A DNA stretch of 64,000 nt from Halodesulfovibrio aestuarii DSM 17919 = ATCC 29578 (GTDB lineage Bacteria > Desulfobacterota > Desulfovibrionia > Desulfovibrionales > Desulfovibrionaceae), in the NCBI RefSeq assembly GCF_000384815.1, contig NZ_ARQF01000018.1, forward strand, positions 124,001 through 188,000. The letters run 5' to 3'. The notes under the pieces are model-generated. The model made no database searches, had not been told where the DNA came from, and saw only the letters and a list, made by a program, of their open reading frames with translations. The translations under genes were made by a program, and so were the position numbers. Shown here piece after piece: positions 1-64,000 of this stretch (its first letter is position 1; every line of letters begins with the position of its first letter).

Positions 1-2
1 AG

Positions 3-677
3 AAAGATGTAGTTGAATCGATGACGCAACATAAGCACGATGACATGCAATATAAAATGATATCTGCTATGGAGCCTCGTTCGTATGTTTCTTTATTGGT
101 ACCTGCCCGTAATTCTCTGGGGCAGGCAGAGTTTTTTAGTGCCCCCGTTTGGACTGAGCAGGCGGCAGAAATTCCCGCACCCTTGACGCCAAGGGCAATG
201 GCGGAGCTGGCTAAACATATTATCGGGCAACGGTACGGCTGGGGCGGGTTATATTTAGACAGGGACTGCTCTTCTACTATTCGTGATCTTTTTATGGCGT
301 TTGGAGTGTGGTTACCACGTAACTCAGGCCCTCAGGCGGAAAGAGGTAAGAAAGTTATCTCGTTGAAAGGTCTGACTGCCAGTGAAAAGCGTGATGTGAT
401 TATTGAAAACGGCATCCCCTTTTTCTCCCTTATCGGCCTGAGAGGCCATATTGGGCTCTACTTAGGATATGAACCTGTGACTAAAATGCCATTTATGTTG
501 CACGACCTATGGGGAGTCCGCACATTTAATGCGGATCGTGAGAGCAGGGCGATTGTCGGTCGTATCTCCATCACAACGCTCAGGCCGGGTGAAGAACGGC
601 GGGATGTAAAGAAGGACTATTTCTATAGCAGGATCCTTAAGTTACAAATAAAACCCGGAATGTGGGAAAATAAATAA
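3..677 (+). CDS. NlpC/P60-family cell-wall peptidase, 5' end cut by window
   Basis: C-terminal part of a cysteine peptidase that cleaves peptide stems of murein, probably between gamma-D-Glu and the diamino acid. The frame is open to the window edge (codons for K-D-V-V-E-S precede the ATG at 21), so the true start lies outside and the ATG at 21 is internal. Counting from that ATG, the catalytic triad is visible: Cys83 in RDCSS, His143 in LRGHIGLYLG and His161 in HDLWG. The piece before the peptidase domain looks like the end of an SH3-like domain. This architecture is known in Desulfovibrio NlpC/P60 proteins of about 430 residues, so roughly half is missing. A terminator follows directly. Confidence 0.8.
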   Translation, partial: KDVVESMTQHKHDDMQYKMISAMEPRSYVSLLVPARNSLGQAEFFSAPVWTEQAAEIPAPLTPRAMAELAKHIIGQRYGWGGLYLDRDCSSTIRDLFMAFGVWLPRNSGPQAERGKKVISLKGLTASEKRDVIIENGIPFFSLIGLRGHIGLYLGYEPVTKMPFMLHDLWGVRTFNADRESRAIVGRISITTLRPGEERRDVKKDYFYSRILKLQIKPGMWENK

Positions 678-682
678 AAAGA

Positions 683-720
683 AGCCCCTGAGATAATTTA
701 AACTCAGGGGCTACATTTTT
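683..720. terminator. Bidirectional rho-independent terminator
   Basis: A 10-bp stem (AGCCCCTGAG at 683-692 with its complement at 703-712) is followed by a T-run on the plus strand and preceded by an A-run. It lies between the convergent peptidase and methyltransferase genes and can stop both. Confidence 0.85.
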
Positions 721-1363
721 AGCAGCTATACTTTGATCGGTGCGACGATTTTATCTCTGCTGTTTTGGTTAATACTGGAACAGGTTGCCTACACTGGTAG
801 AGAAAGGCAGGAGGGAAATTGTTCCAGACAATCCTGGATCTATCCACGTTGCAAAATGATTGTGCCAGTTGTTTGCGAAAAGCTGAAAAAGACGGAAGAA
901 CAGCACCGCAAACATAGGCGTATGTAATAAATGTACCATTGGGCTTCAGGCTTGTTCGTATTGCCTGTGTAAGTTCGCGCTGTTGTTTTGAAGAGAATGA
1001 TGCCCAAGGTAGTGACGAAATAATAACGTCTGCTTTGCCCACAGACCTTTGTCGTAATATGGTAGGAAGATTTTCCGCACAATCGAGTAAAAAGTAAGAA
1101 TGGGGATGTTGAGCCACAAGCATCTTATAAAGATGTGGATTCTTTTCGATGGAAATAAATTCTGCTCCATCTTTCAATGATCGTAAAAGATGTTTTGAGA
1201 GACTCCCTGTGCCAGCCCCAAGTTCTACCACAACATCAGCATTAGTGATTCGTTCGTTGCCAGCTATTTCCTTGCAAAGACTCGGACTGCTGGAACAAAC
1301 GGTACCAGTTGAAAATGGGTCGCGTATGAATTCTCGTAACATGCTCCAACGGGATGAACGCAT
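719..1363 (-). CDS. PmtA-like phospholipid N-methyltransferase family protein
   Basis: Small SAM-dependent methyltransferase of 214 residues. Motif I VVELGAGTG (about 45-53) binds SAM. The segment IISSLPWASF (about 114-123) and the NFPPAFLY block (about 182-189) match the pattern of the PmtA phosphatidylethanolamine N-methyltransferase family, whose members carry a SGLPW-like motif IV and a WRNLPPAFVY-like C-terminus. Lipid substrate is inferred from that family; rRNA dimethyltransferase KsgA shares motif I but lacks the C-terminal block. The gene stands alone, convergent with the peptidase gene. Confidence 0.7.
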   Translation of the reverse strand: MRSSRWSMLREFIRDPFSTGTVCSSSPSLCKEIAGNERITNADVVVELGAGTGSLSKHLLRSLKDGAEFISIEKNPHLYKMLVAQHPHSYFLLDCAENLPTILRQRSVGKADVIISSLPWASFSSKQQRELTQAIRTSLKPNGTFITYAYVCGAVLPSFSAFRKQLAQSFCNVDRSRIVWNNFPPAFLYQCRQPVPVLTKTAEIKSSHRSKYSC

Positions 1364-1959
1364 TTAATATCCTTTGCTTTTGCGACTGGCTGCATTTGTT
1401 TTCTTTGTGTCTTCGCTGAGGGAGGCGCAATCCCTTGATTATCAAGAAGACGCCCCTCCGACCGCGACTTATATTGCAGCCGTTATATAGTTCGAGTGAC
1501 AACCGTGCGGTAAGCATATTGTCTGCTATGGTAACAGCAAAAGAAGTACCGTTTGAATATAAATACAGGCTGGTTTGTCCTCATCTTTCGAATGTATTGA
1601 AATGACAACATGTTGTGTGTCAGGATTTTTTTTATCTGTTCTTTGAGGTGAAATACACATTCTCTGGACGTGATGTTACTTGCACAAAAAAAAGGGTAAT
1701 TTTTGTACATGACGTATAGAAATTATACGTTGCAGTGGACAAATATTTTTCTGAAAGCGTAGCCGCAGCGAGTATTATTTAAGAAGTATAGCTTCGCAGG
1801 TGTGAAGAGATGTTTTTCGTAAGGGAGCTGCCGTAGTGGGTGCCCCCTTGGAAAGATGTCGAATATCCATCGAAAGTCTCCCTATGTGTCTTACCAGTTG
1901 ACACCGCGCATTTTCCGGCTAGTCTGCAGAAGGCGACATTACGCCGGAGCAGAATTTGA
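1364..1959. other. Intergenic region with possible structured leader before mtaB
   Basis: No convincing gene is seen; the minus-strand frame across 1483-1710 has no family features. The part near mtaB can fold: AGGGAG (1822-1827) pairs with CTCCCT (1878-1883) around a GATG/CATC helix (1855-1858 with 1868-1871), and GTGTC (1886-1890) pairs with GACAC (1900-1904). No T-run follows and it matches no riboswitch consensus I can recall. It may be an RNA leader or just chance pairing. Confidence 0.25.
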
Positions 1960-3258
1960 ATGAGTGAATCATATACGTTTTACGCAGCAACATTGGGCTG
2001 CAAAATTAACCAGTACGAAACACAGGCATTGCGCGAAGTGTGGGTTGCTCGCGGTTTTTCAGAATTGGACTCTGCGGCAGGTGCTGATTTTATTCTCGTA
2101 AATTCCTGTGCTGTTACAGCTAAAGCTGTGAGTGACGTGCGTTCTACCGTACGCCAGTTGAACAGGGCGAACGAGGCTGCACAGATTGTAGTTACAGGTT
2201 GTGCTGCGCAGGTTATGGGTGATGAGCTTAAGGAACTTCCGGGGGTTACGCGTATTGTTCCACAGGACGCAAAAACCTCATTGAAGACATGGCCGGAATT
2301 GAAAGAGGGCATGACAGAACCGGAAAATGCATTCCCTGATTTTGCTGTAACGAACTATAATCGTGCTCGCGCTGTGGTAAAAGTGCAGGACGGCTGTTCG
2401 CACCGTTGTACATATTGTATCGTGCCGCTCACCCGTGGGCGTTCGCGTTCCCGTAGTATTGCGGATATTATTACAGAAGCTCGTACGCTTCTGGAGTCAG
2501 GTTTCAGAGAGCTCATCCTTTCTGGTGTAAACTTGCGCCAATTTGGACGTGATCTTGATGGTACTCCGGATTTTTGGGATTTGATCGACGAATTAGAAAA
2601 TGCACTAGGCAAAAAATGGGGCGGTAAGGCTCGCTTTAGAATCTCTTCTTTGGAACCTGGACAGCTTGGCTCAAAGGCTCTTGAAGTATTGTCGCGTAGT
2701 GCCATGATTGCACCTCAGCTTCATATTTCGTTGCAGTCCGGTAGCGATTCTGTTTTGAAGCGTATGGGACGCGGTCATTATAAAACGGCACCGCTTCTGG
2801 ATTTTCTGGAGAAACTGCATGATGTATGGCCGACATACGGGCTTGGAGCAGATATTTTGATGGGGTTTCCCGGTGAAACTGAAGAAGAATTTCAGGAAAC
2901 TATGGCATACGTTAAGGCTGCGCCGTTTACATATGCCCATGTATTCCCATACTCAATCCGTCCCGGGACTGCCGCTGCGACCATGTCTGGCCAACTTCAA
3001 AAAAAGGTAAAAAAAGAGCGCGCAAAAGCTGTGCGTGATTTGATCGTTGAGAAGAAACAGGCATTTTTACAGAAGTTAATTGATGAAAAGTTGCCTCTGC
3101 ATATAGTGTTGCAATCAGCGGAAGAAAAGAAAGGCGTTTCTCAATTCTATACCGAATGTTATTTTGATACTCTTCCGTTTGGCGCCGGGCTGCGAAATCT
3201 TTGTACCGGCACAGCTGTAGAATCTGAAAAAAATGGATTGCGGGTTATCTCGGAATAA
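1960..3258 (+). CDS. mtaB: tRNA (t6A37) methylthiotransferase MtaB
   Basis: Radical-SAM enzyme that adds a methylthio group to t6A at position 37 of ANN-decoding tRNAs. The N-terminal UPF0004 domain carries Cys14 (LGCKINQYE), Cys50 (NSCAVT) and Cys81 (TGCAAQ), which hold the auxiliary iron-sulfur cluster. The radical-SAM triad is Cys146, Cys150 and Cys153 (CSHRCTYC). CKINQYET and the PLTRGRSRSR stretch distinguish it from MiaB. At 432 residues it has family length, with a TRAM-like tail. Start ATG 1960 has a modest GGAG about 10 nt upstream. It is a single-gene unit ending in a terminator. Confidence 0.92.
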   Translation: MSESYTFYAATLGCKINQYETQALREVWVARGFSELDSAAGADFILVNSCAVTAKAVSDVRSTVRQLNRANEAAQIVVTGCAAQVMGDELKELPGVTRIVPQDAKTSLKTWPELKEGMTEPENAFPDFAVTNYNRARAVVKVQDGCSHRCTYCIVPLTRGRSRSRSIADIITEARTLLESGFRELILSGVNLRQFGRDLDGTPDFWDLIDELENALGKKWGGKARFRISSLEPGQLGSKALEVLSRSAMIAPQLHISLQSGSDSVLKRMGRGHYKTAPLLDFLEKLHDVWPTYGLGADILMGFPGETEEEFQETMAYVKAAPFTYAHVFPYSIRPGTAAATMSGQLQKKVKKERAKAVRDLIVEKKQAFLQKLIDEKLPLHIVLQSAEEKKGVSQFYTECYFDTLPFGAGLRNLCTGTAVESEKNGLRVISE

Positions 3259-3264
3259 AAAAAA

Positions 3265-3296
3265 AGCAGCTGGGTTTGTACTCAGCTGCTTTTTTC
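3265..3296 (+). terminator. Rho-independent terminator of mtaB
   Basis: An 8-bp stem (AGCAGCTG at 3265-3272, CAGCTGCT at 3283-3290) is followed by six Ts and preceded by an A-run. Confidence 0.9.
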
Positions 3297-3522
3297 TATC
3301 TTATTATTTTTCCACGCACTCATGCGGTTATATTCCGAAAAGTGACAACTCTATGTTATAACATGGCTTGAATAAAGAATGGATGTAGAGTAGGTAGCGT
3401 GGAGCGCCGTAGCAAGCTACTTGTTGCGGCCATTCCCATATGCAGGAGATATCTCTTGCATGCGATAAAACCTTTATGCCCTGCAGTGTTAACGCAGGGC
3501 TTTGACATATAGAGAGGAACGT
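3297..3522 (+). promoter_or_regulatory. Leader region of the yicC operon with two inverted repeats
   Basis: This stretch has no gene. It holds a near-perfect inverted repeat at 3441-3460 (TGCAGGAGAT/ATCTCTTGCA, one wobble) and a hairpin at 3478-3500 (GCCCTGC paired with GCAGGGC) followed by TTT. The second hairpin lies just ahead of the yicC ribosome binding site and could attenuate transcription. Function is inferred from position only. Confidence 0.35.
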
Positions 3523-4404
3523 ATGCTTAAAAGCATGACAGGATATGGTCGTTGTACTCACGAAGGCGACGGCTTCACCATGACTTGGGAAGTCCGCAGC
3601 GTTAACAGCCGCCACCTTGATCTCAAATGGCGTCTTCCAATGCTGGCGCGCTCTCTTGAGACCCGTTTTGAAAAGACGGTACGTAAGTTCGGCCAGCGCG
3701 GGCGTGTAGAAATTACTCTTAATTTGCAGATTCAGCGTGCAGAATTACAGGCTGTGTCGTTTAACAACGCTCAGGCTTCTGCAATGCTTGATGAACTTGC
3801 AAAGTTTGCAAATGAACGTGGTGATGACTTTGCTCCGGACTACACTCGTATGCTTGGCATGTCTTTCCTGTGGGAAGACAGCAATAAAGAGCCGGAAAAA
3901 GAATTTGCCCAGACGCTTGTAGAAGGCCTTGAGCTTGCTCTTGCTGATTGGAACGAAGCACGCGCAACCGAAGCAACTGCACTTTCAGCAGACATGCTTG
4001 AACGTACAGGACGCATGCGCGACTGGGTCGAAACTATTACTGAACGTGCACCGCAGATTAAAGAAGAACGCTTTGCTACTCTGCGTGACCGCCTTACAGA
4101 AGTGCTTGCTCGTGTTGAATCCGAACTGGAAGAACAGCGTTTCTTACAGGAAATCACTGTACTGTCCGATAAGCTTGATGTGAGTGAAGAAATTACCCGC
4201 CTTAATGCTCATCTAGAGCGTCTTGAAGAGCTTATTAAAGGCGGTGGTGAAGCAGGCAAACGTCTTGATTTTACGCTGCAGGAATGTTTCCGCGAAGTGA
4301 ACACCTGTGGTAACAAAATTCAGGATCAGCATATTGCCCGTATCATCGTTGATTTCAAGAACGAGCTCGAAAAATGCCGGGAACAGGTACAGAATCTGGA
4401 GTAG
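3523..4404 (+). CDS. yicC: YicC/YloC-family endoribonuclease
   Basis: 293-residue YicC-family protein; members are reported endoribonucleases involved in RNA turnover. The start KSMTGYGR and the glutamate-rich C-terminal DUF1732 segment (EEQRFLQEITVLSDKLDVSEE, then the ending QVQNLE) are diagnostic. An upstream in-frame TTG at 3502 exists, but the ATG at 3523 has GAGG 6 nt before it and fits family length. It opens the operon yicC-remA-gmk-pyrF-TPR, an order close to yloC-remA-gmk of Firmicutes. Confidence 0.9.
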   Translation: MLKSMTGYGRCTHEGDGFTMTWEVRSVNSRHLDLKWRLPMLARSLETRFEKTVRKFGQRGRVEITLNLQIQRAELQAVSFNNAQASAMLDELAKFANERGDDFAPDYTRMLGMSFLWEDSNKEPEKEFAQTLVEGLELALADWNEARATEATALSADMLERTGRMRDWVETITERAPQIKEERFATLRDRLTEVLARVESELEEQRFLQEITVLSDKLDVSEEITRLNAHLERLEELIKGGGEAGKRLDFTLQECFREVNTCGNKIQDQHIARIIVDFKNELEKCREQVQNLE

Positions 4405-4407
4405 CGT

Positions 4408-4662
4408 ATGAAAAGCAGTAAGCTGCTTAACATCGGCTTTGGTAATTATGTCGTGCATCACCGTGTTGTAAGCATTGTTACGCCCACGTCTTCTCCTATG
4501 CGTCGCGTGCGCGAAGATGCGCGTAACGAAGGGCGGCTTGTAGATGCCACTCAGGGAAGAAAAACTCGATCAATAATTATCACAGATTCAAATCACGTTA
4601 TTTTATCTGCCATTCAGGCTGAAACTATTAGTCAGCGTTTCCTACAGGAGGATAACGACTAA
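4408..4662 (+). CDS. remA: RemA-like DUF370 regulator
   Basis: 84-residue DUF370 (UPF0296) protein. [11 protein letters not shown] at the N-terminus, then the [16 protein letters not shown] core and [15 protein letters not shown] are family hallmarks. In Bacillus subtilis RemA is a DNA-binding activator of matrix genes that forms an oligomeric ring; the function here is not known. It starts 4 nt after yicC and its stop shares one base with the gmk start, so the three genes are translationally close. The link to gmk suggests a role tied to nucleotide signalling, which is inference. Confidence 0.85.
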
Positions 4663-5321
4663 TGACTCTTGATATTTCCGGCAACGATTCTTCTAATTTT
4701 GACATTACTGACCGCCGGGGGATTGTTTTGGTGTTATGTGCACCTTCCGGAACAGGTAAAACTACTTTAACAAAGCGTTTGTTGAAAGAATTTCCACGAT
4801 TTTCTTTTTCTATTTCATATACAACCCGTCAGCCACGTGAAGGTGAAATAAACGGGAAAGACTACTATTTCGTTTCTGAAGAAGAGTTTTCTAAAAAACG
4901 TGACGCTGGATTTTTTGCAGAGTGGGCTGAAGTGCACGGCAAATTTTATGGCACGCCTAAAGAGGCGACGTTGGAGATGCTCAGGCATGGTAACGACATT
5001 ATTTTTGACATCGATGTGCAGGGGGCAAGCCAGCTTTACGGTAACTTAAAGCAGGGCTGCTATGTATTTATTCTGCCACCTTCCCGCGATGAATTGGAAA
5101 AGCGTTTGCGTGGTCGTGGAACAGACGACGAACAGACTATTATGCGCCGTGTTGCGAATGCTCAAAAAGAGCTTGAGCAGGCACATTGGTTCAACGCTTG
5201 GATTGTTAATGACGATTTAGATAAAGCATACGACCAGCTGCGCAGTGCATATATCGCTGCAACCTTGTCACCTCAAAGCTCACCGGATCTTGTAGATTCT
5301 ATTATGGAAGATTGGAAATAG
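4662..5321 (+). CDS. gmk: Guanylate kinase
   Basis: Converts GMP to GDP with ATP. The P-loop APSGTGKTT is at about 27-35, followed by the GMP-binding block [21 protein letters not shown] and the FDIDVQGA motif. Length (219) is typical with a 20-residue N-terminal extension; the ATG at 4662 has a strong AGGAGG (4647-4652) inside remA. An internal start nearer the P-loop cannot be excluded. Confidence 0.95.
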
Positions 5322-5322
5322 C

Positions 5323-6018
5323 ATGGCAAATCTTGTTATTGCGCTTGATTACCCGGATAAGGCAGGGGCGCTGGCGATGGCTAAGATGCTCAAAGGGGCT
5401 GATGTCTGGGTAAAAGTGGGGTTGGAACTTTTTACAGCCGCTGGCCCCGAGATTATTGGTGAACTAAAAGAAATGGGATTCAAGGTCTTTCTAGATATGA
5501 AGTTCTTTGATATCCCAAATACAGTTCAAGGTGCGGTACGCTCCAGCGTGCGTCACGGTGTGGACATGGTAAATATTCATCTGATGGGCGGAGAGCGTAT
5601 GGCTCGTGCTGCTGTAGCAGGACTTGCTGAAGGTTCTGCAGATTCAGGTGTGTCACCAATTTTACTTGGCGTCACAGTGCTTACCTCAATGTCGCAGGAA
5701 GATTTGCCTAAAGGAATGACTACATCACTTGAAGATACTGTTCTTTCATTTGCCACCTCCGGCAAAGAGTGGGGTATTCACGGTGTTGTCTGTTCCGGCT
5801 TTGAGGTTGATACAATCAAAAAGTCTTGCGGGAACGATTTCCTCTGCTTGACTCCGGGGATCCGTCCGGTTTCCCTTGGTGATGACCAGAGACGTACTAT
5901 GACTCCGGCACAGGCTGTGGAGGCCGGATCAGATTATCTGGTTGTAGGACGTCCCGTAACCGGCGCCGATTCTCCGTTGCACGCTGCACAGGAGATTTTG
6001 GAGGCCATGAAGATTTAA
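5323..6018 (+). CDS. pyrF: Orotidine 5'-phosphate decarboxylase
   Basis: Last step of UMP synthesis. The catalytic array is complete: Asp9 (IALDYPD), Lys31 (VKVGLE), and the D58-x-K60-x-x-D63 motif in [11 protein letters not shown]. The phosphate-binding end TPGIRP and LVVGRPVT is present. At 231 residues it has normal length for the short PyrF group. It begins one base after the gmk stop, so it is coexpressed; pairing of a guanine and a pyrimidine nucleotide enzyme in one transcript fits nucleotide supply. Confidence 0.95.
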
Positions 6019-6050
6019 CTCTAGTTGCTGCTGGATTTGAGGAGGTTGAT

Positions 6051-6989
6051 GTGGAATTACATGAAGGGGCTTCGAATGAAGACAGGAAGCCTATCAAAGG
6101 CATCTTTTCCACACAGGAAGTGAAGCAGGTTGATACCGGAACTGGTGTTCGTAAGTCTGTGCAGAAAACCTTCTGGTTTGTGGAAGAGGTGGATGGAAAA
6201 GTTGAAGTTCAACCTCTAAACTCGAACTATATCCCAGCTGGTAAAAAACGCTTTATAACCGTTGAAGATGTTATTCGTCGTTTTCAGCCGGAACCTGAAT
6301 TTTATGTAAGTACAGTGTTTCCGAAAATGCAGGAGCTTGCCGATACTGTTGATCGTGCAGACGCACATAGAAGTAGCGGCGAGAATTTTACTGCAGAATT
6401 TGAATACGGCAACGCGCTTCAGGTCGATGAAGAAAACGTGCGTGCCAACTTTGGCCTTGGTCTTACCTATCTTGACCGTGGTGAAACCAGCAAAGCTAAT
6501 AATATCTTCGAGCGCCTTGTTAAATTGGATGCTGCTTTTGAAACAAAGCATAAACATTTGTTCAATGAATTCGGCATTAGTCTTCGCAAGAATAAAATGA
6601 CAAAACAGGCTCTTGAATATTATGACAGAGCTCTTGAGTTGTCCGGTGGTGATGATCATCTGTTCTACAATATTGCCCGTGCGCATTTTGAAAAGAAAGA
6701 CTACGCAAAGTGTGTGGACTTTCTTTTGAAAGCTGTTAACAGCAATCCCGATTTCGAAGTAGTTCTAAAGTTTTTTGTATGGCTGCTTGATAAGGGACTA
6801 GTGCCCGAAGCGCGTCTTAGTGAGGTGCGCACCGTAGTGCGTTCTGCAGAGATTGTGGCTAATAGGAAAGAAGCAGTTGCTGAGGCCGTAGGCGATGGCA
6901 TCCAGCTTGAGCAGCGCAGCGCAGATGAAAGCACCCCTGTTGTTGAAAAAGTTATCGATGATGACGATGACGACCTGCTTTTGCAGTAG
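6051..6989 (+). CDS. TPR-repeat protein with acidic tail
   Basis: 312-residue cytoplasmic protein, no signal peptide. The region about 110-240 holds tetratricopeptide repeats (for example NALQVDEENVRANFGLGLTY and the EYYDRALELSGGDDHLFYNIA type). The N-terminal 80 residues (with EEVDGKVEVQPLN) form a separate domain I do not recognise, and the C-terminus ends in a run of aspartates. I chose GTG 6051 because GGAGG (6041-6045) sits 5 nt upstream. It is last in the yicC-pyrF operon. A scaffold role is inferred; the partner is unknown. Confidence 0.75.
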   Translation: MELHEGASNEDRKPIKGIFSTQEVKQVDTGTGVRKSVQKTFWFVEEVDGKVEVQPLNSNYIPAGKKRFITVEDVIRRFQPEPEFYVSTVFPKMQELADTVDRADAHRSSGENFTAEFEYGNALQVDEENVRANFGLGLTYLDRGETSKANNIFERLVKLDAAFETKHKHLFNEFGISLRKNKMTKQALEYYDRALELSGGDDHLFYNIARAHFEKKDYAKCVDFLLKAVNSNPDFEVVLKFFVWLLDKGLVPEARLSEVRTVVRSAEIVANRKEAVAEAVGDGIQLEQRSADESTPVVEKVIDDDDDDLLLQ

Positions 6990-7027
6990 CATTCACCTAT
7001 TGTACAGTTAAGTGTTAGTATTATATG

Positions 7028-7062
7028 GCAGGGGATTACATGCGTAATTCCCTGCTTTTACT
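7028..7062 (+). terminator. Terminator of the yicC-TPR operon
   Basis: A 12-bp stem, GCAGGGGATTAC (7028-7039) with GTAATTCCCTGC (7044-7055), one wobble pair, is followed by TTTT. Confidence 0.85.
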
Positions 7063-7103
7063 GTTTTTGAACAGATATTTTTTGGTACCGTACAGGAGTT
7101 GTT

Positions 7104-8813
7104 TTGGCTAAAAATTGGGTACAACGAGAAGGCAAAAGCGCACCTTCCGAGTTAGCTGGATGGGCTGAAGAGCTTGAAATTTCAAAGACACTTATTGACA
7201 TCCTTTGGCAGCGCGGATTGCACTCTCCTGAAGAGATGCAGCAGTATCTTTCTCCTGGGCTTAAATATCTTGAGCCGCTCAGTAAATGGCCGGGATTAGA
7301 AGAGAGCGCTTCTGTACTTGCCGAAGCTCTTCTTGCCGGTAAAAAAATGGCCGTGTGGGGAGACTATGATGTTGATGGTGTCACTTCCTCGGCCGTGGTC
7401 ACGCAGCTTATACAAGAACATGGATATGAGATTGTCCAGCACCTTCCAAACCGCATGGAGGAAGGGTACGGCCTTAATGAGGTCTGGATTGAACGTCTCG
7501 CAAATGAAGGTGTCCAATTACTACTCACCGTCGACTGCGGTATCACAGATTTTGCCCCGATTGCGAAAGCTCGAGAACTCGGCATGACTGTTGTAATCTC
7601 CGATCATCATCTACCGGCTGAAACTTTGCCGGATGCACACGCTGTCTGCAACCCGAAACTTGGTGAATGCCCTTGTCCGCACCTCGCCGGTGTCGGAGTT
7701 GCATTTTTTCTAATGTGCGCCCTTAATGTTCGTCTTGCTGCAGCTACCGGTAAAAAGGCAGATGTGAAAGAACTACTCGACTTGGTAGCACTTGGAACCA
7801 TTGCAGACGTGGTCAGCCTTTCCGGTCAGAATAGAGTACTCGTAAAAAACGGGCTGCTTAAGATTAAAGAAGCTCGACGTCCCGGTATCGCGGCATTGAA
7901 AGAAGTTTCCGGCTATGCAGCCGGTGGTGCTGTGGAGGCTGGTCAGGTAGCTTTTGGACTGGCGCCGCGTATTAATGCTGCCGGACGTATGGGCAAGGCT
8001 GATATTGCTCTTGAAATGCTGCTTACTGATGACTATGAACGTTCCCGCCAGCTCGCACGTGAACTGGATGTGATGAATGAAGAGCGTAAAAATGAAGAAG
8101 AGCGTATTCTGGACGCTGCCATGAAACAGGCAGAGGCTCAGTCAGACCAAATGGGACTCGTTCTCTACGGTGATGACTGGCACTCCGGTGTTATCGGCAT
8201 CGTGGCTTCACGTGTGGTTGAAAGGTTTTATAAACCGACGCTGATTCTTTGCAGCGACGGGGAGAAAGTGAAAGGGTCTGGGCGGTCTATCAGCGAATTT
8301 CATCTGCATGAAGGATTGTGCCGTTGTAAGGATCTATTACTTGGTTTCGGTGGGCATAGGTTGGCTGCAGGCATGTCTCTTGAAAAAGAGAATCTTGAAG
8401 AGTTACGAACCCGCTTCAACGAGGTTGTTATTGAGGCGGTCGGTGATAAGCCGTTAACTGCTACATTAAAATTCGATGCGCCAATGGGCTTTAATCTTGC
8501 GGCGGACTTTACGTTTTTGAAAGAACTGGAGTTATTGCAGCCATTCGGCATGGGGAACAGCGAGCCTGTGTTTAAGTCGCCTGTCCTTTTGCTAAAATCC
8601 CGTCGTATCTTCGCGCGTAAACACCTGAAGCTGGAGTTGCTTGATATGGATTCCGGTATTACTTTGCATGCTAAGGCATGGAGAATGGTAGATGATATTC
8701 TGCCATCTATGGAGGGAAGAAAGCTGAGGCTTGCTTACTCTCCGCGGATTGACCGGTATAATGGCAGCGCCAGTGTTGATTTGAAAATAAAAGATTGGGA
8801 ATTTTTGCCGTAG
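7104..8813 (+). CDS. recJ: Single-stranded-DNA exonuclease RecJ
   Basis: 5'-3' ssDNA exonuclease of the DHH phosphoesterase family, used in recombination and mismatch repair. Metal-binding motifs are GDYDVDG (about 86-92), VDCG (143-146) and DHH (167-169); the DHHA1 motif FGGHRLAAG and a C-terminal OB-like domain (LLQPFGMGNSEPVF onward) follow. Length 569 is normal. The start is TTG 7104 with CAGGAG 5 nt upstream; no better in-frame ATG lies nearby. It is transcribed alone between two terminators. Confidence 0.95.
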   Translation: MAKNWVQREGKSAPSELAGWAEELEISKTLIDILWQRGLHSPEEMQQYLSPGLKYLEPLSKWPGLEESASVLAEALLAGKKMAVWGDYDVDGVTSSAVVTQLIQEHGYEIVQHLPNRMEEGYGLNEVWIERLANEGVQLLLTVDCGITDFAPIAKARELGMTVVISDHHLPAETLPDAHAVCNPKLGECPCPHLAGVGVAFFLMCALNVRLAAATGKKADVKELLDLVALGTIADVVSLSGQNRVLVKNGLLKIKEARRPGIAALKEVSGYAAGGAVEAGQVAFGLAPRINAAGRMGKADIALEMLLTDDYERSRQLARELDVMNEERKNEEERILDAAMKQAEAQSDQMGLVLYGDDWHSGVIGIVASRVVERFYKPTLILCSDGEKVKGSGRSISEFHLHEGLCRCKDLLLGFGGHRLAAGMSLEKENLEELRTRFNEVVIEAVGDKPLTATLKFDAPMGFNLAADFTFLKELELLQPFGMGNSEPVFKSPVLLLKSRRIFARKHLKLELLDMDSGITLHAKAWRMVDDILPSMEGRKLRLAYSPRIDRYNGSASVDLKIKDWEFLP

Positions 8814-8821
8814 ATGTAAAA

Positions 8822-8856
8822 ATACCCTGACGCCATTGGTGTCAGGGTATTTTTTC
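8822..8856 (+). terminator. Terminator of recJ
   Basis: Stem ATACCCTGAC (8822-8831) pairs with GTCAGGGTAT (8841-8850), extended by CGCC/GGTG inside, followed by a T-run. Confidence 0.9.
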
Positions 8857-8923
8857 GCATAGAGAAGTGAATCTCGAATGTGGGTTGTCTTATGCGTTAG
8901 TATCGTTGTGCAGATGCATAAGG

Positions 8924-9223
8924 CTATGCAAACGGATTGAAACCGTTGGATGCAGGTTTTACTTCATATGGTGTCGTATTACCTTTCTGAATTTCTTCAA
9001 GAGCTTCAGCAAGTCTGTCAGGGCAGGATGTATTTTTAGTGCCGCAAAGGGTACCTTTAAGAAGGGGAATAATGTCTTGGACGGCTTTGCCTTCAAGTAG
9101 TTTACTTATTGCGGAAAGGGAGCCTGGACAGCCTTTTATAAATTTTACATCGTGGATGACGCCATCAGTAACGTCGAACAGAATCTGCTTGGCGCAGACG
9201 CCGGTTGGAACAAAAGAATACAT
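8924..9223 (-). CDS. TSCPD-domain protein
   Basis: 99-residue protein of the TSCPD family, a domain also found at the C-terminus of some ribonucleotide reductases. Four cysteines are conserved as expected: Cys10 (PTGVCAKQI), Cys32 (KGCPGSL), Cys60 (TLCGTKNTSC) and Cys67, with the name-giving TSCPD at 66-69. They probably bind metal. The stand-alone form is uncharacterised. It is divergent from the Smr gene. Confidence 0.85.
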   Translation of the reverse strand: MYSFVPTGVCAKQILFDVTDGVIHDVKFIKGCPGSLSAISKLLEGKAVQDIIPLLKGTLCGTKNTSCPDRLAEALEEIQKGNTTPYEVKPASNGFNPFA

Positions 9224-9267
9224 TAGCAGCTCCTTATTTTTGCTCGACGGTTATAAGAGTACTGCGG

Positions 9268-9288
9268 CACCCTTGTAAAGGGTGTTTT
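9268..9288 (+). terminator. Short hairpin with T-run between divergent genes
   Basis: CACCCTT (9268-9274) pairs with AAGGGTG (9278-9284), loop GTA, followed by TTTT on the plus strand. It lies in the 5' region of the TSCPD gene, where no plus-strand gene needs a terminator, so an operator or RNA structure is equally possible. Confidence 0.35.
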
Positions 9289-9333
9289 GCAATAGTAATT
9301 ATTTTTGATAACGCGCAGTGAAGGTATATAAAT

Positions 9334-10257
9334 ATGGATAATAATCCTTTTAAGAATTTGAATAAAAAGAGTTTTCCTGACGCAGATGCCCCAAAAAGAA
9401 AACAGGCTAAGCATAAGAAGACTATGGCTCAGGATGAAGAATTATTTTCTGTACCTTCTGATGATGACGACTTGTTTTCACAAGCCATGTCCAGCGTTTC
9501 TTCTCTAAGTGGCGGACAGGGAAAGGTAAAAAAACGTACACATTCAAGTGACGTTACTATGCGTATGGGTGAAGTGAAAGGTTTTGCGAACGTGTCCAAA
9601 AAGAAAGATAAAAAGCTAGCTGCCAAAGAGCGGTCCAAAAAAGCCGTCGGTTCTGCAAAAACAAAAGTTGAGATTCCGGAAGAAGAAGCATTTGCAGCTG
9701 CCATGATGGGGGTGCATGAATTGAACAGCAGGGGAAGAGACGTTGTTCCGGATGTAAAGGTGGATGCGAAGAAAAGCTCTGCAGCGGAAGACCCGGTAAA
9801 AGCTTTGCAGGAGTTACTGGAAGGTGAAGTAGAATTTATGCTTGAATATACCGACGAGTATATTCAGGGACATGTTCAAGGGTTGGATCCCATGGTTCTG
9901 GGAAAGTTGCGTGCAGGACAATATAGTCCGGAAGGGCATCTCGACATGCATGGAATGGTTGCACAGGAAGCACATGAAGCGTTGGTGCATTTTTTACGTG
10001 CAGCATATAATAAGGGAAAGCGTACTGTATTGTTGATTCCCGGGCGGGGAAAAAATTCACCTGAAGGGTATGCTGTACTACGTGAACGAATTCAGGAATG
10101 GCTTACCCGTGAGCCCTTTAAGCGTGTAGTTCTTGCTTTCTGTACCGCGCAAAATAAGGACGGTGGTGCTGGTGCGCTATACGTCTTATTGAGGAAATAT
10201 AAAAAGAGCCGTGGTAAAATCCAATGGAAGCGGAACGATGTGACCATTGATTATTAG
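9334..10257 (+). CDS. Smr-domain protein
   Basis: 307-residue protein with a basic, low-complexity N-terminal half (lysine-rich around residues 20-110) and a C-terminal Smr domain from about 200. The Smr signatures are LDMHGM, the LIPGRGKNSPEG loop (HGRG-type, here PGRG) and the VLAFCTAQNKDGGAGALYVLL end. Smr domains of MutS2-type proteins act as nucleases or RNA-binding modules; which applies here is not known. The start is ATG 9334, with only a weak AAGG far upstream. Confidence 0.85.
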   Translation: MDNNPFKNLNKKSFPDADAPKRKQAKHKKTMAQDEELFSVPSDDDDLFSQAMSSVSSLSGGQGKVKKRTHSSDVTMRMGEVKGFANVSKKKDKKLAAKERSKKAVGSAKTKVEIPEEEAFAAAMMGVHELNSRGRDVVPDVKVDAKKSSAAEDPVKALQELLEGEVEFMLEYTDEYIQGHVQGLDPMVLGKLRAGQYSPEGHLDMHGMVAQEAHEALVHFLRAAYNKGKRTVLLIPGRGKNSPEGYAVLRERIQEWLTREPFKRVVLAFCTAQNKDGGAGALYVLLRKYKKSRGKIQWKRNDVTIDY

Positions 10258-10288
10258 AAATTCGGCAATGCGGTGGGATTCCCCGCAC

Positions 10289-11908
10289 CTATGAGGCCTT
10301 TTCTCCCATATCAATTGATGGGTTCCAGATAACGAAGGGCGTGTTGGCAGTACGTTTACATGCGTACATTGCATGGTCTGCTTTAGATAGGAGGTCGTCC
10401 GCGTTTGTGCCATGCTCGGGACAAATTGAAACCCCCATTGAAGCCGTCATTCTCGTCGTTGTTGAATCATGAAAGTCTATTTGACGGGCAATATGGTAGG
10501 CAATACGCATTAGTGTTGCCTGCAGGTCTTCTAAAGAATGAACTCCACTGAGCAACAGCAGGAATTCATCACCACCGGGACGTGCTACAAGGTCTACTTC
10601 ACGCAAAATGTGTTTAAGACGTTTTGCAACTTTTTTGAGAATTTCATCACCGAAATCGTGTCCACGAGAGTCGTTAATCTCCTTAAATTTGTTTAAGTCG
10701 ATAAAGACGAGTGAAAATGGAACCTGACTGCGGTTTTGCAACTCGATAGAATGGGCAAGCTGCATTTTGAACTGACGTCGGTTTGCGACTCCTGTCAGCC
10801 CATCGTGCATAGCCATATGTTGAATCCGTCGTTCTTGTTCTTTTTTATCTGTTATGTCTTCAAGAATGAGTACGTAGCGCGAGAGAACCTCGTGTTCCAA
10901 TACCTGTGAGACAGAGAGAGAAAGCCAGCGTTTTGTGTTGTCTTTTCGCGTTGCAAAAATATCGTCACGCCATTCTGGGGTTGCCAACAGTGTTTTCCAT
11001 GAAAAAGCGGCATGTTCTGATAACTCTTCCAGAAAAGGAACTTTGTTTCCGTGAAGTTCCTCTGCTGTATAGCCGGTAATTTGCGTAAATCGAGTATTTA
11101 CGTATTCAACGTTCCCATCAATAGAAAGGATAGCTGTTCCCGCCGGACTCTGTTCAAGGGCTTGGGAATACAGATGGATTTCGTGCTGAGCCGCATGTAG
11201 GTCAGAATAATCACGTACCGCAATAATGACAGTGCGTTTTCCGGAAATAGAAACGGAGCGCATGGAAACAAGTGCGAAGAAGTTTTTACCATATTTACAT
11301 TCAGAAATCGCCTGAAGATTGTTTACAGCCTTTCCAGTACGCAGGGCATTAGCGAACTCGTTGGCATCGTTACTATTTGCCCATGAGAAAACAGCACTGA
11401 CGGCATGATTGTAGACATCCTGCCATTTGTAATCCAACAGTTGTAAAAAGCTTTCGTTGACATCTGTCACAAGGCCGGATTCTAAATCTGCAAGAAGCAT
11501 GGGATCCGGGGTTGCATGAAATGTTGTTTCAAATTTGCTGGTTGAGTTTGGGAGAGACTGAACGTGTTTCAACCGCATGGTTTGCAACTCCAGACGTGAC
11601 GAGAGTGAGTTACGTTCAACATCCACCAACCGCAGATGCAACTGTGCGTTTGCTGATTGAGCTGCACTGAGTTCTTCACTCTGTTTGCGTATGATTTCTT
11701 GGAGTTTGCCTTTTTGACGAGTAGCGTGGGTACTGAAAAAGAAGATGGCACTTCCTAGAAACAGTGGAAGAAAAAAGTGGACAACAGAAGTTGCCGTGAA
11801 CCATTGGTTAACGGCAAAGTGATACCCTATCGCGCAGCATGTGGCGATGATGAAGAAGAGAGCCGGTCTACTTTTCCCTACAAAAGTAGACGGCGATAAT
11901 TTGCCCAT
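10289..11908 (-). CDS. Membrane PAS-PAS-GGDEF diguanylate cyclase
   Basis: 539-residue inner-membrane protein. Two hydrophobic segments (about 15-33 and 43-58) anchor it, a coiled-coil-like helix follows (65-118), then two PAS domains (about 125-240 and 245-360) and a GGDEF domain (365-530). The active-site motif GGDEF (445-449) is intact and the product-inhibition RxxD site (R436-D439) lies five residues before it, so it should make c-di-GMP under feedback control. There is no EAL domain. The signal read by the PAS domains is unknown. It is a single gene. Confidence 0.9.
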   Translation of the reverse strand: MGKLSPSTFVGKSRPALFFIIATCCAIGYHFAVNQWFTATSVVHFFLPLFLGSAIFFFSTHATRQKGKLQEIIRKQSEELSAAQSANAQLHLRLVDVERNSLSSRLELQTMRLKHVQSLPNSTSKFETTFHATPDPMLLADLESGLVTDVNESFLQLLDYKWQDVYNHAVSAVFSWANSNDANEFANALRTGKAVNNLQAISECKYGKNFFALVSMRSVSISGKRTVIIAVRDYSDLHAAQHEIHLYSQALEQSPAGTAILSIDGNVEYVNTRFTQITGYTAEELHGNKVPFLEELSEHAAFSWKTLLATPEWRDDIFATRKDNTKRWLSLSVSQVLEHEVLSRYVLILEDITDKKEQERRIQHMAMHDGLTGVANRRQFKMQLAHSIELQNRSQVPFSLVFIDLNKFKEINDSRGHDFGDEILKKVAKRLKHILREVDLVARPGGDEFLLLLSGVHSLEDLQATLMRIAYHIARQIDFHDSTTTRMTASMGVSICPEHGTNADDLLSKADHAMYACKRTANTPFVIWNPSIDMGEKAS

Positions 11909-12023
11909 AATCGAGTATCCCCCCGCCGATTATTTGGGTTATTTCCTATCTTTATGAAATACTAGCATATTATCCCAGAGCGGGGAATAGGTGTTAGTCT
12001 AATTCTACATAATTTTATTATAC

Positions 12024-12491
12024 TCATTGGGTTGGATAGCGTGAGTTTTTCACCTTTTCGTGCAATTCGTTAGAAATTGCATGAATAAGTGAAAGTGGAA
12101 TTTTGTAAAAAAAAGTTTCGGAAAAAAGAGTCCCGTCGTCTTTACTCCAGCTTTTACCCGTAAAAACATGTTCAAGAGCAGCGACCTCGGCATCGTTGGC
12201 TTGTGATATGCCCGTCCGTAACGTTTTTTCCCTCACAAGAATAAGTAAATCCTCAAGTAGGCAGAATATATCATCTTCTTCAATTTTTTGTTTGCTTAAA
12301 AGTAGTTCAAAGTGCTGCGTGAAATATTTTTGGGAATGGCATAACTGCGAATATACAGCATGCTGTTCTTCGATTGTTTTAAGGAGGATGGCGCATTTTT
12401 CTGCATTTTCTTTTTGTTCTAAAAAGGGATAGGAACGAAGGTGCTGCATGAGAGAATGGATTTTACTGCGTATTGTTGCAGACGAAAACAT
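12024..12491 (-). CDS. Hypothetical helical protein
   Basis: 155-residue protein I do not recognise. It is predicted from composition to be mostly helical and cytoplasmic, with several histidines and glutamates (EEQHAVYSQLCHSQ region) but no clear metal motif. It has no partner gene: the GGDEF gene upstream of its end runs the same way but is over 100 bases off. The reading frame is plausible by length and by its ATG with a nearby GGAG (AGGAGCC on the minus strand). Confidence 0.5.
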   Translation of the reverse strand: MFSSATIRSKIHSLMQHLRSYPFLEQKENAEKCAILLKTIEEQHAVYSQLCHSQKYFTQHFELLLSKQKIEEDDIFCLLEDLLILVREKTLRTGISQANDAEVAALEHVFTGKSWSKDDGTLFSETFFYKIPLSLIHAISNELHEKVKNSRYPTQ

Positions 12492-12610
12492 GATGGCTCC
12501 TGTATAGAATTGTTACTATAGAAAATCCGATAAATCGTACTTGAAAATGAGTCAATCTTTTTCCTAACTTTCCTACTAGTTGCGGTGGTGGCCGCAAAGA
12601 ATTTTACTCT

Positions 12611-13195
12611 ATGATGAAGCATATTTTATTTTTGTTATTAGTAGCTGCTTGTTTACTCTCTGGCTGTTCTGGCGGCGTTGTTAAGGCCAATGTGTCATCC
12701 AACCCGACAGGTGTTTCCGGAAAACTGAATCGTGAGGCCGAACTTGCATATGCAAAAGCTCATGTCTTGTGGAAAAATGGTGTGTGCGAAAACCCTGCAA
12801 AAGCAGCTGGTTTACTTCGTGAAGCTCTTCGACTTGAGCCGGAGTATGGTGAGGCTTGGTTACGACGTGGGCGTTTATTGATCCAATTTGCCGAATATGA
12901 AGCCGCAGTTCGGGACCTTGATAAGGCTGTGCGGTATTACCCGAAAAGCATCTCTTATGCTTATAGAGGGTACGCAGAGTTTGGTCTGGGGAACTACTTG
13001 GGAGCCCAAAAAAATTATGACATGGCACTGGATTTAGATTCTGCCAATGGCACTGCCTGGAATTTCCTAGGTGAGCTTCTAATAGCCGAACTAAAAGTTG
13101 ATGAAGGGTGCGAAGCTTTGGCTGAAGGGGCAGAACTTGGGTTTAACGCTCCATATGATGATGCCCTCGCTAGTGGTGTCTGCGTACAAAATTAA
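12611..13195 (+). CDS. TPR lipoprotein
   Basis: 194-residue outer- or inner-membrane lipoprotein. The signal peptide ends in the lipobox LLSGC with the lipidated Cys19. The mature part carries tetratricopeptide repeats from about residue 45 (EAELAYAKAHVLWKNG, then EALRLEPEYGEAWLRRGRLL, and two further units). PilF/NlpI-like proteins share this plan, but no specific match is claimed. The start ATG pair 12611/12614 has no clear Shine-Dalgarno, so the start is set by the signal peptide. Confidence 0.75.
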   Translation: MMKHILFLLLVAACLLSGCSGGVVKANVSSNPTGVSGKLNREAELAYAKAHVLWKNGVCENPAKAAGLLREALRLEPEYGEAWLRRGRLLIQFAEYEAAVRDLDKAVRYYPKSISYAYRGYAEFGLGNYLGAQKNYDMALDLDSANGTAWNFLGELLIAELKVDEGCEALAEGAELGFNAPYDDALASGVCVQN

Positions 13196-13520
13196 ACAGT
13201 AGTTTGCTCCATGCGATGTGAATTGTTTTTATGTTGTCGTTGGATTTTTACTATGATCTGTCCGAACGGGCTCGATAGCCGCTTTTGCGGTTTTTGTTTT
13301 TAATAGCAGGGTGGTTTAGTTTTATAACTAACAATACATAAAAGTGTAGAGCGTCTTCGGCAACGATGGCGCTCTTTTTTTTTGTGTGAACACGCACGGG
13401 TAAGAGTGTGTCAATTAATGGTGCGTATCTGTAAGAGCGTTGCATCATCCTTGTTTCATAGCGCTAACACTCTTCTTTGTATTTTAGTGGGGTATTGTTG
13501 AAGAAAAACAAGGAGATTAT
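13196..13520 (+). terminator. Intergenic region with two candidate terminators
   Basis: Downstream of the lipoprotein gene, CCGC-TTTT-GCGG (13279-13290) precedes a T-rich run, and AGAGCG (13348-13353) pairs with CGCTCT (13370-13375) before nine Ts. The spacing between them would allow a short transcript, but no promoter is clear. The rest of the gap holds no gene; AAGGAG at about 13510 serves the next gene. Confidence 0.5.
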
Positions 13521-13766
13521 ATGGGGCGAAATAGTGCTCTATGTGTTGTTCTTGTGTTGATTGCCGCAGTGGTAATTGATGCAGGAGTATTTAGCGGCGT
13601 TAGTGCCTGTCTTGAACCTTTTAAGCAATTTACCGGTTCGTTGTCGAAAGGCCGTCCAGTACAGCAGCAGGTTGTTGTGAAGGTAGGGCGTTTCGATAAG
13701 CGTGTTGTACCCCTGCAGGAAGTTTTGTCAGATAGTAAAGAAGATTTGTGGGGAGCACGTAACTAA
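13521..13766 (+). CDS. Small membrane protein coupled to terminase small subunit
   Basis: 81-residue protein with one hydrophobic segment (about 6-28) and a short charged tail; I do not recognise its family. The ATG follows AAGGAGAT at good spacing. Its stop overlaps the start of the terminase small-subunit gene in TAATG, so the two are translationally coupled. A phage origin (holin- or spanin-like size and shape) is possible from context, but there is no motif that proves it. Confidence 0.6.
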   Translation: MGRNSALCVVLVLIAAVVIDAGVFSGVSACLEPFKQFTGSLSKGRPVQQQVVVKVGRFDKRVVPLQEVLSDSKEDLWGARN

Positions 13767-14404
13767 TGGCCTCTGAAAGAAATTCAGTTGAACGCGAGAG
13801 GGTAACTGTTGCAAGAGGAGAAAAAAGAACAGGCATGAAAAAGGCGACAAATGAATCCAGAAAACTTTCTGCCAAGCAACAGCATTTTATTGATGAATAT
13901 GTTATCGATTTTAATGGACGTCTTGCTGCTTGCAGGGCGGGCTACGCGGAAAGGGCTGCATTGACAACGGCAGGTCGACTGCTTGCTATGCCTGAAGTTG
14001 CTGATGGCATTCAAAAACGTCTACAGGAGCTTTCAGAACGTGGGCAGGTGACGCGGGATGCCGTGGTTCGAGAATTGGCTGCGGTAGGTTTTGCCAGCTT
14101 GAGAGATGTCTGTGCTTGGGATGACGGCCATCTTACACTTGTTAGTTCACAAGACTTGAGTAACGCACAGGCCGCATCCATTGCAGAGATTTCAGAGACT
14201 GTTACAACCCGGGGAGGAACAGTTCGAGTAAAACAGCATTCAAAATTAAAGGCTCTTGAGATGCTTGCAAAGCATGTCGGGCTTTATGATTCGCCTGAAG
14301 TAGAGCAAGATGGGAAGAGTTTAGAAGAATTGTCACCAGTATTGAAAAAGCGACTTGAAGCTATTTATGGAATAATTACGGATGAAGCAAAGACTGGGGG
14401 ATGA
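13766..14404 (+). CDS. Phage-type terminase small subunit, orphan
   Basis: 212-residue protein. After a basic N-terminal 35 residues, the block LSAKQQHFIDEYVIDFNGRL followed by AACRAGYAERAA and the LLAMPEVADGIQKRL segment match the Terminase_2 (phage small terminase) family: a helix-turn-helix that recognises the packaging site and recruits the large subunit. The middle (TRDAVVRELAAVGFASLRDV) and the LKALEMLAKHVGLYD block are also typical. The frame is complete. No large subunit, portal or capsid gene follows; a large subunit sits about 45 kb away at 59360. It may be a remnant or a kept gene. Confidence 0.8.
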   Translation: MASERNSVERERVTVARGEKRTGMKKATNESRKLSAKQQHFIDEYVIDFNGRLAACRAGYAERAALTTAGRLLAMPEVADGIQKRLQELSERGQVTRDAVVRELAAVGFASLRDVCAWDDGHLTLVSSQDLSNAQAASIAEISETVTTRGGTVRVKQHSKLKALEMLAKHVGLYDSPEVEQDGKSLEELSPVLKKRLEAIYGIITDEAKTGG

Positions 14405-14529
14405 TGTAAGGTCTGAGAGGTGGTGAGAACTGGATTTGTGAAATGTGGTTATTATTTAAACCAATTTTTATCAGATAGAGTAAAACTAGATTAAAGGATT
14501 TTACAAATGGTTTGGTAAACAAAAAATAT

Positions 14530-14574
14530 CGACTAGCCTGTGTCTGCTTCTTGACTAGGTTAGTCGTTTTTTTT
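14530..14574 (+). terminator. Terminator downstream of the terminase small subunit
   Basis: CGACTAGCCT (14530-14539) pairs with AGGTTAGTCG (14557-14566), one wobble, followed by eight Ts. It closes the two-gene unit 13521-14404. Confidence 0.8.
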
Positions 14575-15217
14575 GCGTAGCTATTGCTCTTTTGTCGGTA
14601 AAAGTTCTTTTATGCTAAATGATTAAGAAAATAATCTTTGTTGAAGAAAATATTTTTGTATATTGTTTACCACATGCGATAAAAAAGTTTTATGCAATAT
14701 GGGTGCCTGAAATAGAATTTTCTATTTACCCCTTTATATTTATTTTAAAATGTGTATAAGAAAGGGTTCCTGCATTGAAGATATTTTCTGCCGTCTTTGT
14801 GATAACTATTGTTACATGTTGTGTGTGGCATTACAGTAAATTGCAGCGGTACTGGTTTTAAAGAAAAAATGTAACGAAGGCGTGGGGGTATGATTACTGG
14901 TACGCACTTCTTTTTTTTGACTCTAAGAGCGTATTTGACGCGGAATTATTTTATTTTTTCTTTTAAAACAGCGTAGATAGCGTTTTTTTCTGTTTAATGC
15001 AGCTACTATTTTTTAATGTATACACTCCCTTCTCTTTTTATCGAAATCTTGTTTATTACACACTATATTGATTGATGACTCATTCAATATAGTGTGTAAT
15101 GCTATTAGTTATATATTTCACAACCCTGCGTAACTCAGAACCAGCACAGGGTTCCAAGGCTTGGAGAAAAATTCACAGCGGAAAAATATCATTTTATCAC
15201 CTAAAAATGCATATTTT
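14575..15217. other. AT-rich intergenic region upstream of liv
   Basis: Over 600 bases without a convincing gene on either strand. Base composition is visibly richer in A and T than the flanking genes. It contains the large palindrome described separately at 15055-15100 and a weaker pair AACCCTG (15122-15128) with CAGGGTT (15147-15153). The region may be the relic edge of a phage insertion or a long regulatory region of the liv operon. Confidence 0.4.
15055..15100. repeat. 17-bp perfect inverted repeat
   Basis: Bases 15055-15071 are the exact reverse complement of 15084-15100 (core ACACACTATATTGA / TCAATATAGTGTGT), with a 12-base spacer. No T-run follows, so a plain terminator is unlikely. 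It lies about 120 bp upstream of the candidate liv promoter. Confidence 0.8.
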
Positions 15218-15246
15218 TTGACAAAATTGTTGTGGGTTGTTATGTG
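15218..15246 (+). promoter_or_regulatory. Candidate sigma-70 promoter of the liv operon
   Basis: TTGACA (15218-15223), a 17-base spacer and TATGTG (15241-15246, four of six to TATAAT). The transcript would carry a leader of about 105 bases before livJ. Confidence 0.5.
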
Positions 15247-15358
15247 AGAAGAATATACCCAAAGCCCTGTAAAATTAGGTTTTGAGGTCGGTTTTCGAGA
15301 AAGGAGAGGGAATTATTTGTAGGATTTTTATAGAAAGTCATCCATAGGAGGATTTCGA

Positions 15359-16480
15359 ATGAAAAGATTTATGCGCGTTTTAGTCTTCGGGTTGGTTGCT
15401 TCTTTGTTGATGGCATCTGCCGCACTGGCAGATACTATTAAAATCGGCTTGCAGGCACCGCTCACGGGCAAATATGCATCTGAAGGTCTTGATATGAAGA
15501 ATCTTGTTGAGATTCTTGCTGCTAAAATTAATGCCGATGGTGGTGTTAACGGTAAGCAGATTGAAATTATTGCTGAAGACGATGCATTTGACCCTAAAAC
15601 AGCAGCTCTTGCCGCACAGCGTCTTATTACTTCCGATGTGGTGGGCGTTATTGGTACCTATGGCTCTTCTATTACTGAAGCAGCGCAGGATATTTATGAT
15701 GAAGAAGATGTTATTCAGATTGCAACTGGTTCTACCATGGTGCGTTTGACTGAGAAAGGTCTTGCCAACTTCTTCCGTACTTGTCCTCGTGACGATTCCC
15801 AAGGCGCAGCCGCAGCGCAGGTTTTGAAAGATCGCGGATACAAACGTATTGCTATCCTGCATGATAACTCTTCCTATGCGAAGGGCTTGGCAGACGAAAC
15901 TCGTAAACTTCTTGACGAAAAAAGTGTTGTTTTTTTTGATGCACTCAACCCGGGTGAACAGGACTACAATACTATTCTTACCAAAATTAAAGGCTTCAAC
16001 CCGGATGTAATTTTCTATACTGGTTACTTTAATGAAGCAGGCTTGTTGCTTCGCCAGAAAAAAGAAATGAAATGGGATGTTGCAATGATGGGCGGCGATG
16101 CTACCAACAACCTTGACCTTGTTAAGATTGCAGGTAACGATGCGGCTAAAGGCTTCTTTTTCGTGAGCCCTCCGGGTGTTAACGATCTTACTTCTCCTTT
16201 TGCTAAAGATATTCTGGATAAGTACAAGGCTGAGTTCAATGCCTTGCCTGCTTCTATCTGGTCTGTATTTGCCGGCGATGCGTTCCTCGCACTCGTGGAA
16301 GCAATTCGTCAGACAGATTCTACTGATCCAGAAGTCCTTTCCGATTATTTACGTAACAAAATGGAAAACTACCCGGGGCTTACCGGCACTATCGCTTTTG
16401 ATAAAAAAGGTGACCGTTCCGGCAAGTTCTATCGCCTTAGCGAGGTTAATGCTAATGGCGAATTCGTGATGTTACCGTAG
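15359..16480 (+). CDS. livJ: Branched-chain amino acid ABC transporter, periplasmic binding protein
   Basis: 373-residue substrate-binding protein. A Sec signal peptide (1-24, cleavage after ALA) precedes the type I periplasmic-binding fold; IKIGLQAPLTGKYASEG and GVIGTYGSS are typical of LivJ/LivK. AGGAGG lies 7 nt before the ATG. It heads livJHMGF and should bind leucine, isoleucine, valine or a related amino acid in the periplasm. The exact ligand cannot be read from sequence. A strong hairpin separates it from livH. Confidence 0.92.
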   Translation: MKRFMRVLVFGLVASLLMASAALADTIKIGLQAPLTGKYASEGLDMKNLVEILAAKINADGGVNGKQIEIIAEDDAFDPKTAALAAQRLITSDVVGVIGTYGSSITEAAQDIYDEEDVIQIATGSTMVRLTEKGLANFFRTCPRDDSQGAAAAQVLKDRGYKRIAILHDNSSYAKGLADETRKLLDEKSVVFFDALNPGEQDYNTILTKIKGFNPDVIFYTGYFNEAGLLLRQKKEMKWDVAMMGGDATNNLDLVKIAGNDAAKGFFFVSPPGVNDLTSPFAKDILDKYKAEFNALPASIWSVFAGDAFLALVEAIRQTDSTDPEVLSDYLRNKMENYPGLTGTIAFDKKGDRSGKFYRLSEVNANGEFVMLP

Positions 16481-16496
16481 GCTCGGCTTCTTTTTT

Positions 16497-16547
16497 CCAG
16501 AGCACAGCACGGCAAGGGGGCTGTGCTCTGGATTTTACCGTTTTTTT
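16497..16547 (+). terminator. Strong hairpin between livJ and livH
   Basis: A perfect 12-bp stem (16497-16508 with 16520-16531; core CAGAGCACAGC) is followed nine bases later by seven Ts. The T-run is offset, so it may terminate in part or protect the livJ mRNA end, giving more binding protein than permease. Confidence 0.65.
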
Positions 16548-16564
16548 CTCAACGGGATTTCCAT

Positions 16565-17470
16565 ATGGAAGAATTTTTTCAGCAGCTAACAAATGGTTTG
16601 GCGGTTGGCGGTATTTATGCCCTCATCGCACTTGGTTACACCATGGTATATGGTGTATTAAAATTGATTAACTTTGCACATGGTGACCTGTTCACTATTG
16701 GTGCCTTTTTAGGACTTACGCTGCTTACATCGCTAGGCCTTACTGACTCTGTCGGACCAGTTGCAGGGTTGTTGGTACTGGCAGTGATGGTTGTAATTCT
16801 TGTTGGTGTAGTTGGCTTTCTGCTTGAGCGAGTTGCCTACCGCCCGCTTAGAACGTCACCGCGTCTTTCAGCAGTTGTAAGTGCCCTCGGTGCATCCATC
16901 TTTTTCCAGAATGCAATCATGCTTATCTGGGGCGCCCGCCCGCTCGTGTACCCGCATGGCCTGTTGCCTAATATCACTGTGGATGTTTTCGGTGTGGAAC
17001 TTCCTTTAATCCGCATCATTATGTTCGCGATTTCTGTCGTGCTCATGTGTGGTCTATATTATCTGACACACAAAACACGCATTGGTACTGCAATTCGTGC
17101 TGCTGCCATTGATCAGGGTGCAGCAAAACTTATGGGGATTGATGTAAACCGCGTAATCAGTCTTGTATTTATGATCGGCCCTGCTCTTGGCGGTGCAGCT
17201 GGTGTTATGGTTGGTCTGTACTATGGTCAGATTAACTTTACGATGGGTTGGCTGTACGGTCTTAAAGCGTTTACTGCTGCGATTCTTGGCGGCATTGGTA
17301 ACATTCCGGGTGCGATGCTCGGCGGCTTGATTCTTGGTGTTGTTGAGTCCCTTGGAGCAGCATACATCTCCATTGCATGGAAAGATGCCATCTCCTTCCT
17401 TGTTCTCATTCTCATTTTGATCGTCCGTCCTACCGGACTATTGGGCGAAAGGGTGGCTGACAAGGTATGA
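16565..17470 (+). CDS. livH: Branched-chain amino acid ABC transporter permease LivH
   Basis: Inner-membrane permease with about eight hydrophobic helices; ALIALGYTMVYGVLKLINFA and the AHGDLFTIGAF stretch are LivH hallmarks. The frame opens at GTG 16523, but that start would lie inside the hairpin; ATG 16565 (MEEFFQQL) fits family starts and gives 301 residues. Its stop overlaps the livM start in ATGA. Confidence 0.92.
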   Translation: MEEFFQQLTNGLAVGGIYALIALGYTMVYGVLKLINFAHGDLFTIGAFLGLTLLTSLGLTDSVGPVAGLLVLAVMVVILVGVVGFLLERVAYRPLRTSPRLSAVVSALGASIFFQNAIMLIWGARPLVYPHGLLPNITVDVFGVELPLIRIIMFAISVVLMCGLYYLTHKTRIGTAIRAAAIDQGAAKLMGIDVNRVISLVFMIGPALGGAAGVMVGLYYGQINFTMGWLYGLKAFTAAILGGIGNIPGAMLGGLILGVVESLGAAYISIAWKDAISFLVLILILIVRPTGLLGERVADKV

Positions 17471-18435
17471 TCATTAAAAAGCAAGACATACTGTACCTCG
17501 CCGGAGCTGCGTTATTTGCCTGTTCCCCTCTGGTGTTGGACGCATACTGGACTGATGTCCTCAACAATATCGGCCTGTATGCAATTCTCGCGCTTAGTTT
17601 GAATATTATTCTGGGGCAGTGTGGTTTGTTCCAGATGGGACATGCAGCGTTTTTTGCTGTCGGGGCATACTCTTCTGCAATTTTGAATACTATGTTCGAT
17701 ATCCCGTTGCTGTGGACCATGCCCGTAGCTGGTATTCTCGCAGGTCTTTTCGGCTTAATTGTAGCTCGGCCGATTATTCATCTTCGCGGTGATTATCTGC
17801 TGATCGTTACAATCGGTATTGTAGAAATTATTCGTATTGCTCTTATTAACGATGTCGGTGGATTAACTGGTGGTGCAAACGGCATCTTCGGTATTGACCG
17901 TCCAATATTGTTCGGTCTTAAGATTAAGCGCCCGCACCAGTTCTTTTATCTGATATGGGGCTTCTGTGCTGCAACCATTTTCCTTTTCCACAGACTGGAA
18001 AACTCACGTTTCGGCAGGGCTCTTAACTATATCAAAGATGATGATGTTGCGGCTGAAGGGTCCGGTATTGATATCTCCCGATATAAGCTCACAGCATTTG
18101 TTATCGGGGCGTTCTGGGCTGGAATGGTAGGAACTATCTTTGCCGGTAAAATGAAAATTATTTCTCCGGAATCATTCTCCTTCTGGGAATCTGTACTGCT
18201 GTTCACCATTGTTATTCTCGGTGGTATGGGATCAATTCGCGGGGTGTTGCTCGGAGCATTCCTTATTATAGGTCTGCCGGAACTTTTCCGTGATTTTGCG
18301 TCTGCCCGAATGTTAATTTTTGGTGCCGCAATGGTTGCAATGATGATTTTCCGCACACAGGGCCTGTTACCTCCGTTACCTCGAAGGTACGACGTTTCCC
18401 GCTTTTTCAGCAAAGCTGAAGGAGAACAGTCATGA
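17467..18435 (+). CDS. livM: Branched-chain amino acid ABC transporter permease LivM
   Basis: 322-residue second permease subunit with about nine membrane segments. [20 protein letters not shown] and the [12 protein letters not shown] stretch mark the LivM family, with the coupling-region motif [10 protein letters not shown] near the end. It overlaps livH by four bases and livG by four bases, so the set is translationally coupled. Confidence 0.92.
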
Positions 18436-19202
18436 GTCTTGTAGAGCTTAAAAATCTTACCAAAACTTTTGGTGGACTGCTTGCCGTTAATGACGTTTCT
18501 TTCAGTGTAGAAAAAGGTTCTATTGTAGGTCTTATCGGCCCTAACGGCGCTGGCAAGACCACTGTATTTAACCTGATTACCGGTAACTATATTCCAGATA
18601 CCGGAGAAGCGATTTTCAACGGTAAAAATGTGGTTGGTATGCAGACCCACCGCATTGTTAACCTTGGTATCGCACGCACCTTTCAGACTATTCGTCTTTT
18701 TAAAAGCTTGAACGCGTTAGAGAACGTACTTTCCGGCTGCCATTGCCGTATGAAATCCGGTGTGTTTGCTTCCATGTTCCGCACTTCTGCCCAGCGTGCC
18801 GAAGAAAAGCATGTGCTTGAAAAAGCGATGGCAGAACTTGAGTTTGTTGGACTTAAAGATCAGTGGAATATTCAGGCTGATAGTCTTTCTTACGGAAACC
18901 AGCGTTTGCTGGAAATTGCCCGTGCATTGGCAACAGAGCCCAAGTTCATTATTCTTGATGAACCTGCTGGCGGCATGAACGATCAAGAAACGCAGGAGCT
19001 TATTGATATTATCAAGGCCATTCGTGATCGTGGTATTACTGTGCTTCTTATTGAACATGACATGAGTCTTGTAATGAAGATCTGTGAGCATCTCATTGTA
19101 CTTGAATACGGTGCTGTTATCGCGGAAGGCGATCCGGAAACTATTAAAAATGATCCCCGGGTTATCGAAGCGTATCTCGGTGCTGACGATGATCTGCTGT
19201 AA
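18432..19202 (+). CDS. livG: Branched-chain amino acid ABC transporter ATPase LivG
   Basis: 256-residue ATP-binding subunit. Walker [10 protein letters not shown] (about 36-44), signature [15 protein letters not shown], Walker [12 protein letters not shown] and the switch histidine in [10 protein letters not shown] are all present. The LivG-type signature is LSYG rather than LSGG, and the C-terminal extension ends VIEAYLG. It pairs with LivF on the cytoplasmic side of LivHM. Confidence 0.93.
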
Positions 19203-19216
19203 GGGAGACCTGCCAT

Positions 19217-19933
19217 ATGCTACTTGAACTTCGTGATCTGCATGTAAAATACGGTAACGTTGAGGCCCTGCACGGCATCAATCTTACTGTTGACGAAGGT
19301 GAGATCGTCACCATCCTTGGTGCAAACGGGGCAGGAAAATCCACCACGTTGAATTCAATTTGTGGACTTGTAAAAGCGACCCAAGGTGAAATTCTTCTCG
19401 ATGGGCAACCGATCCATTCTGTTCCGGCACATAATATCGTTAAACTGGGAATTTCTCAGTCTCCGGAAGGGCGTCGTGTATTTTCTACACTTACGGTAGA
19501 AGAAAATATGGATCTGGGCGCGTTTACCTTGAAAGATAAAGGGGTGATCGAGCGTAACCGGGAATGGATATATGACCTTTTCCCTCGCTTGCTTGAGCGA
19601 CGAACCCAGTTGGCAGGTACGCTTTCCGGTGGAGAGCAGCAGATGCTTGCAATTGGTCGTGCTCTTATGTCCAATCCACGCTTATTGCTTCTGGACGAAC
19701 CTTCTCTTGGTCTTGCACCTATTCTTGTAAAATCTATTTTTGAAACAATTCGCAAAATCAACAAACACGGTCTCACCGTGATTCTCGTTGAACAAAATGC
19801 ACGTGCCGCACTAAAACTTGCTGATCGTGGCTACGTTATGGAAGTAGGGAATATTGTTCTTGCAGATGATGCTAAGACTCTACTGGCCAACCCTGAGATC
19901 CAGTCTGCTTACCTTGGTGGTAAGGGTCTGTAA
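19217..19933 (+). CDS. livF: Branched-chain amino acid ABC transporter ATPase LivF
   Basis: 238-residue ATPase, last gene of the operon. Walker A GANGAGKST (about 35-43), signature LSGGEQQMLAIGRAL, Walker B LLLLDEPSLGLAP and the switch His replaced by Gln in LVEQNAR, which is usual for LivF. GGGAG lies about 10 nt before the ATG. A strong terminator follows. Confidence 0.93.
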   Translation: MLLELRDLHVKYGNVEALHGINLTVDEGEIVTILGANGAGKSTTLNSICGLVKATQGEILLDGQPIHSVPAHNIVKLGISQSPEGRRVFSTLTVEENMDLGAFTLKDKGVIERNREWIYDLFPRLLERRTQLAGTLSGGEQQMLAIGRALMSNPRLLLLDEPSLGLAPILVKSIFETIRKINKHGLTVILVEQNARAALKLADRGYVMEVGNIVLADDAKTLLANPEIQSAYLGGKGL

Positions 19934-19952
19934 TTGTAGGTTCCACTGCAAT

Positions 19953-19990
19953 AAAAAAAGCCGCGGTACAACGTACCGCGGCTTTTTTTA
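19953..19990. terminator. Bidirectional terminator between livF and slyX
   Basis: An 11-bp perfect stem, AGCCGCGGTAC (19959-19969) with GTACCGCGGCT (19973-19983), is flanked by an A-run and a T-run, so it works for both convergent units. Confidence 0.92.
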
Positions 19991-19991
19991 T

Positions 19992-20216
19992 TTATACATT
20001 TCCACCATAATGTGGTGGTGGTCCATCATCTACTCCGCCATCGTCAAGTGCAGGGCTGAGCTGACGGAGACGCAAAATCATTGCTTCCATCTTCTTTTCT
20101 ATTTCATCAATCTGGAACTGCTGACTGGTTAGTGCCTCATTAAGTTCAGTAATTGTTTTATCCTGAAAATAGAGCTGTTCTTCTAACTGGGTGATGCGTT
20201 CTTTAGTCTCTTTCAT
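19992..20216 (-). CDS. slyX: SlyX-family protein
   Basis: 74-residue SlyX-family protein, mostly one coiled-coil helix (about 5-55) with heptad leucines and isoleucines (LEEQLYFQDKTITELNEAL), then a proline-rich tail ending PPHYGGNV; PPHY near the end is a family mark. The function of SlyX is unknown. Its start overlaps the end of the EVE-domain gene by four bases, so the two are coexpressed. Confidence 0.8.
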   Translation of the reverse strand: MKETKERITQLEEQLYFQDKTITELNEALTSQQFQIDEIEKKMEAMILRLRQLSPALDDGGVDDGPPPHYGGNV

Positions 20217-20683
20217 GCCTGCTCCTTTGCAAGGTTGCAGATGATATCAAATTCTTTTTTATCCACGGGCATTACAGAAAGACGGGAGCCTTTGCGTAAT
20301 AATTCCATGTTTTCCAGTCCCGGAACCTGACGTAATTCTTTTAACGAAATGGCTCTCGGAAACTTCTCTACAAACTTAACATCTACCATAAACCAGCGGG
20401 GGTTTTCTTCTGTTGATTTAGGATCAAAATGACCGTCTTCCGGATCCCACGCTGTATGATCGGGATAACTTTCTCGTACAACTTCACATAGCCCGACAAC
20501 TGAAGGGTTGGTGACACTGTGATAAAACAGCACCTTGTCGCCAAGTTTCATTTCGTCGCGCATGAAGTTACGTGCCTGATAATTACGAACACCGTCCCAT
20601 GATGTTATTTGTTCCGGCTCATTTTCCAGAGTGTCGATGGAGTAGCAGCCAGGTTCAGATTTAACCAGCCAGTAGTTAGCCAT
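20213..20683 (-). CDS. EVE-domain protein
   Basis: 156-residue single-domain EVE protein (thymocyte nuclear protein 1 type). The start YWLVKSEPGCYSIDTLE, WDGVRNYQARNFMR and the VLFYHSVTNPSVVGLCEV stretch are diagnostic. EVE domains resemble YTH/PUA folds and are thought to bind modified bases in RNA or DNA. It is the first gene of a two-gene unit with slyX. Confidence 0.88.
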   Translation of the reverse strand: MANYWLVKSEPGCYSIDTLENEPEQITSWDGVRNYQARNFMRDEMKLGDKVLFYHSVTNPSVVGLCEVVRESYPDHTAWDPEDGHFDPKSTEENPRWFMVDVKFVEKFPRAISLKELRQVPGLENMELLRKGSRLSVMPVDKKEFDIICNLAKEQA

Positions 20684-21095
20684 AGTGAACTCCGTTTCTA
20701 TTATGAAGACTGGTAGCAGTCCGAGTGTTAACTTTATTTCTATAACAGAAGATTATCTCAGTCTGTTTTTGAATACAAGTTGTAGCGAACGTTGCAAGGA
20801 GGACTGGCAATGGAGTATTTCGCAGTGTGGTAGAGCGTAGCATAGTTTGGGGGATGTCGTAACGGATTTCTTTTGTGAGTTCGTAGGCTCAAGTAATAAA
20901 ATAGTTCTGTCGAAGGAATAGCATTCTTGTATAGTACGTTATTTTTATGAGTATTGCAGGTTGTGGGTATGAACATAATTCGTGACTATCTCTTGGTAAT
21001 ATCTCTTGAAATAAGGAAATAGTCTTTCATGGATGAATTTAGTTTGGTAATGTACCATACAAAGCTATTGAAAAGTACTGTTATGGGAGATGGAC
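20684..21095 (+). other. Intergenic region with a 7-codon ORF behind a strong RBS
   Basis: No standard gene is present in this divergent gap. On the plus strand, AAGGAGG (20796-20802) sits 7 nt before an ATG at 20810 that reads M-E-Y-F-A-V-W and stops at 20833. The ribosome binding site is better than that of most genes here, so a leader peptide is possible, but the next gene lies over 250 bases away. Confidence 0.25.
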
Positions 21096-21566
21096 ATGAA
21101 AACTCACCGCGCGTCATTGATGATGGGAATATTTTTGTTTGTAGTAGTGGCTTTATTACCAACATGGGCCTCTGCTCGAGCAATGCAAAAAGAACAAACG
21201 TTGTATGTTCCTGCCTATTCTTACATTTATCATGGGAATAAAGAGGCAAAAATCAAGCTGACAACAACTCTGAGTGTGCGAAATACAAGCCGGACAGAGA
21301 GTATCCGTATTGTCAGTGTAGACTATTATGATACTGATGGAAAATTGTTGCGTAGCTATGTAAAAGAACCAGTTGTTATGAAGCCACTTCAGTCTCTGCG
21401 TTACATTGTAAGCCTTGACGACGAGGAAGGCGGCTCAGGTGCAAATTTTGTTCTTAAATGGGAAGCTGATAAAGCGGTAGATGTGCCTATTATTGAGAGT
21501 ATAATGCTTGGCACCGGCTCTTCATATGGCTTTTCATTTCTTACTCAAGGTGTACCTATCGAATAG
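21096..21566 (+). CDS. DUF3124 periplasmic protein
   Basis: 156 residues from ATG 21096 (GGGAG spaced well; an in-frame ATG also lies at 21090). A signal peptide ends near TWASA; the mature protein has the DUF3124 features LYVPAYSYIYHGN, LSVRNTSRTESIRI, VDYYDTDGKLLRSY and GSGANFVLKWEA. The function is unknown. Its stop codon directly abuts the stop of the diadenylate cyclase gene on the other strand, with no terminator between. Confidence 0.8.
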   Translation: MKTHRASLMMGIFLFVVVALLPTWASARAMQKEQTLYVPAYSYIYHGNKEAKIKLTTTLSVRNTSRTESIRIVSVDYYDTDGKLLRSYVKEPVVMKPLQSLRYIVSLDDEEGGSGANFVLKWEADKAVDVPIIESIMLGTGSSYGFSFLTQGVPIE

Positions 21567-22982
21567 CTATTCCTCCAGCCAATCTGTGAGCAGTGGCGGA
21601 GTGGACACATAGCGCATTGGTTTCCATTGGCATTGTGCTGTAAGTTCAATGCCGTGCTGAATAACGGATACAGGTCTGTCAGAAGAAACTACTATTGTAA
21701 TAATGTTTTTGTGCATGGCAGTGAAACGTACTGCGGAGTTAAATCGTGCTCCACGTGCCCTATTTTCTCCGGGTACTGTTCGTCCATCCAGTAGGCAAGC
21801 AAAACCAAGCAGTGTTGAAGACTTGCTGATGTGTAATGCTCCATCAACTTTTGCAAGTGAACAAGCGATATCAATGTTCTCAGGCAGGCTCAAATCAAGT
21901 GGGGATTGCAGTATCTGTCCTGCAATATTTCGTGGAATAGTATTGAGATCCAGTACTAGGGTGCAACCGTGTTTACGTTCGCGAGCCTGTACTACAACAC
22001 GTGTTGTATACTGAAAAATATTGTGCTGTTGTTCAGGTGTTAAGTTGGATTCGAGTAATGCTTCTTCCAGTTGAACAAGGTTTGGCTTGCGGTTTGTTGC
22101 AAGAAAGTTACCTGATGCGAAACTGCAAATGAGTTCGTCATCCAGTTTTACCATTCCGTGATTTCCTTCAAACATTACGAGGAGCGACCCTGGGGGAAGC
22201 TCGCCGGAAGCAATACCGGCAAGGGTACAACCGTCTGAAATAAGATAGCGCTCTGTATTTTCGACTGCCTGAAGTGTCTTCCTGCAATGACGGAGGTTTA
22301 CGAGGAGAGGTTGCTCCATTCGCGGAAATGATGCTTGAAAATGGACGTGCTGCAGGAAGCGTGGTTCAACAAAAGCAATTTTTCCACGCGGCCATGCGCC
22401 TTCTTCTCGTGTGTTTGAGATACCTAGAATTGCATTAAGTGTAGGATAGATACGTAAATATGTATCCATTCCTAACGATTCACTTCTTTTGTCTATGATG
22501 TAATCACGGATGGCGTGTTGAGCGTACGCTTGTAGAACATAACTGGAAGTATCGTTGCGCAGACCGGCATCCTGACTGAAGTCGGCACACAGTTGTGTGG
22601 CTGCGTATTCCAGCCAGCGAAGGATAGGGCCTTTGGAGCAGATGTCTGGATGTTCTTCTGTGAACCACATCTGGAATGGAAGTGTTATGCAGGAGCCCCC
22701 ATAGGATATCAGGCCAGAAAGTTGCGGATCCTCTACCGTATCGAATTCCTGCAGCAGATCACAGGAAACTGTTTCCTGAAAATTTGCAAAAAGATCTTTG
22801 AGACGCGGTTGGTGACCGTCGAGCAAATTTTGTGGATCAAGAATATAAAATGGTCCATCACATTCCAGACAGATGATCAGCGCCACGCGGCTGGGGCCGG
22901 CGAAGTGTGACAGACCATCACTCAACCCATCAAGAATATTGTAAATACTTCTTCTCCAATGTGAAGTGCCCATTGTCGTCAT
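21567..22982 (-). CDS. Putative diadenylate cyclase with unknown N-terminal domain
   Basis: 471 residues. The C-terminal part (about 325-455) resembles the DAC (DisA_N) domain that joins two ATP into c-di-AMP: KVDGALHIS with the DGA motif at 380-382, and RGARFNSAV (410-418) in the place of the RHR motif, followed by the VVSSDRPV strand. The canonical G-T-R-H-R is here G-A-R-F-N, as I recall also for a subset of stand-alone DAC proteins, so activity is likely but unproven. Residues 1-320 match no domain I can name and may be a sensor. There is no membrane segment or signal peptide. Confidence 0.65.
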   Translation of the reverse strand: MTTMGTSHWRRSIYNILDGLSDGLSHFAGPSRVALIICLECDGPFYILDPQNLLDGHQPRLKDLFANFQETVSCDLLQEFDTVEDPQLSGLISYGGSCITLPFQMWFTEEHPDICSKGPILRWLEYAATQLCADFSQDAGLRNDTSSYVLQAYAQHAIRDYIIDKRSESLGMDTYLRIYPTLNAILGISNTREEGAWPRGKIAFVEPRFLQHVHFQASFPRMEQPLLVNLRHCRKTLQAVENTERYLISDGCTLAGIASGELPPGSLLVMFEGNHGMVKLDDELICSFASGNFLATNRKPNLVQLEEALLESNLTPEQQHNIFQYTTRVVVQARERKHGCTLVLDLNTIPRNIAGQILQSPLDLSLPENIDIACSLAKVDGALHISKSSTLLGFACLLDGRTVPGENRARGARFNSAVRFTAMHKNIITIVVSSDRPVSVIQHGIELTAQCQWKPMRYVSTPPLLTDWLEE

Positions 22983-23374
22983 CTTGTTCTCCTCGCGGCA
23001 GAGGTTGGGGGAAGCCCAACACTATAAAAAACGAAATATTGCGCGTTAGCTTCTGATTAATTTGTAGCAACTTGCTATAATAGAAACATTACTGTTGATT
23101 GTCGAGGTATGTTCATAACTCAGTATAATACAAGAGAATCAGCCACAGGGTTGCTCTGTGTATAATATGTGGTAGCCTATCTGCATGTGTAAAAAGGAGC
23201 AAGAACAAGTGTCTATTTCAAGTGAGAACGTTCTTGTTTTACAAGTAAATATAATTGTAAGAGTAGTACAAAATTTCTCAACTATAGTATAAATATACTT
23301 GGGCGTAGCAATTGTATTTGTATATGTTCTTATATCTTAGGCTAAGAATGAACAGTATCTTCAGGAAAACAAGT
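22983..23374. promoter_or_regulatory. Divergent intergenic region
   Basis: About 390 bases between two divergent genes. Two TATAAT hexamers occur on the plus strand (23124-23129 and 23161-23166), neither with a good -35 at standard spacing. No gene is seen. The in-frame ATG and TTG codons from 23312 on belong to the next reading frame but lack a good ribosome site. Confidence 0.3.
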
Positions 23375-25348
23375 ATGGCTAAAAAACGGGTGAGGGGAAA
23401 AGTTCTCCCCTTTCATACGCAACAGAATGCTTTCAGCACCGTAGATGACTCGACAAGCGTAACATGTGACGAGTCTTCTGTTGATGCGCCAGACTTTTCT
23501 GTTGGGCAAAATATCCAGTCGGAATGTACAGGCAATGCAGACCAAGTGCAGCTTGAAGTTACGGTTGATCTTGATCCGTGGTCTGATGAGGCATGGCAGG
23601 CGTCGCTAAGCGGTGTTGAAAGTGACCTCGTAACGGAGCTATTTGGAACTGAAAAGTCTGTACCATCTTCTAATGAAGTAACTATTGAGGAAATGCAGTG
23701 GCTGCTGAAAAGTTCTTCTGTAGATGCTGATTGCAGTGATGGTTTTGGTGCGTCTTCCGACTCCGGTTATATTTTGGGGTTACCGACTAAACAGCTTGCA
23801 GATGCACAAAAAAACGGGACACTGACTCACTTGATTGAGTATCGCTACCGCAAGTCGATGCAATTTCCTGTACTTGATAAGGTTTTGAATAAATTTGCTG
23901 CTGAGGCTTCTAAACGCTTACGGAAGATTGCAGGGCAGTCTTGTCAGGTAAGAGCCATACGTTCTGCCCGTGCTCCATTTGATGTATGGCTGCGAATGGA
24001 TCATCCTGTTGCAACCACCTTTTCTATGTTCCCGCTGGATGGCGTGAGTGTGTTTGGAATGGAACGTGATGTTGCGGCAGGGCTAGCCCACGCGATTTTT
24101 TCAGGAGGGGAGCAGGAGCTCGTCCCGCAGTTGCTTCGTAGGCTGGCTGCGCTGAAAAAGAAGAATAAAAATATCTCACGCTGTCCTATAGCAAGTAGTG
24201 TGGTGCGGCATGTACTTCATCTCTTATTGCTTGATATGGAGTGGGCGTTGGCTCCGTATTATGAAGTCGAGTCTATGCATAGCAAAGCGGATGAGCCAGC
24301 TTTATACAGTAAACATTTCTGGCTGGATGAACCCTGTATTGTATGTGAACTGTCCGTAAGTATAGACAGCACTGAAGGCAGTGAAGGCTCTGGTATTAGC
24401 GGAACAATGATGATGGTTTTTCCTGAGAAAATGTTGGAAGAGCTTCTTCCGATTCTTACAGGAAAACAGTCGGTTCTTGTGCCGGAGTTTACAGAAATTG
24501 ATGCTTCAGCCCAAGAGCACCTTTTGCATTTAGACAATGACGCGTTACGATCTGAGTTGGAGACTCAGCATCCGTTGTCTGCGGCAGTTATTTTGTCTCA
24601 ATTGTCTGAAGACAGAAGGCTTACGATTGTTGAGAAGATGAGCAAAAACAAGCAGAAAGCAATAGAAAGGCGAGCAGGACATAGAGCGGGAATTGAAAAT
24701 GTTTTGTCTGAACAACAGCAGTTTGTTGCTTCGGTACTAGCGCTTGGTGAAAACCATGCCGCACAGGTGCTCAGCAGCTTTTCTCCAGAAGCCGCAGCCG
24801 GCTTTTTACGGGAGGCAGGCAAATTGCCGTCGTTGTATTCGGAGCAAGTAAACGCGCTGTTGAAAAGTCGGAACAGTTCGATTGTCAGTGCCGGTGCACT
24901 GGTTGTGGATAGTGCGCTTGTCCGAAGGTTGATGATACGGGCAATTGCAGCAAAAGATATGGCGCAGGTTGTAGCTTTATGCCGCAACGACAGAGTGCAT
25001 ATGCCGTTTGCATTAATTTTGTCAGTGCCTGTGGAAGACCTTGTTGCAGTGCTCCGTAACGAACCTGTATCAATCCAGTCTGCAGTTATTTGTCAACTTC
25101 TGGGAACAGACAGAGACTATACCGCAAAAGTATTTGAAGTCTTTTCTCCGGAAGAACGACAGGAGATTGCGAAGCAGTTGGCGTATGAAAAACGTATTGA
25201 ACCCGAGTTTGTGACACTTTTAGAGAATTATTTTATTGCACAGCTTTCAAAACGTAGTGACAACGAGGCATTAAGTATTCCGGAGCAGGAGCAGTGGGCA
25301 GTTTCCGGTACTGTTGAATGGCTGTTAGAAAATTTTTCTCTTGAGTAG
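23375..25348 (+). CDS. FliM-like/FliG-like chimeric protein
   Basis: 657 residues from ATG 23375 (AGGA upstream; alternative starts at 23348 and 23312). Residues 1-160 are acidic, low-complexity and without signal peptide. Residues about 165-365 follow the FliM middle domain: a long helix LDKVLNKFAAEASKRLRKI, FSMFPLDGVSVFG, an AIFSGG turn (FFGG in FliM), a second long helix and SGTMMMVFPEKMLEELLPIL. Two FliG-middle-like segments follow: ALRSELETQHPLSAAVILSQL (about 390-410) and LVAVLRNEPVSIQSAVICQL with KRIEPEFVTLLENYF (about 556-620). No other flagellar gene lies nearby. The identification is by pattern, not by search. Confidence 0.55.
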   Translation: MAKKRVRGKVLPFHTQQNAFSTVDDSTSVTCDESSVDAPDFSVGQNIQSECTGNADQVQLEVTVDLDPWSDEAWQASLSGVESDLVTELFGTEKSVPSSNEVTIEEMQWLLKSSSVDADCSDGFGASSDSGYILGLPTKQLADAQKNGTLTHLIEYRYRKSMQFPVLDKVLNKFAAEASKRLRKIAGQSCQVRAIRSARAPFDVWLRMDHPVATTFSMFPLDGVSVFGMERDVAAGLAHAIFSGGEQELVPQLLRRLAALKKKNKNISRCPIASSVVRHVLHLLLLDMEWALAPYYEVESMHSKADEPALYSKHFWLDEPCIVCELSVSIDSTEGSEGSGISGTMMMVFPEKMLEELLPILTGKQSVLVPEFTEIDASAQEHLLHLDNDALRSELETQHPLSAAVILSQLSEDRRLTIVEKMSKNKQKAIERRAGHRAGIENVLSEQQQFVASVLALGENHAAQVLSSFSPEAAAGFLREAGKLPSLYSEQVNALLKSRNSSIVSAGALVVDSALVRRLMIRAIAAKDMAQVVALCRNDRVHMPFALILSVPVEDLVAVLRNEPVSIQSAVICQLLGTDRDYTAKVFEVFSPEERQEIAKQLAYEKRIEPEFVTLLENYFIAQLSKRSDNEALSIPEQEQWAVSGTVEWLLENFSLE

Positions 25349-25411
25349 ATCCATAATTATTGCTTGTTACTATGGACAGACATTACGGGTTGCGTAGTGC
25401 TATTGATTTTT

Positions 25412-25462
25412 AAAAAGCTAAGGTCGACTCGCAGAATTTTTGCGAATCGACCTTAGCTTTTT
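25412..25462. terminator. Long bidirectional terminator
   Basis: A stem of 16 bp (AAGCTAAGGTCGA core at 25415-25427 with its complement at 25447-25459), extended inward by TCGCA/TGCGA after one mismatch, flanked by A- and T-runs. It separates two convergent genes. Confidence 0.9.
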
Positions 25463-25530
25463 CATTTCTATACAGAGTTTTTATCGGGAGATAAAAGTTC
25501 TGAGTGGGGAGAGCTCTCCAATACTGTAAA

Positions 25531-27540
25531 TCAGCTTTTGTTTACTGAGAACGGGGATGCCTTGCCTTGGCCTGATTGAGGATCGCGCTGAGATTGACGA
25601 CTACGTTTCTTGCTGTCGCGTTCGGAAAATCTACTGGAGCCGCGCTTGCCGGAATCATGCTTGTTGTTCGTTTGCTTAGCATTAGTTTGTTTTGCAGTAT
25701 ATGCGCTGCGCTTTCCTCGCGATGCTTTGGAATTCTTGTGTCCAACGCTCGGTATCAGGATGTGGTGCTGTCGGAGACGTTCAGCATCGGAGCGAGCGAC
25801 AAAAATTTCGTCTCCTTTTTCATCTATGCGAGCATAGTAGGATGCTGTTGCCACCGTGCCTGGTGTCGGGATGAAACACTGGACTTGCTGTGGCTGCCAG
25901 CCACGGGCGCGAAGCCAGTTGCCTAGTTCGTGCATGTGGTTGTCGGTACAGCCCGGGAACGCACTCATGAGATACGGGATCACATATTGTTCTTTTCCGG
26001 CTTGTTCAGAGTATTGTTTGAATGCGTTCAGAAATTTTTCAAAGGAAGCAAGACCCGGCTTCCGCATGCGGTTCAGCACGCCATCGCAAATGTGTTCGGG
26101 TGCTACTTTGAGCTGACCACCGGTAAATTCCATGGTGTATGCACGAAGGGCAGTTTCTTCTTTTTGTGCGAGATCGTAGCGGACCCCGCTGGCAACACGA
26201 ACGTTTTTGATTCCCTTAATTTTTTGGATATCGCGCAGCAGCATAATGCCTTCTGCCTGATTTACTGTAAATTGCGGGCACACTTTGGGATACATGCAGC
26301 TTTGGCGCTTACATTTTTCAGGGCTAACCTTACAGTATGCTTGCCACATGTTAGCGGAAGGGCCTCCCACGTCGCTTATAGATCCGTTGAATCGTTTGTT
26401 GCGGGTGAGGGCTTCAACTTCTCTCATGATGGATTCTTTACTTCGTGAGGCAATTCTTCTGCCCTGATGCAGTGCAAGCGAACAAAATGAACAGCCTCCA
26501 CCACAGCCCCGGTGCGTTGTGATGCTGGTTGTCATCATATCAACACACGGAATTTTTTCTTTGTAGGATGGATGCTGTGTTTTTGCGTATGGCAGGCCGT
26601 AGAGCTCGTCCATCTCTTCTTCAGACAGAGGCAGGGCTGGCGGAGCTAGAATAACCGCCCGCTTACCGACGGGCTGTATTGCCCATTCATCAGCTTTTTG
26701 AACATGGCGTTCAAGTGTAAGGGTGGCCGTCATGAGCTGTTTACCGTCAGCTTCTATATCTTCGTGTGATGGGAGCTCCACGATTTTTGCCTGTGGCGGA
26801 ATATCCTCGCGGGTTCCCATGTAGGCGACTCCGCGCACCTCCTGCGCAATGTACGAAAACGGTGTGCCGGATGTCTCACCGTACTGGTCAAGAATATGGG
26901 CAAGGTGCAGCATAGCGTATTCACCCATGCCGTAAACGACACAGTCTGCTTTACTATCAAGAAGAATAGAGCGGCGCAGTTTGTCTGTCCAGAAATCGTA
27001 GTGCGTGATGCGTCGAAGTGAAGCTTCAATGCCGCCGATGACTACTGGAATATTGGGAAACGCACTGCGGACGAGGTTGGAATAAACAATCGTGGCACGG
27101 TTAGGCCTCGCACCGGCTTTTCCACCGGGGGTGTACGCATCGTCATGGCGTTTTTTCCTAAATGCAGTGTAGTGCGCCAACATGGAATCAATGGCTCCTG
27201 CGCTTACAGAAGCGAATAGACGCGGACGCCCCATTGCAAGAATGTCATCCGTTTTGTCCCAGCGAGGTTGGGCAATAATGCCTACGCGATAGCCGTGTGC
27301 TACAAGCCAGCGCCCTAGAAGGGAGGCTGCAAAGCTCGGGTGATCAACGTAAGAGTCGCCAGTGATGAAGAGTATATCAAGTTCATCCCAACCGAGTTCA
27401 TCCATTTCCTTTTTGGACATAGGAAGAAATGCTGGTTGTTCAAGCGGTGCACGGCCGAGAACTTGACGCTCTGATTTTTGATTCCATGTTTTTGTCATGC
27501 GCGGAATATAAGGATTGCGCAGTGGTCTGGCAATAGACAA
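25531..27540 (-). CDS. ygiQ: YgiQ-family radical SAM protein
   Basis: 669-residue UPF0313/YgiQ protein. The N-terminal block FLPMSKKEMDELGWDELD and GDSYVDHPSFAASLLGRWL are family signatures. The radical-SAM triad is Cys346, Cys350 and Cys353 in HRGCGGGCSFCSL. The last 70 residues are basic and low-complexity (rich in Lys, Arg, Ser, Gln), which may bind nucleic acid. The reaction is not known. The start could also be the ATG for MTKTWNQ, 14 codons later. A weak 50-base gap separates it from the LysE gene upstream. Confidence 0.88.
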   Translation of the reverse strand: MSIARPLRNPYIPRMTKTWNQKSERQVLGRAPLEQPAFLPMSKKEMDELGWDELDILFITGDSYVDHPSFAASLLGRWLVAHGYRVGIIAQPRWDKTDDILAMGRPRLFASVSAGAIDSMLAHYTAFRKKRHDDAYTPGGKAGARPNRATIVYSNLVRSAFPNIPVVIGGIEASLRRITHYDFWTDKLRRSILLDSKADCVVYGMGEYAMLHLAHILDQYGETSGTPFSYIAQEVRGVAYMGTREDIPPQAKIVELPSHEDIEADGKQLMTATLTLERHVQKADEWAIQPVGKRAVILAPPALPLSEEEMDELYGLPYAKTQHPSYKEKIPCVDMMTTSITTHRGCGGGCSFCSLALHQGRRIASRSKESIMREVEALTRNKRFNGSISDVGGPSANMWQAYCKVSPEKCKRQSCMYPKVCPQFTVNQAEGIMLLRDIQKIKGIKNVRVASGVRYDLAQKEETALRAYTMEFTGGQLKVAPEHICDGVLNRMRKPGLASFEKFLNAFKQYSEQAGKEQYVIPYLMSAFPGCTDNHMHELGNWLRARGWQPQQVQCFIPTPGTVATASYYARIDEKGDEIFVARSDAERLRQHHILIPSVGHKNSKASRGKRSAYTAKQTNAKQTNNKHDSGKRGSSRFSERDSKKRSRQSQRDPQSGQGKASPFSVNKS

Positions 27541-27590
27541 TACCTGTCGGGAGAATTAATTCTTGAGCCAACGTTTCATGGAATTAAGTA

Positions 27591-28235
27591 CTACAGTTCA
27601 AAAAGTAGACTAACTAGTGACGCCGTACCGAATACGATAATGATTGTACCGGAAACTTTGTTGATAATTCGACTATGCTGCTTAACGTATGCGCGCATTG
27701 CACTTGCAAAGAAGGAAAGACCGCACCACCAGATGGCTGAGCCAAGGAAAACGCCGAGAACCAGTGCCGCTGCGCCGGGGGCTCCTGCATCGCCATTGAT
27801 GCCGAAAGTAGCAAAAATAACAGTAAATGCGATGATTGTACCCGGATTCATGGCAGTTAGAACGAATGTGCTGATCCATGCTGTGAGTAGACTTGGTTTG
27901 TTTTGCTCGATTTGCACACTGTCTGTATCTGAAACAAAAGTGGGCTGCTGACGCAACATATGGATGCCGATAGCGATAAAAAGTATGCCACCAACGAGCT
28001 TAATAATGTTGCTGGAGTCTGTAATAAGGTTTGTTATAGCAACAAGTCCGAATGCCGCAACCGCTCCATAGAAAAGGTCTGCTGAGGCAGCTCCAAGGCC
28101 AGATATTACGCCGACAAGTTTTCCATATTTTAGTGTCCTATGGATACACAGAACCCCGACAGGGCCAACAGGTGCAGCGATAGTGAGTCCGATCAAAAGA
28201 CCCTTGAGGAAAAAGTAAAAAAGGGCAAGGCTCAT
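27591..28235 (-). CDS. LysE-family amino acid exporter
   Basis: Inner-membrane exporter with six hydrophobic segments. LLIGLTIAAPVGPVGVLCIHRTL is the LysE/RhtB N-terminal signature, and ISGLGAASADLFYG follows. The frame extends to 28298, but ATG 28235 places the start just before the first helix as in the family, giving 214 residues. The exported amino acid cannot be told. It runs in the same direction as ygiQ. Confidence 0.85.
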   Translation of the reverse strand: MSLALFYFFLKGLLIGLTIAAPVGPVGVLCIHRTLKYGKLVGVISGLGAASADLFYGAVAAFGLVAITNLITDSSNIIKLVGGILFIAIGIHMLRQQPTFVSDTDSVQIEQNKPSLLTAWISTFVLTAMNPGTIIAFTVIFATFGINGDAGAPGAAALVLGVFLGSAIWWCGLSFFASAMRAYVKQHSRIINKVSGTIIIVFGTASLVSLLFEL

Positions 28236-28353
28236 TGTTTGTGATAATCCTATGGGGGTATGATTCCGGAAAAGGATAAAAGTACTATCCGACATCATAC
28301 CGTAAAAAAGGTTTTATGGAAGCTACCTTTTATTGTGTAGCGAATGGAAGACA

Positions 28354-28388
28354 TAAAAAAAGTCGCCCTAAAGGTCGACTTTTTTTTA
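28354..28388 (-). terminator. Terminator of the EF-hand gene
   Basis: AGTCG and CGACT arms with adjacent CC/GG pairs, flanked by runs of seven As and eight Ts, 20 bases after the minus-strand EF-hand stop codon. Confidence 0.75.
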
Positions 28389-28408
28389 CTGCAATATGTT
28401 GCGGTTGG

Positions 28409-28741
28409 TTATTTTTCAGGTGGAGCAATGAGTTCAGGAGCACCGGATCCCATTTTGCCCTGTTTACCACCCATCATACCGCCCATCATGCCGCCGCCTT
28501 TTTTGCCGCCAGAGTTGTGGCCGGCCATAAAGCCGTACCATTCATCATGGGAAATTTCGCCGGAGTTGTCTTTATCAATAGTCTGGAATGCCTGCTCTTT
28601 CATGGAAGGGTAGGTTTTGGAAAATTCTTCCCAGCTGATGCTGGCGTCGCCATTTGCATCCATTTTGTCAAATTTAGTATCTGCGGAAACTGAGGTTGCA
28701 AAAATACAGACCAGAGCAATAGTAAATAGGATTTTTTTCAT
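28409..28741 (-). CDS. Secreted EF-hand protein
   Basis: 110 residues. A Sec signal peptide (1-20, ending SVSA) is followed by two calcium-binding EF loops, DANGDASISWEE and DKDNSGEISHDE, each with the expected acidic positions 1, 3, 5 and 12. The C-terminal 35 residues are rich in Gly, Met and Lys (GGGMMGGMMGG). TAAGGAG lies 6 nt before the ATG. It probably binds calcium in the periplasm; its partner is unknown. The Met-rich tail could also bind copper, which is speculation. Confidence 0.82.
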   Translation of the reverse strand: MKKILFTIALVCIFATSVSADTKFDKMDANGDASISWEEFSKTYPSMKEQAFQTIDKDNSGEISHDEWYGFMAGHNSGGKKGGGMMGGMMGGKQGKMGSGAPELIAPPEK

Positions 28742-29010
28742 GATATCTCCTTAAGCAGCAGGCTGCGGACAGCAATACTGTGCGGTTGTACGAGGACAGG
28801 CGCAATACGGGATATGTGCATTACTCCTGTATTATGTTTATGATATACAGCAAGGACTGTGAAAAATAGTCCATTCCGTAAAATAAGCTTAGGTAGAATA
28901 CCCAGTAATGAGAACTGCGTCTACCGTGTATAAAAACTATACACAGGATATGGGGACTATTGGAGACGGACAGGGGCAGAACGTTATATCTATGGAATTG
29001 CATCGGACAT
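28742..29010. other. Intergenic region upstream of the EF-hand gene
   Basis: No gene is seen. A small inverted repeat GTGTATA (28926-28932) / TATACAC (28938-28944) occurs with a five-base loop. The promoter of the EF-hand gene should lie here but no clear hexamer pair stands out. Confidence 0.4.
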
Positions 29011-29043
29011 AAAAAAAGCCTCTTTCGAAAGAAAGAGGCTTTT
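29011..29043 (-). terminator. Terminator of tRNA-Asn copy 1
   Basis: AGCCTCTTTC (29017-29026), loop GAAA, GAAAGAGGCT (29031-29040), with a seven-base A-run on the plus strand that is the T-run of the minus transcript. Confidence 0.9.
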
Positions 29044-29049
29044 AAATTC

Positions 29050-29125
29050 TGGCTCCTCGAGTAGGACTTGAACCTACAACCTAGTGATTAACAGTCACCC
29101 GCTCTGCCTATTGAGCCATCGAGGA
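29050..29125 (-). tRNA. tRNA-Asn(GTT), copy 1
   Basis: 76 nt on the minus strand. Acceptor stem TCCTCGA/TCGAGGA, D-loop with GG, anticodon loop CTGTTAA (GUU, Asn), T-loop TTCAAGT, discriminator G and encoded CCA. Sequence is identical to the three other copies. Confidence 0.97.
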
Positions 29126-29160
29126 ATATGTGTGCTTCGGTTTCCCTCAGCGCGAAAATG

Positions 29161-29189
29161 TGTTTACGGATTTGCTTCGTACTCGTCAA
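29161..29189 (-). promoter_or_regulatory. Promoter of tRNA-Asn copy 1
   Basis: On the minus strand TTGACG, 17 bases, TAAACA, then a CGCGC block at the expected start site, which is typical of stable-RNA promoters under growth-rate control. The tRNA begins 35 bases after the -10. Confidence 0.8.
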
Positions 29190-29250
29190 TAGAAAAAAAG
29201 AAAAAAAAGAAAAAAGTCTTATACTATTGGGGATAGAGTCCGCAGTTGGG

Positions 29251-29937
29251 TTACTTTAATTGTAGTACAGAGGTAGGGGCATTCCCGTTGACTTCTCCTG
29301 GGGTAGTTTTGTTGTATGGTTCCCAAGTTAAATAAGTATTTTCATCGTCTATTTCTAAAAAACTGACAGATATTTTTTCACCGTTATCTAGGGTGCAAGT
29401 TATTCTGTTTTCGATAAAATCTTTCAGACCAGAAAGTGTAACACATGTTGCATCGCGATAAGGTTGCGGTGTGCTTGGGGCGTGTAGCATTTGTGTTATT
29501 GATGCGGGGGCATTTTTTTTGAAGTCATTGTAAAGTTGATTTTGCATGGTAAGAGTAAATACCGATAGAGCTATACTAATGCCGATGATCGTTACTGCAA
29601 TCCAGAATGCTTTTTTACTCTTTTTAAGAATATTGCATCGTATCAATATGTAAGGAAGGCTGAGCAGTGTCCACCCCCAATGAGGTGGTGTAATTCCGCG
29701 AAGTTTAAGCATGCGTCGGTCTATAAGAAGAAGAGAAATGCCTGCGCCTGAAAATACTGAGTCCGGAATGTTGTCTAGTGCCGAGGTACAAAAGGATATT
29801 GCCGTTATAAATATTGGGGCAAAAATATGAATCCAAATATACCAATCGCCGCTGGCTATCGCTTGTGCTTTTAATCGTTCCTGTTTTTGTTGTTTTTTAT
29901 TAAGCGGGTTAGGCAGAGAGGGATCTGAAGGTGGCAT
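29251..29937 (-). CDS. Hypothetical membrane protein inside the tRNA-Asn array
   Basis: 228 residues with three or four hydrophobic segments (about 33-50, 60-75, 86-100 and 110-130) after a polar N-terminal 25 residues, then a soluble C-terminal domain of about 90 residues with a TCVTLSGLKDFIENRITCTL stretch. The C-terminal part, with paired cysteines, would face the periplasm or cytoplasm depending on helix count. I do not recognise the family. It lies between tRNA-Asn copies 1 and 2, in the same direction, with no obvious terminator before the promoter of copy 1. Confidence 0.6.
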   Translation of the reverse strand: MPPSDPSLPNPLNKKQQKQERLKAQAIASGDWYIWIHIFAPIFITAISFCTSALDNIPDSVFSGAGISLLLIDRRMLKLRGITPPHWGWTLLSLPYILIRCNILKKSKKAFWIAVTIIGISIALSVFTLTMQNQLYNDFKKNAPASITQMLHAPSTPQPYRDATCVTLSGLKDFIENRITCTLDNGEKISVSFLEIDDENTYLTWEPYNKTTPGEVNGNAPTSVLQLK

Positions 29938-30212
29938 ATAGGGCTCCTAACTATTATGGGACGGGGATCGCATTTTTTAAGAAGTAGTTACGCGTATAAA
30001 TAATAGTGGACTCGATAACGTCAGTTATAGTTCGCGTCAAACGTAAATCATAGAGGTAGTTAAATTCATATCATTATATTGATATAGCATGATCAGATAT
30101 TTGCGGTCTGAGTCAAATGTCTATGCGCAGTGTGTGGCAGCGCAGTTAATATATTCGCAAGATACTTTTTCAACATATATCAAGTAGTTAGTTGTAGAAT
30201 GTTTTTTTGAAC
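29938..30212. other. Spacer between hypothetical gene and tRNA-Asn copy 2
   Basis: About 275 bases, AT-rich, with no gene. The promoter of the hypothetical membrane protein should lie here; no clear pair of hexamers was found. Confidence 0.4.
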
Positions 30213-30245
30213 GAAAAAAAGCCTCTTTCTTGCGAAAGAGGCTTT
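30213..30245 (-). terminator. Terminator of tRNA-Asn copy 2
   Basis: GCCTCTTTC (30221-30229), loop TTGC, GAAAGAGGC (30234-30242), preceded on the plus strand by seven As. The stem is the same as in the other units; only the loop differs. Confidence 0.9.
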
Positions 30246-30251
30246 AAGATC

Positions 30252-30327
30252 TGGCTCCTCGAGTAGGACTTGAACCTACAACCTAGTGATTAACAGTCAC
30301 CCGCTCTGCCTATTGAGCCATCGAGGA
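30252..30327 (-). tRNA. tRNA-Asn(GTT), copy 2
   Basis: 76 nt, identical to copy 1 over the full length, anticodon GTT, CCA encoded. Confidence 0.97.
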
Positions 30328-30365
30328 ATATGTTTGCTTGAGGTATTTCCCTCAATGCGAGAGTG

Positions 30366-30394
30366 CTTTTAAGGAAAAGTTTTCTTGCCGTCAA
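30366..30394 (-). promoter_or_regulatory. Promoter of tRNA-Asn copy 2
   Basis: Minus strand TTGACG, 17 bases, TAAAAG. The -10 is weaker than in the other copies and the discriminator reads CTCTCGCA instead of a full CGCGC block. Confidence 0.7.
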
Positions 30395-30554
30395 GAGAAA
30401 AAATATTTTTTTCAAAAAAGAGAAGAATGACGATTCGTTTAAGTCGATAGAGTGGCAGGATAGTCGTCGGTTAGTTGTAGGGATACTGGGGAGGACGGGC
30501 GTTGAGATGCGAAGCAGGTTAGTGGAACGCAGTTCTATTTTTTGTTGTTGGGCA

Positions 30555-30588
30555 TAAAAAAAGCCTCTTTCAAATGAAAGAGGCTTTT
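30555..30588 (-). terminator. Terminator of tRNA-Asn copy 3
   Basis: AGCCTCTTTC (30562-30571), loop AAAT, GAAAGAGGCT (30576-30585), with an A-run on the plus strand. The loop is identical to that of copy 4. Confidence 0.9.
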
Positions 30589-30594
30589 GAAGTC

Positions 30595-30670
30595 TGGCTC
30601 CTCGAGTAGGACTTGAACCTACAACCTAGTGATTAACAGTCACCCGCTCTGCCTATTGAGCCATCGAGGA
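30595..30670 (-). tRNA. tRNA-Asn(GTT), copy 3
   Basis: 76 nt, identical to copies 1, 2 and 4, anticodon GTT, CCA encoded. Confidence 0.97.
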
Positions 30671-30700
30671 ATATGTGCTGAATCAATCAGCGCGAAATCT

Positions 30701-30729
30701 TGTATACGGAGTCTGTGTCATCTCGTCAA
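30701..30729 (-). promoter_or_regulatory. Promoter of tRNA-Asn copy 3
   Basis: Minus strand TTGACG, 17 bases, TATACA, followed by a CGCGC discriminator. This is the best -10 of the four. Confidence 0.82.
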
Positions 30730-30945
30730 GGGGAAAAATAGAGAATTTATATTTCATGAAAAGATATACACTATATGTTTATAGTTAGGGTTGGAACTTG
30801 GAATGAGTGCTAAATGTCTAGTTTTTAGAGAGCTGACATGGTATAAAATTGTTGGAAAAGGTATTAAATAGAGCCGCAAGTGCTGTTTGCTTTTGTTGAG
30901 CTTTTGCTTTTTCTGACAGATCTGACAGAAAGGTTGACGGTGCAC
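30730..30945. other. Spacer between tRNA-Asn copies 3 and 4
   Basis: About 215 bases with no gene; a 9-base direct repeat TCTGACAGA occurs twice in tandem at about 30912-30929. Confidence 0.4.
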
Positions 30946-30979
30946 AAAAAAAAAGCCTCTTTCAAATGAAAGAGGCTTA
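30946..30979 (-). terminator. Terminator of tRNA-Asn copy 4
   Basis: AGCCTCTTTC (30954-30963), loop AAAT, GAAAGAGGCT (30968-30977), with a nine-base A-run on the plus strand. Confidence 0.9.
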
Positions 30980-30986
30980 TGAAATC

Positions 30987-31062
30987 TGGCTCCTCGAGTA
31001 GGACTTGAACCTACAACCTAGTGATTAACAGTCACCCGCTCTGCCTATTGAGCCATCGAGGA
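30987..31062 (-). tRNA. tRNA-Asn(GTT), copy 4
   Basis: 76 nt, identical to the other three copies, anticodon GTT, CCA encoded. It is divergent from lysS. Confidence 0.97.
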
Positions 31063-31098
31063 ATATGTGCTTGGGGTGTTTTCCCTAGCGCGAAAAAG

Positions 31099-31127
31099 TG
31101 TTTAGGGAAAACTTGCGGTACGGTCAA
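31099..31127 (-). promoter_or_regulatory. Promoter of tRNA-Asn copy 4
   Basis: Minus strand TTGACC, 17 bases, TAAACA, followed by a CGCGC discriminator. Confidence 0.8.
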
Positions 31128-31268
31128 GCCTTTTTCGTATTTCTTCAAAAAAAAAATGTAAAAAACAATTTTCTGCTCAGAGATGAGAGGGTTCCTTGAC
31201 GATTGCTGGTAATTGGCATAACCCTTCCCAATTCAGCAGTGATCGAATTTATTATACGGAGTGATCCC

Positions 31269-32852
31269 GTGAGCGAACAGGAACAGTCAAAACGTAAAAA
31301 AATAAAACTTCCCACTAAATCCAGCCAGGCAGAATACTTTATGCCTATGTTGGAGAGCTTTGTTGACCGTGATGAGTTAAACGAAGTGGTGAAGAATAGA
31401 GTGGCAAAGTCCTGCGACTTAATGGATGCAGGTATTTCCTTGTACCCGAACGGGTTTAAGAAGGAAGATGATTTTTCTCAAATTCGTGCAGAATATGAGG
31501 GTCTTGATACTGAAGAATTAGAATCCCTTGATAAGGAATTCTTTTGCGCAGGTCGTATTGTCGGTCTTCGTTCTTTCGGTAAAGTTACCTTTTTCCACGT
31601 TCTTGACAAAAGTGGTAAGATGCAGTGTTACGCTGCTCGTGATACCCTTGGTACTGAATCGTACCAGAAGTTTAAGAAATTTGACATCGGCGATATCGTT
31701 GGTGTTGTGGGTACATTATTTCGCACTAAAACAGGCGAACTGACCTTAGACTGTAAAAGTGTTCAGCTTCTTACAAAGTCTATTCGTCCGCTCCCGGAAA
31801 AATATCATGGTCTTAAAGACGTTGAGATTCGATACCGTCAGCGTTACGTTGACCTTATTGTAACGCCAAAGACTCGGGAAATTTTCCGCAAACGTACTGC
31901 TATTGTGCGTGAGTTCCGTAGATTTATGGAAGATAATGGCTTCATGGAAGTTGAAACTCCAATGATGCATCCAATTCCTGGTGGCGCAACTGCTCGTCCG
32001 TTTGTCACCTACCATAATGCGCAAGAGCATGATATGTTTATGCGTATTGCACCGGAACTCTACTTGAAACGTTTACTCGTTGGTGGTTTCGAAAAAGTTT
32101 TTGAAATTAACCGTAACTTCCGTAACGAAGGCGTTTCTACTCAGCATAACCCAGAATTTACTATGTGTGAGTTCTACTGGGCATATGCAACGTTTGAAGA
32201 CCTGATGGATCTTACAGAAGAGCTTTTTGGACACATTGCCAAGAAGGTGTGCGGTACCACCGTTATTACCTATCAAGGTCAGGAAATTGATCTGACCCCT
32301 GGTACTTGGCGTCGCGTCGGCTTCCTCGAATCTTTAGAAGTTATTGGTGGTCACACCAAAGAACTGTACGAAGATTACGACAAGCTTGTTGCACATTTGA
32401 AAAGCCGTGGGGAAAAAGTAATGGAAGGTGAGAAGCTTGCTAAGCTTCAAGCTAAGCTGTTTGATCTTGATGTTGAACCGGATCTGATTCAGCCAACTTT
32501 CATTTACAATTACCCGACAGATATCTCGCCTCTTTCTCGTAAAAACGAAGATGATCCTCGTTTTACTGATCGTTATGAACTTTTCATGACCGGTCGCGAG
32601 CTTGGTAACGCATTCTCTGAACTTAACGATCCTGTTGATCAGCGCTTGCGTTTCCTTGATCAGGTTGCAGAAAAAGAAGCGGGTGATGATGAAGCACACT
32701 ACATGGACGAAGATTATCTTCGTGCTCTTGAATACGGTATGCCTCCGGCTGCTGGTCAGGGGATCGGTATTGACCGTCTTGTTATGCTTCTTACTGATTC
32801 TCCATCAATCCGTGAGGTAATTCTCTTCCCACTCCTTAAACCGGAGAGTTAG
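31269..32852 (+). CDS. lysS: Lysyl-tRNA synthetase, class II
   Basis: 527 residues. An N-terminal OB-fold anticodon-binding domain (FFCAGRIVGLRSFGKVTFF) precedes the class II core: motif 1 around VETPMMHPIPGGATARPF, motif 2 in FRNEGVSTQHNPEF and motif 3 GIGIDRLVMLL. The frame runs upstream to 31203, but GTG 31269 (MSEQEQSKRKK) has CGGAG 8 nt before it and fits family starts. It opens a colinear set with lolC, lolD and bamA, only 9 bases before lolC. Confidence 0.96.
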   Translation: MSEQEQSKRKKIKLPTKSSQAEYFMPMLESFVDRDELNEVVKNRVAKSCDLMDAGISLYPNGFKKEDDFSQIRAEYEGLDTEELESLDKEFFCAGRIVGLRSFGKVTFFHVLDKSGKMQCYAARDTLGTESYQKFKKFDIGDIVGVVGTLFRTKTGELTLDCKSVQLLTKSIRPLPEKYHGLKDVEIRYRQRYVDLIVTPKTREIFRKRTAIVREFRRFMEDNGFMEVETPMMHPIPGGATARPFVTYHNAQEHDMFMRIAPELYLKRLLVGGFEKVFEINRNFRNEGVSTQHNPEFTMCEFYWAYATFEDLMDLTEELFGHIAKKVCGTTVITYQGQEIDLTPGTWRRVGFLESLEVIGGHTKELYEDYDKLVAHLKSRGEKVMEGEKLAKLQAKLFDLDVEPDLIQPTFIYNYPTDISPLSRKNEDDPRFTDRYELFMTGRELGNAFSELNDPVDQRLRFLDQVAEKEAGDDEAHYMDEDYLRALEYGMPPAAGQGIGIDRLVMLLTDSPSIREVILFPLLKPES

Positions 32853-32861
32853 CCATAGCTT

Positions 32862-34088
32862 ATGAACTTTGAGTCCTTCATTGCGCTGCGATACCTGTTT
32901 GCGCGTCGACAACAGTCATTTATATCGGTCATATCGATTATTTCTGTTCTCGGAGTCGCTCTTGGTGTTGCTTCGCTCATAGTAGTTATGGGTGTGATGA
33001 ACGGTTTCACAAAGGACTTGAGGGATAAAATTCTGGGCGTGAATGCTCACGTAATTACCATGAGTGCAACCGGAAATATGTCCGGTTATACTGAGTTAAT
33101 GAAAAAAATTGAGGGTGTCTCCGGTGTTGCCGGAGTCACCCCTTTTGTTTACTCAGAACTTATGGCTTCCTCATCTCAGGGTGTGAAAGGTATCATTTTA
33201 CGCGGTGTGCAGCCTGAGTCTGCGGACAGGGTTCTCACAATCCGCAAATACATGCAGGATGGTGGTTTTCCGGATCTTAATCGTAAAGGGCTTCCGGGGA
33301 TTATTGTCGGCAAAGAGCTTGCCAAACGCCTTGGTGTAGGTGTGGGGCGGCGTATAAATCTTCTTTCTCCTTCCGGTAAAAAAACATCACAAGGCTTCGT
33401 TCCAAGGGTCCGTAACTTTAAAGTTGTCGGCATCTATAAAACGGGCATGTGGGAATATGATTCATCCCTTGCGTTTGTAACTCTAGATTCCGCTCGGGAA
33501 TTGCTTGGATGGAATAAAAATGCCGTTACGGGGCTTGAGCTCTCTGTCAGTGATGTAAACAAAGCAGACGCAGTCGCCAAAGAAATAACTAAAAAACTTG
33601 GCGGGTATCCTTTCTATGCAAGAAGCTGGATGGATATGAATGCTAACTTGTTTGCTGCACTGAAACTGGAAAAAACAGCGATGGGTGTTATCCTTACGCT
33701 CATTGTTCTGGTTGGCTCATTCTCCATTATTACCACTCTGGTCATGCTTGTTATGGAAAAAACCCGTGACATAGCAGTGCTCATGTCTATGGGAGCAACC
33801 AAACAGCAGATTCGCAGAATTTTTATGCTGCAGGGAACTATTATCGGAGTGGTGGGAACTGCTCTGGGCTTTGCCCTTGGACTTGGGGTAGGTGAACTGC
33901 TTAAGCGTTATCAATTCGTAAAGCTTCCGAAGGGTGTGTATTCATTGGACAGGCTTCCGGTTCTTTATAATTGGACAGATCTCGTGATAATTGGAGTCGC
34001 TGCAATGGTATTGTGTTTTATCGCAACTCTATATCCAGCAAAGCAGGCTGCAAAACTAGAACCGGCAGATGCATTGAGGTATGAATAA
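32862..34088 (+). CDS. lolC: LolC/LolE-family lipoprotein-releasing permease
   Basis: 408-residue inner-membrane subunit of the LolCDE system that extracts lipoproteins for transfer to the outer membrane. The N-terminal FESFIALRYLFARRQQSFIS stretch and the first membrane helix are family marks; a large periplasmic domain (about 50-270) is followed by three helices, ending in LEPADALRYE. Only one permease gene is present, so the complex may be a homodimer, as in bacteria with a single LolF-like protein. The stop overlaps the lolD start by one base. Confidence 0.88.
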   Translation: MNFESFIALRYLFARRQQSFISVISIISVLGVALGVASLIVVMGVMNGFTKDLRDKILGVNAHVITMSATGNMSGYTELMKKIEGVSGVAGVTPFVYSELMASSSQGVKGIILRGVQPESADRVLTIRKYMQDGGFPDLNRKGLPGIIVGKELAKRLGVGVGRRINLLSPSGKKTSQGFVPRVRNFKVVGIYKTGMWEYDSSLAFVTLDSARELLGWNKNAVTGLELSVSDVNKADAVAKEITKKLGGYPFYARSWMDMNANLFAALKLEKTAMGVILTLIVLVGSFSIITTLVMLVMEKTRDIAVLMSMGATKQQIRRIFMLQGTIIGVVGTALGFALGLGVGELLKRYQFVKLPKGVYSLDRLPVLYNWTDLVIIGVAAMVLCFIATLYPAKQAAKLEPADALRYE

Positions 34089-34777
34089 TGAGTGCCGCAC
34101 CATTGTATGAGCTTAAGGGCGTCGGAAAGGACTATGAAGGTCCTGCTGAGTTGCTTACGGTTATAAATAATTTGGACCTGGTTATAGAGCAGGGTGAGGC
34201 TCTTGCAATCACGGGTGCATCCGGCTCAGGTAAAAGTACTCTCTTGCATCTATTGGGAACCCTTGATATTCCTTCGAGGGGTGAGTTACTTTTCAATGGT
34301 AGAAATCTTGCGGAATTGTCTGATGACGCTAAGGCTGTAGTGCGAAATCGGGAGATTGGATTTGTGTTTCAGTTTCATCATCTGCTGCCGGAATTTTCGA
34401 CGATTGAAAATGTAGCTATGCAAGCGATTATTGGCGGTGTGACCAAAAAAGACGCCTTTGAACGGGCCAGCGAAATGTTGCAACTCGTTGGACTGGGAAA
34501 GCGGCTTGAACATAAGGTTACAACGTTGTCAGGCGGGGAGCGACAGCGGGCTGCTATTGCCCGTGCCATTCTTATGCGGCCTTCAGTTTTGCTTGCAGAT
34601 GAACCCACTGGAAATCTTGATGAACGTACTGGCGAGTCAGTTGGAGAATTACTTCTTCGACTAAATGATGAGCTCGGTATGACCTTGGTTGTAGTTACGC
34701 ATAATCCTGAACTGTCGGATATTATGCGTCGCCGTCTTGAACTGCGAGCTGGAGAACTTTATGTCCAAACAGTTTAG
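34088..34777 (+). CDS. lolD: Lipoprotein-releasing ABC transporter ATPase LolD
   Basis: 229 residues. Walker A GASGSGKST (about 43-51), the LolD-typical FVFQFHHLLPEFSTIENV, signature LSGGERQRAAIARAI and Walker B LLADEPTGNLD are present. It powers LolC-driven lipoprotein release. Its last 17 bases overlap the bamA start. Confidence 0.93.
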   Translation: MSAAPLYELKGVGKDYEGPAELLTVINNLDLVIEQGEALAITGASGSGKSTLLHLLGTLDIPSRGELLFNGRNLAELSDDAKAVVRNREIGFVFQFHHLLPEFSTIENVAMQAIIGGVTKKDAFERASEMLQLVGLGKRLEHKVTTLSGGERQRAAIARAILMRPSVLLADEPTGNLDERTGESVGELLLRLNDELGMTLVVVTHNPELSDIMRRRLELRAGELYVQTV

Positions 34778-37451
34778 ACCGTGCGTTGTCATGGTCTTCA
34801 TGCTGCTTGCGCTGTTAATTGCTGCAAGCGCATTTGCTGCGCCACGGAATGGAATTCGGGTACTTGTACTGCCTTTTGCCGTTAACTCAGGCGATGATTT
34901 GAGTTACTTGGAAGATGGTTTGCCTGATTTAATCGGAGAACGTTTAGCTGCAAAAAACTTTTCAATTGTTCCTGATGATGAAGTTGAAAGAATTTTAGCA
35001 GAAAATGCTGTCACCGAGCTTAATATTTCAATTGTTCGTGATCTGTGTTTGTTGTCTAACTCAGACTATGCCGTCTATGGTAGCTTTACACAGGTTGGTG
35101 AACAACTTTCTATTGATGCACGCTTGGTAGAAGCTTACGGACTTCAACCTGCAAAGCCAATTTACATTAATAAGTCTGGTCTTATTAATGTGCTTCCTGC
35201 TGTCGATGAGCTTGTGGCTCAAGCTACAAACGAGATGCTGCGTAAGCAGTCAATTTCTAATATTGTAGTTAAGGGTACTAAAATTCTGGATCCGGACGTA
35301 GTTCTTCTACGTATGCGAATTCAGAAGGGTGATGCTCTTGATAGCAAAAAAATCAACGAAGAAATTAAACGTATTTACGGTCTTGGATTCTTCAGTGATG
35401 TGCAGGTGTCTGTTGAGAAAAAACGTGATGGTAATGAACTTGTTATCACCGTTGTAGAAAAACCAAAAATTAATAACATCATAATCTCCGGCTCTGATGC
35501 TGTTGATAGTGATGATATTCTTGCCGCAATCAGTTCAAAACAGGGTGCTATTCTTAACGAAAAGCTCCTGTCTGATGATATTGCACGCGTTCGCGATTTG
35601 TACAGGAAAGAAGGTTATTACCTTGCTGAGGTTGATTACAAGATTGAACGTGGTACAACCGGTGCGACTCTTACATTTAATGTAAAAGAAGGCGAGAAGC
35701 TCTACATTAAAGATATACAGCTCGAAGGTGTTGAAAAACTTGATGCAGATGACGTGAAGAGCGAACTAGCTTTGTCTGAACGCGGAATGTTCTCATGGCT
35801 TACCGGCTCTGGTGTTCTGCGTGAAGATTACCTTGAACGTGACGTCGCAGCGATTGCTGCGTACTACTTGAACCGAGGCTTCCTCGATGTTCGTGTTGGT
35901 AATGCGCGTGTAGATTATGAAGAAGACGGTATTGTTATTACCTTCCCGGTTTCTGAAGGTGAGCGTTATAAGCTTGGCACAATTACCTTTACGGGTGATC
36001 TCATTGAGCCGGACGAAACCTACCTGTCTATTATTGGGTTGGACGAGTGGAAGGAAGATGAGGAGTACCTCAACTATACTGTCCTTCGTGAGGATAGTAC
36101 TAAAATTGGTGACTGGTATGCAAACTACGGTTATGCCTACGCTGATGTTGATTTTGGTATTCAGCGAGCAGAAGACCACATTGCAAACGTCTCCTATAAG
36201 ATTAACAAAAAGAACAAAGTGTATGTCCGCCGTGTCGTAGTGGAAGGCAATACTCGCACTCGTGATAATGTTGTGCGTCGTGCTGTTGAACTGACAGACG
36301 GTGAGCTTTTCAATGGCGATAAGCTGCGTGACAGTAACCGCACGTTGAATAACCTTGGGTATTTTTCTGAAGCAAGCGTGAACATTGTTCCAACGCAGTC
36401 TCCAGAAGAAGTTGATCTTAAAGTTAAGGTTAAAGAAAAAAATACTGGCTCTATTATGGCCGGTGTCGGTTGGTCTTCATATGATGGTGTTGGTTTCTCC
36501 GGTTCTATCAAGGAAGATAACTTGTGGGGTAAAGGCTACAGGCTTGCATTGACTGCCAGCTTCTCGTCTAAAAAAACCTCCTACGATCTGAGTTTCTTGA
36601 ACCCAAGTGTATATGATAGCGATCTTTCATTTAGTGCTCGTACATACATCACAGAAACTGAATATGACGACTACGATTATAATAAGACAGGCGCTAAAAT
36701 TAGCTTTGGTTATCCGGTAGGTAAGTGGTCTCGTGTCTACGCCGGTTACCGTTTTGACCAGTATCAGATTACAGATGTAGATGATGATGCGGACAACCTC
36801 ATTAAAGAGCAGGCTGATGAAGGCACCCGCTATGCGAGCGTGCTCCATGCAGCTTTCTCCCGCAACACCATTGATAATTTCCAGCGCCCGACGGCCGGTA
36901 ATGTTGTAAACCTTACCGTAAACTACGGTGGTAGCTTCCTTCAGGGTACTGATGATTTCATTAAAGTAGTTGGTGAAGCCCGTCAGTACTATGCCTTGAA
37001 CAATGACCACGTGCTGATGGCCCGTGCAAAGGCTGCAGCATTGCTTCCTAATGGCGGCTCTCAAAGTGATATCCCAATTGTAGAACGTTTTTGGGTTGGT
37101 GGTATTAATAGCGTGCGTGGTTACGACATCAACGACTTTGCAGTGCGCGAGAATGATGGTGACAAAATTGGTGGTACCCGCATGGCGTTCGCTAACTTTG
37201 AGTACCAGTGGTATTTTGAGAATGAGCTGGGTATGACTATTGTACCGTTCTTTGACGTGGGTACTAACTTCGATGACAAAGATGATGATGGTCTTACCTC
37301 TAATAAAGACTGGCTCTACAGTACCGGTCTGGAACTGCGCTGGCGTTCTCCAATGGGTGATTTACGCTTCGCATACGGTGTTCCTCTTGCAGATGTGAAC
37401 GGAGAAAGACAGTCTCCGCGCTTTGAATTTGCAATGGGTCAGGCGTTTTAA
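34761..37451 (+). CDS. bamA: Outer membrane protein assembly factor BamA with extra N-terminal domain
   Basis: 896 residues from ATG 34761 (GGAG 6 nt upstream, inside lolD). A signal peptide (1-28) is followed by an extra domain of about 135 residues (IRVLVLPFAVNSGDDLSYLE, SDYAVYGSFTQVGEQLSID) resembling the TolB/FlgO/CsgG-like N-terminal fold. Five POTRA domains follow from about 168 (ISNIVVKGTK, INNIIISGSD, IKDIQLEGVE, GTITFTGDL, RRVVVEGNTR starts), then a 16-strand-type barrel from about 560 ending in the C-terminal signal FEFAMGQAF. It inserts beta-barrel proteins into the outer membrane. Usual BamA is about 800 residues. Confidence 0.93.
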   Translation: MSKQFRPCVVMVFMLLALLIAASAFAAPRNGIRVLVLPFAVNSGDDLSYLEDGLPDLIGERLAAKNFSIVPDDEVERILAENAVTELNISIVRDLCLLSNSDYAVYGSFTQVGEQLSIDARLVEAYGLQPAKPIYINKSGLINVLPAVDELVAQATNEMLRKQSISNIVVKGTKILDPDVVLLRMRIQKGDALDSKKINEEIKRIYGLGFFSDVQVSVEKKRDGNELVITVVEKPKINNIIISGSDAVDSDDILAAISSKQGAILNEKLLSDDIARVRDLYRKEGYYLAEVDYKIERGTTGATLTFNVKEGEKLYIKDIQLEGVEKLDADDVKSELALSERGMFSWLTGSGVLREDYLERDVAAIAAYYLNRGFLDVRVGNARVDYEEDGIVITFPVSEGERYKLGTITFTGDLIEPDETYLSIIGLDEWKEDEEYLNYTVLREDSTKIGDWYANYGYAYADVDFGIQRAEDHIANVSYKINKKNKVYVRRVVVEGNTRTRDNVVRRAVELTDGELFNGDKLRDSNRTLNNLGYFSEASVNIVPTQSPEEVDLKVKVKEKNTGSIMAGVGWSSYDGVGFSGSIKEDNLWGKGYRLALTASFSSKKTSYDLSFLNPSVYDSDLSFSARTYITETEYDDYDYNKTGAKISFGYPVGKWSRVYAGYRFDQYQITDVDDDADNLIKEQADEGTRYASVLHAAFSRNTIDNFQRPTAGNVVNLTVNYGGSFLQGTDDFIKVVGEARQYYALNNDHVLMARAKAAALLPNGGSQSDIPIVERFWVGGINSVRGYDINDFAVRENDGDKIGGTRMAFANFEYQWYFENELGMTIVPFFDVGTNFDDKDDDGLTSNKDWLYSTGLELRWRSPMGDLRFAYGVPLADVNGERQSPRFEFAMGQAF

Positions 37452-37463
37452 ATCCAATCAAGT

Positions 37464-37494
37464 AAAAGCGCGACCTTATGGTCGCGCTTTTTTT
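37464..37494 (+). terminator. Terminator of the lysS-bamA set
   Basis: An 11-bp perfect stem, AAAGCGCGACC (37465-37475) with GGTCGCGCTTT (37480-37490), loop TTAT, followed by Ts. Confidence 0.92.
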
Positions 37495-37612
37495 ATGCAA
37501 AAGTCTTGGCCAGGGTTGCACCTCTGGACCGGTTTAAGTATCCTTCTAATGATTTTTACTGGCGGCCTTTTTACAAATTCCAATTTCAATGCGCGGACTA
37601 ACTAGGAAAACT

Positions 37613-39382
37613 ATGCTAATTATCAGAAAAAAAGGCATTCTCTATTTGCCTTTGCTTCTTCTCGTCATTCTTCTCTCAGTTACAAATTCTTATGCTTCTA
37701 TTAGCGGGGATTACAGAAACGCGTTGAATCAGTTCAGATCGCTTGTTAAAAATTCAAATCAAGCACGCTATCGTTCTAACTGGAAACGGCTGGAAGATAA
37801 GTTTATTGCTATTTATCAGGCGAATCCAGATGGTTCCTATGCTCCTAAAGTCTTGTACTATATGGGACGCGTTAATGAAGAATTGGCAAAGCGTTCGTAT
37901 CTTCGTTCTGATTTTCAGGCCGCAGTTGATTACTATAACAGATGTTCAAGGCGGTTTACGAAACATTCATGGACGGATGATTCCTTATACAGATCAGCGC
38001 GAATTCAATATTACAATCTGAATCAGCCTGCTGAAGCAAGACGGACGTTGAATACTGTTCTTCGTAAATACCAGTCTGGAGATAAGTATAAGAATGCTCT
38101 TGAATTACATAGAAAAATTCTTGCAGAGATTCGTGGTTCAAGCTCTTCTGCTGCGCCCAGACCCAAAGTAGTTAAGAAAGTCAGCCCGTCACGTGCAACG
38201 TCGCGAACCGCACCCTCCTCGCATAAAGCTTCGGGCAAAGTGGTATTAAACGGTATTCGTTTTACTAGTAGTAATGACTACACACGTGTCGTGATTGATT
38301 TGAGTGGAGAGGTGAAGCATCAGTATAAGTTTTTAAATGCTGACCCGTCACGTAATCTGCCATTCAGACTTTATATTGATTTGGCGGGAACCGTTCCGTC
38401 TCAGGCGGTAAAAGACGAATTAAAAATTTATGATGGCATCTTGAGGATGATTCGTGTTGGTAAGCCCGTTCCGGCTACCAGTAGAGTGGTGCTTGATTTT
38501 GAATCGGTGCAAAAGTACACCGTTTTTGCTCTGGAAAATCCGTATAGAGTTGTCGTGGATGTCTCTGCTCCGCAGGCTGGGGAAAAGAGACAACCTCCTG
38601 TAGATTTGTCACGAAAAGCTCCAGTAAGTAAGCCGAAGAAAGCTTCCCGAACAGTACCTCCTTCCCGTAAGATTCCTGATCTTGTTGAACAGCTTGGTCT
38701 GACAGTAAAAACTGTTATGATTGATGCAGGGCATGGTGGCAAAGATCCAGGTGCATCTAAAAATAGAATTCGAGAGAAGGATTACGTTCTAAAGACTGCA
38801 AAAATGCTTGGTAAAAAACTTAAAGCAAAAGGCTTTAATGTAGTCTATACCCGTTCTACTGATGTCTTCATTCCTTTGGAAGAGCGTACCGCAAAGGCGA
38901 ATGTGCAAAAGGTAGATCTATTTGTTTCACTGCATATTAACGCAAACAACAAACGAAGCGTTAACGGTATTGAGACGTACTACTTGAACCTTGCACGATC
39001 GAAAAGTGCTCGCCGTATTGCGGCGCGCGAGAACGCCATTTCAGAAAAGCGTATTAGCGACTTGCAATTTATTCTGACAGACCTGATGCTTAACTCTAAA
39101 ATGCAGGAGTCAAAAGCTCTCGCAGAGTTGGTGCAAGCGAGCATGCTCAAAACTGTACGAGCCAGAGGCTGGAAGACGAGAAGTAACGGAGTTCGAAGTG
39201 CACCGTTCTATGTTCTTATGGGGGCAAAAATGCCGTCAATCCTCGTGGAACTGGGCTATTGTTCAAACTCGACAGAAGCAAAACGTTTGCGAAACAGTTC
39301 GTATTTGAACTTGCTGGCAGACGGTATTGCTAAGGCGTTAACTACGTACAGACGTAATTTAAAAAACTATGCAGCTATGTAG
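37613..39382 (+). CDS. amiC: N-acetylmuramoyl-L-alanine amidase with TPR and AMIN domains
   Basis: 589 residues from ATG 37613 (AGGAAAACT upstream; an in-frame ATG lies at 37589). A signal peptide (1-29) precedes a TPR-like region (about 40-165), an AMIN domain (about 215-325; VVLNGIRFTSSNDYTRVVID) that targets division sites or outer membrane partners, and an Amidase_3 zinc hydrolase from about 370. The zinc site is visible: His in IDAGHGGKDPGA, Glu in REKDYVL, His in VSLHINAN, with the catalytic Glu in VELGYCSN. It splits stem peptides from glycan for cell separation. The N-terminal TPR domain is unusual for AmiC. Confidence 0.9.
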   Translation: MLIIRKKGILYLPLLLLVILLSVTNSYASISGDYRNALNQFRSLVKNSNQARYRSNWKRLEDKFIAIYQANPDGSYAPKVLYYMGRVNEELAKRSYLRSDFQAAVDYYNRCSRRFTKHSWTDDSLYRSARIQYYNLNQPAEARRTLNTVLRKYQSGDKYKNALELHRKILAEIRGSSSSAAPRPKVVKKVSPSRATSRTAPSSHKASGKVVLNGIRFTSSNDYTRVVIDLSGEVKHQYKFLNADPSRNLPFRLYIDLAGTVPSQAVKDELKIYDGILRMIRVGKPVPATSRVVLDFESVQKYTVFALENPYRVVVDVSAPQAGEKRQPPVDLSRKAPVSKPKKASRTVPPSRKIPDLVEQLGLTVKTVMIDAGHGGKDPGASKNRIREKDYVLKTAKMLGKKLKAKGFNVVYTRSTDVFIPLEERTAKANVQKVDLFVSLHINANNKRSVNGIETYYLNLARSKSARRIAARENAISEKRISDLQFILTDLMLNSKMQESKALAELVQASMLKTVRARGWKTRSNGVRSAPFYVLMGAKMPSILVELGYCSNSTEAKRLRNSSYLNLLADGIAKALTTYRRNLKNYAAM

Positions 39383-39527
39383 CTGACAAAATAATACGAA
39401 ATATGACCGATTTCTCACTGACAGCGCATGAGTTTTTTGTGTAGTACTGAATTGCGAAGCATTTGTGTTGTCATATGAAGTTGTTATGTTTCATATGAGG
39501 TGATGTTACTTCGGTAATGCGCTGTAA

Positions 39528-39612
39528 AATCCACTGTATCTGTAGCTACAGATTGAGTGGTAGAAACGACAAGTTCTTGACTGTGGAATATGATGAGGCT
39601 ATCCACTCAATC
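39528..39612 (+). promoter_or_regulatory. Leader with alternative hairpins before the skp-like gene
   Basis: A perfect 16-bp palindrome ATCTGTAGCTACAGAT (39538-39553) sits inside a CCACT/AGTGG pair (39531-39535 with 39556-39560). The arm GATTGAGTGG (39551-39560) is also the exact complement of CCACTCAATC (39603-39612). The two foldings exclude each other, as in a switch. No ligand motif is recognised. Confidence 0.4.
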
Positions 39613-39685
39613 AACTTGATAAATTCTATTGATGGTTAAATAACTAACATATTGTTAAGTAACGAAATTTTTTTAGGAGCATTTG

Positions 39686-40249
39686 ATGCGTAATATTCTT
39701 TTAGCAGTAGTGGCTTGTACCTTTCTTTTTGCTTCATCTGCGGTAGCTGCAAAATATGGTGAAGTTGATTTTGGAGTCATCGCTAAAGATTCTGAACCAG
39801 CATTGGCGATTGCCAAGGCTATGAAGCAGACTTTTGGCGTTGAAGATAAAAAACTTAGAGACGATAAAGTTGCTTTTGATGCAAAAGTAAAAGAATTTCG
39901 CGTTCAGAGCCAGGCTCTTTCCGAGGATGCTCGAAAAACTAAAACGGAGGAGCTTCGTAAAGAAGAAAGTGCTCTCCTTCAGCGCCAGCGGAAGTTTGTA
40001 GAGCGTGCGCGTGCTGCAGAACAGTCTGCTCTTCGCGATATGTCTGCTCTTATGCTTGAAGCTACCCGCGAGTACGGTCGTAAAAATGGTTACGAAATGA
40101 TTATCGCAAAAGCGCAGGGTGCAGTTTTGTACCTTAAGAATCCAGTAGATGTAACCAAACAGGTGATGGTTGTTGTTAACCGTATCTACCGAACAAAACT
40201 CGATAAATTTAAAGCTGAACAGAAAAAAGCTAAAAAAGCTAAAAAATAA
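39686..40249 (+). CDS. skp: OmpH/Skp-family periplasmic chaperone
   Basis: 187 residues. A signal peptide (1-22, ending AVAA) is followed by a coiled-coil arm rich in Lys, Glu and Arg (DKVAFDAKVKEFRVQSQAL onward), typical of Skp, which holds unfolded outer membrane proteins after export and hands them to BamA. AGGAG lies 6 nt before ATG 39686. The C-terminus ends in repeated lysines and alanines. It heads the lpxD-fabZ-lpxA set. Confidence 0.85.
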   Translation: MRNILLAVVACTFLFASSAVAAKYGEVDFGVIAKDSEPALAIAKAMKQTFGVEDKKLRDDKVAFDAKVKEFRVQSQALSEDARKTKTEELRKEESALLQRQRKFVERARAAEQSALRDMSALMLEATREYGRKNGYEMIIAKAQGAVLYLKNPVDVTKQVMVVVNRIYRTKLDKFKAEQKKAKKAKK

Positions 40250-40264
40250 GGGATACGGTTAAGC

Positions 40265-41275
40265 ATGCTGCTTTCTACAATCGCACAAAATCTTGGTCTT
40301 GAGTTTGCTGGTGATGATCTTGAAATAACTGGCGTAAACACCCTTGATGATGCACTGGAAACAGAACTTAGTTTTTTAGCTAATCCTAAGTATTCCTCTA
40401 AGCTTGCAGAAACTAACGCAGGTGCAGTTGTTTGTACTGCTGATCAGGTAGCGAATGTCCAGCGCGCGCTTATTAGTGAAAACCCGTATTTCGACTTTGC
40501 TCGTTGCGTTGCCATGTTTGCTAAGCCTCAGGGCGAGATGAAGGGAATATCAGAACTCGCCTTCATCGATCCAACTGCAATAATTGCTGATAACGTAACT
40601 GTGTATCCGCATGTCTTTGTCGGCCCGCGTGCTACTATCGGATCCGGAACGGTTCTTTTCCCCGGATGTTATGTCGGGGAAGATTCAACTGTTGGATCTG
40701 ACTGTATTCTGTACCCTAATGTTGTGCTTATGGCTGAAACAACTCTCGGTGATGACTGCATTATCCATGCAGGCGTCGTACTTGGTGGTGATGGTTTTGG
40801 TTTTGCTCCAACAGAGTTTGGCGTACAGAAAATTCCACAGATCGGTAACGTAACTATCGGTAACGATGTGGAAATTGGTGCAAACACCACCATTGACCGC
40901 GCCGTGCTTGGCTCTACAAGCGTAGGCGACGCAACAAAAATTGATAATCTTGTTATGCTCGGGCATAATGTTGAGATGGGCAGCAACTGCCTTATTGTGT
41001 CACAGGTAGGTATTTCCGGTTCCACCAAAGTTGGTAACGGTGTTGTTATGGCAGGACAGGCTGGTATTGCCGGTCATCTGACCATTGGCGACGGCGCAAC
41101 TGTTGGTCCAAAAACTGGAGTAGGAAAAGACATTCCGGCCGGAGTAACGATGGCTGGTATGCCGGCGATGGAAAAGGGGATTTTCATGCGTCATACAACT
41201 CTTTCTCCTAAAATTCCTGATCTGTTTAAACGAGTAAAACAGCTTGAAAAAGAAATCGAAGCGTTGAAAAAATAG
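40265..41275 (+). CDS. lpxD: UDP-3-O-(3-hydroxyacyl)glucosamine N-acyltransferase
   Basis: 336 residues, the second acylation of lipid A synthesis. The N-terminal domain ([12 protein letters not shown]) is followed by left-handed beta-helix hexapeptide repeats ([20 protein letters not shown] and on). The catalytic His is in [11 protein letters not shown] and the [18 protein letters not shown] loop is diagnostic. A short C-terminal helix ([16 protein letters not shown] type) completes it. The acyl chain length cannot be told from sequence. Confidence 0.95.
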
Positions 41276-41287
41276 AGGTACACAAAC

Positions 41288-41752
41288 ATGACAGCCACCG
41301 AACAGAATATTTTGGACATCCGTCAGATCCTTGATCTGCTTCCACATAGATATCCTTTTTTGCTTGTAGACCGTGTTCTAGACTACACTCCGCTCGAGTC
41401 CATTGATGCGTATAAAAACGTTACAATGAACGAGCCGTTCTTTCAGGGACACTTTCCCGGAATTCCTGTAATGCCGGGTGTGCTTATTATGGAAGCGCTT
41501 GCTCAGGCAGGTGGACTTCTCGTGCTCAAAAGTACGGATATGCCACTTGAAGATAAGTTGTTCCTGTTTACAGGTATGGAGAAAGTTCGTTTCCGTAGAC
41601 CTGTGTACCCAGGCGATAAGCTTGAGCTTAAGTGCCGTCTTATTCGTCACAAGCTGAAACTGTGGAAGATGGAAGGCAAAGCATATGTTGATGGTGTGCT
41701 TGCTGCAGAAGCAGAAATGACAGCCGCTATCATGAATAAGGAGGATATGTAG
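41288..41752 (+). CDS. fabZ: 3-hydroxyacyl-ACP dehydratase FabZ
   Basis: 154-residue hot-dog enzyme of fatty acid elongation. HRYPFLLVDRV near residue 19 and FFQGHFPGIPVMPGVLIMEAL with catalytic His and Glu are the family core. It uses the same 3-hydroxyacyl-ACP pool as LpxA and LpxD, which accounts for its place between them. Confidence 0.95.
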   Translation: MTATEQNILDIRQILDLLPHRYPFLLVDRVLDYTPLESIDAYKNVTMNEPFFQGHFPGIPVMPGVLIMEALAQAGGLLVLKSTDMPLEDKLFLFTGMEKVRFRRPVYPGDKLELKCRLIRHKLKLWKMEGKAYVDGVLAAEAEMTAAIMNKEDM

Positions 41753-41753
41753 C

Positions 41754-42545
41754 GTGGCTACTGAGATTCATCCTTCCGCCTTTGTTTCGCCTAATGCGGA
41801 AATTGGAGAAGGGGTTGTTGTTGGTCCTTGTGCCGTAATTGAGGATGATGTCATCATCGGAGATGGTACAAAGATTGACGCTTTTGCATCTGTCAAACAG
41901 TACACCCGCATGGGGAAAAATAACCATATCCACTCCTATGCGGCAGTGGGCGGTATTCCGCAGGATCTTAAATTTCACGGTGAAGTTAGCTGGTTGAAAA
42001 TCGGCGACAATAACAGTATCCGTGAATTTGCAACCTTACATCGTGGTACAGAAGATGGCGGCTTAGAAACTGTTATCGGTAGTAATAACCTCATGATGGC
42101 GTACACGCATGTTGCGCACGATTGTATTCTTGGCAATAATATTATTATGTCTAATAATGCAACGCTTGCGGGACATGTTCAGGTTGCTGATCATACCATT
42201 ATCGCAGGACTTTCTGCAGTACATCAGTTTGTCCGCATCGGTACCCATGCATTTGTTGGTGGCATGACCGGCATCGGTCAGGATCTACCTCCGTACATGC
42301 TTGCAACCGGTAATCGTGCAGGTGTGAATGGTCCTAACCTGGTTGGGCTGCGTCGCTTAAAAGCTTCCCGCGAAGTTATTCGTGCTCTTAAAAATGCGTA
42401 CAAACTCATCTGGCATTCTACTACTCCTCGAAAAGAGGCACTTGAACAGCTGGAATATGAATTTGGTAACTTTTCTGAAGTCCTTGAATTTGTAGATTTT
42501 GTGCGTAAAAGTGAGCGTGGTATTTTGCCATCGCATAACGACTAA
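41754..42545 (+). CDS. lpxA: UDP-N-acetylglucosamine acyltransferase
   Basis: 263-residue first enzyme of lipid A synthesis. The left-handed beta-helix starts at once (IHPSAFVSPNAEIGEG), the catalytic His lies in AYTHVAHDC, and the GVNGPNLVGLRR loop marks LpxA. Start GTG 41754 has AGGAGG 8 nt upstream. lpxB and lpxK are not in the window. Confidence 0.95.
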   Translation: MATEIHPSAFVSPNAEIGEGVVVGPCAVIEDDVIIGDGTKIDAFASVKQYTRMGKNNHIHSYAAVGGIPQDLKFHGEVSWLKIGDNNSIREFATLHRGTEDGGLETVIGSNNLMMAYTHVAHDCILGNNIIMSNNATLAGHVQVADHTIIAGLSAVHQFVRIGTHAFVGGMTGIGQDLPPYMLATGNRAGVNGPNLVGLRRLKASREVIRALKNAYKLIWHSTTPRKEALEQLEYEFGNFSEVLEFVDFVRKSERGILPSHND

Positions 42546-42570
42546 GCTACACTGTTGGATTGAAATATAA

Positions 42571-42604
42571 AGAAGGAAGGTGTAGTGCCTTCCTTCTTTT
42601 TTTA
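42571..42604 (+). terminator. Terminator of the skp-lpxA set
   Basis: A 10-bp stem, AGAAGGAAGG (42571-42580) with CCTTCCTTCT (42588-42597), followed by seven or more Ts. It lies between lpxA and lpxI. Confidence 0.85.
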
Positions 42605-42626
42605 AGCCTTTGGAGCAAAAATAGAT

Positions 42627-43463
42627 ATGGCAGCATTACAAGAGCGAATTGGGATAATTGCAGGCGCAGGCCAGTTTCCTGAGCTTGTAGCCCAAGGTGC
42701 CCGTGAGGAAGGGCTCTCTGTTGTTATGTGTGGTTTTGTTGGCCACACAGACCCCGCAATTGAGAGTAAGGCAGATGTTTTTGAAATGCTTCATCTTGGT
42801 GCTCTTTCCAAGCTTATACAGTTTTTCAAAAATAATGGTGTGAACCGCGTGTGTTTTGCCGGTGCTATTAATAAGCCAAAGGCGTTGGATATTCGGCCGG
42901 ATTTTCGAGCTGCAAAGGTATTGTTCAAGATTCGCTCAAAAGGTGATGACGTACTTTTGCGTGGCGTATTAGATGAGTTGGAGTCTGATGGGCTGCATAT
43001 TGTACAGGCTGCAGAATTAGTTCCTAACTTGCGCGGACCTGTTGGTGTACTTACAAAGAAAAAACTTACAGAAAAGCAACGTGAGACCCTCGCATACGGT
43101 ATTCCGATCGGTGAACAGATTGGGAGTATGGATATTGGTCAGTGCATTGTTGTTCGAGAGCACATGGTTGTTGCTGTTGAGTGTTTAGAAGGGACAGATG
43201 CGACTATTAAGCGTGGTGCGGCGCTTGGAGGCCAGGGCTGCGTTGCCATTAAGTTGCTGAAACCAAATCAGGATGAGCGCATTGACCTTCCGGCGCTTGG
43301 TTTGAATACTATTCAAAATTTAGTGGATGGCGGGTATAGTTGCCTCGCTTACTATGCAGGGAAAACTCTTTTTTTTGATAGAGAAGCGGCTATTGCACTT
43401 GCGAATGAGCACAATATTGCCATTGTGGGTTTAGATGAGGAATTTAAAAACACCCTTCTATAA
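42627..43463 (+). CDS. lpxI: UDP-2,3-diacylglucosamine pyrophosphatase LpxI
   Basis: 278 residues of the DUF1009 family. The start ERIGIIAGAGQFPELVAQGAR, the CFAGAINKPKAL segment and the C-terminal GQGCVAIKLLKPNQD and IDLPALGLNTIQN blocks are characteristic. LpxI does the UDP-2,3-diacylglucosamine hydrolysis that LpxH does in enterobacteria. The gene follows lpxA after a terminator, so it may have its own promoter or be reached by read-through. Confidence 0.92.
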   Translation: MAALQERIGIIAGAGQFPELVAQGAREEGLSVVMCGFVGHTDPAIESKADVFEMLHLGALSKLIQFFKNNGVNRVCFAGAINKPKALDIRPDFRAAKVLFKIRSKGDDVLLRGVLDELESDGLHIVQAAELVPNLRGPVGVLTKKKLTEKQRETLAYGIPIGEQIGSMDIGQCIVVREHMVVAVECLEGTDATIKRGAALGGQGCVAIKLLKPNQDERIDLPALGLNTIQNLVDGGYSCLAYYAGKTLFFDREAAIALANEHNIAIVGLDEEFKNTLL

Positions 43464-43489
43464 AAAAAGACTACTTATTTGGTTCCTTG

Positions 43490-43547
43490 ACGGAACGGAT
43501 AATATACGGTGTCATTTCGATAAAGTATACTATTCGTTCCGTTTTTT
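43490..43547 (+). terminator. Terminator of lpxI
   Basis: ACGGAACG (43490-43497) pairs with CGTTCCGT (43535-43542) and the arms continue inward with ATAATATAC/GTATACTAT; a T-run follows. Confidence 0.8.
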
Positions 43548-43629
43548 ATTTGCAATATAGTAGCTTACGGGTAAACTCTAGACTATTCTAGATGGTGGGA
43601 CACATAACGTTATTATAGGAAGGTGCATA

Positions 43630-44433
43630 ATGTTTTCAGTCAATACTGTTTGGGACAATATAGATAAAGTGCGTGGCAGTGGCCCTGTTGTACTCAGCAT
43701 TACCAACTATGTTGTCATGAATTCTACCGCGAATGCTCTTCTCAGTGCCGGCGCTTCGCCAATAATGGCTCACGCTAAAGAAGAACTGGAAGAATTGATA
43801 ACTATAGCGGGTTCGCTTGTATTAAATATTGGCACCTTAAGCACTGGATGGATAGATAGTATGCGGTTTGCAGCTTCAATTGCGGCCGCAAAATATAAGC
43901 CTGTTGTGCTGGATCCTGTGGGAGCAGGGGCATCCCGCTTGCGTACGGAAACTTCCATATCTCTTCTTGAAGAAGGCTGTGTGTCGTTAGTGCGCGGTAA
44001 TGCCTCGGAAATTATGGCGTTAGCTGGCGTTGGGGCGATGACTCGTGGAGTGGATTCCTGTAACGACTCCAATGAGGCAGAAACAAGTGCTAAAACTTTA
44101 GCGCGCAAGTATCAGTGCGCTGTTGCTGTTTCCGGTTGCGTGGATTTGATCACGGATGGTGAGACAGTATACAATATTACGGGTGGAAGTGATTACATGC
44201 CACTTGTTACTGGAATGGGGTGTATTGCAACTGCAATTTGCGGGGCACATTTGGCAATCTGCGAAGACAGCTTTGCGGCTGCTGTATCCGGAATGGGATG
44301 TATGGCAGCTGCAGGTGGTCTTGCAAAAGTTGCATCGAACGGGCCGGGAACTTTCGCCGTGCATTTTATCGATGCCCTTCATAACGTAACTGAAAATGAC
44401 ATAACAAGACTTGTCGAAGTGAGGAGTGTGTAA
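43630..44433 (+). CDS. thiM: Hydroxyethylthiazole kinase
   Basis: 267 residues; phosphorylates hydroxyethylthiazole in thiamine salvage. The start SGPVVLSITNYVVMNSTANALL, VVLDPVGAGASRLRTE and TGMGCIATAICGAH (phosphate-binding loop with catalytic Cys) match ThiM. AGGAAGG lies 8 nt before the ATG. Its last base is the first base of thiE. No TPP riboswitch is visible upstream. Absence of thiD and thiC in the window is consistent with salvage of the thiazole only. Confidence 0.92.
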   Translation: MFSVNTVWDNIDKVRGSGPVVLSITNYVVMNSTANALLSAGASPIMAHAKEELEELITIAGSLVLNIGTLSTGWIDSMRFAASIAAAKYKPVVLDPVGAGASRLRTETSISLLEEGCVSLVRGNASEIMALAGVGAMTRGVDSCNDSNEAETSAKTLARKYQCAVAVSGCVDLITDGETVYNITGGSDYMPLVTGMGCIATAICGAHLAICEDSFAAAVSGMGCMAAAGGLAKVASNGPGTFAVHFIDALHNVTENDITRLVEVRSV

Positions 44434-45062
44434 TGAGACAAAGTGCTGATTTCTCACTTTATCTGGTAACAGATAGTAGTCGCTGCACAATGATGCCGCT
44501 TGAGGATACCGTAGGTGCGGCCGTCCGTGGTGGTGTAACCATGGTTCAGTTGCGTGAAAAAAAAATGGAAACACGGAAGTTTGTTGAACTTGCACGCCAA
44601 CTACGCGCGTTGTTAGCTCCACTCGAAATTCCGCTCATAATTAATGATCGTGTGGACATAGCGTTAGCTGTACGTGCTGATGGTGTTCATGTTGGGCAAA
44701 CTGATATGCGTGTGCAGGACGTGCGCGCGTTGGTCGGTGGTGATGCCATTGTGGGGATTACTGTTGAAACTCTTGAACAGATTGAAGAGGCCAATGCTCT
44801 CGACATTGACTATATAGGTATTTCTCCTGTTTTTTCTACCCCTTCAATTCCACGGGATGTAACGCCTTGGCAAATTTCAGGAGTCCAGAAAGCTCGGAAT
44901 ATGACGAGTCTTCCAATTGTTGGATTCGAGGGAATAACAACTGCCAATGCCGCAGAAGTTATTGCAGCAGGTGCAGACGGGGTTGCTGTTGTTTCTGCTA
45001 TCTGTGGTGCTTTGTCGCCTAAAGATGCAGCAGAGGAACTACGAAAGGCTGCTTTTGTATAA
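44433..45062 (+). CDS. thiE: Thiamine-phosphate synthase
   Basis: 209-residue TIM barrel joining HMP-PP and thiazole phosphate. VTMVQLREKKMETRKF, LIINDRVDIALAV and DGVHVGQTDM hold the substrate sites. The usual phosphate loop F-P-T-x-T-K is here F-S-T-P-S-I before PRD, so the loop lysine is replaced; the rest of the active site is kept. It may be a divergent ThiE or a TenI-like relative, although TenI lacks most of the retained residues. Confidence 0.85.
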   Translation: MRQSADFSLYLVTDSSRCTMMPLEDTVGAAVRGGVTMVQLREKKMETRKFVELARQLRALLAPLEIPLIINDRVDIALAVRADGVHVGQTDMRVQDVRALVGGDAIVGITVETLEQIEEANALDIDYIGISPVFSTPSIPRDVTPWQISGVQKARNMTSLPIVGFEGITTANAAEVIAAGADGVAVVSAICGALSPKDAAEELRKAAFV

Positions 45063-45109
45063 TTATATTGGTGTGTTTTGATTATGATTGTTATTTTTGT
45101 GAGGGTTAT

Positions 45110-45424
45110 ATGAAGATTGCTGTGGCGGCGAGAATAAGGAACGGAGTTTACGAAGTGGAGCCTGTGTTTGGCCGTGCAGATATGTTTTTGCTGGTTGACC
45201 AGAACAATGGTACGCGTGCTGTCCACGCGAACCCTTATAGGGATGATACAGAAGCGGCAGGGCGCAAGGTTGCTCAGTGGTTGATACAAGAAGGTGTTAC
45301 AACCGTTTTGTGTGGTGATGTGGGAGCAAAAACCAAACTTTATCTAAGTGAACGTGGCGTGTTTTCCGGTATCGGGTACGACGGGACTGTGGATGAAGCA
45401 ATAGCGAGGTTCTTTGCATCGTAG
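45110..45424 (+). CDS. NifX/NifB-C-terminal-like protein
   Basis: 104-residue dinitrogenase iron-molybdenum cofactor family domain: MKIAVAARIR, EPVFGRADMFLLVD and the CGDVGAKTKLYL segment. Such stand-alone domains bind iron-molybdenum or iron-sulfur cofactors. The ATG 45110 has GAGGG 4-5 nt upstream; the frame itself opens at 45068. No nif structural genes lie nearby, so a role in nitrogen fixation is not supported. A terminator follows. Confidence 0.8.
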   Translation: MKIAVAARIRNGVYEVEPVFGRADMFLLVDQNNGTRAVHANPYRDDTEAAGRKVAQWLIQEGVTTVLCGDVGAKTKLYLSERGVFSGIGYDGTVDEAIARFFAS

Positions 45425-45460
45425 GTTTGTGGATGTTTTTCTATTTATGGTTTTGTATGT

Positions 45461-45497
45461 AAAAGCGGCTGTCAAATAATGATGAGCCGCTTTCTTG
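45461..45497. terminator. Bidirectional terminator
   Basis: AAAGCGGCT (45462-45470) with AGCCGCTTT (45485-45493), 14-base loop, flanked by A and T residues; it separates the NifX-like gene from the convergent regulator. Confidence 0.75.
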
Positions 45498-45543
45498 TGC
45501 TTTCCGTAATGCGTCATACGTACATTGAGTTTTGGTGCATTCT

Positions 45544-47406
45544 TTATCGTTTTTCTATGCCCAGTTTTTGCATTCTAGAACGAAGAGTTGTCGGTTTGAT
45601 GCCGAGGAGTTCTGCTGCGCCGCCATTGCCTTGAACACGCCAGTTTGTGGCCTCAAGCGCTTGCATAATGTTCTCACGCTGCATGGCTGTCCATTCTGCT
45701 TCTGTTATAATATCCTGTGGAGGCGGCGCAGATGCTGGTGGTGTTGCCTGAGCTAGTGTTGAAGGGTATGCGTGCACATTCATTTCTTGCGGAGGGGTAG
45801 CATTACTGTTGTCTTGAATGTAGAGTTCCATATTACCACTGTGTGACATGATTACCGCGCGTTCAATAACGTTCTGTAACTCCCTGACGTTACCCGGCCA
45901 ATTGTATTCCTGAAGTCGTTCAACGTGGTGTGGATTCAGACGTGGTGCTGAAATGTTCATGCGTTTAGCAGCAAGGTTGATAAAGTGTCGGGCAAGCAAA
46001 GGAATATCGTTACGGCGCTCCCGAAGCGGTGGCACATTGATAGGGAAAACAGAAAGACGAAAATATAAATCCTGCCGGAAGCGGCCTGCGGCAACTTCTT
46101 TTGTCAGATCTTTGTTTGTCGCTGCAACAATGCGGACATTTACTTTTCTGGAACGTTCATCACCGACAGGTTCAAATGTCCCTTCCTGCAAGACACGGAG
46201 AAGCTTGCCTTGAAGTTCCAGCGGTATTTCTCCAACTTCATCAAGGAAAAGCGTACCGTTATCAGCCATCTGGAAGCGTCCGACCCTGTCGCGAATCGCG
46301 CCGGTAAATGAGCCTTTTACGTGCCCAAAAAATTCACTTTCGAAAAGTTCGTGTGGGATTGCGGAGCAGTTAACGCGGACAAAAGCGTTTTGGTTGCGAG
46401 TAGATCGGCTATGTATAGCTTCAGCTAGCAGTTCTTTACCTGTACCGGATTCACCAAGTAAAAGCACACTTGCGTCGGTTGGAGATACCACGTCAATTTG
46501 TTCCATGACGCGGGCAAGAGAGTCGGAGTCACCGATCAAATTGTTATCAAGACGTTTCTCCTGCACTGCACGGCGCAGGAGTTGGTTCTCCAGTTCCAGT
46601 TCGCCGCGTAGTTTTTGGATTTCTTCAAACGCAACAGCATTAACAAGAGCACGTGCCACTGTGTCCGCAAAGATTTTGTGCATTTTCTGATGCATTGAAT
46701 GCAACTGAGCAAAAGGGCCTTTCATCGGGCGGTCATAGAATGTAGAGAGAATTCCAAGAAATTCATCGTTATACATTACGGGAAATGAGGAGTAAGCTTG
46801 ATACCCTTCCTTTATGGCCCACGCAGGACGATCCCACTCCTCAGGAGAAGGGCCGATAGAGGGGATCCCTCTCTGGCAGGCGTCAAAGATAGGCTCGGTG
46901 ACAGGTGCCAGCTCATATGTACCCAAAGCATGATCCCAGTTTAACGGGGAACGGTCATTGAGGCCGGAGTAAGCGACAAGTCTAAGCATTGTATCCGCTG
47001 AAGGATGCGGCGTGACAATATCCGCCATTTTTTTAGTTGGCCGGAGCCAGAAAGCCCCCATTGTAACGTGGGTGCCTTTGTAGCCGGTGCTTGCTCGTTC
47101 AATAATTTTTGATGGGTCACGTTCGTGCGCGACAGAGAGCATCAAATCCAGAAACGGTGTGATATCCAGTGAGTTTAGTTTTGTCTGAAGTCTGTTGTAG
47201 CTTTTAGGCTTTTTCTTTTGCAGCTTCGGCTGAATATCAGGCGTAGAAGGCAGAGGGAAAGTCTCCTTCTTGGCATCTTCTGGCAATGGGAAATCACTGA
47301 TGGTAACATCTCGTCCGGAAAAGGTTGTGCTGAAAACTCGTCCTGTGGTTTTTTCAGTACCCAGTCCGTCTGAATCGTCATGCAACTTGCTGTTTGATTG
47401 TGGCAT
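45544..47406 (-). CDS. Sigma-54 activator with GAF domain
   Basis: 620 residues from ATG 47406 (GAGGA 7 nt upstream; the frame extends to 47451). A GAF domain (about 60-255, with the WPRPTKKMAD and FYDRPMKGPF regions) precedes the AAA+ core: Walker A GESGTGKE, the sigma-54 contact loop GSFTGA, Walker B LFLDEVGEI and the sensor region. The Fis-type HTH (GNGGAAELLGIKPTTLRSRM) closes the protein. It should drive sigma-54 promoters, with NifA- or NorR-like control by a small ligand. Target genes are unknown. Confidence 0.9.
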   Translation of the reverse strand: MPQSNSKLHDDSDGLGTEKTTGRVFSTTFSGRDVTISDFPLPEDAKKETFPLPSTPDIQPKLQKKKPKSYNRLQTKLNSLDITPFLDLMLSVAHERDPSKIIERASTGYKGTHVTMGAFWLRPTKKMADIVTPHPSADTMLRLVAYSGLNDRSPLNWDHALGTYELAPVTEPIFDACQRGIPSIGPSPEEWDRPAWAIKEGYQAYSSFPVMYNDEFLGILSTFYDRPMKGPFAQLHSMHQKMHKIFADTVARALVNAVAFEEIQKLRGELELENQLLRRAVQEKRLDNNLIGDSDSLARVMEQIDVVSPTDASVLLLGESGTGKELLAEAIHSRSTRNQNAFVRVNCSAIPHELFESEFFGHVKGSFTGAIRDRVGRFQMADNGTLFLDEVGEIPLELQGKLLRVLQEGTFEPVGDERSRKVNVRIVAATNKDLTKEVAAGRFRQDLYFRLSVFPINVPPLRERRNDIPLLARHFINLAAKRMNISAPRLNPHHVERLQEYNWPGNVRELQNVIERAVIMSHSGNMELYIQDNSNATPPQEMNVHAYPSTLAQATPPASAPPPQDIITEAEWTAMQRENIMQALEATNWRVQGNGGAAELLGIKPTTLRSRMQKLGIEKR

Positions 47407-47429
47407 TATTTTTCCTCGCTCCATTATTT

Positions 47430-47466
47430 CGTTACGAAAATTCGTAAACAACGAAATTTCGTAACG
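47430..47466. promoter_or_regulatory. Tandem palindromic operator upstream of the GAF/sigma-54 activator
   Basis: Two dyads, TTACGAAAATTCGTAA (47432-47447) and ACGAAATTTCGT (47451-47462), with centres 17 bp apart. CGTTACGAAA (47430-47439) is the exact complement of TTTCGTAACG (47457-47466), so the whole block is also one larger dyad. It lies 24 bases upstream of the start codon. Confidence 0.6.
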
Positions 47467-47555
47467 TAGTGATCTCTGTGCGTCAATATAAAAGTGTTGG
47501 TATCCGCTTTGTTGCAGTGAATGGCGTTCTTGGCACAGGATGTGCTAATAGAAAA

Positions 47556-47675
47556 TAAAAGAACGGTTATACCGCTCTTTTCGGTGTCAAGTCCGTGTGG
47601 TCCCTCGCTTCACGGAAATGATTCAGTCGCTTCATTTTTGACAAAAGCCCAGTGTTCCCCTCACTGGGCTTTTGT
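47556..47675 (-). terminator. Tandem terminators of the CobD-like gene
   Basis: A 14-bp perfect stem ACAAAAGCCCAGTG (47641-47654) / CACTGGGCTTTTGT (47662-47675), then a weaker hairpin AAGAACGGT/ACCGCTCTT at about 47560-47580 whose minus-strand side continues into a T-rich run. The remaining bases up to 47406 hold no gene. Confidence 0.75.
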
Positions 47676-47692
47676 CGTTCTTACGGCTTTTT

Positions 47693-48832
47693 TTAACAAC
47701 AAGATGTGTTGAGATAGGTCTTCCAGTCTTGCAGTGCGCTGATGAGCGTCTTCCATTCTTCAGGGGATTTAACCTGCATACGAATAAATCCCTTTTCAGT
47801 TCCCGGAATATTGTCGCAGAGGCGAATAAGAATGCTTCGTGCGAGCAGAAATTCATAGAGCGTTGCACCATGCTCCGGATTTTTTAGTTGGCAAAAAAGA
47901 AAGTTAACTCCGGAAAAAATGCAGCTTGGATTAAACACATCTGTTGTCCGTATTTTTTCTGTAAACATTGCACGGTAGATTCGCATCTGCGGCAGACGTG
48001 CGCGGTATTGTTCAATGTGTTGCAAGAAATTAATTCCGGCCTTTTGGGCAGATGCTGTAACAGTCCAAGGCATTTTGCCCTGTTTTAGTTCAGTGACGGT
48101 GTCTGTATCGCTTATTGCATAGCCAAGGCGGACACCTGTGCAGTAGAAAAATTTAGTGAAGCTGTGCATTGTGATGATTCGTGTGCCATGGTTGCACCAT
48201 TTTCTATATTGAGCCGTATGTGTGGCATTATATTCCGGTTCGCCATACAAAAATTCCCGATACGTGGAATCTATCAATATACATGGACTGTGGATTGCTT
48301 GAATAATTTCCTGCATGTTCGGATAAGTGATGGTAGCAGGGTTGTTGGGTGAACAAAGCACTACGAGATCATATTTATCGGATTTGGCAAATTCTGCGGG
48401 AGTCGGTATAAAACCGGTATTTGATGAGCAGGTGAGTACATCATAGTTATCAGCAAAAATGGAACAGGCTCTTGCATATTCCGAAAACATGGGGCCAACG
48501 AGCAATACTTTTTTTGGTTTGAGTTGCTGGAACGTTAAGAATATTGTTTCAGTTGAGCCATGCCCGACAACGATTTCCTGCGTTGAAACAGATTCGTGTT
48601 CTGCGATTGCTGCTGTGAGTTCAGAGGCCCATGTGTCCGGATAGTGGTTGTAGTCACTGTAGCTACCATGCATATTGGAAAAAAGAATTTCTTCTGTTAT
48701 ATCATGGCATAGTGAGTTTGCATTACTGGAAAAGTCCGTAATGTTGTCAGGTGCCGAACCTGTTTCGCGAGCAATGCGAAAAACTTCACCCCCGTGAGCG
48801 CCGTGCTGCTTGTATGCTTGGGTAACTGTCAT
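47693..48832 (-). CDS. CobD-like PLP aminotransferase/decarboxylase
   Basis: 379 residues from ATG 48832 (the frame runs to 48967 but the part above has no family match). The start YKQHGAHGGEVFRIARETG and ITDFSSNANSL are typical of the CobD branch of histidinol-phosphate aminotransferase relatives. The PLP lysine is in HSFTKFFYCTGVRLGYA, with the PNNPAT and DSTYREF motifs before it. CobD makes aminopropanol phosphate for cobalamin. No other cobalamin gene is in the window, so a HisC-like role in amino acid metabolism cannot be excluded. Confidence 0.75.
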   Translation of the reverse strand: MTVTQAYKQHGAHGGEVFRIARETGSAPDNITDFSSNANSLCHDITEEILFSNMHGSYSDYNHYPDTWASELTAAIAEHESVSTQEIVVGHGSTETIFLTFQQLKPKKVLLVGPMFSEYARACSIFADNYDVLTCSSNTGFIPTPAEFAKSDKYDLVVLCSPNNPATITYPNMQEIIQAIHSPCILIDSTYREFLYGEPEYNATHTAQYRKWCNHGTRIITMHSFTKFFYCTGVRLGYAISDTDTVTELKQGKMPWTVTASAQKAGINFLQHIEQYRARLPQMRIYRAMFTEKIRTTDVFNPSCIFSGVNFLFCQLKNPEHGATLYEFLLARSILIRLCDNIPGTEKGFIRMQVKSPEEWKTLISALQDWKTYLNTSCC

Positions 48833-49037
48833 GATGGTAAAAACTCTCCATGTATGCGGTAGTGCCTTGTTACATCCATTGTAGCAAGGGCTTTGGGTAT
48901 ACGTTAAGTGCGTTTCTTTTAAAAGAGGCAGCAGCACGCGGCTGGTGGTATAACTACACTTTGCCAATCAGATAGATTTATGGCAGAGTTGGTCGCTCTT
49001 TAACTTCTGTTTTTTTGATGTCACCATAGAGGATTGC

Positions 49038-50471
49038 ATGTCATCAAGACGTATACTTTTTCTTGCACCGGCAACTTCGATTACTCGTATTTTCCCCCAG
49101 CTTAAAGACGCAGGTTTTGAAGTCGGGCTTGCGGAAAATTATAAGGGCGCCCTCGCATTTATTGCGAAGTCTCGTCCTGATGTAATTTTTTCGCGTCCTT
49201 CGCTGTCCGGTTATTCAGTGGAAGAATTGCTTACTGCTGCCGAAGCAGACGCAGACTTCCCATCTATTGTTGTGTTTTCTGATAAAGGAAATGCGAGCGA
49301 AGCTGAAAAATTTCTTCAAATGGGTGCACACGACTATTGGCTTGAACCGCTACTTTTTGAGAAAATATGTGCGGTAGTACCTGAAGAGGGGAAAAAGCCA
49401 AAAGCTGTTCCACCAACTTCTACTCTTGGCGGACATAAGGCTGTTATTCCAGCAACAGAAAAAGGACCGAAGATTATCGGTTCTAACCGCGCTATGCAGC
49501 GGGTTCTGGCACTGGCACGACAGGTTGCACCATCAAAAGCGACCGTTTTAATCTCCGGCGAGTCCGGAACCGGTAAAGAAATGTTCTCCCGTTATCTGCA
49601 TGCCCATTCTGATCGTGCGGATAATCCTTTTGTCGCTGTGAACTGCGCTGCATTACCGGAGCATTTGTTGGAAAGCGAACTTTTCGGGCATGAAAAGGGT
49701 TCGTTTACAGGTGCGATTTCACGAAAACTGGGCAAATTTGAATTGGCGCATACCGGCACAATTCTTCTGGATGAAATTTCTGAAATGGACTTGGCGTTGC
49801 AGGCTAAACTGCTACGTGTCCTTCAAGAAGGTGAGTTGGACCGTGTTGGCGGTACCGAGACTATAAAAGTCAATGTCAGGGTTCTCGCAACAACGAACCG
49901 TAACCTTGAAGAATGGGTTAAGGAAGGACAGTTCCGCCAAGATTTATATTTCAGACTTAATGTTATTCCATTAAAACTTCCGGCACTTGCAGAACGTGGC
50001 GACGACGTGATTGAACTCGCACACTTCTTTATCGACATGTACACAAAGGAATACGCGCTTCCACCTGCTCAGGTATCTGAAGAAGCGATTTCCTGGTTGT
50101 CTACCTACAATTGGCCGGGTAACGTTCGTGAATTACAAAACCTTATGGAACGTGCTGTGTTACTTGCTGGCGGCAACGTTATTGAGCCATGTCATTTCTT
50201 GCTTGACCCGGATAACTGGCCGCTTTTTGAAGAAGACGAGGCAGAAGAAGGTATCGATACGAGCTCGGATTCTGATGCGTGTAGCGGTGATTGCAGTAAT
50301 TTCAGCGGCAGTGTAATTCCTATTCATGAGATGGAACGTATACTTATTTTGAAAGGCTTGGAGCAGACATCGGGCAACCGTACGCAGGCAGCAGACCTGC
50401 TCGGGATTTCTGTTCGAACCTTGCGAAATAAGTTGAACGAGTACCGTAGCCAGGGGATGGATATTCCCTAG
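49038..50471 (+). CDS. Sigma-54 activator with degenerate receiver domain
   Basis: 477 residues. The N-terminal 115 residues align with a response-regulator receiver, but the acidic pair is gone (ILFLAPA), the phosphoacceptor Asp is replaced (RPDVIFSRPSLSG, Arg53 at its place) and the conserved Lys is Glu103 (YWLEP). The AAA+ core is intact: GESGTGKE, GSFTGA, ILLDEISEM. An acidic linker (about 395-430) leads to a Fis-type HTH (GNRTQAADLLGISVRTLRNKL). It therefore probably acts without phosphorylation, as FleQ/FlrA-type regulators do. No kinase is adjacent. Confidence 0.9.
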   Translation: MSSRRILFLAPATSITRIFPQLKDAGFEVGLAENYKGALAFIAKSRPDVIFSRPSLSGYSVEELLTAAEADADFPSIVVFSDKGNASEAEKFLQMGAHDYWLEPLLFEKICAVVPEEGKKPKAVPPTSTLGGHKAVIPATEKGPKIIGSNRAMQRVLALARQVAPSKATVLISGESGTGKEMFSRYLHAHSDRADNPFVAVNCAALPEHLLESELFGHEKGSFTGAISRKLGKFELAHTGTILLDEISEMDLALQAKLLRVLQEGELDRVGGTETIKVNVRVLATTNRNLEEWVKEGQFRQDLYFRLNVIPLKLPALAERGDDVIELAHFFIDMYTKEYALPPAQVSEEAISWLSTYNWPGNVRELQNLMERAVLLAGGNVIEPCHFLLDPDNWPLFEEDEAEEGIDTSSDSDACSGDCSNFSGSVIPIHEMERILILKGLEQTSGNRTQAADLLGISVRTLRNKLNEYRSQGMDIP

Positions 50472-50534
50472 GCTCAGAGCGCACACTCAATCGTATTGAC
50501 AGGGGATGGATTCGTTGTTCTTCGCAGAAAGGGG

Positions 50535-50565
50535 TGCATCTATACCAGTGAACTGGTGTGATGCA
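50535..50565 (+). promoter_or_regulatory. Hairpin in the aconitase leader
   Basis: TGCATC (50535-50540) pairs with GATGCA (50560-50565), and ACCAGT (50544-50549) with ACTGGT (50552-50557) inside it, giving a 12-bp stem with one internal loop. No T-run follows. It lies about 75 bases before the aconitase start and could be a protein or RNA-level control site. Confidence 0.4.
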
Positions 50566-50639
50566 GCATGTTGTATGTGATCAACAATATAGTTTGAACA
50601 ATGAGTAGAAAACTACTCGTAGCGAAAGAGGAACAAGGG

Positions 50640-52571
50640 ATGCCACAGAACGTAACGCAAAAAATAATTTCCGGACATCTGGTCTCCGGAATCATGAGTG
50701 CCGGCAGCGAAATAGAGCTGCGTATTGATCAGACTCTTACGCAGGATGCCACAGGAACAATGGCATGCTTGCAGTTTGAAGCTTTAGGTGTAGATCGTGT
50801 TAAGACAGATTTGTCTGTAAGCTACGTTGATCACAATACATTGCAGATGGGCTTCAGAAACCCTGACGATCATCGTTATCTTAAAACGGTTGCAGAAAAG
50901 TACGGCATTGTGTTTTCTCCTGCCGGTACTGGCATCTGTCATCAGCTTCATCTTGAAAATTTTGGTAAGCCGGGGGCAACTCTGGTTGGTTCTGATAGTC
51001 ATACCCCGACTGCAGGCGGCTTAGGCTCCCTTGCTATGGGGGCAGGCGGCTTGTCTGTTGCGTTGGCAATGGCTGGCGAACCGTACACTATTAGCATGCC
51101 ACAGGTTGTTCGTGTCTACTTGGAAGGCGAACTTACTGGTTGGGCGTCTGCTAAAGATGTTATTTTGCACTTATTAGGTATGCTCACTGTAAAGGGTGGT
51201 GTAGGTAAAGTTTTTGAATTTGCCGGCCCTGGTGTAGCTTCCCTTTCTGTGCCTGAACGTGCTGTCATTACTAATATGGGAGCAGAGCTCGGTGCGACTA
51301 CCTCACTCTTCCCGAGTGATGAAAATACCCGTGAATTTTTGACCCGCATGGGACGTCCACAAGACTGGACAGAGCTTGTTGCGGATGAAGGTGCAGAGTA
51401 CGACGAAGAAATTCGCATTACACTCAATGACCTTGAACCGCTTGCAGCGAAGCCGCATATGCCTGATCAGGTTGTTACCGTTGCCAGTCTTGCTGGCACT
51501 AAAGTTAATCAGGTTGCTATCGGTTCCTGTACAAACTCTTCCTATGCAGACCTTGCCTCTGTGGCAAACTTGTTTGCAGGTAAGCACGTTAAGTTTGAAA
51601 CGGATACTCTGGTCAGCCCGGGTTCTAAGCAGGTGTTGAAAATGCTTGCCAGCGAGGGGCTGCTTGAAAATATTATTGATTCCGGTGCTCGTCTTTTAGA
51701 GTGTTCATGCGGACCGTGCATTGGCATGGGTGGTTCTCCGGTTTCTGAAGGTGTGTCTGTACGTACCTTTAACAGAAACTTTGAGGGACGTTCCGGTACC
51801 AAGGATGCACAGGTTTACCTGGTAAGTCCGTTGACAGCAGCTATGGCTGCTTTGCATGGTGAATTCACAGATCCAGCAAGCTGGGGTGATGCACCACAGA
51901 TTCCAGAATTACCACAGACTATTCCGTCTATTCGGAATCAGTTCATTTTTCCTCCAGAAGATGGTTCAAAGGTCGAAGTTCTGCGTGGGCCAAACATTGT
52001 ACCGCTTGAACAATTCGCAGCTGTTGACGCTGACATTGACGCAAATGTGCTCATTGTAGCCGGAGATAACATTACCACTGACCATATTATGCCTGCCGGA
52101 GCTGTTATTACGGCGTTACGTTCTAATGTACCGGCAATCAGTGAGCATGTATTTGAGCGAATGGATGCCTCATTTGCTTCCCGCGCAAAGAACACCGCAA
52201 ACGGTGTGATTGTTGCCGGTGAAAATTATGGTCAAGGCTCTTCAAGAGAACATGCGGCACTTGCACCACGCCATTTGGGTGTTCGTGCTGTCGTAGCTAA
52301 ATCTTTTGCACGCATTCACCGCGCTAACCTTGTTAACTTCGGTATCCTTCCGCTTATTTTGGTGGATAAAGAAGCATACGCAGAGTTTATGCAGGAACAA
52401 AAAATCACAGTACCGGCGCTTGCAATTGCAGCCGGCGAGCCTGTTGAGCTTATTTTGTCTTCCGGAAAGCGTGTAACTGTAATAAACGATTTGACGCAAA
52501 AAGAACTGGATATAATTAGAGCAGGGGGTCTGCTCAATTATGTCCGTTTCTCCAAAAGTCGTAAGGCCTAG
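50640..52571 (+). CDS. acn: Aconitate hydratase
   Basis: 643 residues from ATG 50640 (GAGGA 7 nt upstream; an in-frame ATG lies at 50601). It interconverts citrate and isocitrate. The start MPQNVTQKIISGHLVSG fits the short aconitases of Desulfovibrio. The [4Fe-4S] ligands are the Cys in IGSCTNSSYAD and two in LECSCGPCIGMGG. The C-terminal swivel domain shows NYGQGSSREHAALAPRHLGV and NFGILPLIL. It is shorter than AcnA or AcnB, and LeuC-type enzymes lack the fused swivel domain. Confidence 0.92.
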   Translation: MPQNVTQKIISGHLVSGIMSAGSEIELRIDQTLTQDATGTMACLQFEALGVDRVKTDLSVSYVDHNTLQMGFRNPDDHRYLKTVAEKYGIVFSPAGTGICHQLHLENFGKPGATLVGSDSHTPTAGGLGSLAMGAGGLSVALAMAGEPYTISMPQVVRVYLEGELTGWASAKDVILHLLGMLTVKGGVGKVFEFAGPGVASLSVPERAVITNMGAELGATTSLFPSDENTREFLTRMGRPQDWTELVADEGAEYDEEIRITLNDLEPLAAKPHMPDQVVTVASLAGTKVNQVAIGSCTNSSYADLASVANLFAGKHVKFETDTLVSPGSKQVLKMLASEGLLENIIDSGARLLECSCGPCIGMGGSPVSEGVSVRTFNRNFEGRSGTKDAQVYLVSPLTAAMAALHGEFTDPASWGDAPQIPELPQTIPSIRNQFIFPPEDGSKVEVLRGPNIVPLEQFAAVDADIDANVLIVAGDNITTDHIMPAGAVITALRSNVPAISEHVFERMDASFASRAKNTANGVIVAGENYGQGSSREHAALAPRHLGVRAVVAKSFARIHRANLVNFGILPLILVDKEAYAEFMQEQKITVPALAIAAGEPVELILSSGKRVTVINDLTQKELDIIRAGGLLNYVRFSKSRKA

Positions 52572-52611
52572 GCGTGGGCTTTACCATATCCTCATAGAAA
52601 AGGATTAATGT

Positions 52612-54498
52612 ATGTTGGATTCGATTCGGCAAAATTCCCAATCCTGGGGTGTTAAACTTGCCTTTGCTCTCATAGTAGTAGTTTTTGTGTTCTGGGGCGT
52701 TGGCTCTATGAATGGCCCTTCAAACTCTGCTTTGATAGCTACTGTAAACGATACTGCGATTATGATGCCTGAGTTCAAGCGAGCATATGAACTTCAGATG
52801 AATGCCATTAAAGCGCGTTTTCCCGGTATTGACGAATCTCAGTTTAAACAGCTGAAAATTGGTCAGCAGGTACTGCAGGGTCTTATTGCCCGCACTCTCC
52901 TGCTTCAGGAAGCAGAACGTCTTGGCATGACCGTGACTCCTGTTGAATTAAAAACAGAGATCGCATCTATTCCTTTGTTCCAGAATGCTCAGGGCAAGTT
53001 CGATCCTGAAGTGTACAAGCAGATGCTAGCTGCACAGGGAATGTCTGCCGGTAGCTTTGAACGTCAGTTCAAAGAAGACCTTTTAACCAAAAAAGTTCGT
53101 GAGAATGCTGTAATTTCTGCAAGCGTTTCTGACGACGAGGCTCACGAAGCATTCGTATACGCCAGTGAAAAACGTTCTATGGACTACATTTTGTACTCCG
53201 CAGTTGATTTCATGAAGAAAGCAACTGTAACTGATGACGAAATCAAAGCGTTTTACGATGCAAAAATTGGCCGTTATGCTGTACCTGCTCAGGTAGTAAT
53301 CAAGTACCTTGCAATTACTCCTGAAGGTCTTGCAAGCACCGTAACTGTTGATGAAGCCGCAGCTGAGGCATACTATGCTGATAACCAGAGCTCCTTCCGT
53401 AAAGAAGAACAAGCAGATGCCAGCCATATCCTTGTGGCACTTGATGAAAATGCGTCTGATAAAGAAGTAGCTGCTGCAACCAAAAAGATTGAAAAAGTGC
53501 TTAAGCTTGCCCGAAGTGGTAAAGACTTCGGTAAGCTTGCAAAGAAATACTCTGAAGGTCCTTCCGCCGCTACTGGTGGCGCACTCGGAACTTTCAGCCG
53601 CGGACAGATGGTTAAGCCGTTTGAAGACGCAGTATTCTCCATGAAAGAAGGTGAGATCTCTGAACCTATCCGCACTCGTTTCGGTCTGCATATTATCAAG
53701 CTGAACAAGCTTGAAAAAGCCCGTATCCCTGCCTTTGAAGAAGTTAAGGGTCAGATTATGACCAAACTTGCAAAAGATCAGGCTGCAGACAAAGTGACTA
53801 CCACTCTTGATGTTGTGATGGAGCAGATGCTTTCTGGTAAGTCTTTAGAAGACATTGCTAAAGAGCAGAAACTTACTCTCATGACTTCTCCTGAGTTTTC
53901 ACGTGAACAGGCTCCTGTCGCTGTGGGCGTTACCAAGGAAGCAGCTGAAGAGTTGTTCTCCGTTCCTGCAGGCACAGCTGTAGATACTCCGCTTGAAGCA
54001 AACGACGGCTATGTTGTTGCTCGAGTTGAAAAATCTAAGCCGGAATCAAGCATGCCGCTTGAACAGGTTTCTGCATCCATTAAAGAGCAGCTTGTGGCGG
54101 ACAAGTCCGTAGAGCTTGCTTTTGAGGCTGCAAAAGGTGCTTCCACAAACGTACTCGCTGGCAACATTGATGGCCAGCCAAAAGTACAGACTTCTCCGCT
54201 TGTTGAGCGTAAGGGCTTTATCCCGGGCGTTGGTTCCGCTGAAGATGTTGTGAAAGCAGTGTTTGATGCTGACGGTAACAAGTGGATGGGACCTTACAAA
54301 ACTCCTTCAGGTGCTGTATTTGTTCGTTTGAATAAAGTTGACCAGCCATCCGATGAAGTGTGGCAGGCAGCAAAAGAAGAAGTTCATAAAACTCTTCTTG
54401 CGCGCAAAAAGCAGCAGATGGAACAGAGCTTTATAAAGTCTCTTGCTGACAAGGCAGAGATTGTTATCAAGAACAACGAACTTCTTGATAAGCTGTAG
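52612..54498 (+). CDS. ppiD: PpiD-type membrane foldase (SurA_N/PpiC)
   Basis: 628 residues. One membrane helix (about 14-33, ending WGVGSMNG) anchors a periplasmic body: a SurA_N_3 helical domain (about 35-240, with VNDTAIMMPEFKRAYELQM) and a PpiC rotamase domain (about 255-360; ADASHILVALDE and GPSAATGGALGTFSRGQMV), then a long C-terminal region. PpiD assists folding of exported proteins at the Sec exit. AAAGGA lies 10 nt before the ATG. Confidence 0.88.
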   Translation: MLDSIRQNSQSWGVKLAFALIVVVFVFWGVGSMNGPSNSALIATVNDTAIMMPEFKRAYELQMNAIKARFPGIDESQFKQLKIGQQVLQGLIARTLLLQEAERLGMTVTPVELKTEIASIPLFQNAQGKFDPEVYKQMLAAQGMSAGSFERQFKEDLLTKKVRENAVISASVSDDEAHEAFVYASEKRSMDYILYSAVDFMKKATVTDDEIKAFYDAKIGRYAVPAQVVIKYLAITPEGLASTVTVDEAAAEAYYADNQSSFRKEEQADASHILVALDENASDKEVAAATKKIEKVLKLARSGKDFGKLAKKYSEGPSAATGGALGTFSRGQMVKPFEDAVFSMKEGEISEPIRTRFGLHIIKLNKLEKARIPAFEEVKGQIMTKLAKDQAADKVTTTLDVVMEQMLSGKSLEDIAKEQKLTLMTSPEFSREQAPVAVGVTKEAAEELFSVPAGTAVDTPLEANDGYVVARVEKSKPESSMPLEQVSASIKEQLVADKSVELAFEAAKGASTNVLAGNIDGQPKVQTSPLVERKGFIPGVGSAEDVVKAVFDADGNKWMGPYKTPSGAVFVRLNKVDQPSDEVWQAAKEEVHKTLLARKKQQMEQSFIKSLADKAEIVIKNNELLDKL

Positions 54499-54523
54499 TC
54501 CAGATTTGCCATACGACCAATTA

Positions 54524-54551
54524 AGGCCCCTCACAATGAGGGGCTTTTTTG
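54524..54551 (+). terminator. Terminator of ppiD
   Basis: GCCCCTCA (54526-54533) with TGAGGGGC (54537-54544), loop of three, then TTTTTT. Confidence 0.88.
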
Positions 54552-54614
54552 TGTTTGAATTCCAAACTGGAAGTTTTGTGTGCTCGTGTGCTAGTATCAG
54601 CCAAAGGAGCAGCA

Positions 54615-54863
54615 ATGAAACGAACTACGTATTTTGTCCGCTCATATGGCGGGAAATGGAAGGTGAAGAGGGAGGGGGCTGACCGGGAATATTGTGTGTG
54701 TGACACAAAATATGAAGGTATCCGCATTGCTCGGAAGCTGGCTCATGAGGTTGCTCCAGCGCAGATTATTATTGAAAATGATGACGGAACATTTCAGCAG
54801 GAATGGACACATAAAGATTGTTCCGTCCTGTTTGAAAAAAGAGGACAGCAACGCGGGAAGTAG
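54615..54863 (+). CDS. DUF2188 protein
   Basis: 82 residues, DUF2188: TYFVRSYGGKWKVKREGA, the IRIARKLAHEVAPAQIIIEN helix-strand pair and an NDDGTFQQEW end match the family plan (K-W-x-V-K, then A-x-E-L-A). The function is unknown. ATG 54615 has AAAGGAG at good spacing; a longer frame to 54549 overlaps the ppiD terminator and is rejected. Confidence 0.75.
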   Translation: MKRTTYFVRSYGGKWKVKREGADREYCVCDTKYEGIRIARKLAHEVAPAQIIIENDDGTFQQEWTHKDCSVLFEKRGQQRGK

Positions 54864-55090
54864 TTGACGGATAGAAGAGTATATATTGTTGCGCTCTAAA
54901 TGTTGGCAGTGCTACTGTATGAAGTCAGCAGGTGATATTATAAAGGTAAATGCATCAATAACGGGTATGGTGATAATACGCATAAACTCTTGAGCAGGAA
55001 CGATCAGGTACTTAAGTTCGCCTATATTGCAGAGATTCTTACTGGTGATGGTGCTGTTTTTGAGTAACACCATGCTTTGAGGAGGTGTGT

Positions 55091-55300
55091 ATGGTTGCAT
55101 ATGTCGTTCATACAAAGATGATGGCTAGTGGAGATCACGAAGTCCATGTGGAGGGGTGTGAATGGTGTCCTCCAGACGAACAGCTCTGTAAAGTGGGTGA
55201 GTTTGATTCTTCGGAACAAGCCTTTGAGGCTGCAAAAAAAATGTATCCGGAGGCCAATGGATGTCACCTTTGCCTTCCTGAGCATTATGACCTGTCATAA
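55091..55300 (+). CDS. Small cysteine-pair protein
   Basis: 69 residues from ATG 55091 (GAGGAGG upstream). Two CxxC pairs, GCEWCPPDEQLC and GCHLCLPEHY, and two histidines suggest a zinc-binding fold. I do not know the family. It follows the DUF2188 gene in the same direction after a 227-base gap. Confidence 0.65.
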   Translation: MVAYVVHTKMMASGDHEVHVEGCEWCPPDEQLCKVGEFDSSEQAFEAAKKMYPEANGCHLCLPEHYDLS

Positions 55301-55306
55301 AATTTT

Positions 55307-55344
55307 AAAAGCTCCCCTTGCTGGCCGTTGCAAGGAGAGCTTTT
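55307..55344. terminator. Bidirectional terminator
   Basis: AAAAGCTCCCCTTGC (55307-55321) with GCAAGGAGAGCTTTT (55330-55344), one mismatch; convergent genes lie on both sides. Confidence 0.8.
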
Positions 55345-55347
55345 ATG

Positions 55348-56460
55348 TTAGTTGTCATAATCCGGCTTAAATTTTTTTATGAACTTGGAATCAATGTAGT
55401 CCTTAATGGCAAAGGCTCGGTGTCCGTTAAAGCTTATGCCAAACTTGTGCAGTACACCTGTGTTACCGCCTGTGTTGTAAATCAGGAGGTAGGAGCCACC
55501 CGGTTTGAATTCATGCAACGGTTCATTATTTAACCGTGCCATAACGTTATCGTTGAGTACTTGATTTTGGCGTACAGCATAGACTCCGACTTTATCCAGC
55601 GGCTGCGGGTCGAACCATATGCAGTCTCCGCCACCAAAGATATTATCGTACTTAGGGCTCTGCAGGTATTTGTTCACAAGCAGACCTCCATCTTTGCCAT
55701 AGGGGAGACCGGAATGTTCAAAAATAGGACGCGGACGAACGCCCATCGCAATAAATATGATGTCGTCGCTGTATGATGTTCCATCAGCAAGTGTAATTTT
55801 ACCAGTAGAAACCTGAGAAACATATTCACCGCCAATGAATTGAATATCGTGTTTCTCAAGAATTTTTTTGGTCAAATTGCGTACCCTATCGGGAGCCCGT
55901 TTCATAAAACTCTTACCATAGTACAGATGAACCGTGGCATTGGCACCGGCCTCTTGTGCAGCTGCCCATGCATTTCCTGCAACTTCAACTCCGGCAGGGC
56001 CACCGCCTACAACTCCTATACTGAGGGAGTCTTTTTTTGCTAACTCAAAAATACGCTCTCGGCCTTCAAATAACCGCTCAATGGGCTTTACTGTATATAT
56101 GTCTTTAGAGTCAGGCGCTACAATGTCATCAACAATAGAGCTTCCAGTGTTGAACGAGGCGACATCGTATGCGACCTCTTTGCCGGACTTTAATTTGATG
56201 AGTTTTTTTTCAGGGTCAACTCCGACACATTCGTCTAGGTGGAACGTGGCCCCCTGTTCTTCACACATGCGCTGTACTGGAAAGCTGATCTCACTTGGAG
56301 AATACGTGCCACCTAACATCCCCGGGCCCATTCCTGAATAATAATGTCTTTTCCCCGGGCCGATTACGTCGACAGAATGGCCCTGATCTATCAGATCTTT
56401 TATATTGGTCATGAGAGTCATGTGGGCGTGTCCTGCGCCTACGAGTGCGAGTTTTGCCAT
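55348..56460 (-). CDS. FAD/NAD(P)-binding oxidoreductase
   Basis: 370 residues from ATG 56460 (AAGGAG 6 nt upstream; a TTG codon at 56466 is rejected). The N-terminal FAD fold ALVGAGHAHMTLM, the internal NAD fold IGVVGGGPAGVEVAG and the FAD-ribityl motif NIFGGGDC are clear. This is the NDH-2/sulfide:quinone-reductase superfamily (COG1252). The two cysteines typical of sulfide:quinone reductase are not obvious, so an NADH or polysulfide role is left open. It starts 12 bases after the rhodanese-rubrerythrin gene and is cotranscribed. Confidence 0.82.
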   Translation of the reverse strand: MAKLALVGAGHAHMTLMTNIKDLIDQGHSVDVIGPGKRHYYSGMGPGMLGGTYSPSEISFPVQRMCEEQGATFHLDECVGVDPEKKLIKLKSGKEVAYDVASFNTGSSIVDDIVAPDSKDIYTVKPIERLFEGRERIFELAKKDSLSIGVVGGGPAGVEVAGNAWAAAQEAGANATVHLYYGKSFMKRAPDRVRNLTKKILEKHDIQFIGGEYVSQVSTGKITLADGTSYSDDIIFIAMGVRPRPIFEHSGLPYGKDGGLLVNKYLQSPKYDNIFGGGDCIWFDPQPLDKVGVYAVRQNQVLNDNVMARLNNEPLHEFKPGGSYLLIYNTGGNTGVLHKFGISFNGHRAFAIKDYIDSKFIKKFKPDYDN

Positions 56461-56472
56461 GATCAACTCCTT

Positions 56473-57300
56473 TTATTCTTTCGAAACATATATCGAGTCC
56501 ATAACATCAGCCAGACGGTTGAGATGGGATTTTTCTTCAGAAGAAAGTAGTAATAACTCTTTCTTTATTGCTGCATTCGGAGCCTTATCAGATGCCCGCA
56601 GGTACAGATCCATAGCCTGACATTCAATAGACATGGCAAAAATTAAAATATCATGCGGAGTTTCCATGTCTGCGCCGAGCCGAGACATGTATTCAGCCGT
56701 GGTGAGACCACCTTCAAGTGTTTCTGATGCGTTAAGATTCTTGGGGAAAACTTTTCCCGTAAATTCAGCATACTGAGAAGCTATATTTGTTTCATGTTCT
56801 TTTTCAATATTGGCAAGGCTCAAGAAGAGAGACGCTGCCTGTTTATTTGTGACATGATTGGCCATCTCTGTGTAAAATTCGTTAAGGGCAAGTTCCATAG
56901 TGTAAGCAACGAGAAGAATCTCCTCAAGTGACTCAAGTCCGGTAAACAATTGTAAGCCTTGGTCGTATTGCCCGGTGCTCTCCCAGCCTTTCCAACTTTT
57001 TAATCCACCAGTAATATTGTAGACGTTTTGGAATTTTTGACCAGAAAGTAACTGAGCCGCCACACGGCTGCGTCCGCCGATTGCGCAATATACCAGAACT
57101 GGTTTTTCTTTATCCAGTTCGCATAGTTGATCCAACAAGTTACCAAGAGGGATAAGTTTTGCTCCTGGAATATGACCATCACTATATTCGACGGGCTGAC
57201 GGACATCGATGAGCTGAATAGAGCTATCACTGTTAAGCATAGCGAGAGCTTTTTGGGGTGCTACTGACTGGACAGGGGTAAGAAACTGTTTCCAATGCAT
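56473..57300 (-). CDS. Rhodanese-rubrerythrin-like fusion
   Basis: 275 residues from ATG 57300 (GGGAGAG upstream; the frame runs to 57333). A rhodanese domain (about 10-110) has the active loop YCAIGGRSR with Cys72. A ferritin-like di-iron domain follows (about 125-270), with Glu/His helices YTMELALNEFYTEM, NIEKEHE, SIECQAMDLYLRA and SSEEKSHL. No rubredoxin domain is attached. Fusion suggests handling of sulfane sulfur together with peroxide or iron, which is inference. It shares a transcript with the FAD oxidoreductase. Confidence 0.85.
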   Translation of the reverse strand: MHWKQFLTPVQSVAPQKALAMLNSDSSIQLIDVRQPVEYSDGHIPGAKLIPLGNLLDQLCELDKEKPVLVYCAIGGRSRVAAQLLSGQKFQNVYNITGGLKSWKGWESTGQYDQGLQLFTGLESLEEILLVAYTMELALNEFYTEMANHVTNKQAASLFLSLANIEKEHETNIASQYAEFTGKVFPKNLNASETLEGGLTTAEYMSRLGADMETPHDILIFAMSIECQAMDLYLRASDKAPNAAIKKELLLLSSEEKSHLNRLADVMDSIYVSKE

Positions 57301-57392
57301 AAACTCTCCCTTGATCTTACACAGCTGTAACACGTAACAACAAATAGTTTCAATAAGTTAAATTAAAGAAAGATTGTACGAAAGGGCACGAG

Positions 57393-57416
57393 AAAAAGCC
57401 CCCGTGTGGAGGCTTT
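57393..57416 (-). terminator. Terminator of the peroxiredoxin gene
   Basis: AAAGCC (57395-57400) with GGCTTT (57411-57416), 10-base loop, with an A-run on the plus strand; it ends 5 bases after the minus-strand stop. Confidence 0.7.
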
Positions 57417-57421
57417 CGAGG

Positions 57422-58072
57422 CTATTTATTGTTTTTGAGTTCCTTATGGCAGAACCACCAGTCGTATCCTTCATGAGTGTCCAAACGAACTTTAGCGTCG
57501 TTAACGGTTTGTGCTGGCGGAATAATGACGCGGTCACCAATGAGTTCATTTTTGGGCCAATTAGCCGGAATGGCAACTTTGTTTTTATCAGAAGTTTGCA
57601 GCGCGCGCACAGTGCGGAGTATTTCACTAATATTACGGCCAATTTCTTGTGGATAGTAGAAAATGGTGCGGACGATGCCGTTCGGGTCAATGAAGAATAC
57701 TGCACGAACCGTGTTTGTACCTTTACCGGGATGGATCATGCCAAGCTTTTCTGCCACGTCGCCATAATCTGCAATTACAGGAAATGTGATTTCTACTCCG
57801 GTCTGTTCTTTAATCCACTCTATCCATTTAATATGCGCAAAAATTTGATCCATAGAAATGCCGACTAATTTGCAACCAAGCGCATCGAACTCTTTAATAC
57901 GCTTTTGAAAGCCGACAAATTCTGTGGTACAAACAGGTGTAAAATCAGCTGGATGACTGAAAAGAATAAACCAGTTTCCTTTCATTGCATCAGGAATAGT
58001 CATTGTGCCGTGCGTCGTTTTCACAGTTAGCTGCGGAAGCGGGTCGCCTAGCAATGGGAATAGGGTTGTCAT
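57422..58072 (-). CDS. Peroxiredoxin, Prx6 type
   Basis: 216 residues. The peroxidatic Cys48 lies in [13 protein letters not shown]. The C-terminal extension with the DWWFCHKEL motif (Cys208) is typical of archaeal-type Prx6 relatives, where it can act as resolving cysteine. AGGAGG lies 7 nt before the ATG. It reduces peroxides, probably with a thioredoxin or the neighbouring redox proteins as donor. It is divergent from the GGDEF-type gene at 58239. Confidence 0.9.
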
Positions 58073-58238
58073 GGCAACCTCCTGTAATGTTAGTAATATT
58101 ATTTCTTACAGTAGTGTATAGTATAGCAATTAATTCTCGACAAAAAAAAGTAGCAACTTCATTTTTAATATTATTTTGTTGAAATTGTGTGTAACAAAGC
58201 ACCATAATGACATAAATTTTACGAACGGGGTTTGATTT

Positions 58239-59135
58239 ATGAATCTGTCTAAAGATGTCTTGTTCTTCGCTGAGCAGCTTTCCAATGGAGTTATGATTTT
58301 TTCTCCTGAATGCGAGATTCTGTACACAAATCCGATAGCGAAAAACATGTGGGACCATGAATCCCATAGTGTCATGGAAGGTTTTGCAACTGGTTTCGGT
58401 GAGAAAACAATTTCTCAGTACGAGCATCCAGTAATGCAGGCAATTCAGTCAAACCGCTCGGTTTCACAAACTCTTCTTAGACAGAGGGGAGCCGAAAAAA
58501 GTATTCCGCAATGGGTGAAAATGACAGCAAGTCCTATTCAGGATGCAGGGCAGTTGAAGTATGTTGTCCTTTCTCTTGAGGACGTGACACAGAGTAAGCA
58601 TGTGTCAGATATTTTAACCTCCCGTTCGTATATGCTTGATCAACTTGATGTTGTTGACTCTATTACGGGATTATATAATTCGAGCTATGTTCCCGTATTA
58701 TTGGAAAGAACTGTGTCTGATGTGATTGAAAAAAAGACGTCACTTAGTGTCTGTGTTTTCGATATTGACCATTTTACCCGTTTAAATGAAGCGCAGGGTA
58801 GGCGTTGCGGGGATGATGTGTTGCGGTATCTGACAGCGTTGCTGGGGCAGCATATGCGTGAAGGTGATGTAATGGCGCGAACTGGTGGCGGGGAATTTTT
58901 AGTGTTGTTACCTTCGTGTGAGGCCAAGGAAGCGCTTGAACGGATGGAAACTTTTGGAACGCAATTGCGTAGCGCAGCTCTGCCGTGTTCAGTAAGACCT
59001 ATTACGGTAAGTGGTGGTATTGCAGAAATGGCAGAAGATGAGAAAGGTGTACAGCTTGTAGAGCGTGCAGATAGTTTACTGTATCTAGCAAAACTGGATG
59101 GACGTGATAAGTTTCTTACGGAGGATGTTGTATAG
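58239..59135 (+). CDS. PAS-GGDEF protein with GGGEF active site
   Basis: 298 residues, soluble. A PAS domain (about 5-120) precedes a GGDEF-fold domain (135-295) with DSITGLYN, FDIDHFTRLNE and the signature position reading RTGGGEF (216-220). The third residue, Asp or Glu in active cyclases, is Gly, so metal binding and catalysis are probably lost or weak. The RxxD I-site (R208-D211) is kept five residues before it, so the protein could act as a c-di-GMP receptor. It is a single gene ahead of a terminator. Confidence 0.88.
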   Translation: MNLSKDVLFFAEQLSNGVMIFSPECEILYTNPIAKNMWDHESHSVMEGFATGFGEKTISQYEHPVMQAIQSNRSVSQTLLRQRGAEKSIPQWVKMTASPIQDAGQLKYVVLSLEDVTQSKHVSDILTSRSYMLDQLDVVDSITGLYNSSYVPVLLERTVSDVIEKKTSLSVCVFDIDHFTRLNEAQGRRCGDDVLRYLTALLGQHMREGDVMARTGGGEFLVLLPSCEAKEALERMETFGTQLRSAALPCSVRPITVSGGIAEMAEDEKGVQLVERADSLLYLAKLDGRDKFLTEDVV

Positions 59136-59200
59136 CTGTCTGCATTCATAATGAGTTCTTAAAAAGTAACTGGTCTAGATTTATTTTGATGTTGAGTTGC

Positions 59201-59228
59201 GCCGCGCCCTTTGGGTGCGGCGTTTTTT
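59201..59228 (+). terminator. Terminator
   Basis: GCCGCGCCC (59201-59209) with GGGTGCGGC (59213-59221), one wobble, then six Ts. Confidence 0.85.
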
Positions 59229-59359
59229 GTTATCTACCCCCCCATATGCGGTACGCTGGCGTTAGATCATCGCAATATACCGCCCTCACCCCTGCCACGT
59301 CGTTTCGTGAGTAAAACACAAGGTATTTGTTCTCTGTTTGTTATTTGTAAGGAGAGAAC

Positions 59360-60886
59360 ATGGAATTTGCGAATCGGCATCAAGCAGCAGCTTGCTATAC
59401 AGAATTATTTCGTACCGCCCGTAAAGAATCGGAAAGTGCAGCCATTCGATTGATGGCTGAATTAGGTCGAAGAGATTTATTTTTTTTGCTTACAAAAATA
59501 ATGGGACGAAAAGATATGGATCAGGACTGGCATTTTGACCGGTGTCAGGAGGTGCAACGATATCCAGATGGGATGTTGGATTTATGGGCACGGGAGCATT
59601 ATAAATCGACGATTATTACCTTTGGTCTCACTATTCAGAATATTCTGGTGAATCCGGAAGTTACTGTCGGAATTTTTTCACATACCCGTCCTATTGCAAA
59701 AGGTTTTCTTGTCCAGATTAAGCATGAATTTGAGCAGAACGAAGTGCTCAAACGGTGTTATCCAGAAATATTGTGGGAGTCACCTAAGCGTGAATCACCT
59801 CGATGGTCTGTAGATAACGGAATTGTAGTGCGCAGAAAAAAGAATCCGAAAGAAGCAACCGTTGAGGCATGGGGGCTTGTGGATGGGCAACCGACCGGAA
59901 AGCATTTTGAAATTCTTGTGTATGACGACGTTGTCACTCGTGATTCTGTTTCAACTCCGGAAATGATCAGTAAGGTAACAGAATGCTGGGCTCTGTCCCT
60001 GAATCTGGGAATGCATGGTGGAAAACAAAGATACGTCGGAACTCGTTACCATTTTAATGACACATACACGACAATTATCAGGCGTCAGGCCGCAAGGCCC
60101 CGTATTCATACCGCTACAGACAATGGAAAGGCAGACGGTGCGCCAGTGTTTCTTGCACCGGAAGAACTGGAAAAGAAACGCAGACAGATGGGGCCGTATG
60201 TTTTTGGCTGTCAGATGTTGCAAGACCCGAAGGCGGACAGTGTGCAGGGATTTAAGGAAGAATGGTTACGGTATTGGCAACCTGAAGACCCAGCTCATTG
60301 GCAAGGTATGAACAGATACATTGTGATTGACCCAGCAGGGGGAAAAAAGCTGGGGAGCGATTATACTGTGATGCTGGTCATAGGTTTAGCAGAGGATGGA
60401 AATTACTATCTTATTGGCGGGGTGCGGGACCGGATGAACCTGACTGAACGCGCTGCCTGTCTTTTTTCTTTACATCGGCAGTATCGTCCTCTGGCCGTGG
60501 GATATGAGCGGTATGGTATGCAGGCGGATATCGAACATCTGCGATTCGAAATGCAAAATAGGAACTACAGGTTTGATGTGGTGGAATTGGGTGGTGCGGT
60601 TCCAAAAAAAGACAGAATAGGGAAGCTGGTTCCACTGTTTGAACAGAGAAGAATGTATCTGCCTGTACGCTCGCCATTCAGAGATCAAGAAGGCGTATGG
60701 CGAGACTTGTCTAAAGAGTTTATTGCTGAGGAATATCTGGCATTTCCAGTAAGTACTCATGATGACATGCTGGACTGTATGGCTCGAATTTTAGAGCCGG
60801 TACTTGGGACAGAGTTTCCTTCACCGTTGGATATGAGTTTTGGGCATACTGACTTGGGAAATATGGAGTATGATATTTATGCCTAA
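59360..60886 (+). CDS. Phage-type terminase large subunit, orphan
   Basis: 508 residues, complete. The ATPase part has AREHYKSTII as the Walker A-like loop (about 76-85), FEILVYDDVVT as Walker B and the RYVGTRYHFNDTYTTI coupling segment. The C-terminal RNase H-like nuclease shows YIVIDPAGGKKLGSDYT, then VGYERYGMQADI and the THDDMLDCMARIL acidic cluster, all needed residues being present. Terminases package DNA into procapsids. GGAGAG lies 5 nt before the ATG. No portal, capsid or tail gene follows; only one overlapping gene does. The small subunit at 13766 could be its partner. Confidence 0.85.
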   Translation: MEFANRHQAAACYTELFRTARKESESAAIRLMAELGRRDLFFLLTKIMGRKDMDQDWHFDRCQEVQRYPDGMLDLWAREHYKSTIITFGLTIQNILVNPEVTVGIFSHTRPIAKGFLVQIKHEFEQNEVLKRCYPEILWESPKRESPRWSVDNGIVVRRKKNPKEATVEAWGLVDGQPTGKHFEILVYDDVVTRDSVSTPEMISKVTECWALSLNLGMHGGKQRYVGTRYHFNDTYTTIIRRQAARPRIHTATDNGKADGAPVFLAPEELEKKRRQMGPYVFGCQMLQDPKADSVQGFKEEWLRYWQPEDPAHWQGMNRYIVIDPAGGKKLGSDYTVMLVIGLAEDGNYYLIGGVRDRMNLTERAACLFSLHRQYRPLAVGYERYGMQADIEHLRFEMQNRNYRFDVVELGGAVPKKDRIGKLVPLFEQRRMYLPVRSPFRDQEGVWRDLSKEFIAEEYLAFPVSTHDDMLDCMARILEPVLGTEFPSPLDMSFGHTDLGNMEYDIYA

Positions 60887-61445
60887 TGTTTCTAGTGTAT
60901 TATCATGTAAGTATGAAATTAGAGCCCATATTCCACACCACACGAGTTGTTTAACCGAACAGGAACTTGAAACTATTTGGCAAACGCTCTGTAAGGAAGG
61001 GAAAAAAGAGATAGTATTTTACGATGGTGAGATTAATAAAAAATCAGATTTTATCCAGTTTATGCAGGATGATATGAACTATGTGTATGCTGCATATGAA
61101 GGGGGAGAATTGCTGGCTTTGGTGTGGTTAAATAACTTTCTCGGGCGCTGCGGAATGATCCATTTTACAATGTTTTACAATTCTAAGGGTAAAGAATACG
61201 ATATTGCATCGTTTTTATTGAATTTTTTATTGTTTTCAAAGAGTGAAGGAAAATTTTGCTTTGATGCCCTCTATGGCCTTACCCCTCGCGTGTATCGGCA
61301 TGCTTTACACTTTATTGAAAAGTTGGGGTTTCGATTAGTGACAGAGATGCCTTCGTCAGTTTTTTTTCAAAAAAAAAAGAAAAAGTGCCTTAAAAGTGCA
61401 GTTTTTTCTATTGTACGACGCGAGTATCTTAAGATGTTGAAATAG
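60879..61445 (+). CDS. GNAT-like protein coupled to the terminase large subunit
   Basis: 188 residues from ATG 60879 (GGAG about 10 nt upstream; the frame opens at 60840 inside the terminase gene). The pattern YVYAAYEGGELLALVWL, GMIHFTMF and the YRHALHFIEKLGFRL end is that of GNAT acetyltransferases often found near phage structural genes. It overlaps the terminase end by 8 bases, so it is cotranslated. The 3' part has homopolymer runs (T8 then A10 at 61360-61378) encoding FFQKKKKK, a possible slippage site. Substrate unknown. Confidence 0.6.
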   Translation: MPNVSSVLSCKYEIRAHIPHHTSCLTEQELETIWQTLCKEGKKEIVFYDGEINKKSDFIQFMQDDMNYVYAAYEGGELLALVWLNNFLGRCGMIHFTMFYNSKGKEYDIASFLLNFLLFSKSEGKFCFDALYGLTPRVYRHALHFIEKLGFRLVTEMPSSVFFQKKKKKCLKSAVFSIVRREYLKMLK

Positions 61446-61891
61446 TGAATAAAAGTGTTAGAAAATACAAGATTGTGAAAATATTCATTTGAATGTAACT
61501 GCTTGAAAAAACGTATGTTTTGTTTGGTTATGTAACCAACTTATCCTTGTCAATTACAGGTATTATAAGAAAAAAGTAAAAACTGCCCTCTTGCTTGAAC
61601 ATTCAGTGTGGAAGAGTAAAATGTGGTCATATTGACGAAATAGTAAAACCGCGTAACATGGCCGATAATTCGTTTTAGTCGAATGGGCTTTAGTATTTTT
61701 ACTTGGTCAGGTGAGCTGTACTGGGACTTGCAGCCTCCAGATCGATGGCTAGACCCATATTCTTGAAGTATTTCAAGAAGGTAGTAAGTCATAGCTGTGG
61801 GTGACAGATAAGAATCTGTTATCCCTGTGCACGTCTTTAGCCGCTCTGTATGTTGAGTGCTGAAGCGTGAAGAAGCAACAGGAGTATGCTG
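61446..61891. other. Intergenic region before the symporter gene
   Basis: No gene is supported; the minus-strand frame at 61550-61792 has no family features. It contains the 16-base inverted repeat TTGGTTATGTAACCAA at 61524-61539. No riboswitch consensus was recognised. Confidence 0.4.
61524..61539. promoter_or_regulatory. Candidate operator, inverted repeat
   Basis: TTGGTTA and TAACCAA flank a two-base centre. The form fits a dimeric repressor site of the GntR or MarR kind, but it lies about 350 bases upstream of the symporter start. Confidence 0.35.
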
Positions 61892-63262
61892 ATGGAAAGC
61901 TTTATGTCATGGCTGGATATGATCGACGGATGGGTATGGGGCCCTGTAATGCTTACCTTGCTGGTTGGTACCGGCCTTCTGCTGACAATTATGCTCAAGG
62001 GTTTGCAGTTTAGAAAACTTGGCTATTCTTTGTATCTTGCGCTTATTAAACGTAAAGACGACGAGGCAGAAGACGGCGATATCTCAAACTTTGAAGCCCT
62101 GATGACTGCGCTCTCTGCAACCGTTGGTACAGGTAACATCGCCGGTGTTGCTACTGCGATTGCTATTGGTGGTCCTGGTGCGTTGTTCTGGATGTGGATT
62201 ACCGGTCTTGTTGGTATGGCTACCAAGTTTGGTGAAGCTGTACTTGCTGTAAAATACCGCGTGAAAGACGAAAATGGCGAAATGTGCGGTGGTCCAATGT
62301 ACTACATTGCACGTGGTCTTGGCTGGAAAGGTCTCGGCTCTGTTTTCGCATTTTTCGCAGCTGTTGCCGCATTTGGTATCGGTAACATGGTACAGTCCAA
62401 CTCTGTAGCACTTGCTGTTAAAGATACCTTTGGTATTGATCCTTTCATTGTTGGTATCATTCTCGCAATTCTTACCGCGGTCGTAGTTCTTGGTGGTATT
62501 AAGTCTATTGGTAAAGTTACCTCTATTCTTATTCCTATCATGATTGTGTTCTACGTTGGTGGTGCTCTGTTCATTATTCTTTCTAACCTTGATAAGGTTG
62601 GTCCTGCATTTAGTCTTGTTTTTGAATACGCATTTAGCCCTGTTGCAGCTTCCGGTGGTTTTGCTGGCGCAACAGTCGCAGCAGCTATCCGCTTCGGTGT
62701 TGCACGTGGCGTATTTTCTAACGAATCCGGTCTTGGTTCTGCTCCAATTGCTGCAGCTGCAGCGCAAACCAAGCACCCTGTAGATCAGGCTCTCGTTTCC
62801 ATGACTCAGACCTTCATTGATACAATCGTTATTTGTACTATGACTGGTCTCGTAATCATCATGTTCAACTGGGATTCTGGTCTTACTAGTTCTTCTCTTA
62901 CTACCGAAGCATTCCGTCTCGGTTTTGAAGGCGGCCAGTACGTTGTAACCATTGGTCTTATTCTCTTCGCGTACTCCACTATTCTTGGCTGGTGTTACTA
63001 CGGTGAGAAATCCATTGAATACCTCCTTGGTACAGCTGCTATCAAACCTTACCGAATTGTGTACATCGCAGTTATTCTCTTTGGTGCTGTACAGAAAGTT
63101 GGTCTGGTTTGGACTCTGGCAGATATCTTCAACGGCCTTATGGCTCTTCCAAACTTAATTGGTCTTCTCTTCCTCAGTCCGGTTATTGTTCGCGAAACCC
63201 GTGAATACTTTGCAATGAAAAATGGTGTTGCACCTGAAGCATTGCGCCACGCTGATAAATAG
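61892..63262 (+). CDS. Sodium:alanine symporter (AGCS family)
   Basis: 456-residue inner-membrane carrier with about ten hydrophobic helices. [18 protein letters not shown] and [21 protein letters not shown] are the AGCS signatures, with CGGPMYYI and [14 protein letters not shown] later. It takes up alanine or glycine with sodium. ATG 61892 has AGGAG 7 nt upstream; ATG 61886 is one base from it and less likely. Codon use is regular and like the host core genes. A terminator follows. Confidence 0.93.
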
Positions 63263-63280
63263 TTAAGTTACCTAACAGAT

Positions 63281-63319
63281 AAAAAGCCCCTTCTGATTAT
63301 TCAGGAGGGGCTTTTTTTA
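63281..63319 (+). terminator. Terminator of the symporter gene
   Basis: AGCCCCTTCTGA (63285-63296) with TCAGGAGGGGCT (63301-63312), one wobble, followed by seven Ts. Confidence 0.9.
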
Positions 63320-63548
63320 TGTCACAGAAAAGAATTGTACGAGTAACAAATATGGGGTGACGTTGTGGTAGCAATGACGTGTCGCAGTAACTGTTGAAAT
63401 AACTTGATAAAAAATGGAAAAGCTATTCTGTTGCGCTGTAGACGATGTTTATGCGCAGAATAAACATTTTAAGACATAATAGAATGCATGCCTATTGGGG
63501 ATGCGTTCAATTTCCTCGAAAATTGCAACGTTAAGAGAGAAGTGTACA

Positions 63549-64000
63549 ATGAAAAATCAAAATCGTCGTCAATTCCTTCAGTCCGGAGCTTTTACGCTGA
63601 TGGGGATGTCTTTGATGGGAAGTAAAGCTTTTGCTGCTCCAACCAAAACAGCCTTTGCTCCAGTACGCTTTGGTGTGATTTCAGACCCGCATCTTGATAT
63701 TAAGGGTAAAAACGGTATGAAGATGAGCGCAGCTAGTGTGGACTGTGTTCATCAGGCTGTAAAAGGACTTAATCAGGAGACAGGGTTGTCTTTTGTTGTT
63801 GTCACTGGTGATCTTCTTCTTGATGGTGAAAAAGAGAATGCTGAAGCAATTAAAGGATTATTGGACAGATTGACCGTTCCGTATTTTGTTATCGCTGGAA
63901 ACCATGATTTTGTGCCGGTAAATCCTGCAAAGCATCGAGAAGGTTTTTCCTACCTTACTATTGAAGAATTTGTGAAGTTTTTTGATGGGAAAGGGTACGA
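63549..64000 (+). CDS. Exported metallophosphoesterase, 3' end cut by window
   Basis: First 150 residues of a calcineurin-like phosphoesterase. The N-terminus NQNRRQFLQSGAFTLMG has a twin-arginine-like motif before a hydrophobic segment and an AFAAP cleavage site, so Tat export is likely. Metal-binding motifs SDPHLD, GDLLLDGE and GNHDF appear in order. The frame is open to the window end. A weak GAGAGAAG stretch precedes the ATG. Substrate is unknown. Confidence 0.8.
   Translation, partial: MKNQNRRQFLQSGAFTLMGMSLMGSKAFAAPTKTAFAPVRFGVISDPHLDIKGKNGMKMSAASVDCVHQAVKGLNQETGLSFVVVTGDLLLDGEKENAEAIKGLLDRLTVPYFVIAGNHDFVPVNPAKHREGFSYLTIEEFVKFFDGKGY

Follow-up and report, generated by a model that had tools for sequence, protein, structure and literature searches.

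A chimeric FliM-FliG flagellar switch paralogue in Halodesulfovibrio and one other genus of its family

The central contact of the flagellar switch lies between FliM and FliG, two proteins that are separate in the motors described in the available sections of two reports (PMC7355467, PMC11528121). According to the same sections, the N-terminal domain of FliG (FliG_N) joins the tails of FliF and packs on the neighbouring FliG in the inner ring, the middle domain (FliG_M) binds the middle domain of FliM (FliM_M), and the C-terminal domain (FliG_C) meets the stators (PMC11528121, PMC7355467). The GGXG motif of FliM and the EHPQR motif of FliG face each other in this FliM-FliG contact, as described in the part available of PMC7355467. 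In Campylobacter jejuni, gene duplication yielded components beyond the standard set, and the duplicated parts of the C-ring acquired roles in assembly and number control, as far as the available text of PMC6946799 describes them. In Salmonella, FliF-FliG fusions place rotor proteins in a single chain, as does the gene reported here; there, however, FliF is joined to FliG, whereas here FliM parts are joined to FliG parts and the ordinary genes remain (PMC6079021, PMC7355467, both as available in part). An open-library search, limited by its wording and by the entries returned, revealed no natural FliM-FliG fusion in the literature. The FliM and FliG domains of the expanded C-ring of C. jejuni are not known to be joined. 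The present protein shares with that system the duplication and the additional component, but it is one chain, encoded apart from recognised flagellar genes.

The window, i.e., the whole 64,000-nucleotide stretch of Halodesulfovibrio aestuarii DNA analysed, harbours an ORF at 23375-25348 (+) with an ATG at 23375, a stop codon ending at 25348 and a product of 657 amino acids. A Shine-Dalgarno-like AGGA (23363..23366, +) is located 8 bases 5' of the ATG, as read from the sequence and from an upstream alignment of six genomes, in which the ATG at 23375 and a CAGG are kept in 6/6 and AGGA in 5/6 (AGGG in one). A TTG at 23312, upstream of this ATG, is also open in frame. An assembly artefact or chance ORF was ruled out by the presence of the gene at the same locus in all ten genomes of the genus. 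Divergent from it lies a gene (21567-22982, -) for a DACND-DACNH-DAC protein of 471 amino acids, a DisA-type nucleotide-binding sensor, referred to below as the DAC gene. The gap between the two (22983-23374) contains no match to sigma-54 or sigma-28 promoter patterns, these being textbook patterns that may not suit the genus. Unusually conserved stretches occur within the same gap in the six aligned genomes, e.g., near TGCATGTTGGAAAAGGGGCAAGG and GTATATATAATCG.

Profile comparisons show the predicted product to be a chimeric flagellar switch paralogue with the domain order FliM_M - FliG_M - FliG_N - FliG_M. A variable N-terminal tail (residues 1-157; 23375..23845, +), which opens with a basic segment and a K-V-L-like motif common to the orthologues, precedes the FliM_M-like part (residues 158-375; 23846..24499, +). 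This is followed by a first copy of FliG_M (residues 376-442; 24500..24700, +), a FliG_N-like part (residues ~443-540; 24701..24994, +), a second copy of FliG_M (residues ~541-630; 24995..25264, +) placed behind FliG_N as in normal FliG, and a C-terminal tail (residues 631-657; 25265..25345, +) in the place taken by FliG_C in FliG. The underlying hhalign tests compared 14 fusion orthologues with either 11 FliM or 11 FliG of the family; both halves matched their own families, and the swapped controls were negative (E 0.49 and 0.24), which bears out the fused switch module proposed in the initial annotation. Identity to the window protein falls to 24% among these 14 sequences, and some residues are invariant across all of them. 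At a threshold of 0.1, Pfam detected FliG_M and FliG_N in 14/14, MgtE_N in 10/14, FliM in 4/14 and FliG_C in 3/14 of the orthologues; NCBIfam models matched as well, fliG in 13/14 and fliM in 8/14. A phmmer search of the PDB with the single fusion sequence yielded nothing significant (best E 0.69, FliG at 1). Since the AlphaFold models, built from a three-sequence input, are poor (mean pLDDT 45.7 and 49.6), the fold searches given below are hints at most.

The FliM-like half aligned with family FliM at E 1.6e-8 over columns 49-229, and the NCBIfam model fliM_switch matched the window protein at 4.4e-5 over residues 163-379, with a score (22.8 bits) far below the equivalog cut-off of 219.6. Its profile found two PDB sequences at <=0.1, both of them FliM (4.6e-4 and 0.016), so that the FliM-like middle part recognised earlier from the sequence stands; with the weak model of this half, Foldseek placed FliM/FliY on top (best E 0.027, none at E <=0.001). 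Like FliM (TIGR01397 / PF02154), the fusion possesses the middle domain at full length and keeps the PLxG and E-x-W-x-x-x-P-like places. Unlike FliM, it has no intact GGXG loop (0/14 orthologues at the aligned place), no SpoA and no detectable CheY-binding peptide. The FliN-binding SpoA domain gave no Pfam match at E 10 in the window protein, nor at 0.1 in the 14 members, and the end of the FliM match is the start of FliG_M, with no SpoA between. As to the peptide (EIDALL type), the loss suspected initially agrees with its best-scoring stretch being no better than shuffles in 13/14 orthologues; the score of L030 corresponded to 27 of 2000 shuffles before correction for 14 tests. The stretch EEMQWLL (residues 105-111) was considered as a retained CheY-binding peptide and ruled out, being at chance level.

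The FliG-like half aligned with family FliG at E 8.5e-17 over columns 4-183, collinear with FliG_N-FliG_M, i.e., over ~180 residues in the order known from FliG (TIGR00207 / PF14842-PF14841-PF01706). In the window protein, Pfam recognised FliG_M (1.6e-12) and FliG_N (7.6e-9, above its cut-off), and NCBIfam fliG matched at 3.2e-4 over residues 444-624, far below its equivalog cut-off. Residues 443-657 matched FliG_N (5.7e-12) and then FliG_M (2.6e-7) in hhalign. Two FliG-type repeats had been noted before; both hold as copies of FliG_M, while the FliG_N between them had been overlooked. Differences from FliG are the extra FliG_M before FliG_N and the missing FliG_C: the torque domain was not found behind FliG_M, residues 443-657 reaching E 0.4 against it (hhalign). 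A Pfam match to FliG_C over 381-460 (5.5e-5; 23.8 bits, just above the cut-off of 23.3) speaks for a FliG_C origin of the first copy; this identity was rejected by profile comparison, in which residues 376-442 gave 9.8e-7 for FliG_M vs 0.013 for FliG_C and 0.024 for FliG_N. A further difference concerns EHPQ, the remains of which are split between the two FliG_M copies. Copy 1 retains the His-Pro of EHPQR (residues 399-400; 24569-24574, +) in 14/14 sequences and HPQ in 4/14; in copy 2, the E alone is invariant (14/14).

An armadillo-like or MgtE_N repeat protein that is unrelated to FliG and FliM and mimics them is extremely improbable. MgtE_N, which resembles FliG, matched weakly (10/14 orthologues at 0.1), and Foldseek with the poor long model ranked TRRAP first, FliG third and many unrelated helical repeats besides, giving no clear answer. 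Against such mimicry stand the collinear FliG_N-FliG_M alignment, the negative swapped controls and the PDB sequences, which were FliG in 12/12 matches at <=0.01 for the FliG-like profile (best 2.6e-7; one a FliF-FliG construct) and FliM in 2/2 for the other. A better match to an unrelated helical-repeat family, which the initial annotation had envisaged, did not emerge, MgtE_N failing to reach its cut-off for the window protein (9.6e-5).

The spread of the fusion, suggested earlier as a check, takes in the whole genus, 10/10 genomes (besides the window's own, five with 65-77% identity and four with 30-33%), as well as six genomes belonging to a second genus of the same family (g50). A class search with the FliM_M+FliG_M part returned precisely these, i.e., 16/297 genomes and 2/53 genera. 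In the family, the full profile matched 42/149 genomes at 1e-3: nine of this genus, six of g50 and 27 others, the latter with FliG-sized genes covering the C-terminal half of the profile. Phylum-wide, 62/297 genomes matched the FliM_M+FliG_M profile at 1e-5, and all matches other than the window's gene covered one half each, never both. The frames hit by the first half had mostly 326-344 amino acids and those hit by the second mostly 330-396; such FliM- and FliG-sized frames covering one half indicate separate FliM-like and FliG-like genes. Further fused genes beyond this genus and g50 were not found in the genomes sampled. The g50 genes contain long variable low-complexity inserts; one is truncated where its contig ends (G162), and another is spread over two overlapping frames (G129; L074:8230-10928, -), which is possibly a sequencing error.

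The fusion lies between genes for an EVE protein and ygiQ wherever the sequence extends far enough, i.e., at 15/15 loci (the window, nine others of the genus and five of g50); at the sixth g50 locus, on a 3.4 kb contig, EVE alone was found. The DAC gene is located between EVE and the fusion at 10/10 loci of the genus and 0/6 of g50 (one of these being the 3.4 kb contig), and among seven window genes sought, EVE and ygiQ are the sole neighbours found in both genera. Two genomes carry related arrangements with no fusion between: EVE adjoins ygiQ in G020 (L107:4271-7058, -), and ygiQ adjoins a DAC-gene relative in G016 (L094:4887-8397, +). In other genera, ygiQ scored above its cut-off in 15/30 genomes searched, and no diverged fusion was detected beside it by profile (best E 0.32; 15 loci, some shortened by contig ends). 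The earlier statement that flagellar genes are lacking nearby holds for the 29 neighbouring ORFs scanned (~7-44 kb of the window), among which none was recognised. A PAS-GGDEF diguanylate cyclase-like protein is encoded at 10289-11908 (-) of the window.

Ordinary fliG and fliM, for which a check had been proposed, are both present elsewhere in the genome. Across the 16 fusion-bearing genomes, one ordinary FliM was identified in 16/16, one ordinary FliG in 15/16 and one FliF in 15/16; G003 (86% complete) is the sole one without ordinary FliG and FliF. G034 lacks FliM and FliG and also the fusion. With ordinary fliM, fliG and fliF located elsewhere, the fusion comes on top of the standard set rather than in place of it, and with one of each in 15/16 genomes, no second rotor of these parts is seen to which it could belong. 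In G017 (L203, L207), a second, partial match to the FliF C-domain lies ~7 kb from fliF.

The shared EVE-ygiQ locus and the shared basic, K-V-L-like start of the protein point to one origin of the fusion at this site in both genera. A FliM+FliG tree places the two genera together, but with a support of only 25 (G072 without FliM, G003 without FliG). Bit scores of the FliG_N-FliG_M part were compared over 45 distinct FliG (frames containing HPQ and <460 amino acids) and amounted to 58-90 for the 39 FliG from the same order vs 25-52 for six from other parts of the phylum, which points to an origin of this part within the order. For the FliM half, 26 distinct FliM gave 22-31.5 bits against 22 of the own order vs 33-41 against four from elsewhere, the four outside-order FliM having been picked by the phylum search itself. 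A mobile or viral origin was rejected, there being no match in phages at 0.01 nor in plasmids at 0.001.

The fusion has diverged about ten times faster than true FliM and FliG: its pN against five relatives is 0.14-0.24, compared with 0.011-0.019 for FliM (four relatives), 0.006-0.019 for FliG (five), 0.06-0.09 for YgiQ (five) and 0.05-0.08 for DAC (four). It is fast but not alone, since the nearby DUF3124 gene shows 0.12-0.19 (five relatives). Judged from dN/dS of 0.084 and 0.071 in 2/5 pairs, the other pairs being saturated in pS, the gene is under purifying selection. Resolved by segment, pN is highest in the N-terminal tail (0.24-0.35) and amounts to 0.09-0.24 in FliM_M, 0.11-0.23 in FliG_M copy 1, 0.045-0.057 in FliG_N, 0.17-0.30 in FliG_M copy 2 and 0.12-0.27 in the C-terminal tail; by this measure, FliG_N is by far the most constrained part of the fusion, yet faster-changing than true FliG. 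A dispensable, decaying paralogue without present function would agree with the fast divergence, the low-complexity inserts in g50 and the G129 gene split over two frames, itself possibly a sequencing error. The low dN/dS where measurable, a pN of about 0.05 in FliG_N, the presence in 10/10 genomes of the genus and the residues invariant over 14 sequences make decay quite improbable, and speed alone is no sign of it because the DUF3124 gene is about as fast.

Since FliG_N, FliG_M and FliM_M are kept and the stator, FliN and CheY parts are missing, we tentatively favour, at somewhat short of even confidence, a passive rotor paralogue that would sit on the FliF/FliG_N inner ring and modulate the C-ring; docking on the rotor and modulation of the motor are both inferred. 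The conserved FliG_N would attach either to the tails of FliF or next to the FliG_N of the inner ring, and the FliM_M and FliG_M modules, whose pairing makes up the core of the FliM-FliG contact, could pack into, or cap, the C-ring. Lacking FliG_C behind FliG_M, SpoA and the FliM N-peptide, the protein should neither work stators nor hold FliN, and CheY-P should not catch it in the usual way. The expected effect would be that C-ring assembly or motor output is lowered, limited or gated (decoy, brake or number control). Such a role is favoured by the homology of both halves to switch proteins, the single ordinary partner set in 15/16 genomes, the constraint on the putative docking domain (pN 0.045-0.057 vs 0.09-0.35 in the other five segments), the FliM-meeting His-Pro kept in copy 1 (14/14) and the gene's presence throughout the genus (10/10); the dN/dS values (0.084, 0.071) and the duplicated C-ring parts of C. 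jejuni as a parallel add to these.

Other observations speak against a place in the rotor, namely the 29 neighbours with no flagellar gene among them, the lack of a recognisable flagellar promoter, GGXG intact in 0/14, EHPQ incomplete in both FliG_M copies and the roughly tenfold faster divergence, unlike a core rotor part. Several of these speak for a repurposed scaffold, in which the switch domains serve a non-flagellar complex (e.g., polarity or signalling) off the motor; no flagellar neighbours are recognised at the conserved, non-flagellar EVE-ygiQ locus, the GGXG loop is lost, and divergence exceeds that of FliM and FliG. Strong constraint on FliG_N argues against the scaffold, and EVE and ygiQ, the neighbours in both genera, suggest no other machine; we regard it as possible but doubtful. 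An active, non-inhibitory subunit that co-assembles into the C-ring and widens or reshapes the rotor (e.g., as a structural accessory forming a further inner ring) appears unlikely. FliM_M, FliG_M and FliG_N in a single chain would suit it, as would the expanded set of C-ring components in C. jejuni (PMC6946799, as available in part); a structural part of every motor, however, would be expected to approach FliG in conservation, which the fusion does not, and the searches did not turn it up in other family genera that have FliM and FliG.

The protein could conceivably be a natural, dedicated dummy rotor subunit, a more speculative proposal that we hold with considerable reserve: it would supply FliF docking and a FliM_M/FliG_M core with no signal, FliN or stator contacts, and thereby set the number of working switch units in a motor or decide on the completion of a new C-ring. 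If true, this would be a flagellar motor governor built by fusing the motor's own parts. In this conserved natural chimera, the parts that build rings are retained and those for torque, FliN and CheY are gone. It offers a ready tool for probing the role of each part and for asking whether motors control the make-up of their own rings. Some sulfate-reducing bacteria carry it besides their normal switch proteins, and there it may tune or limit the motor.
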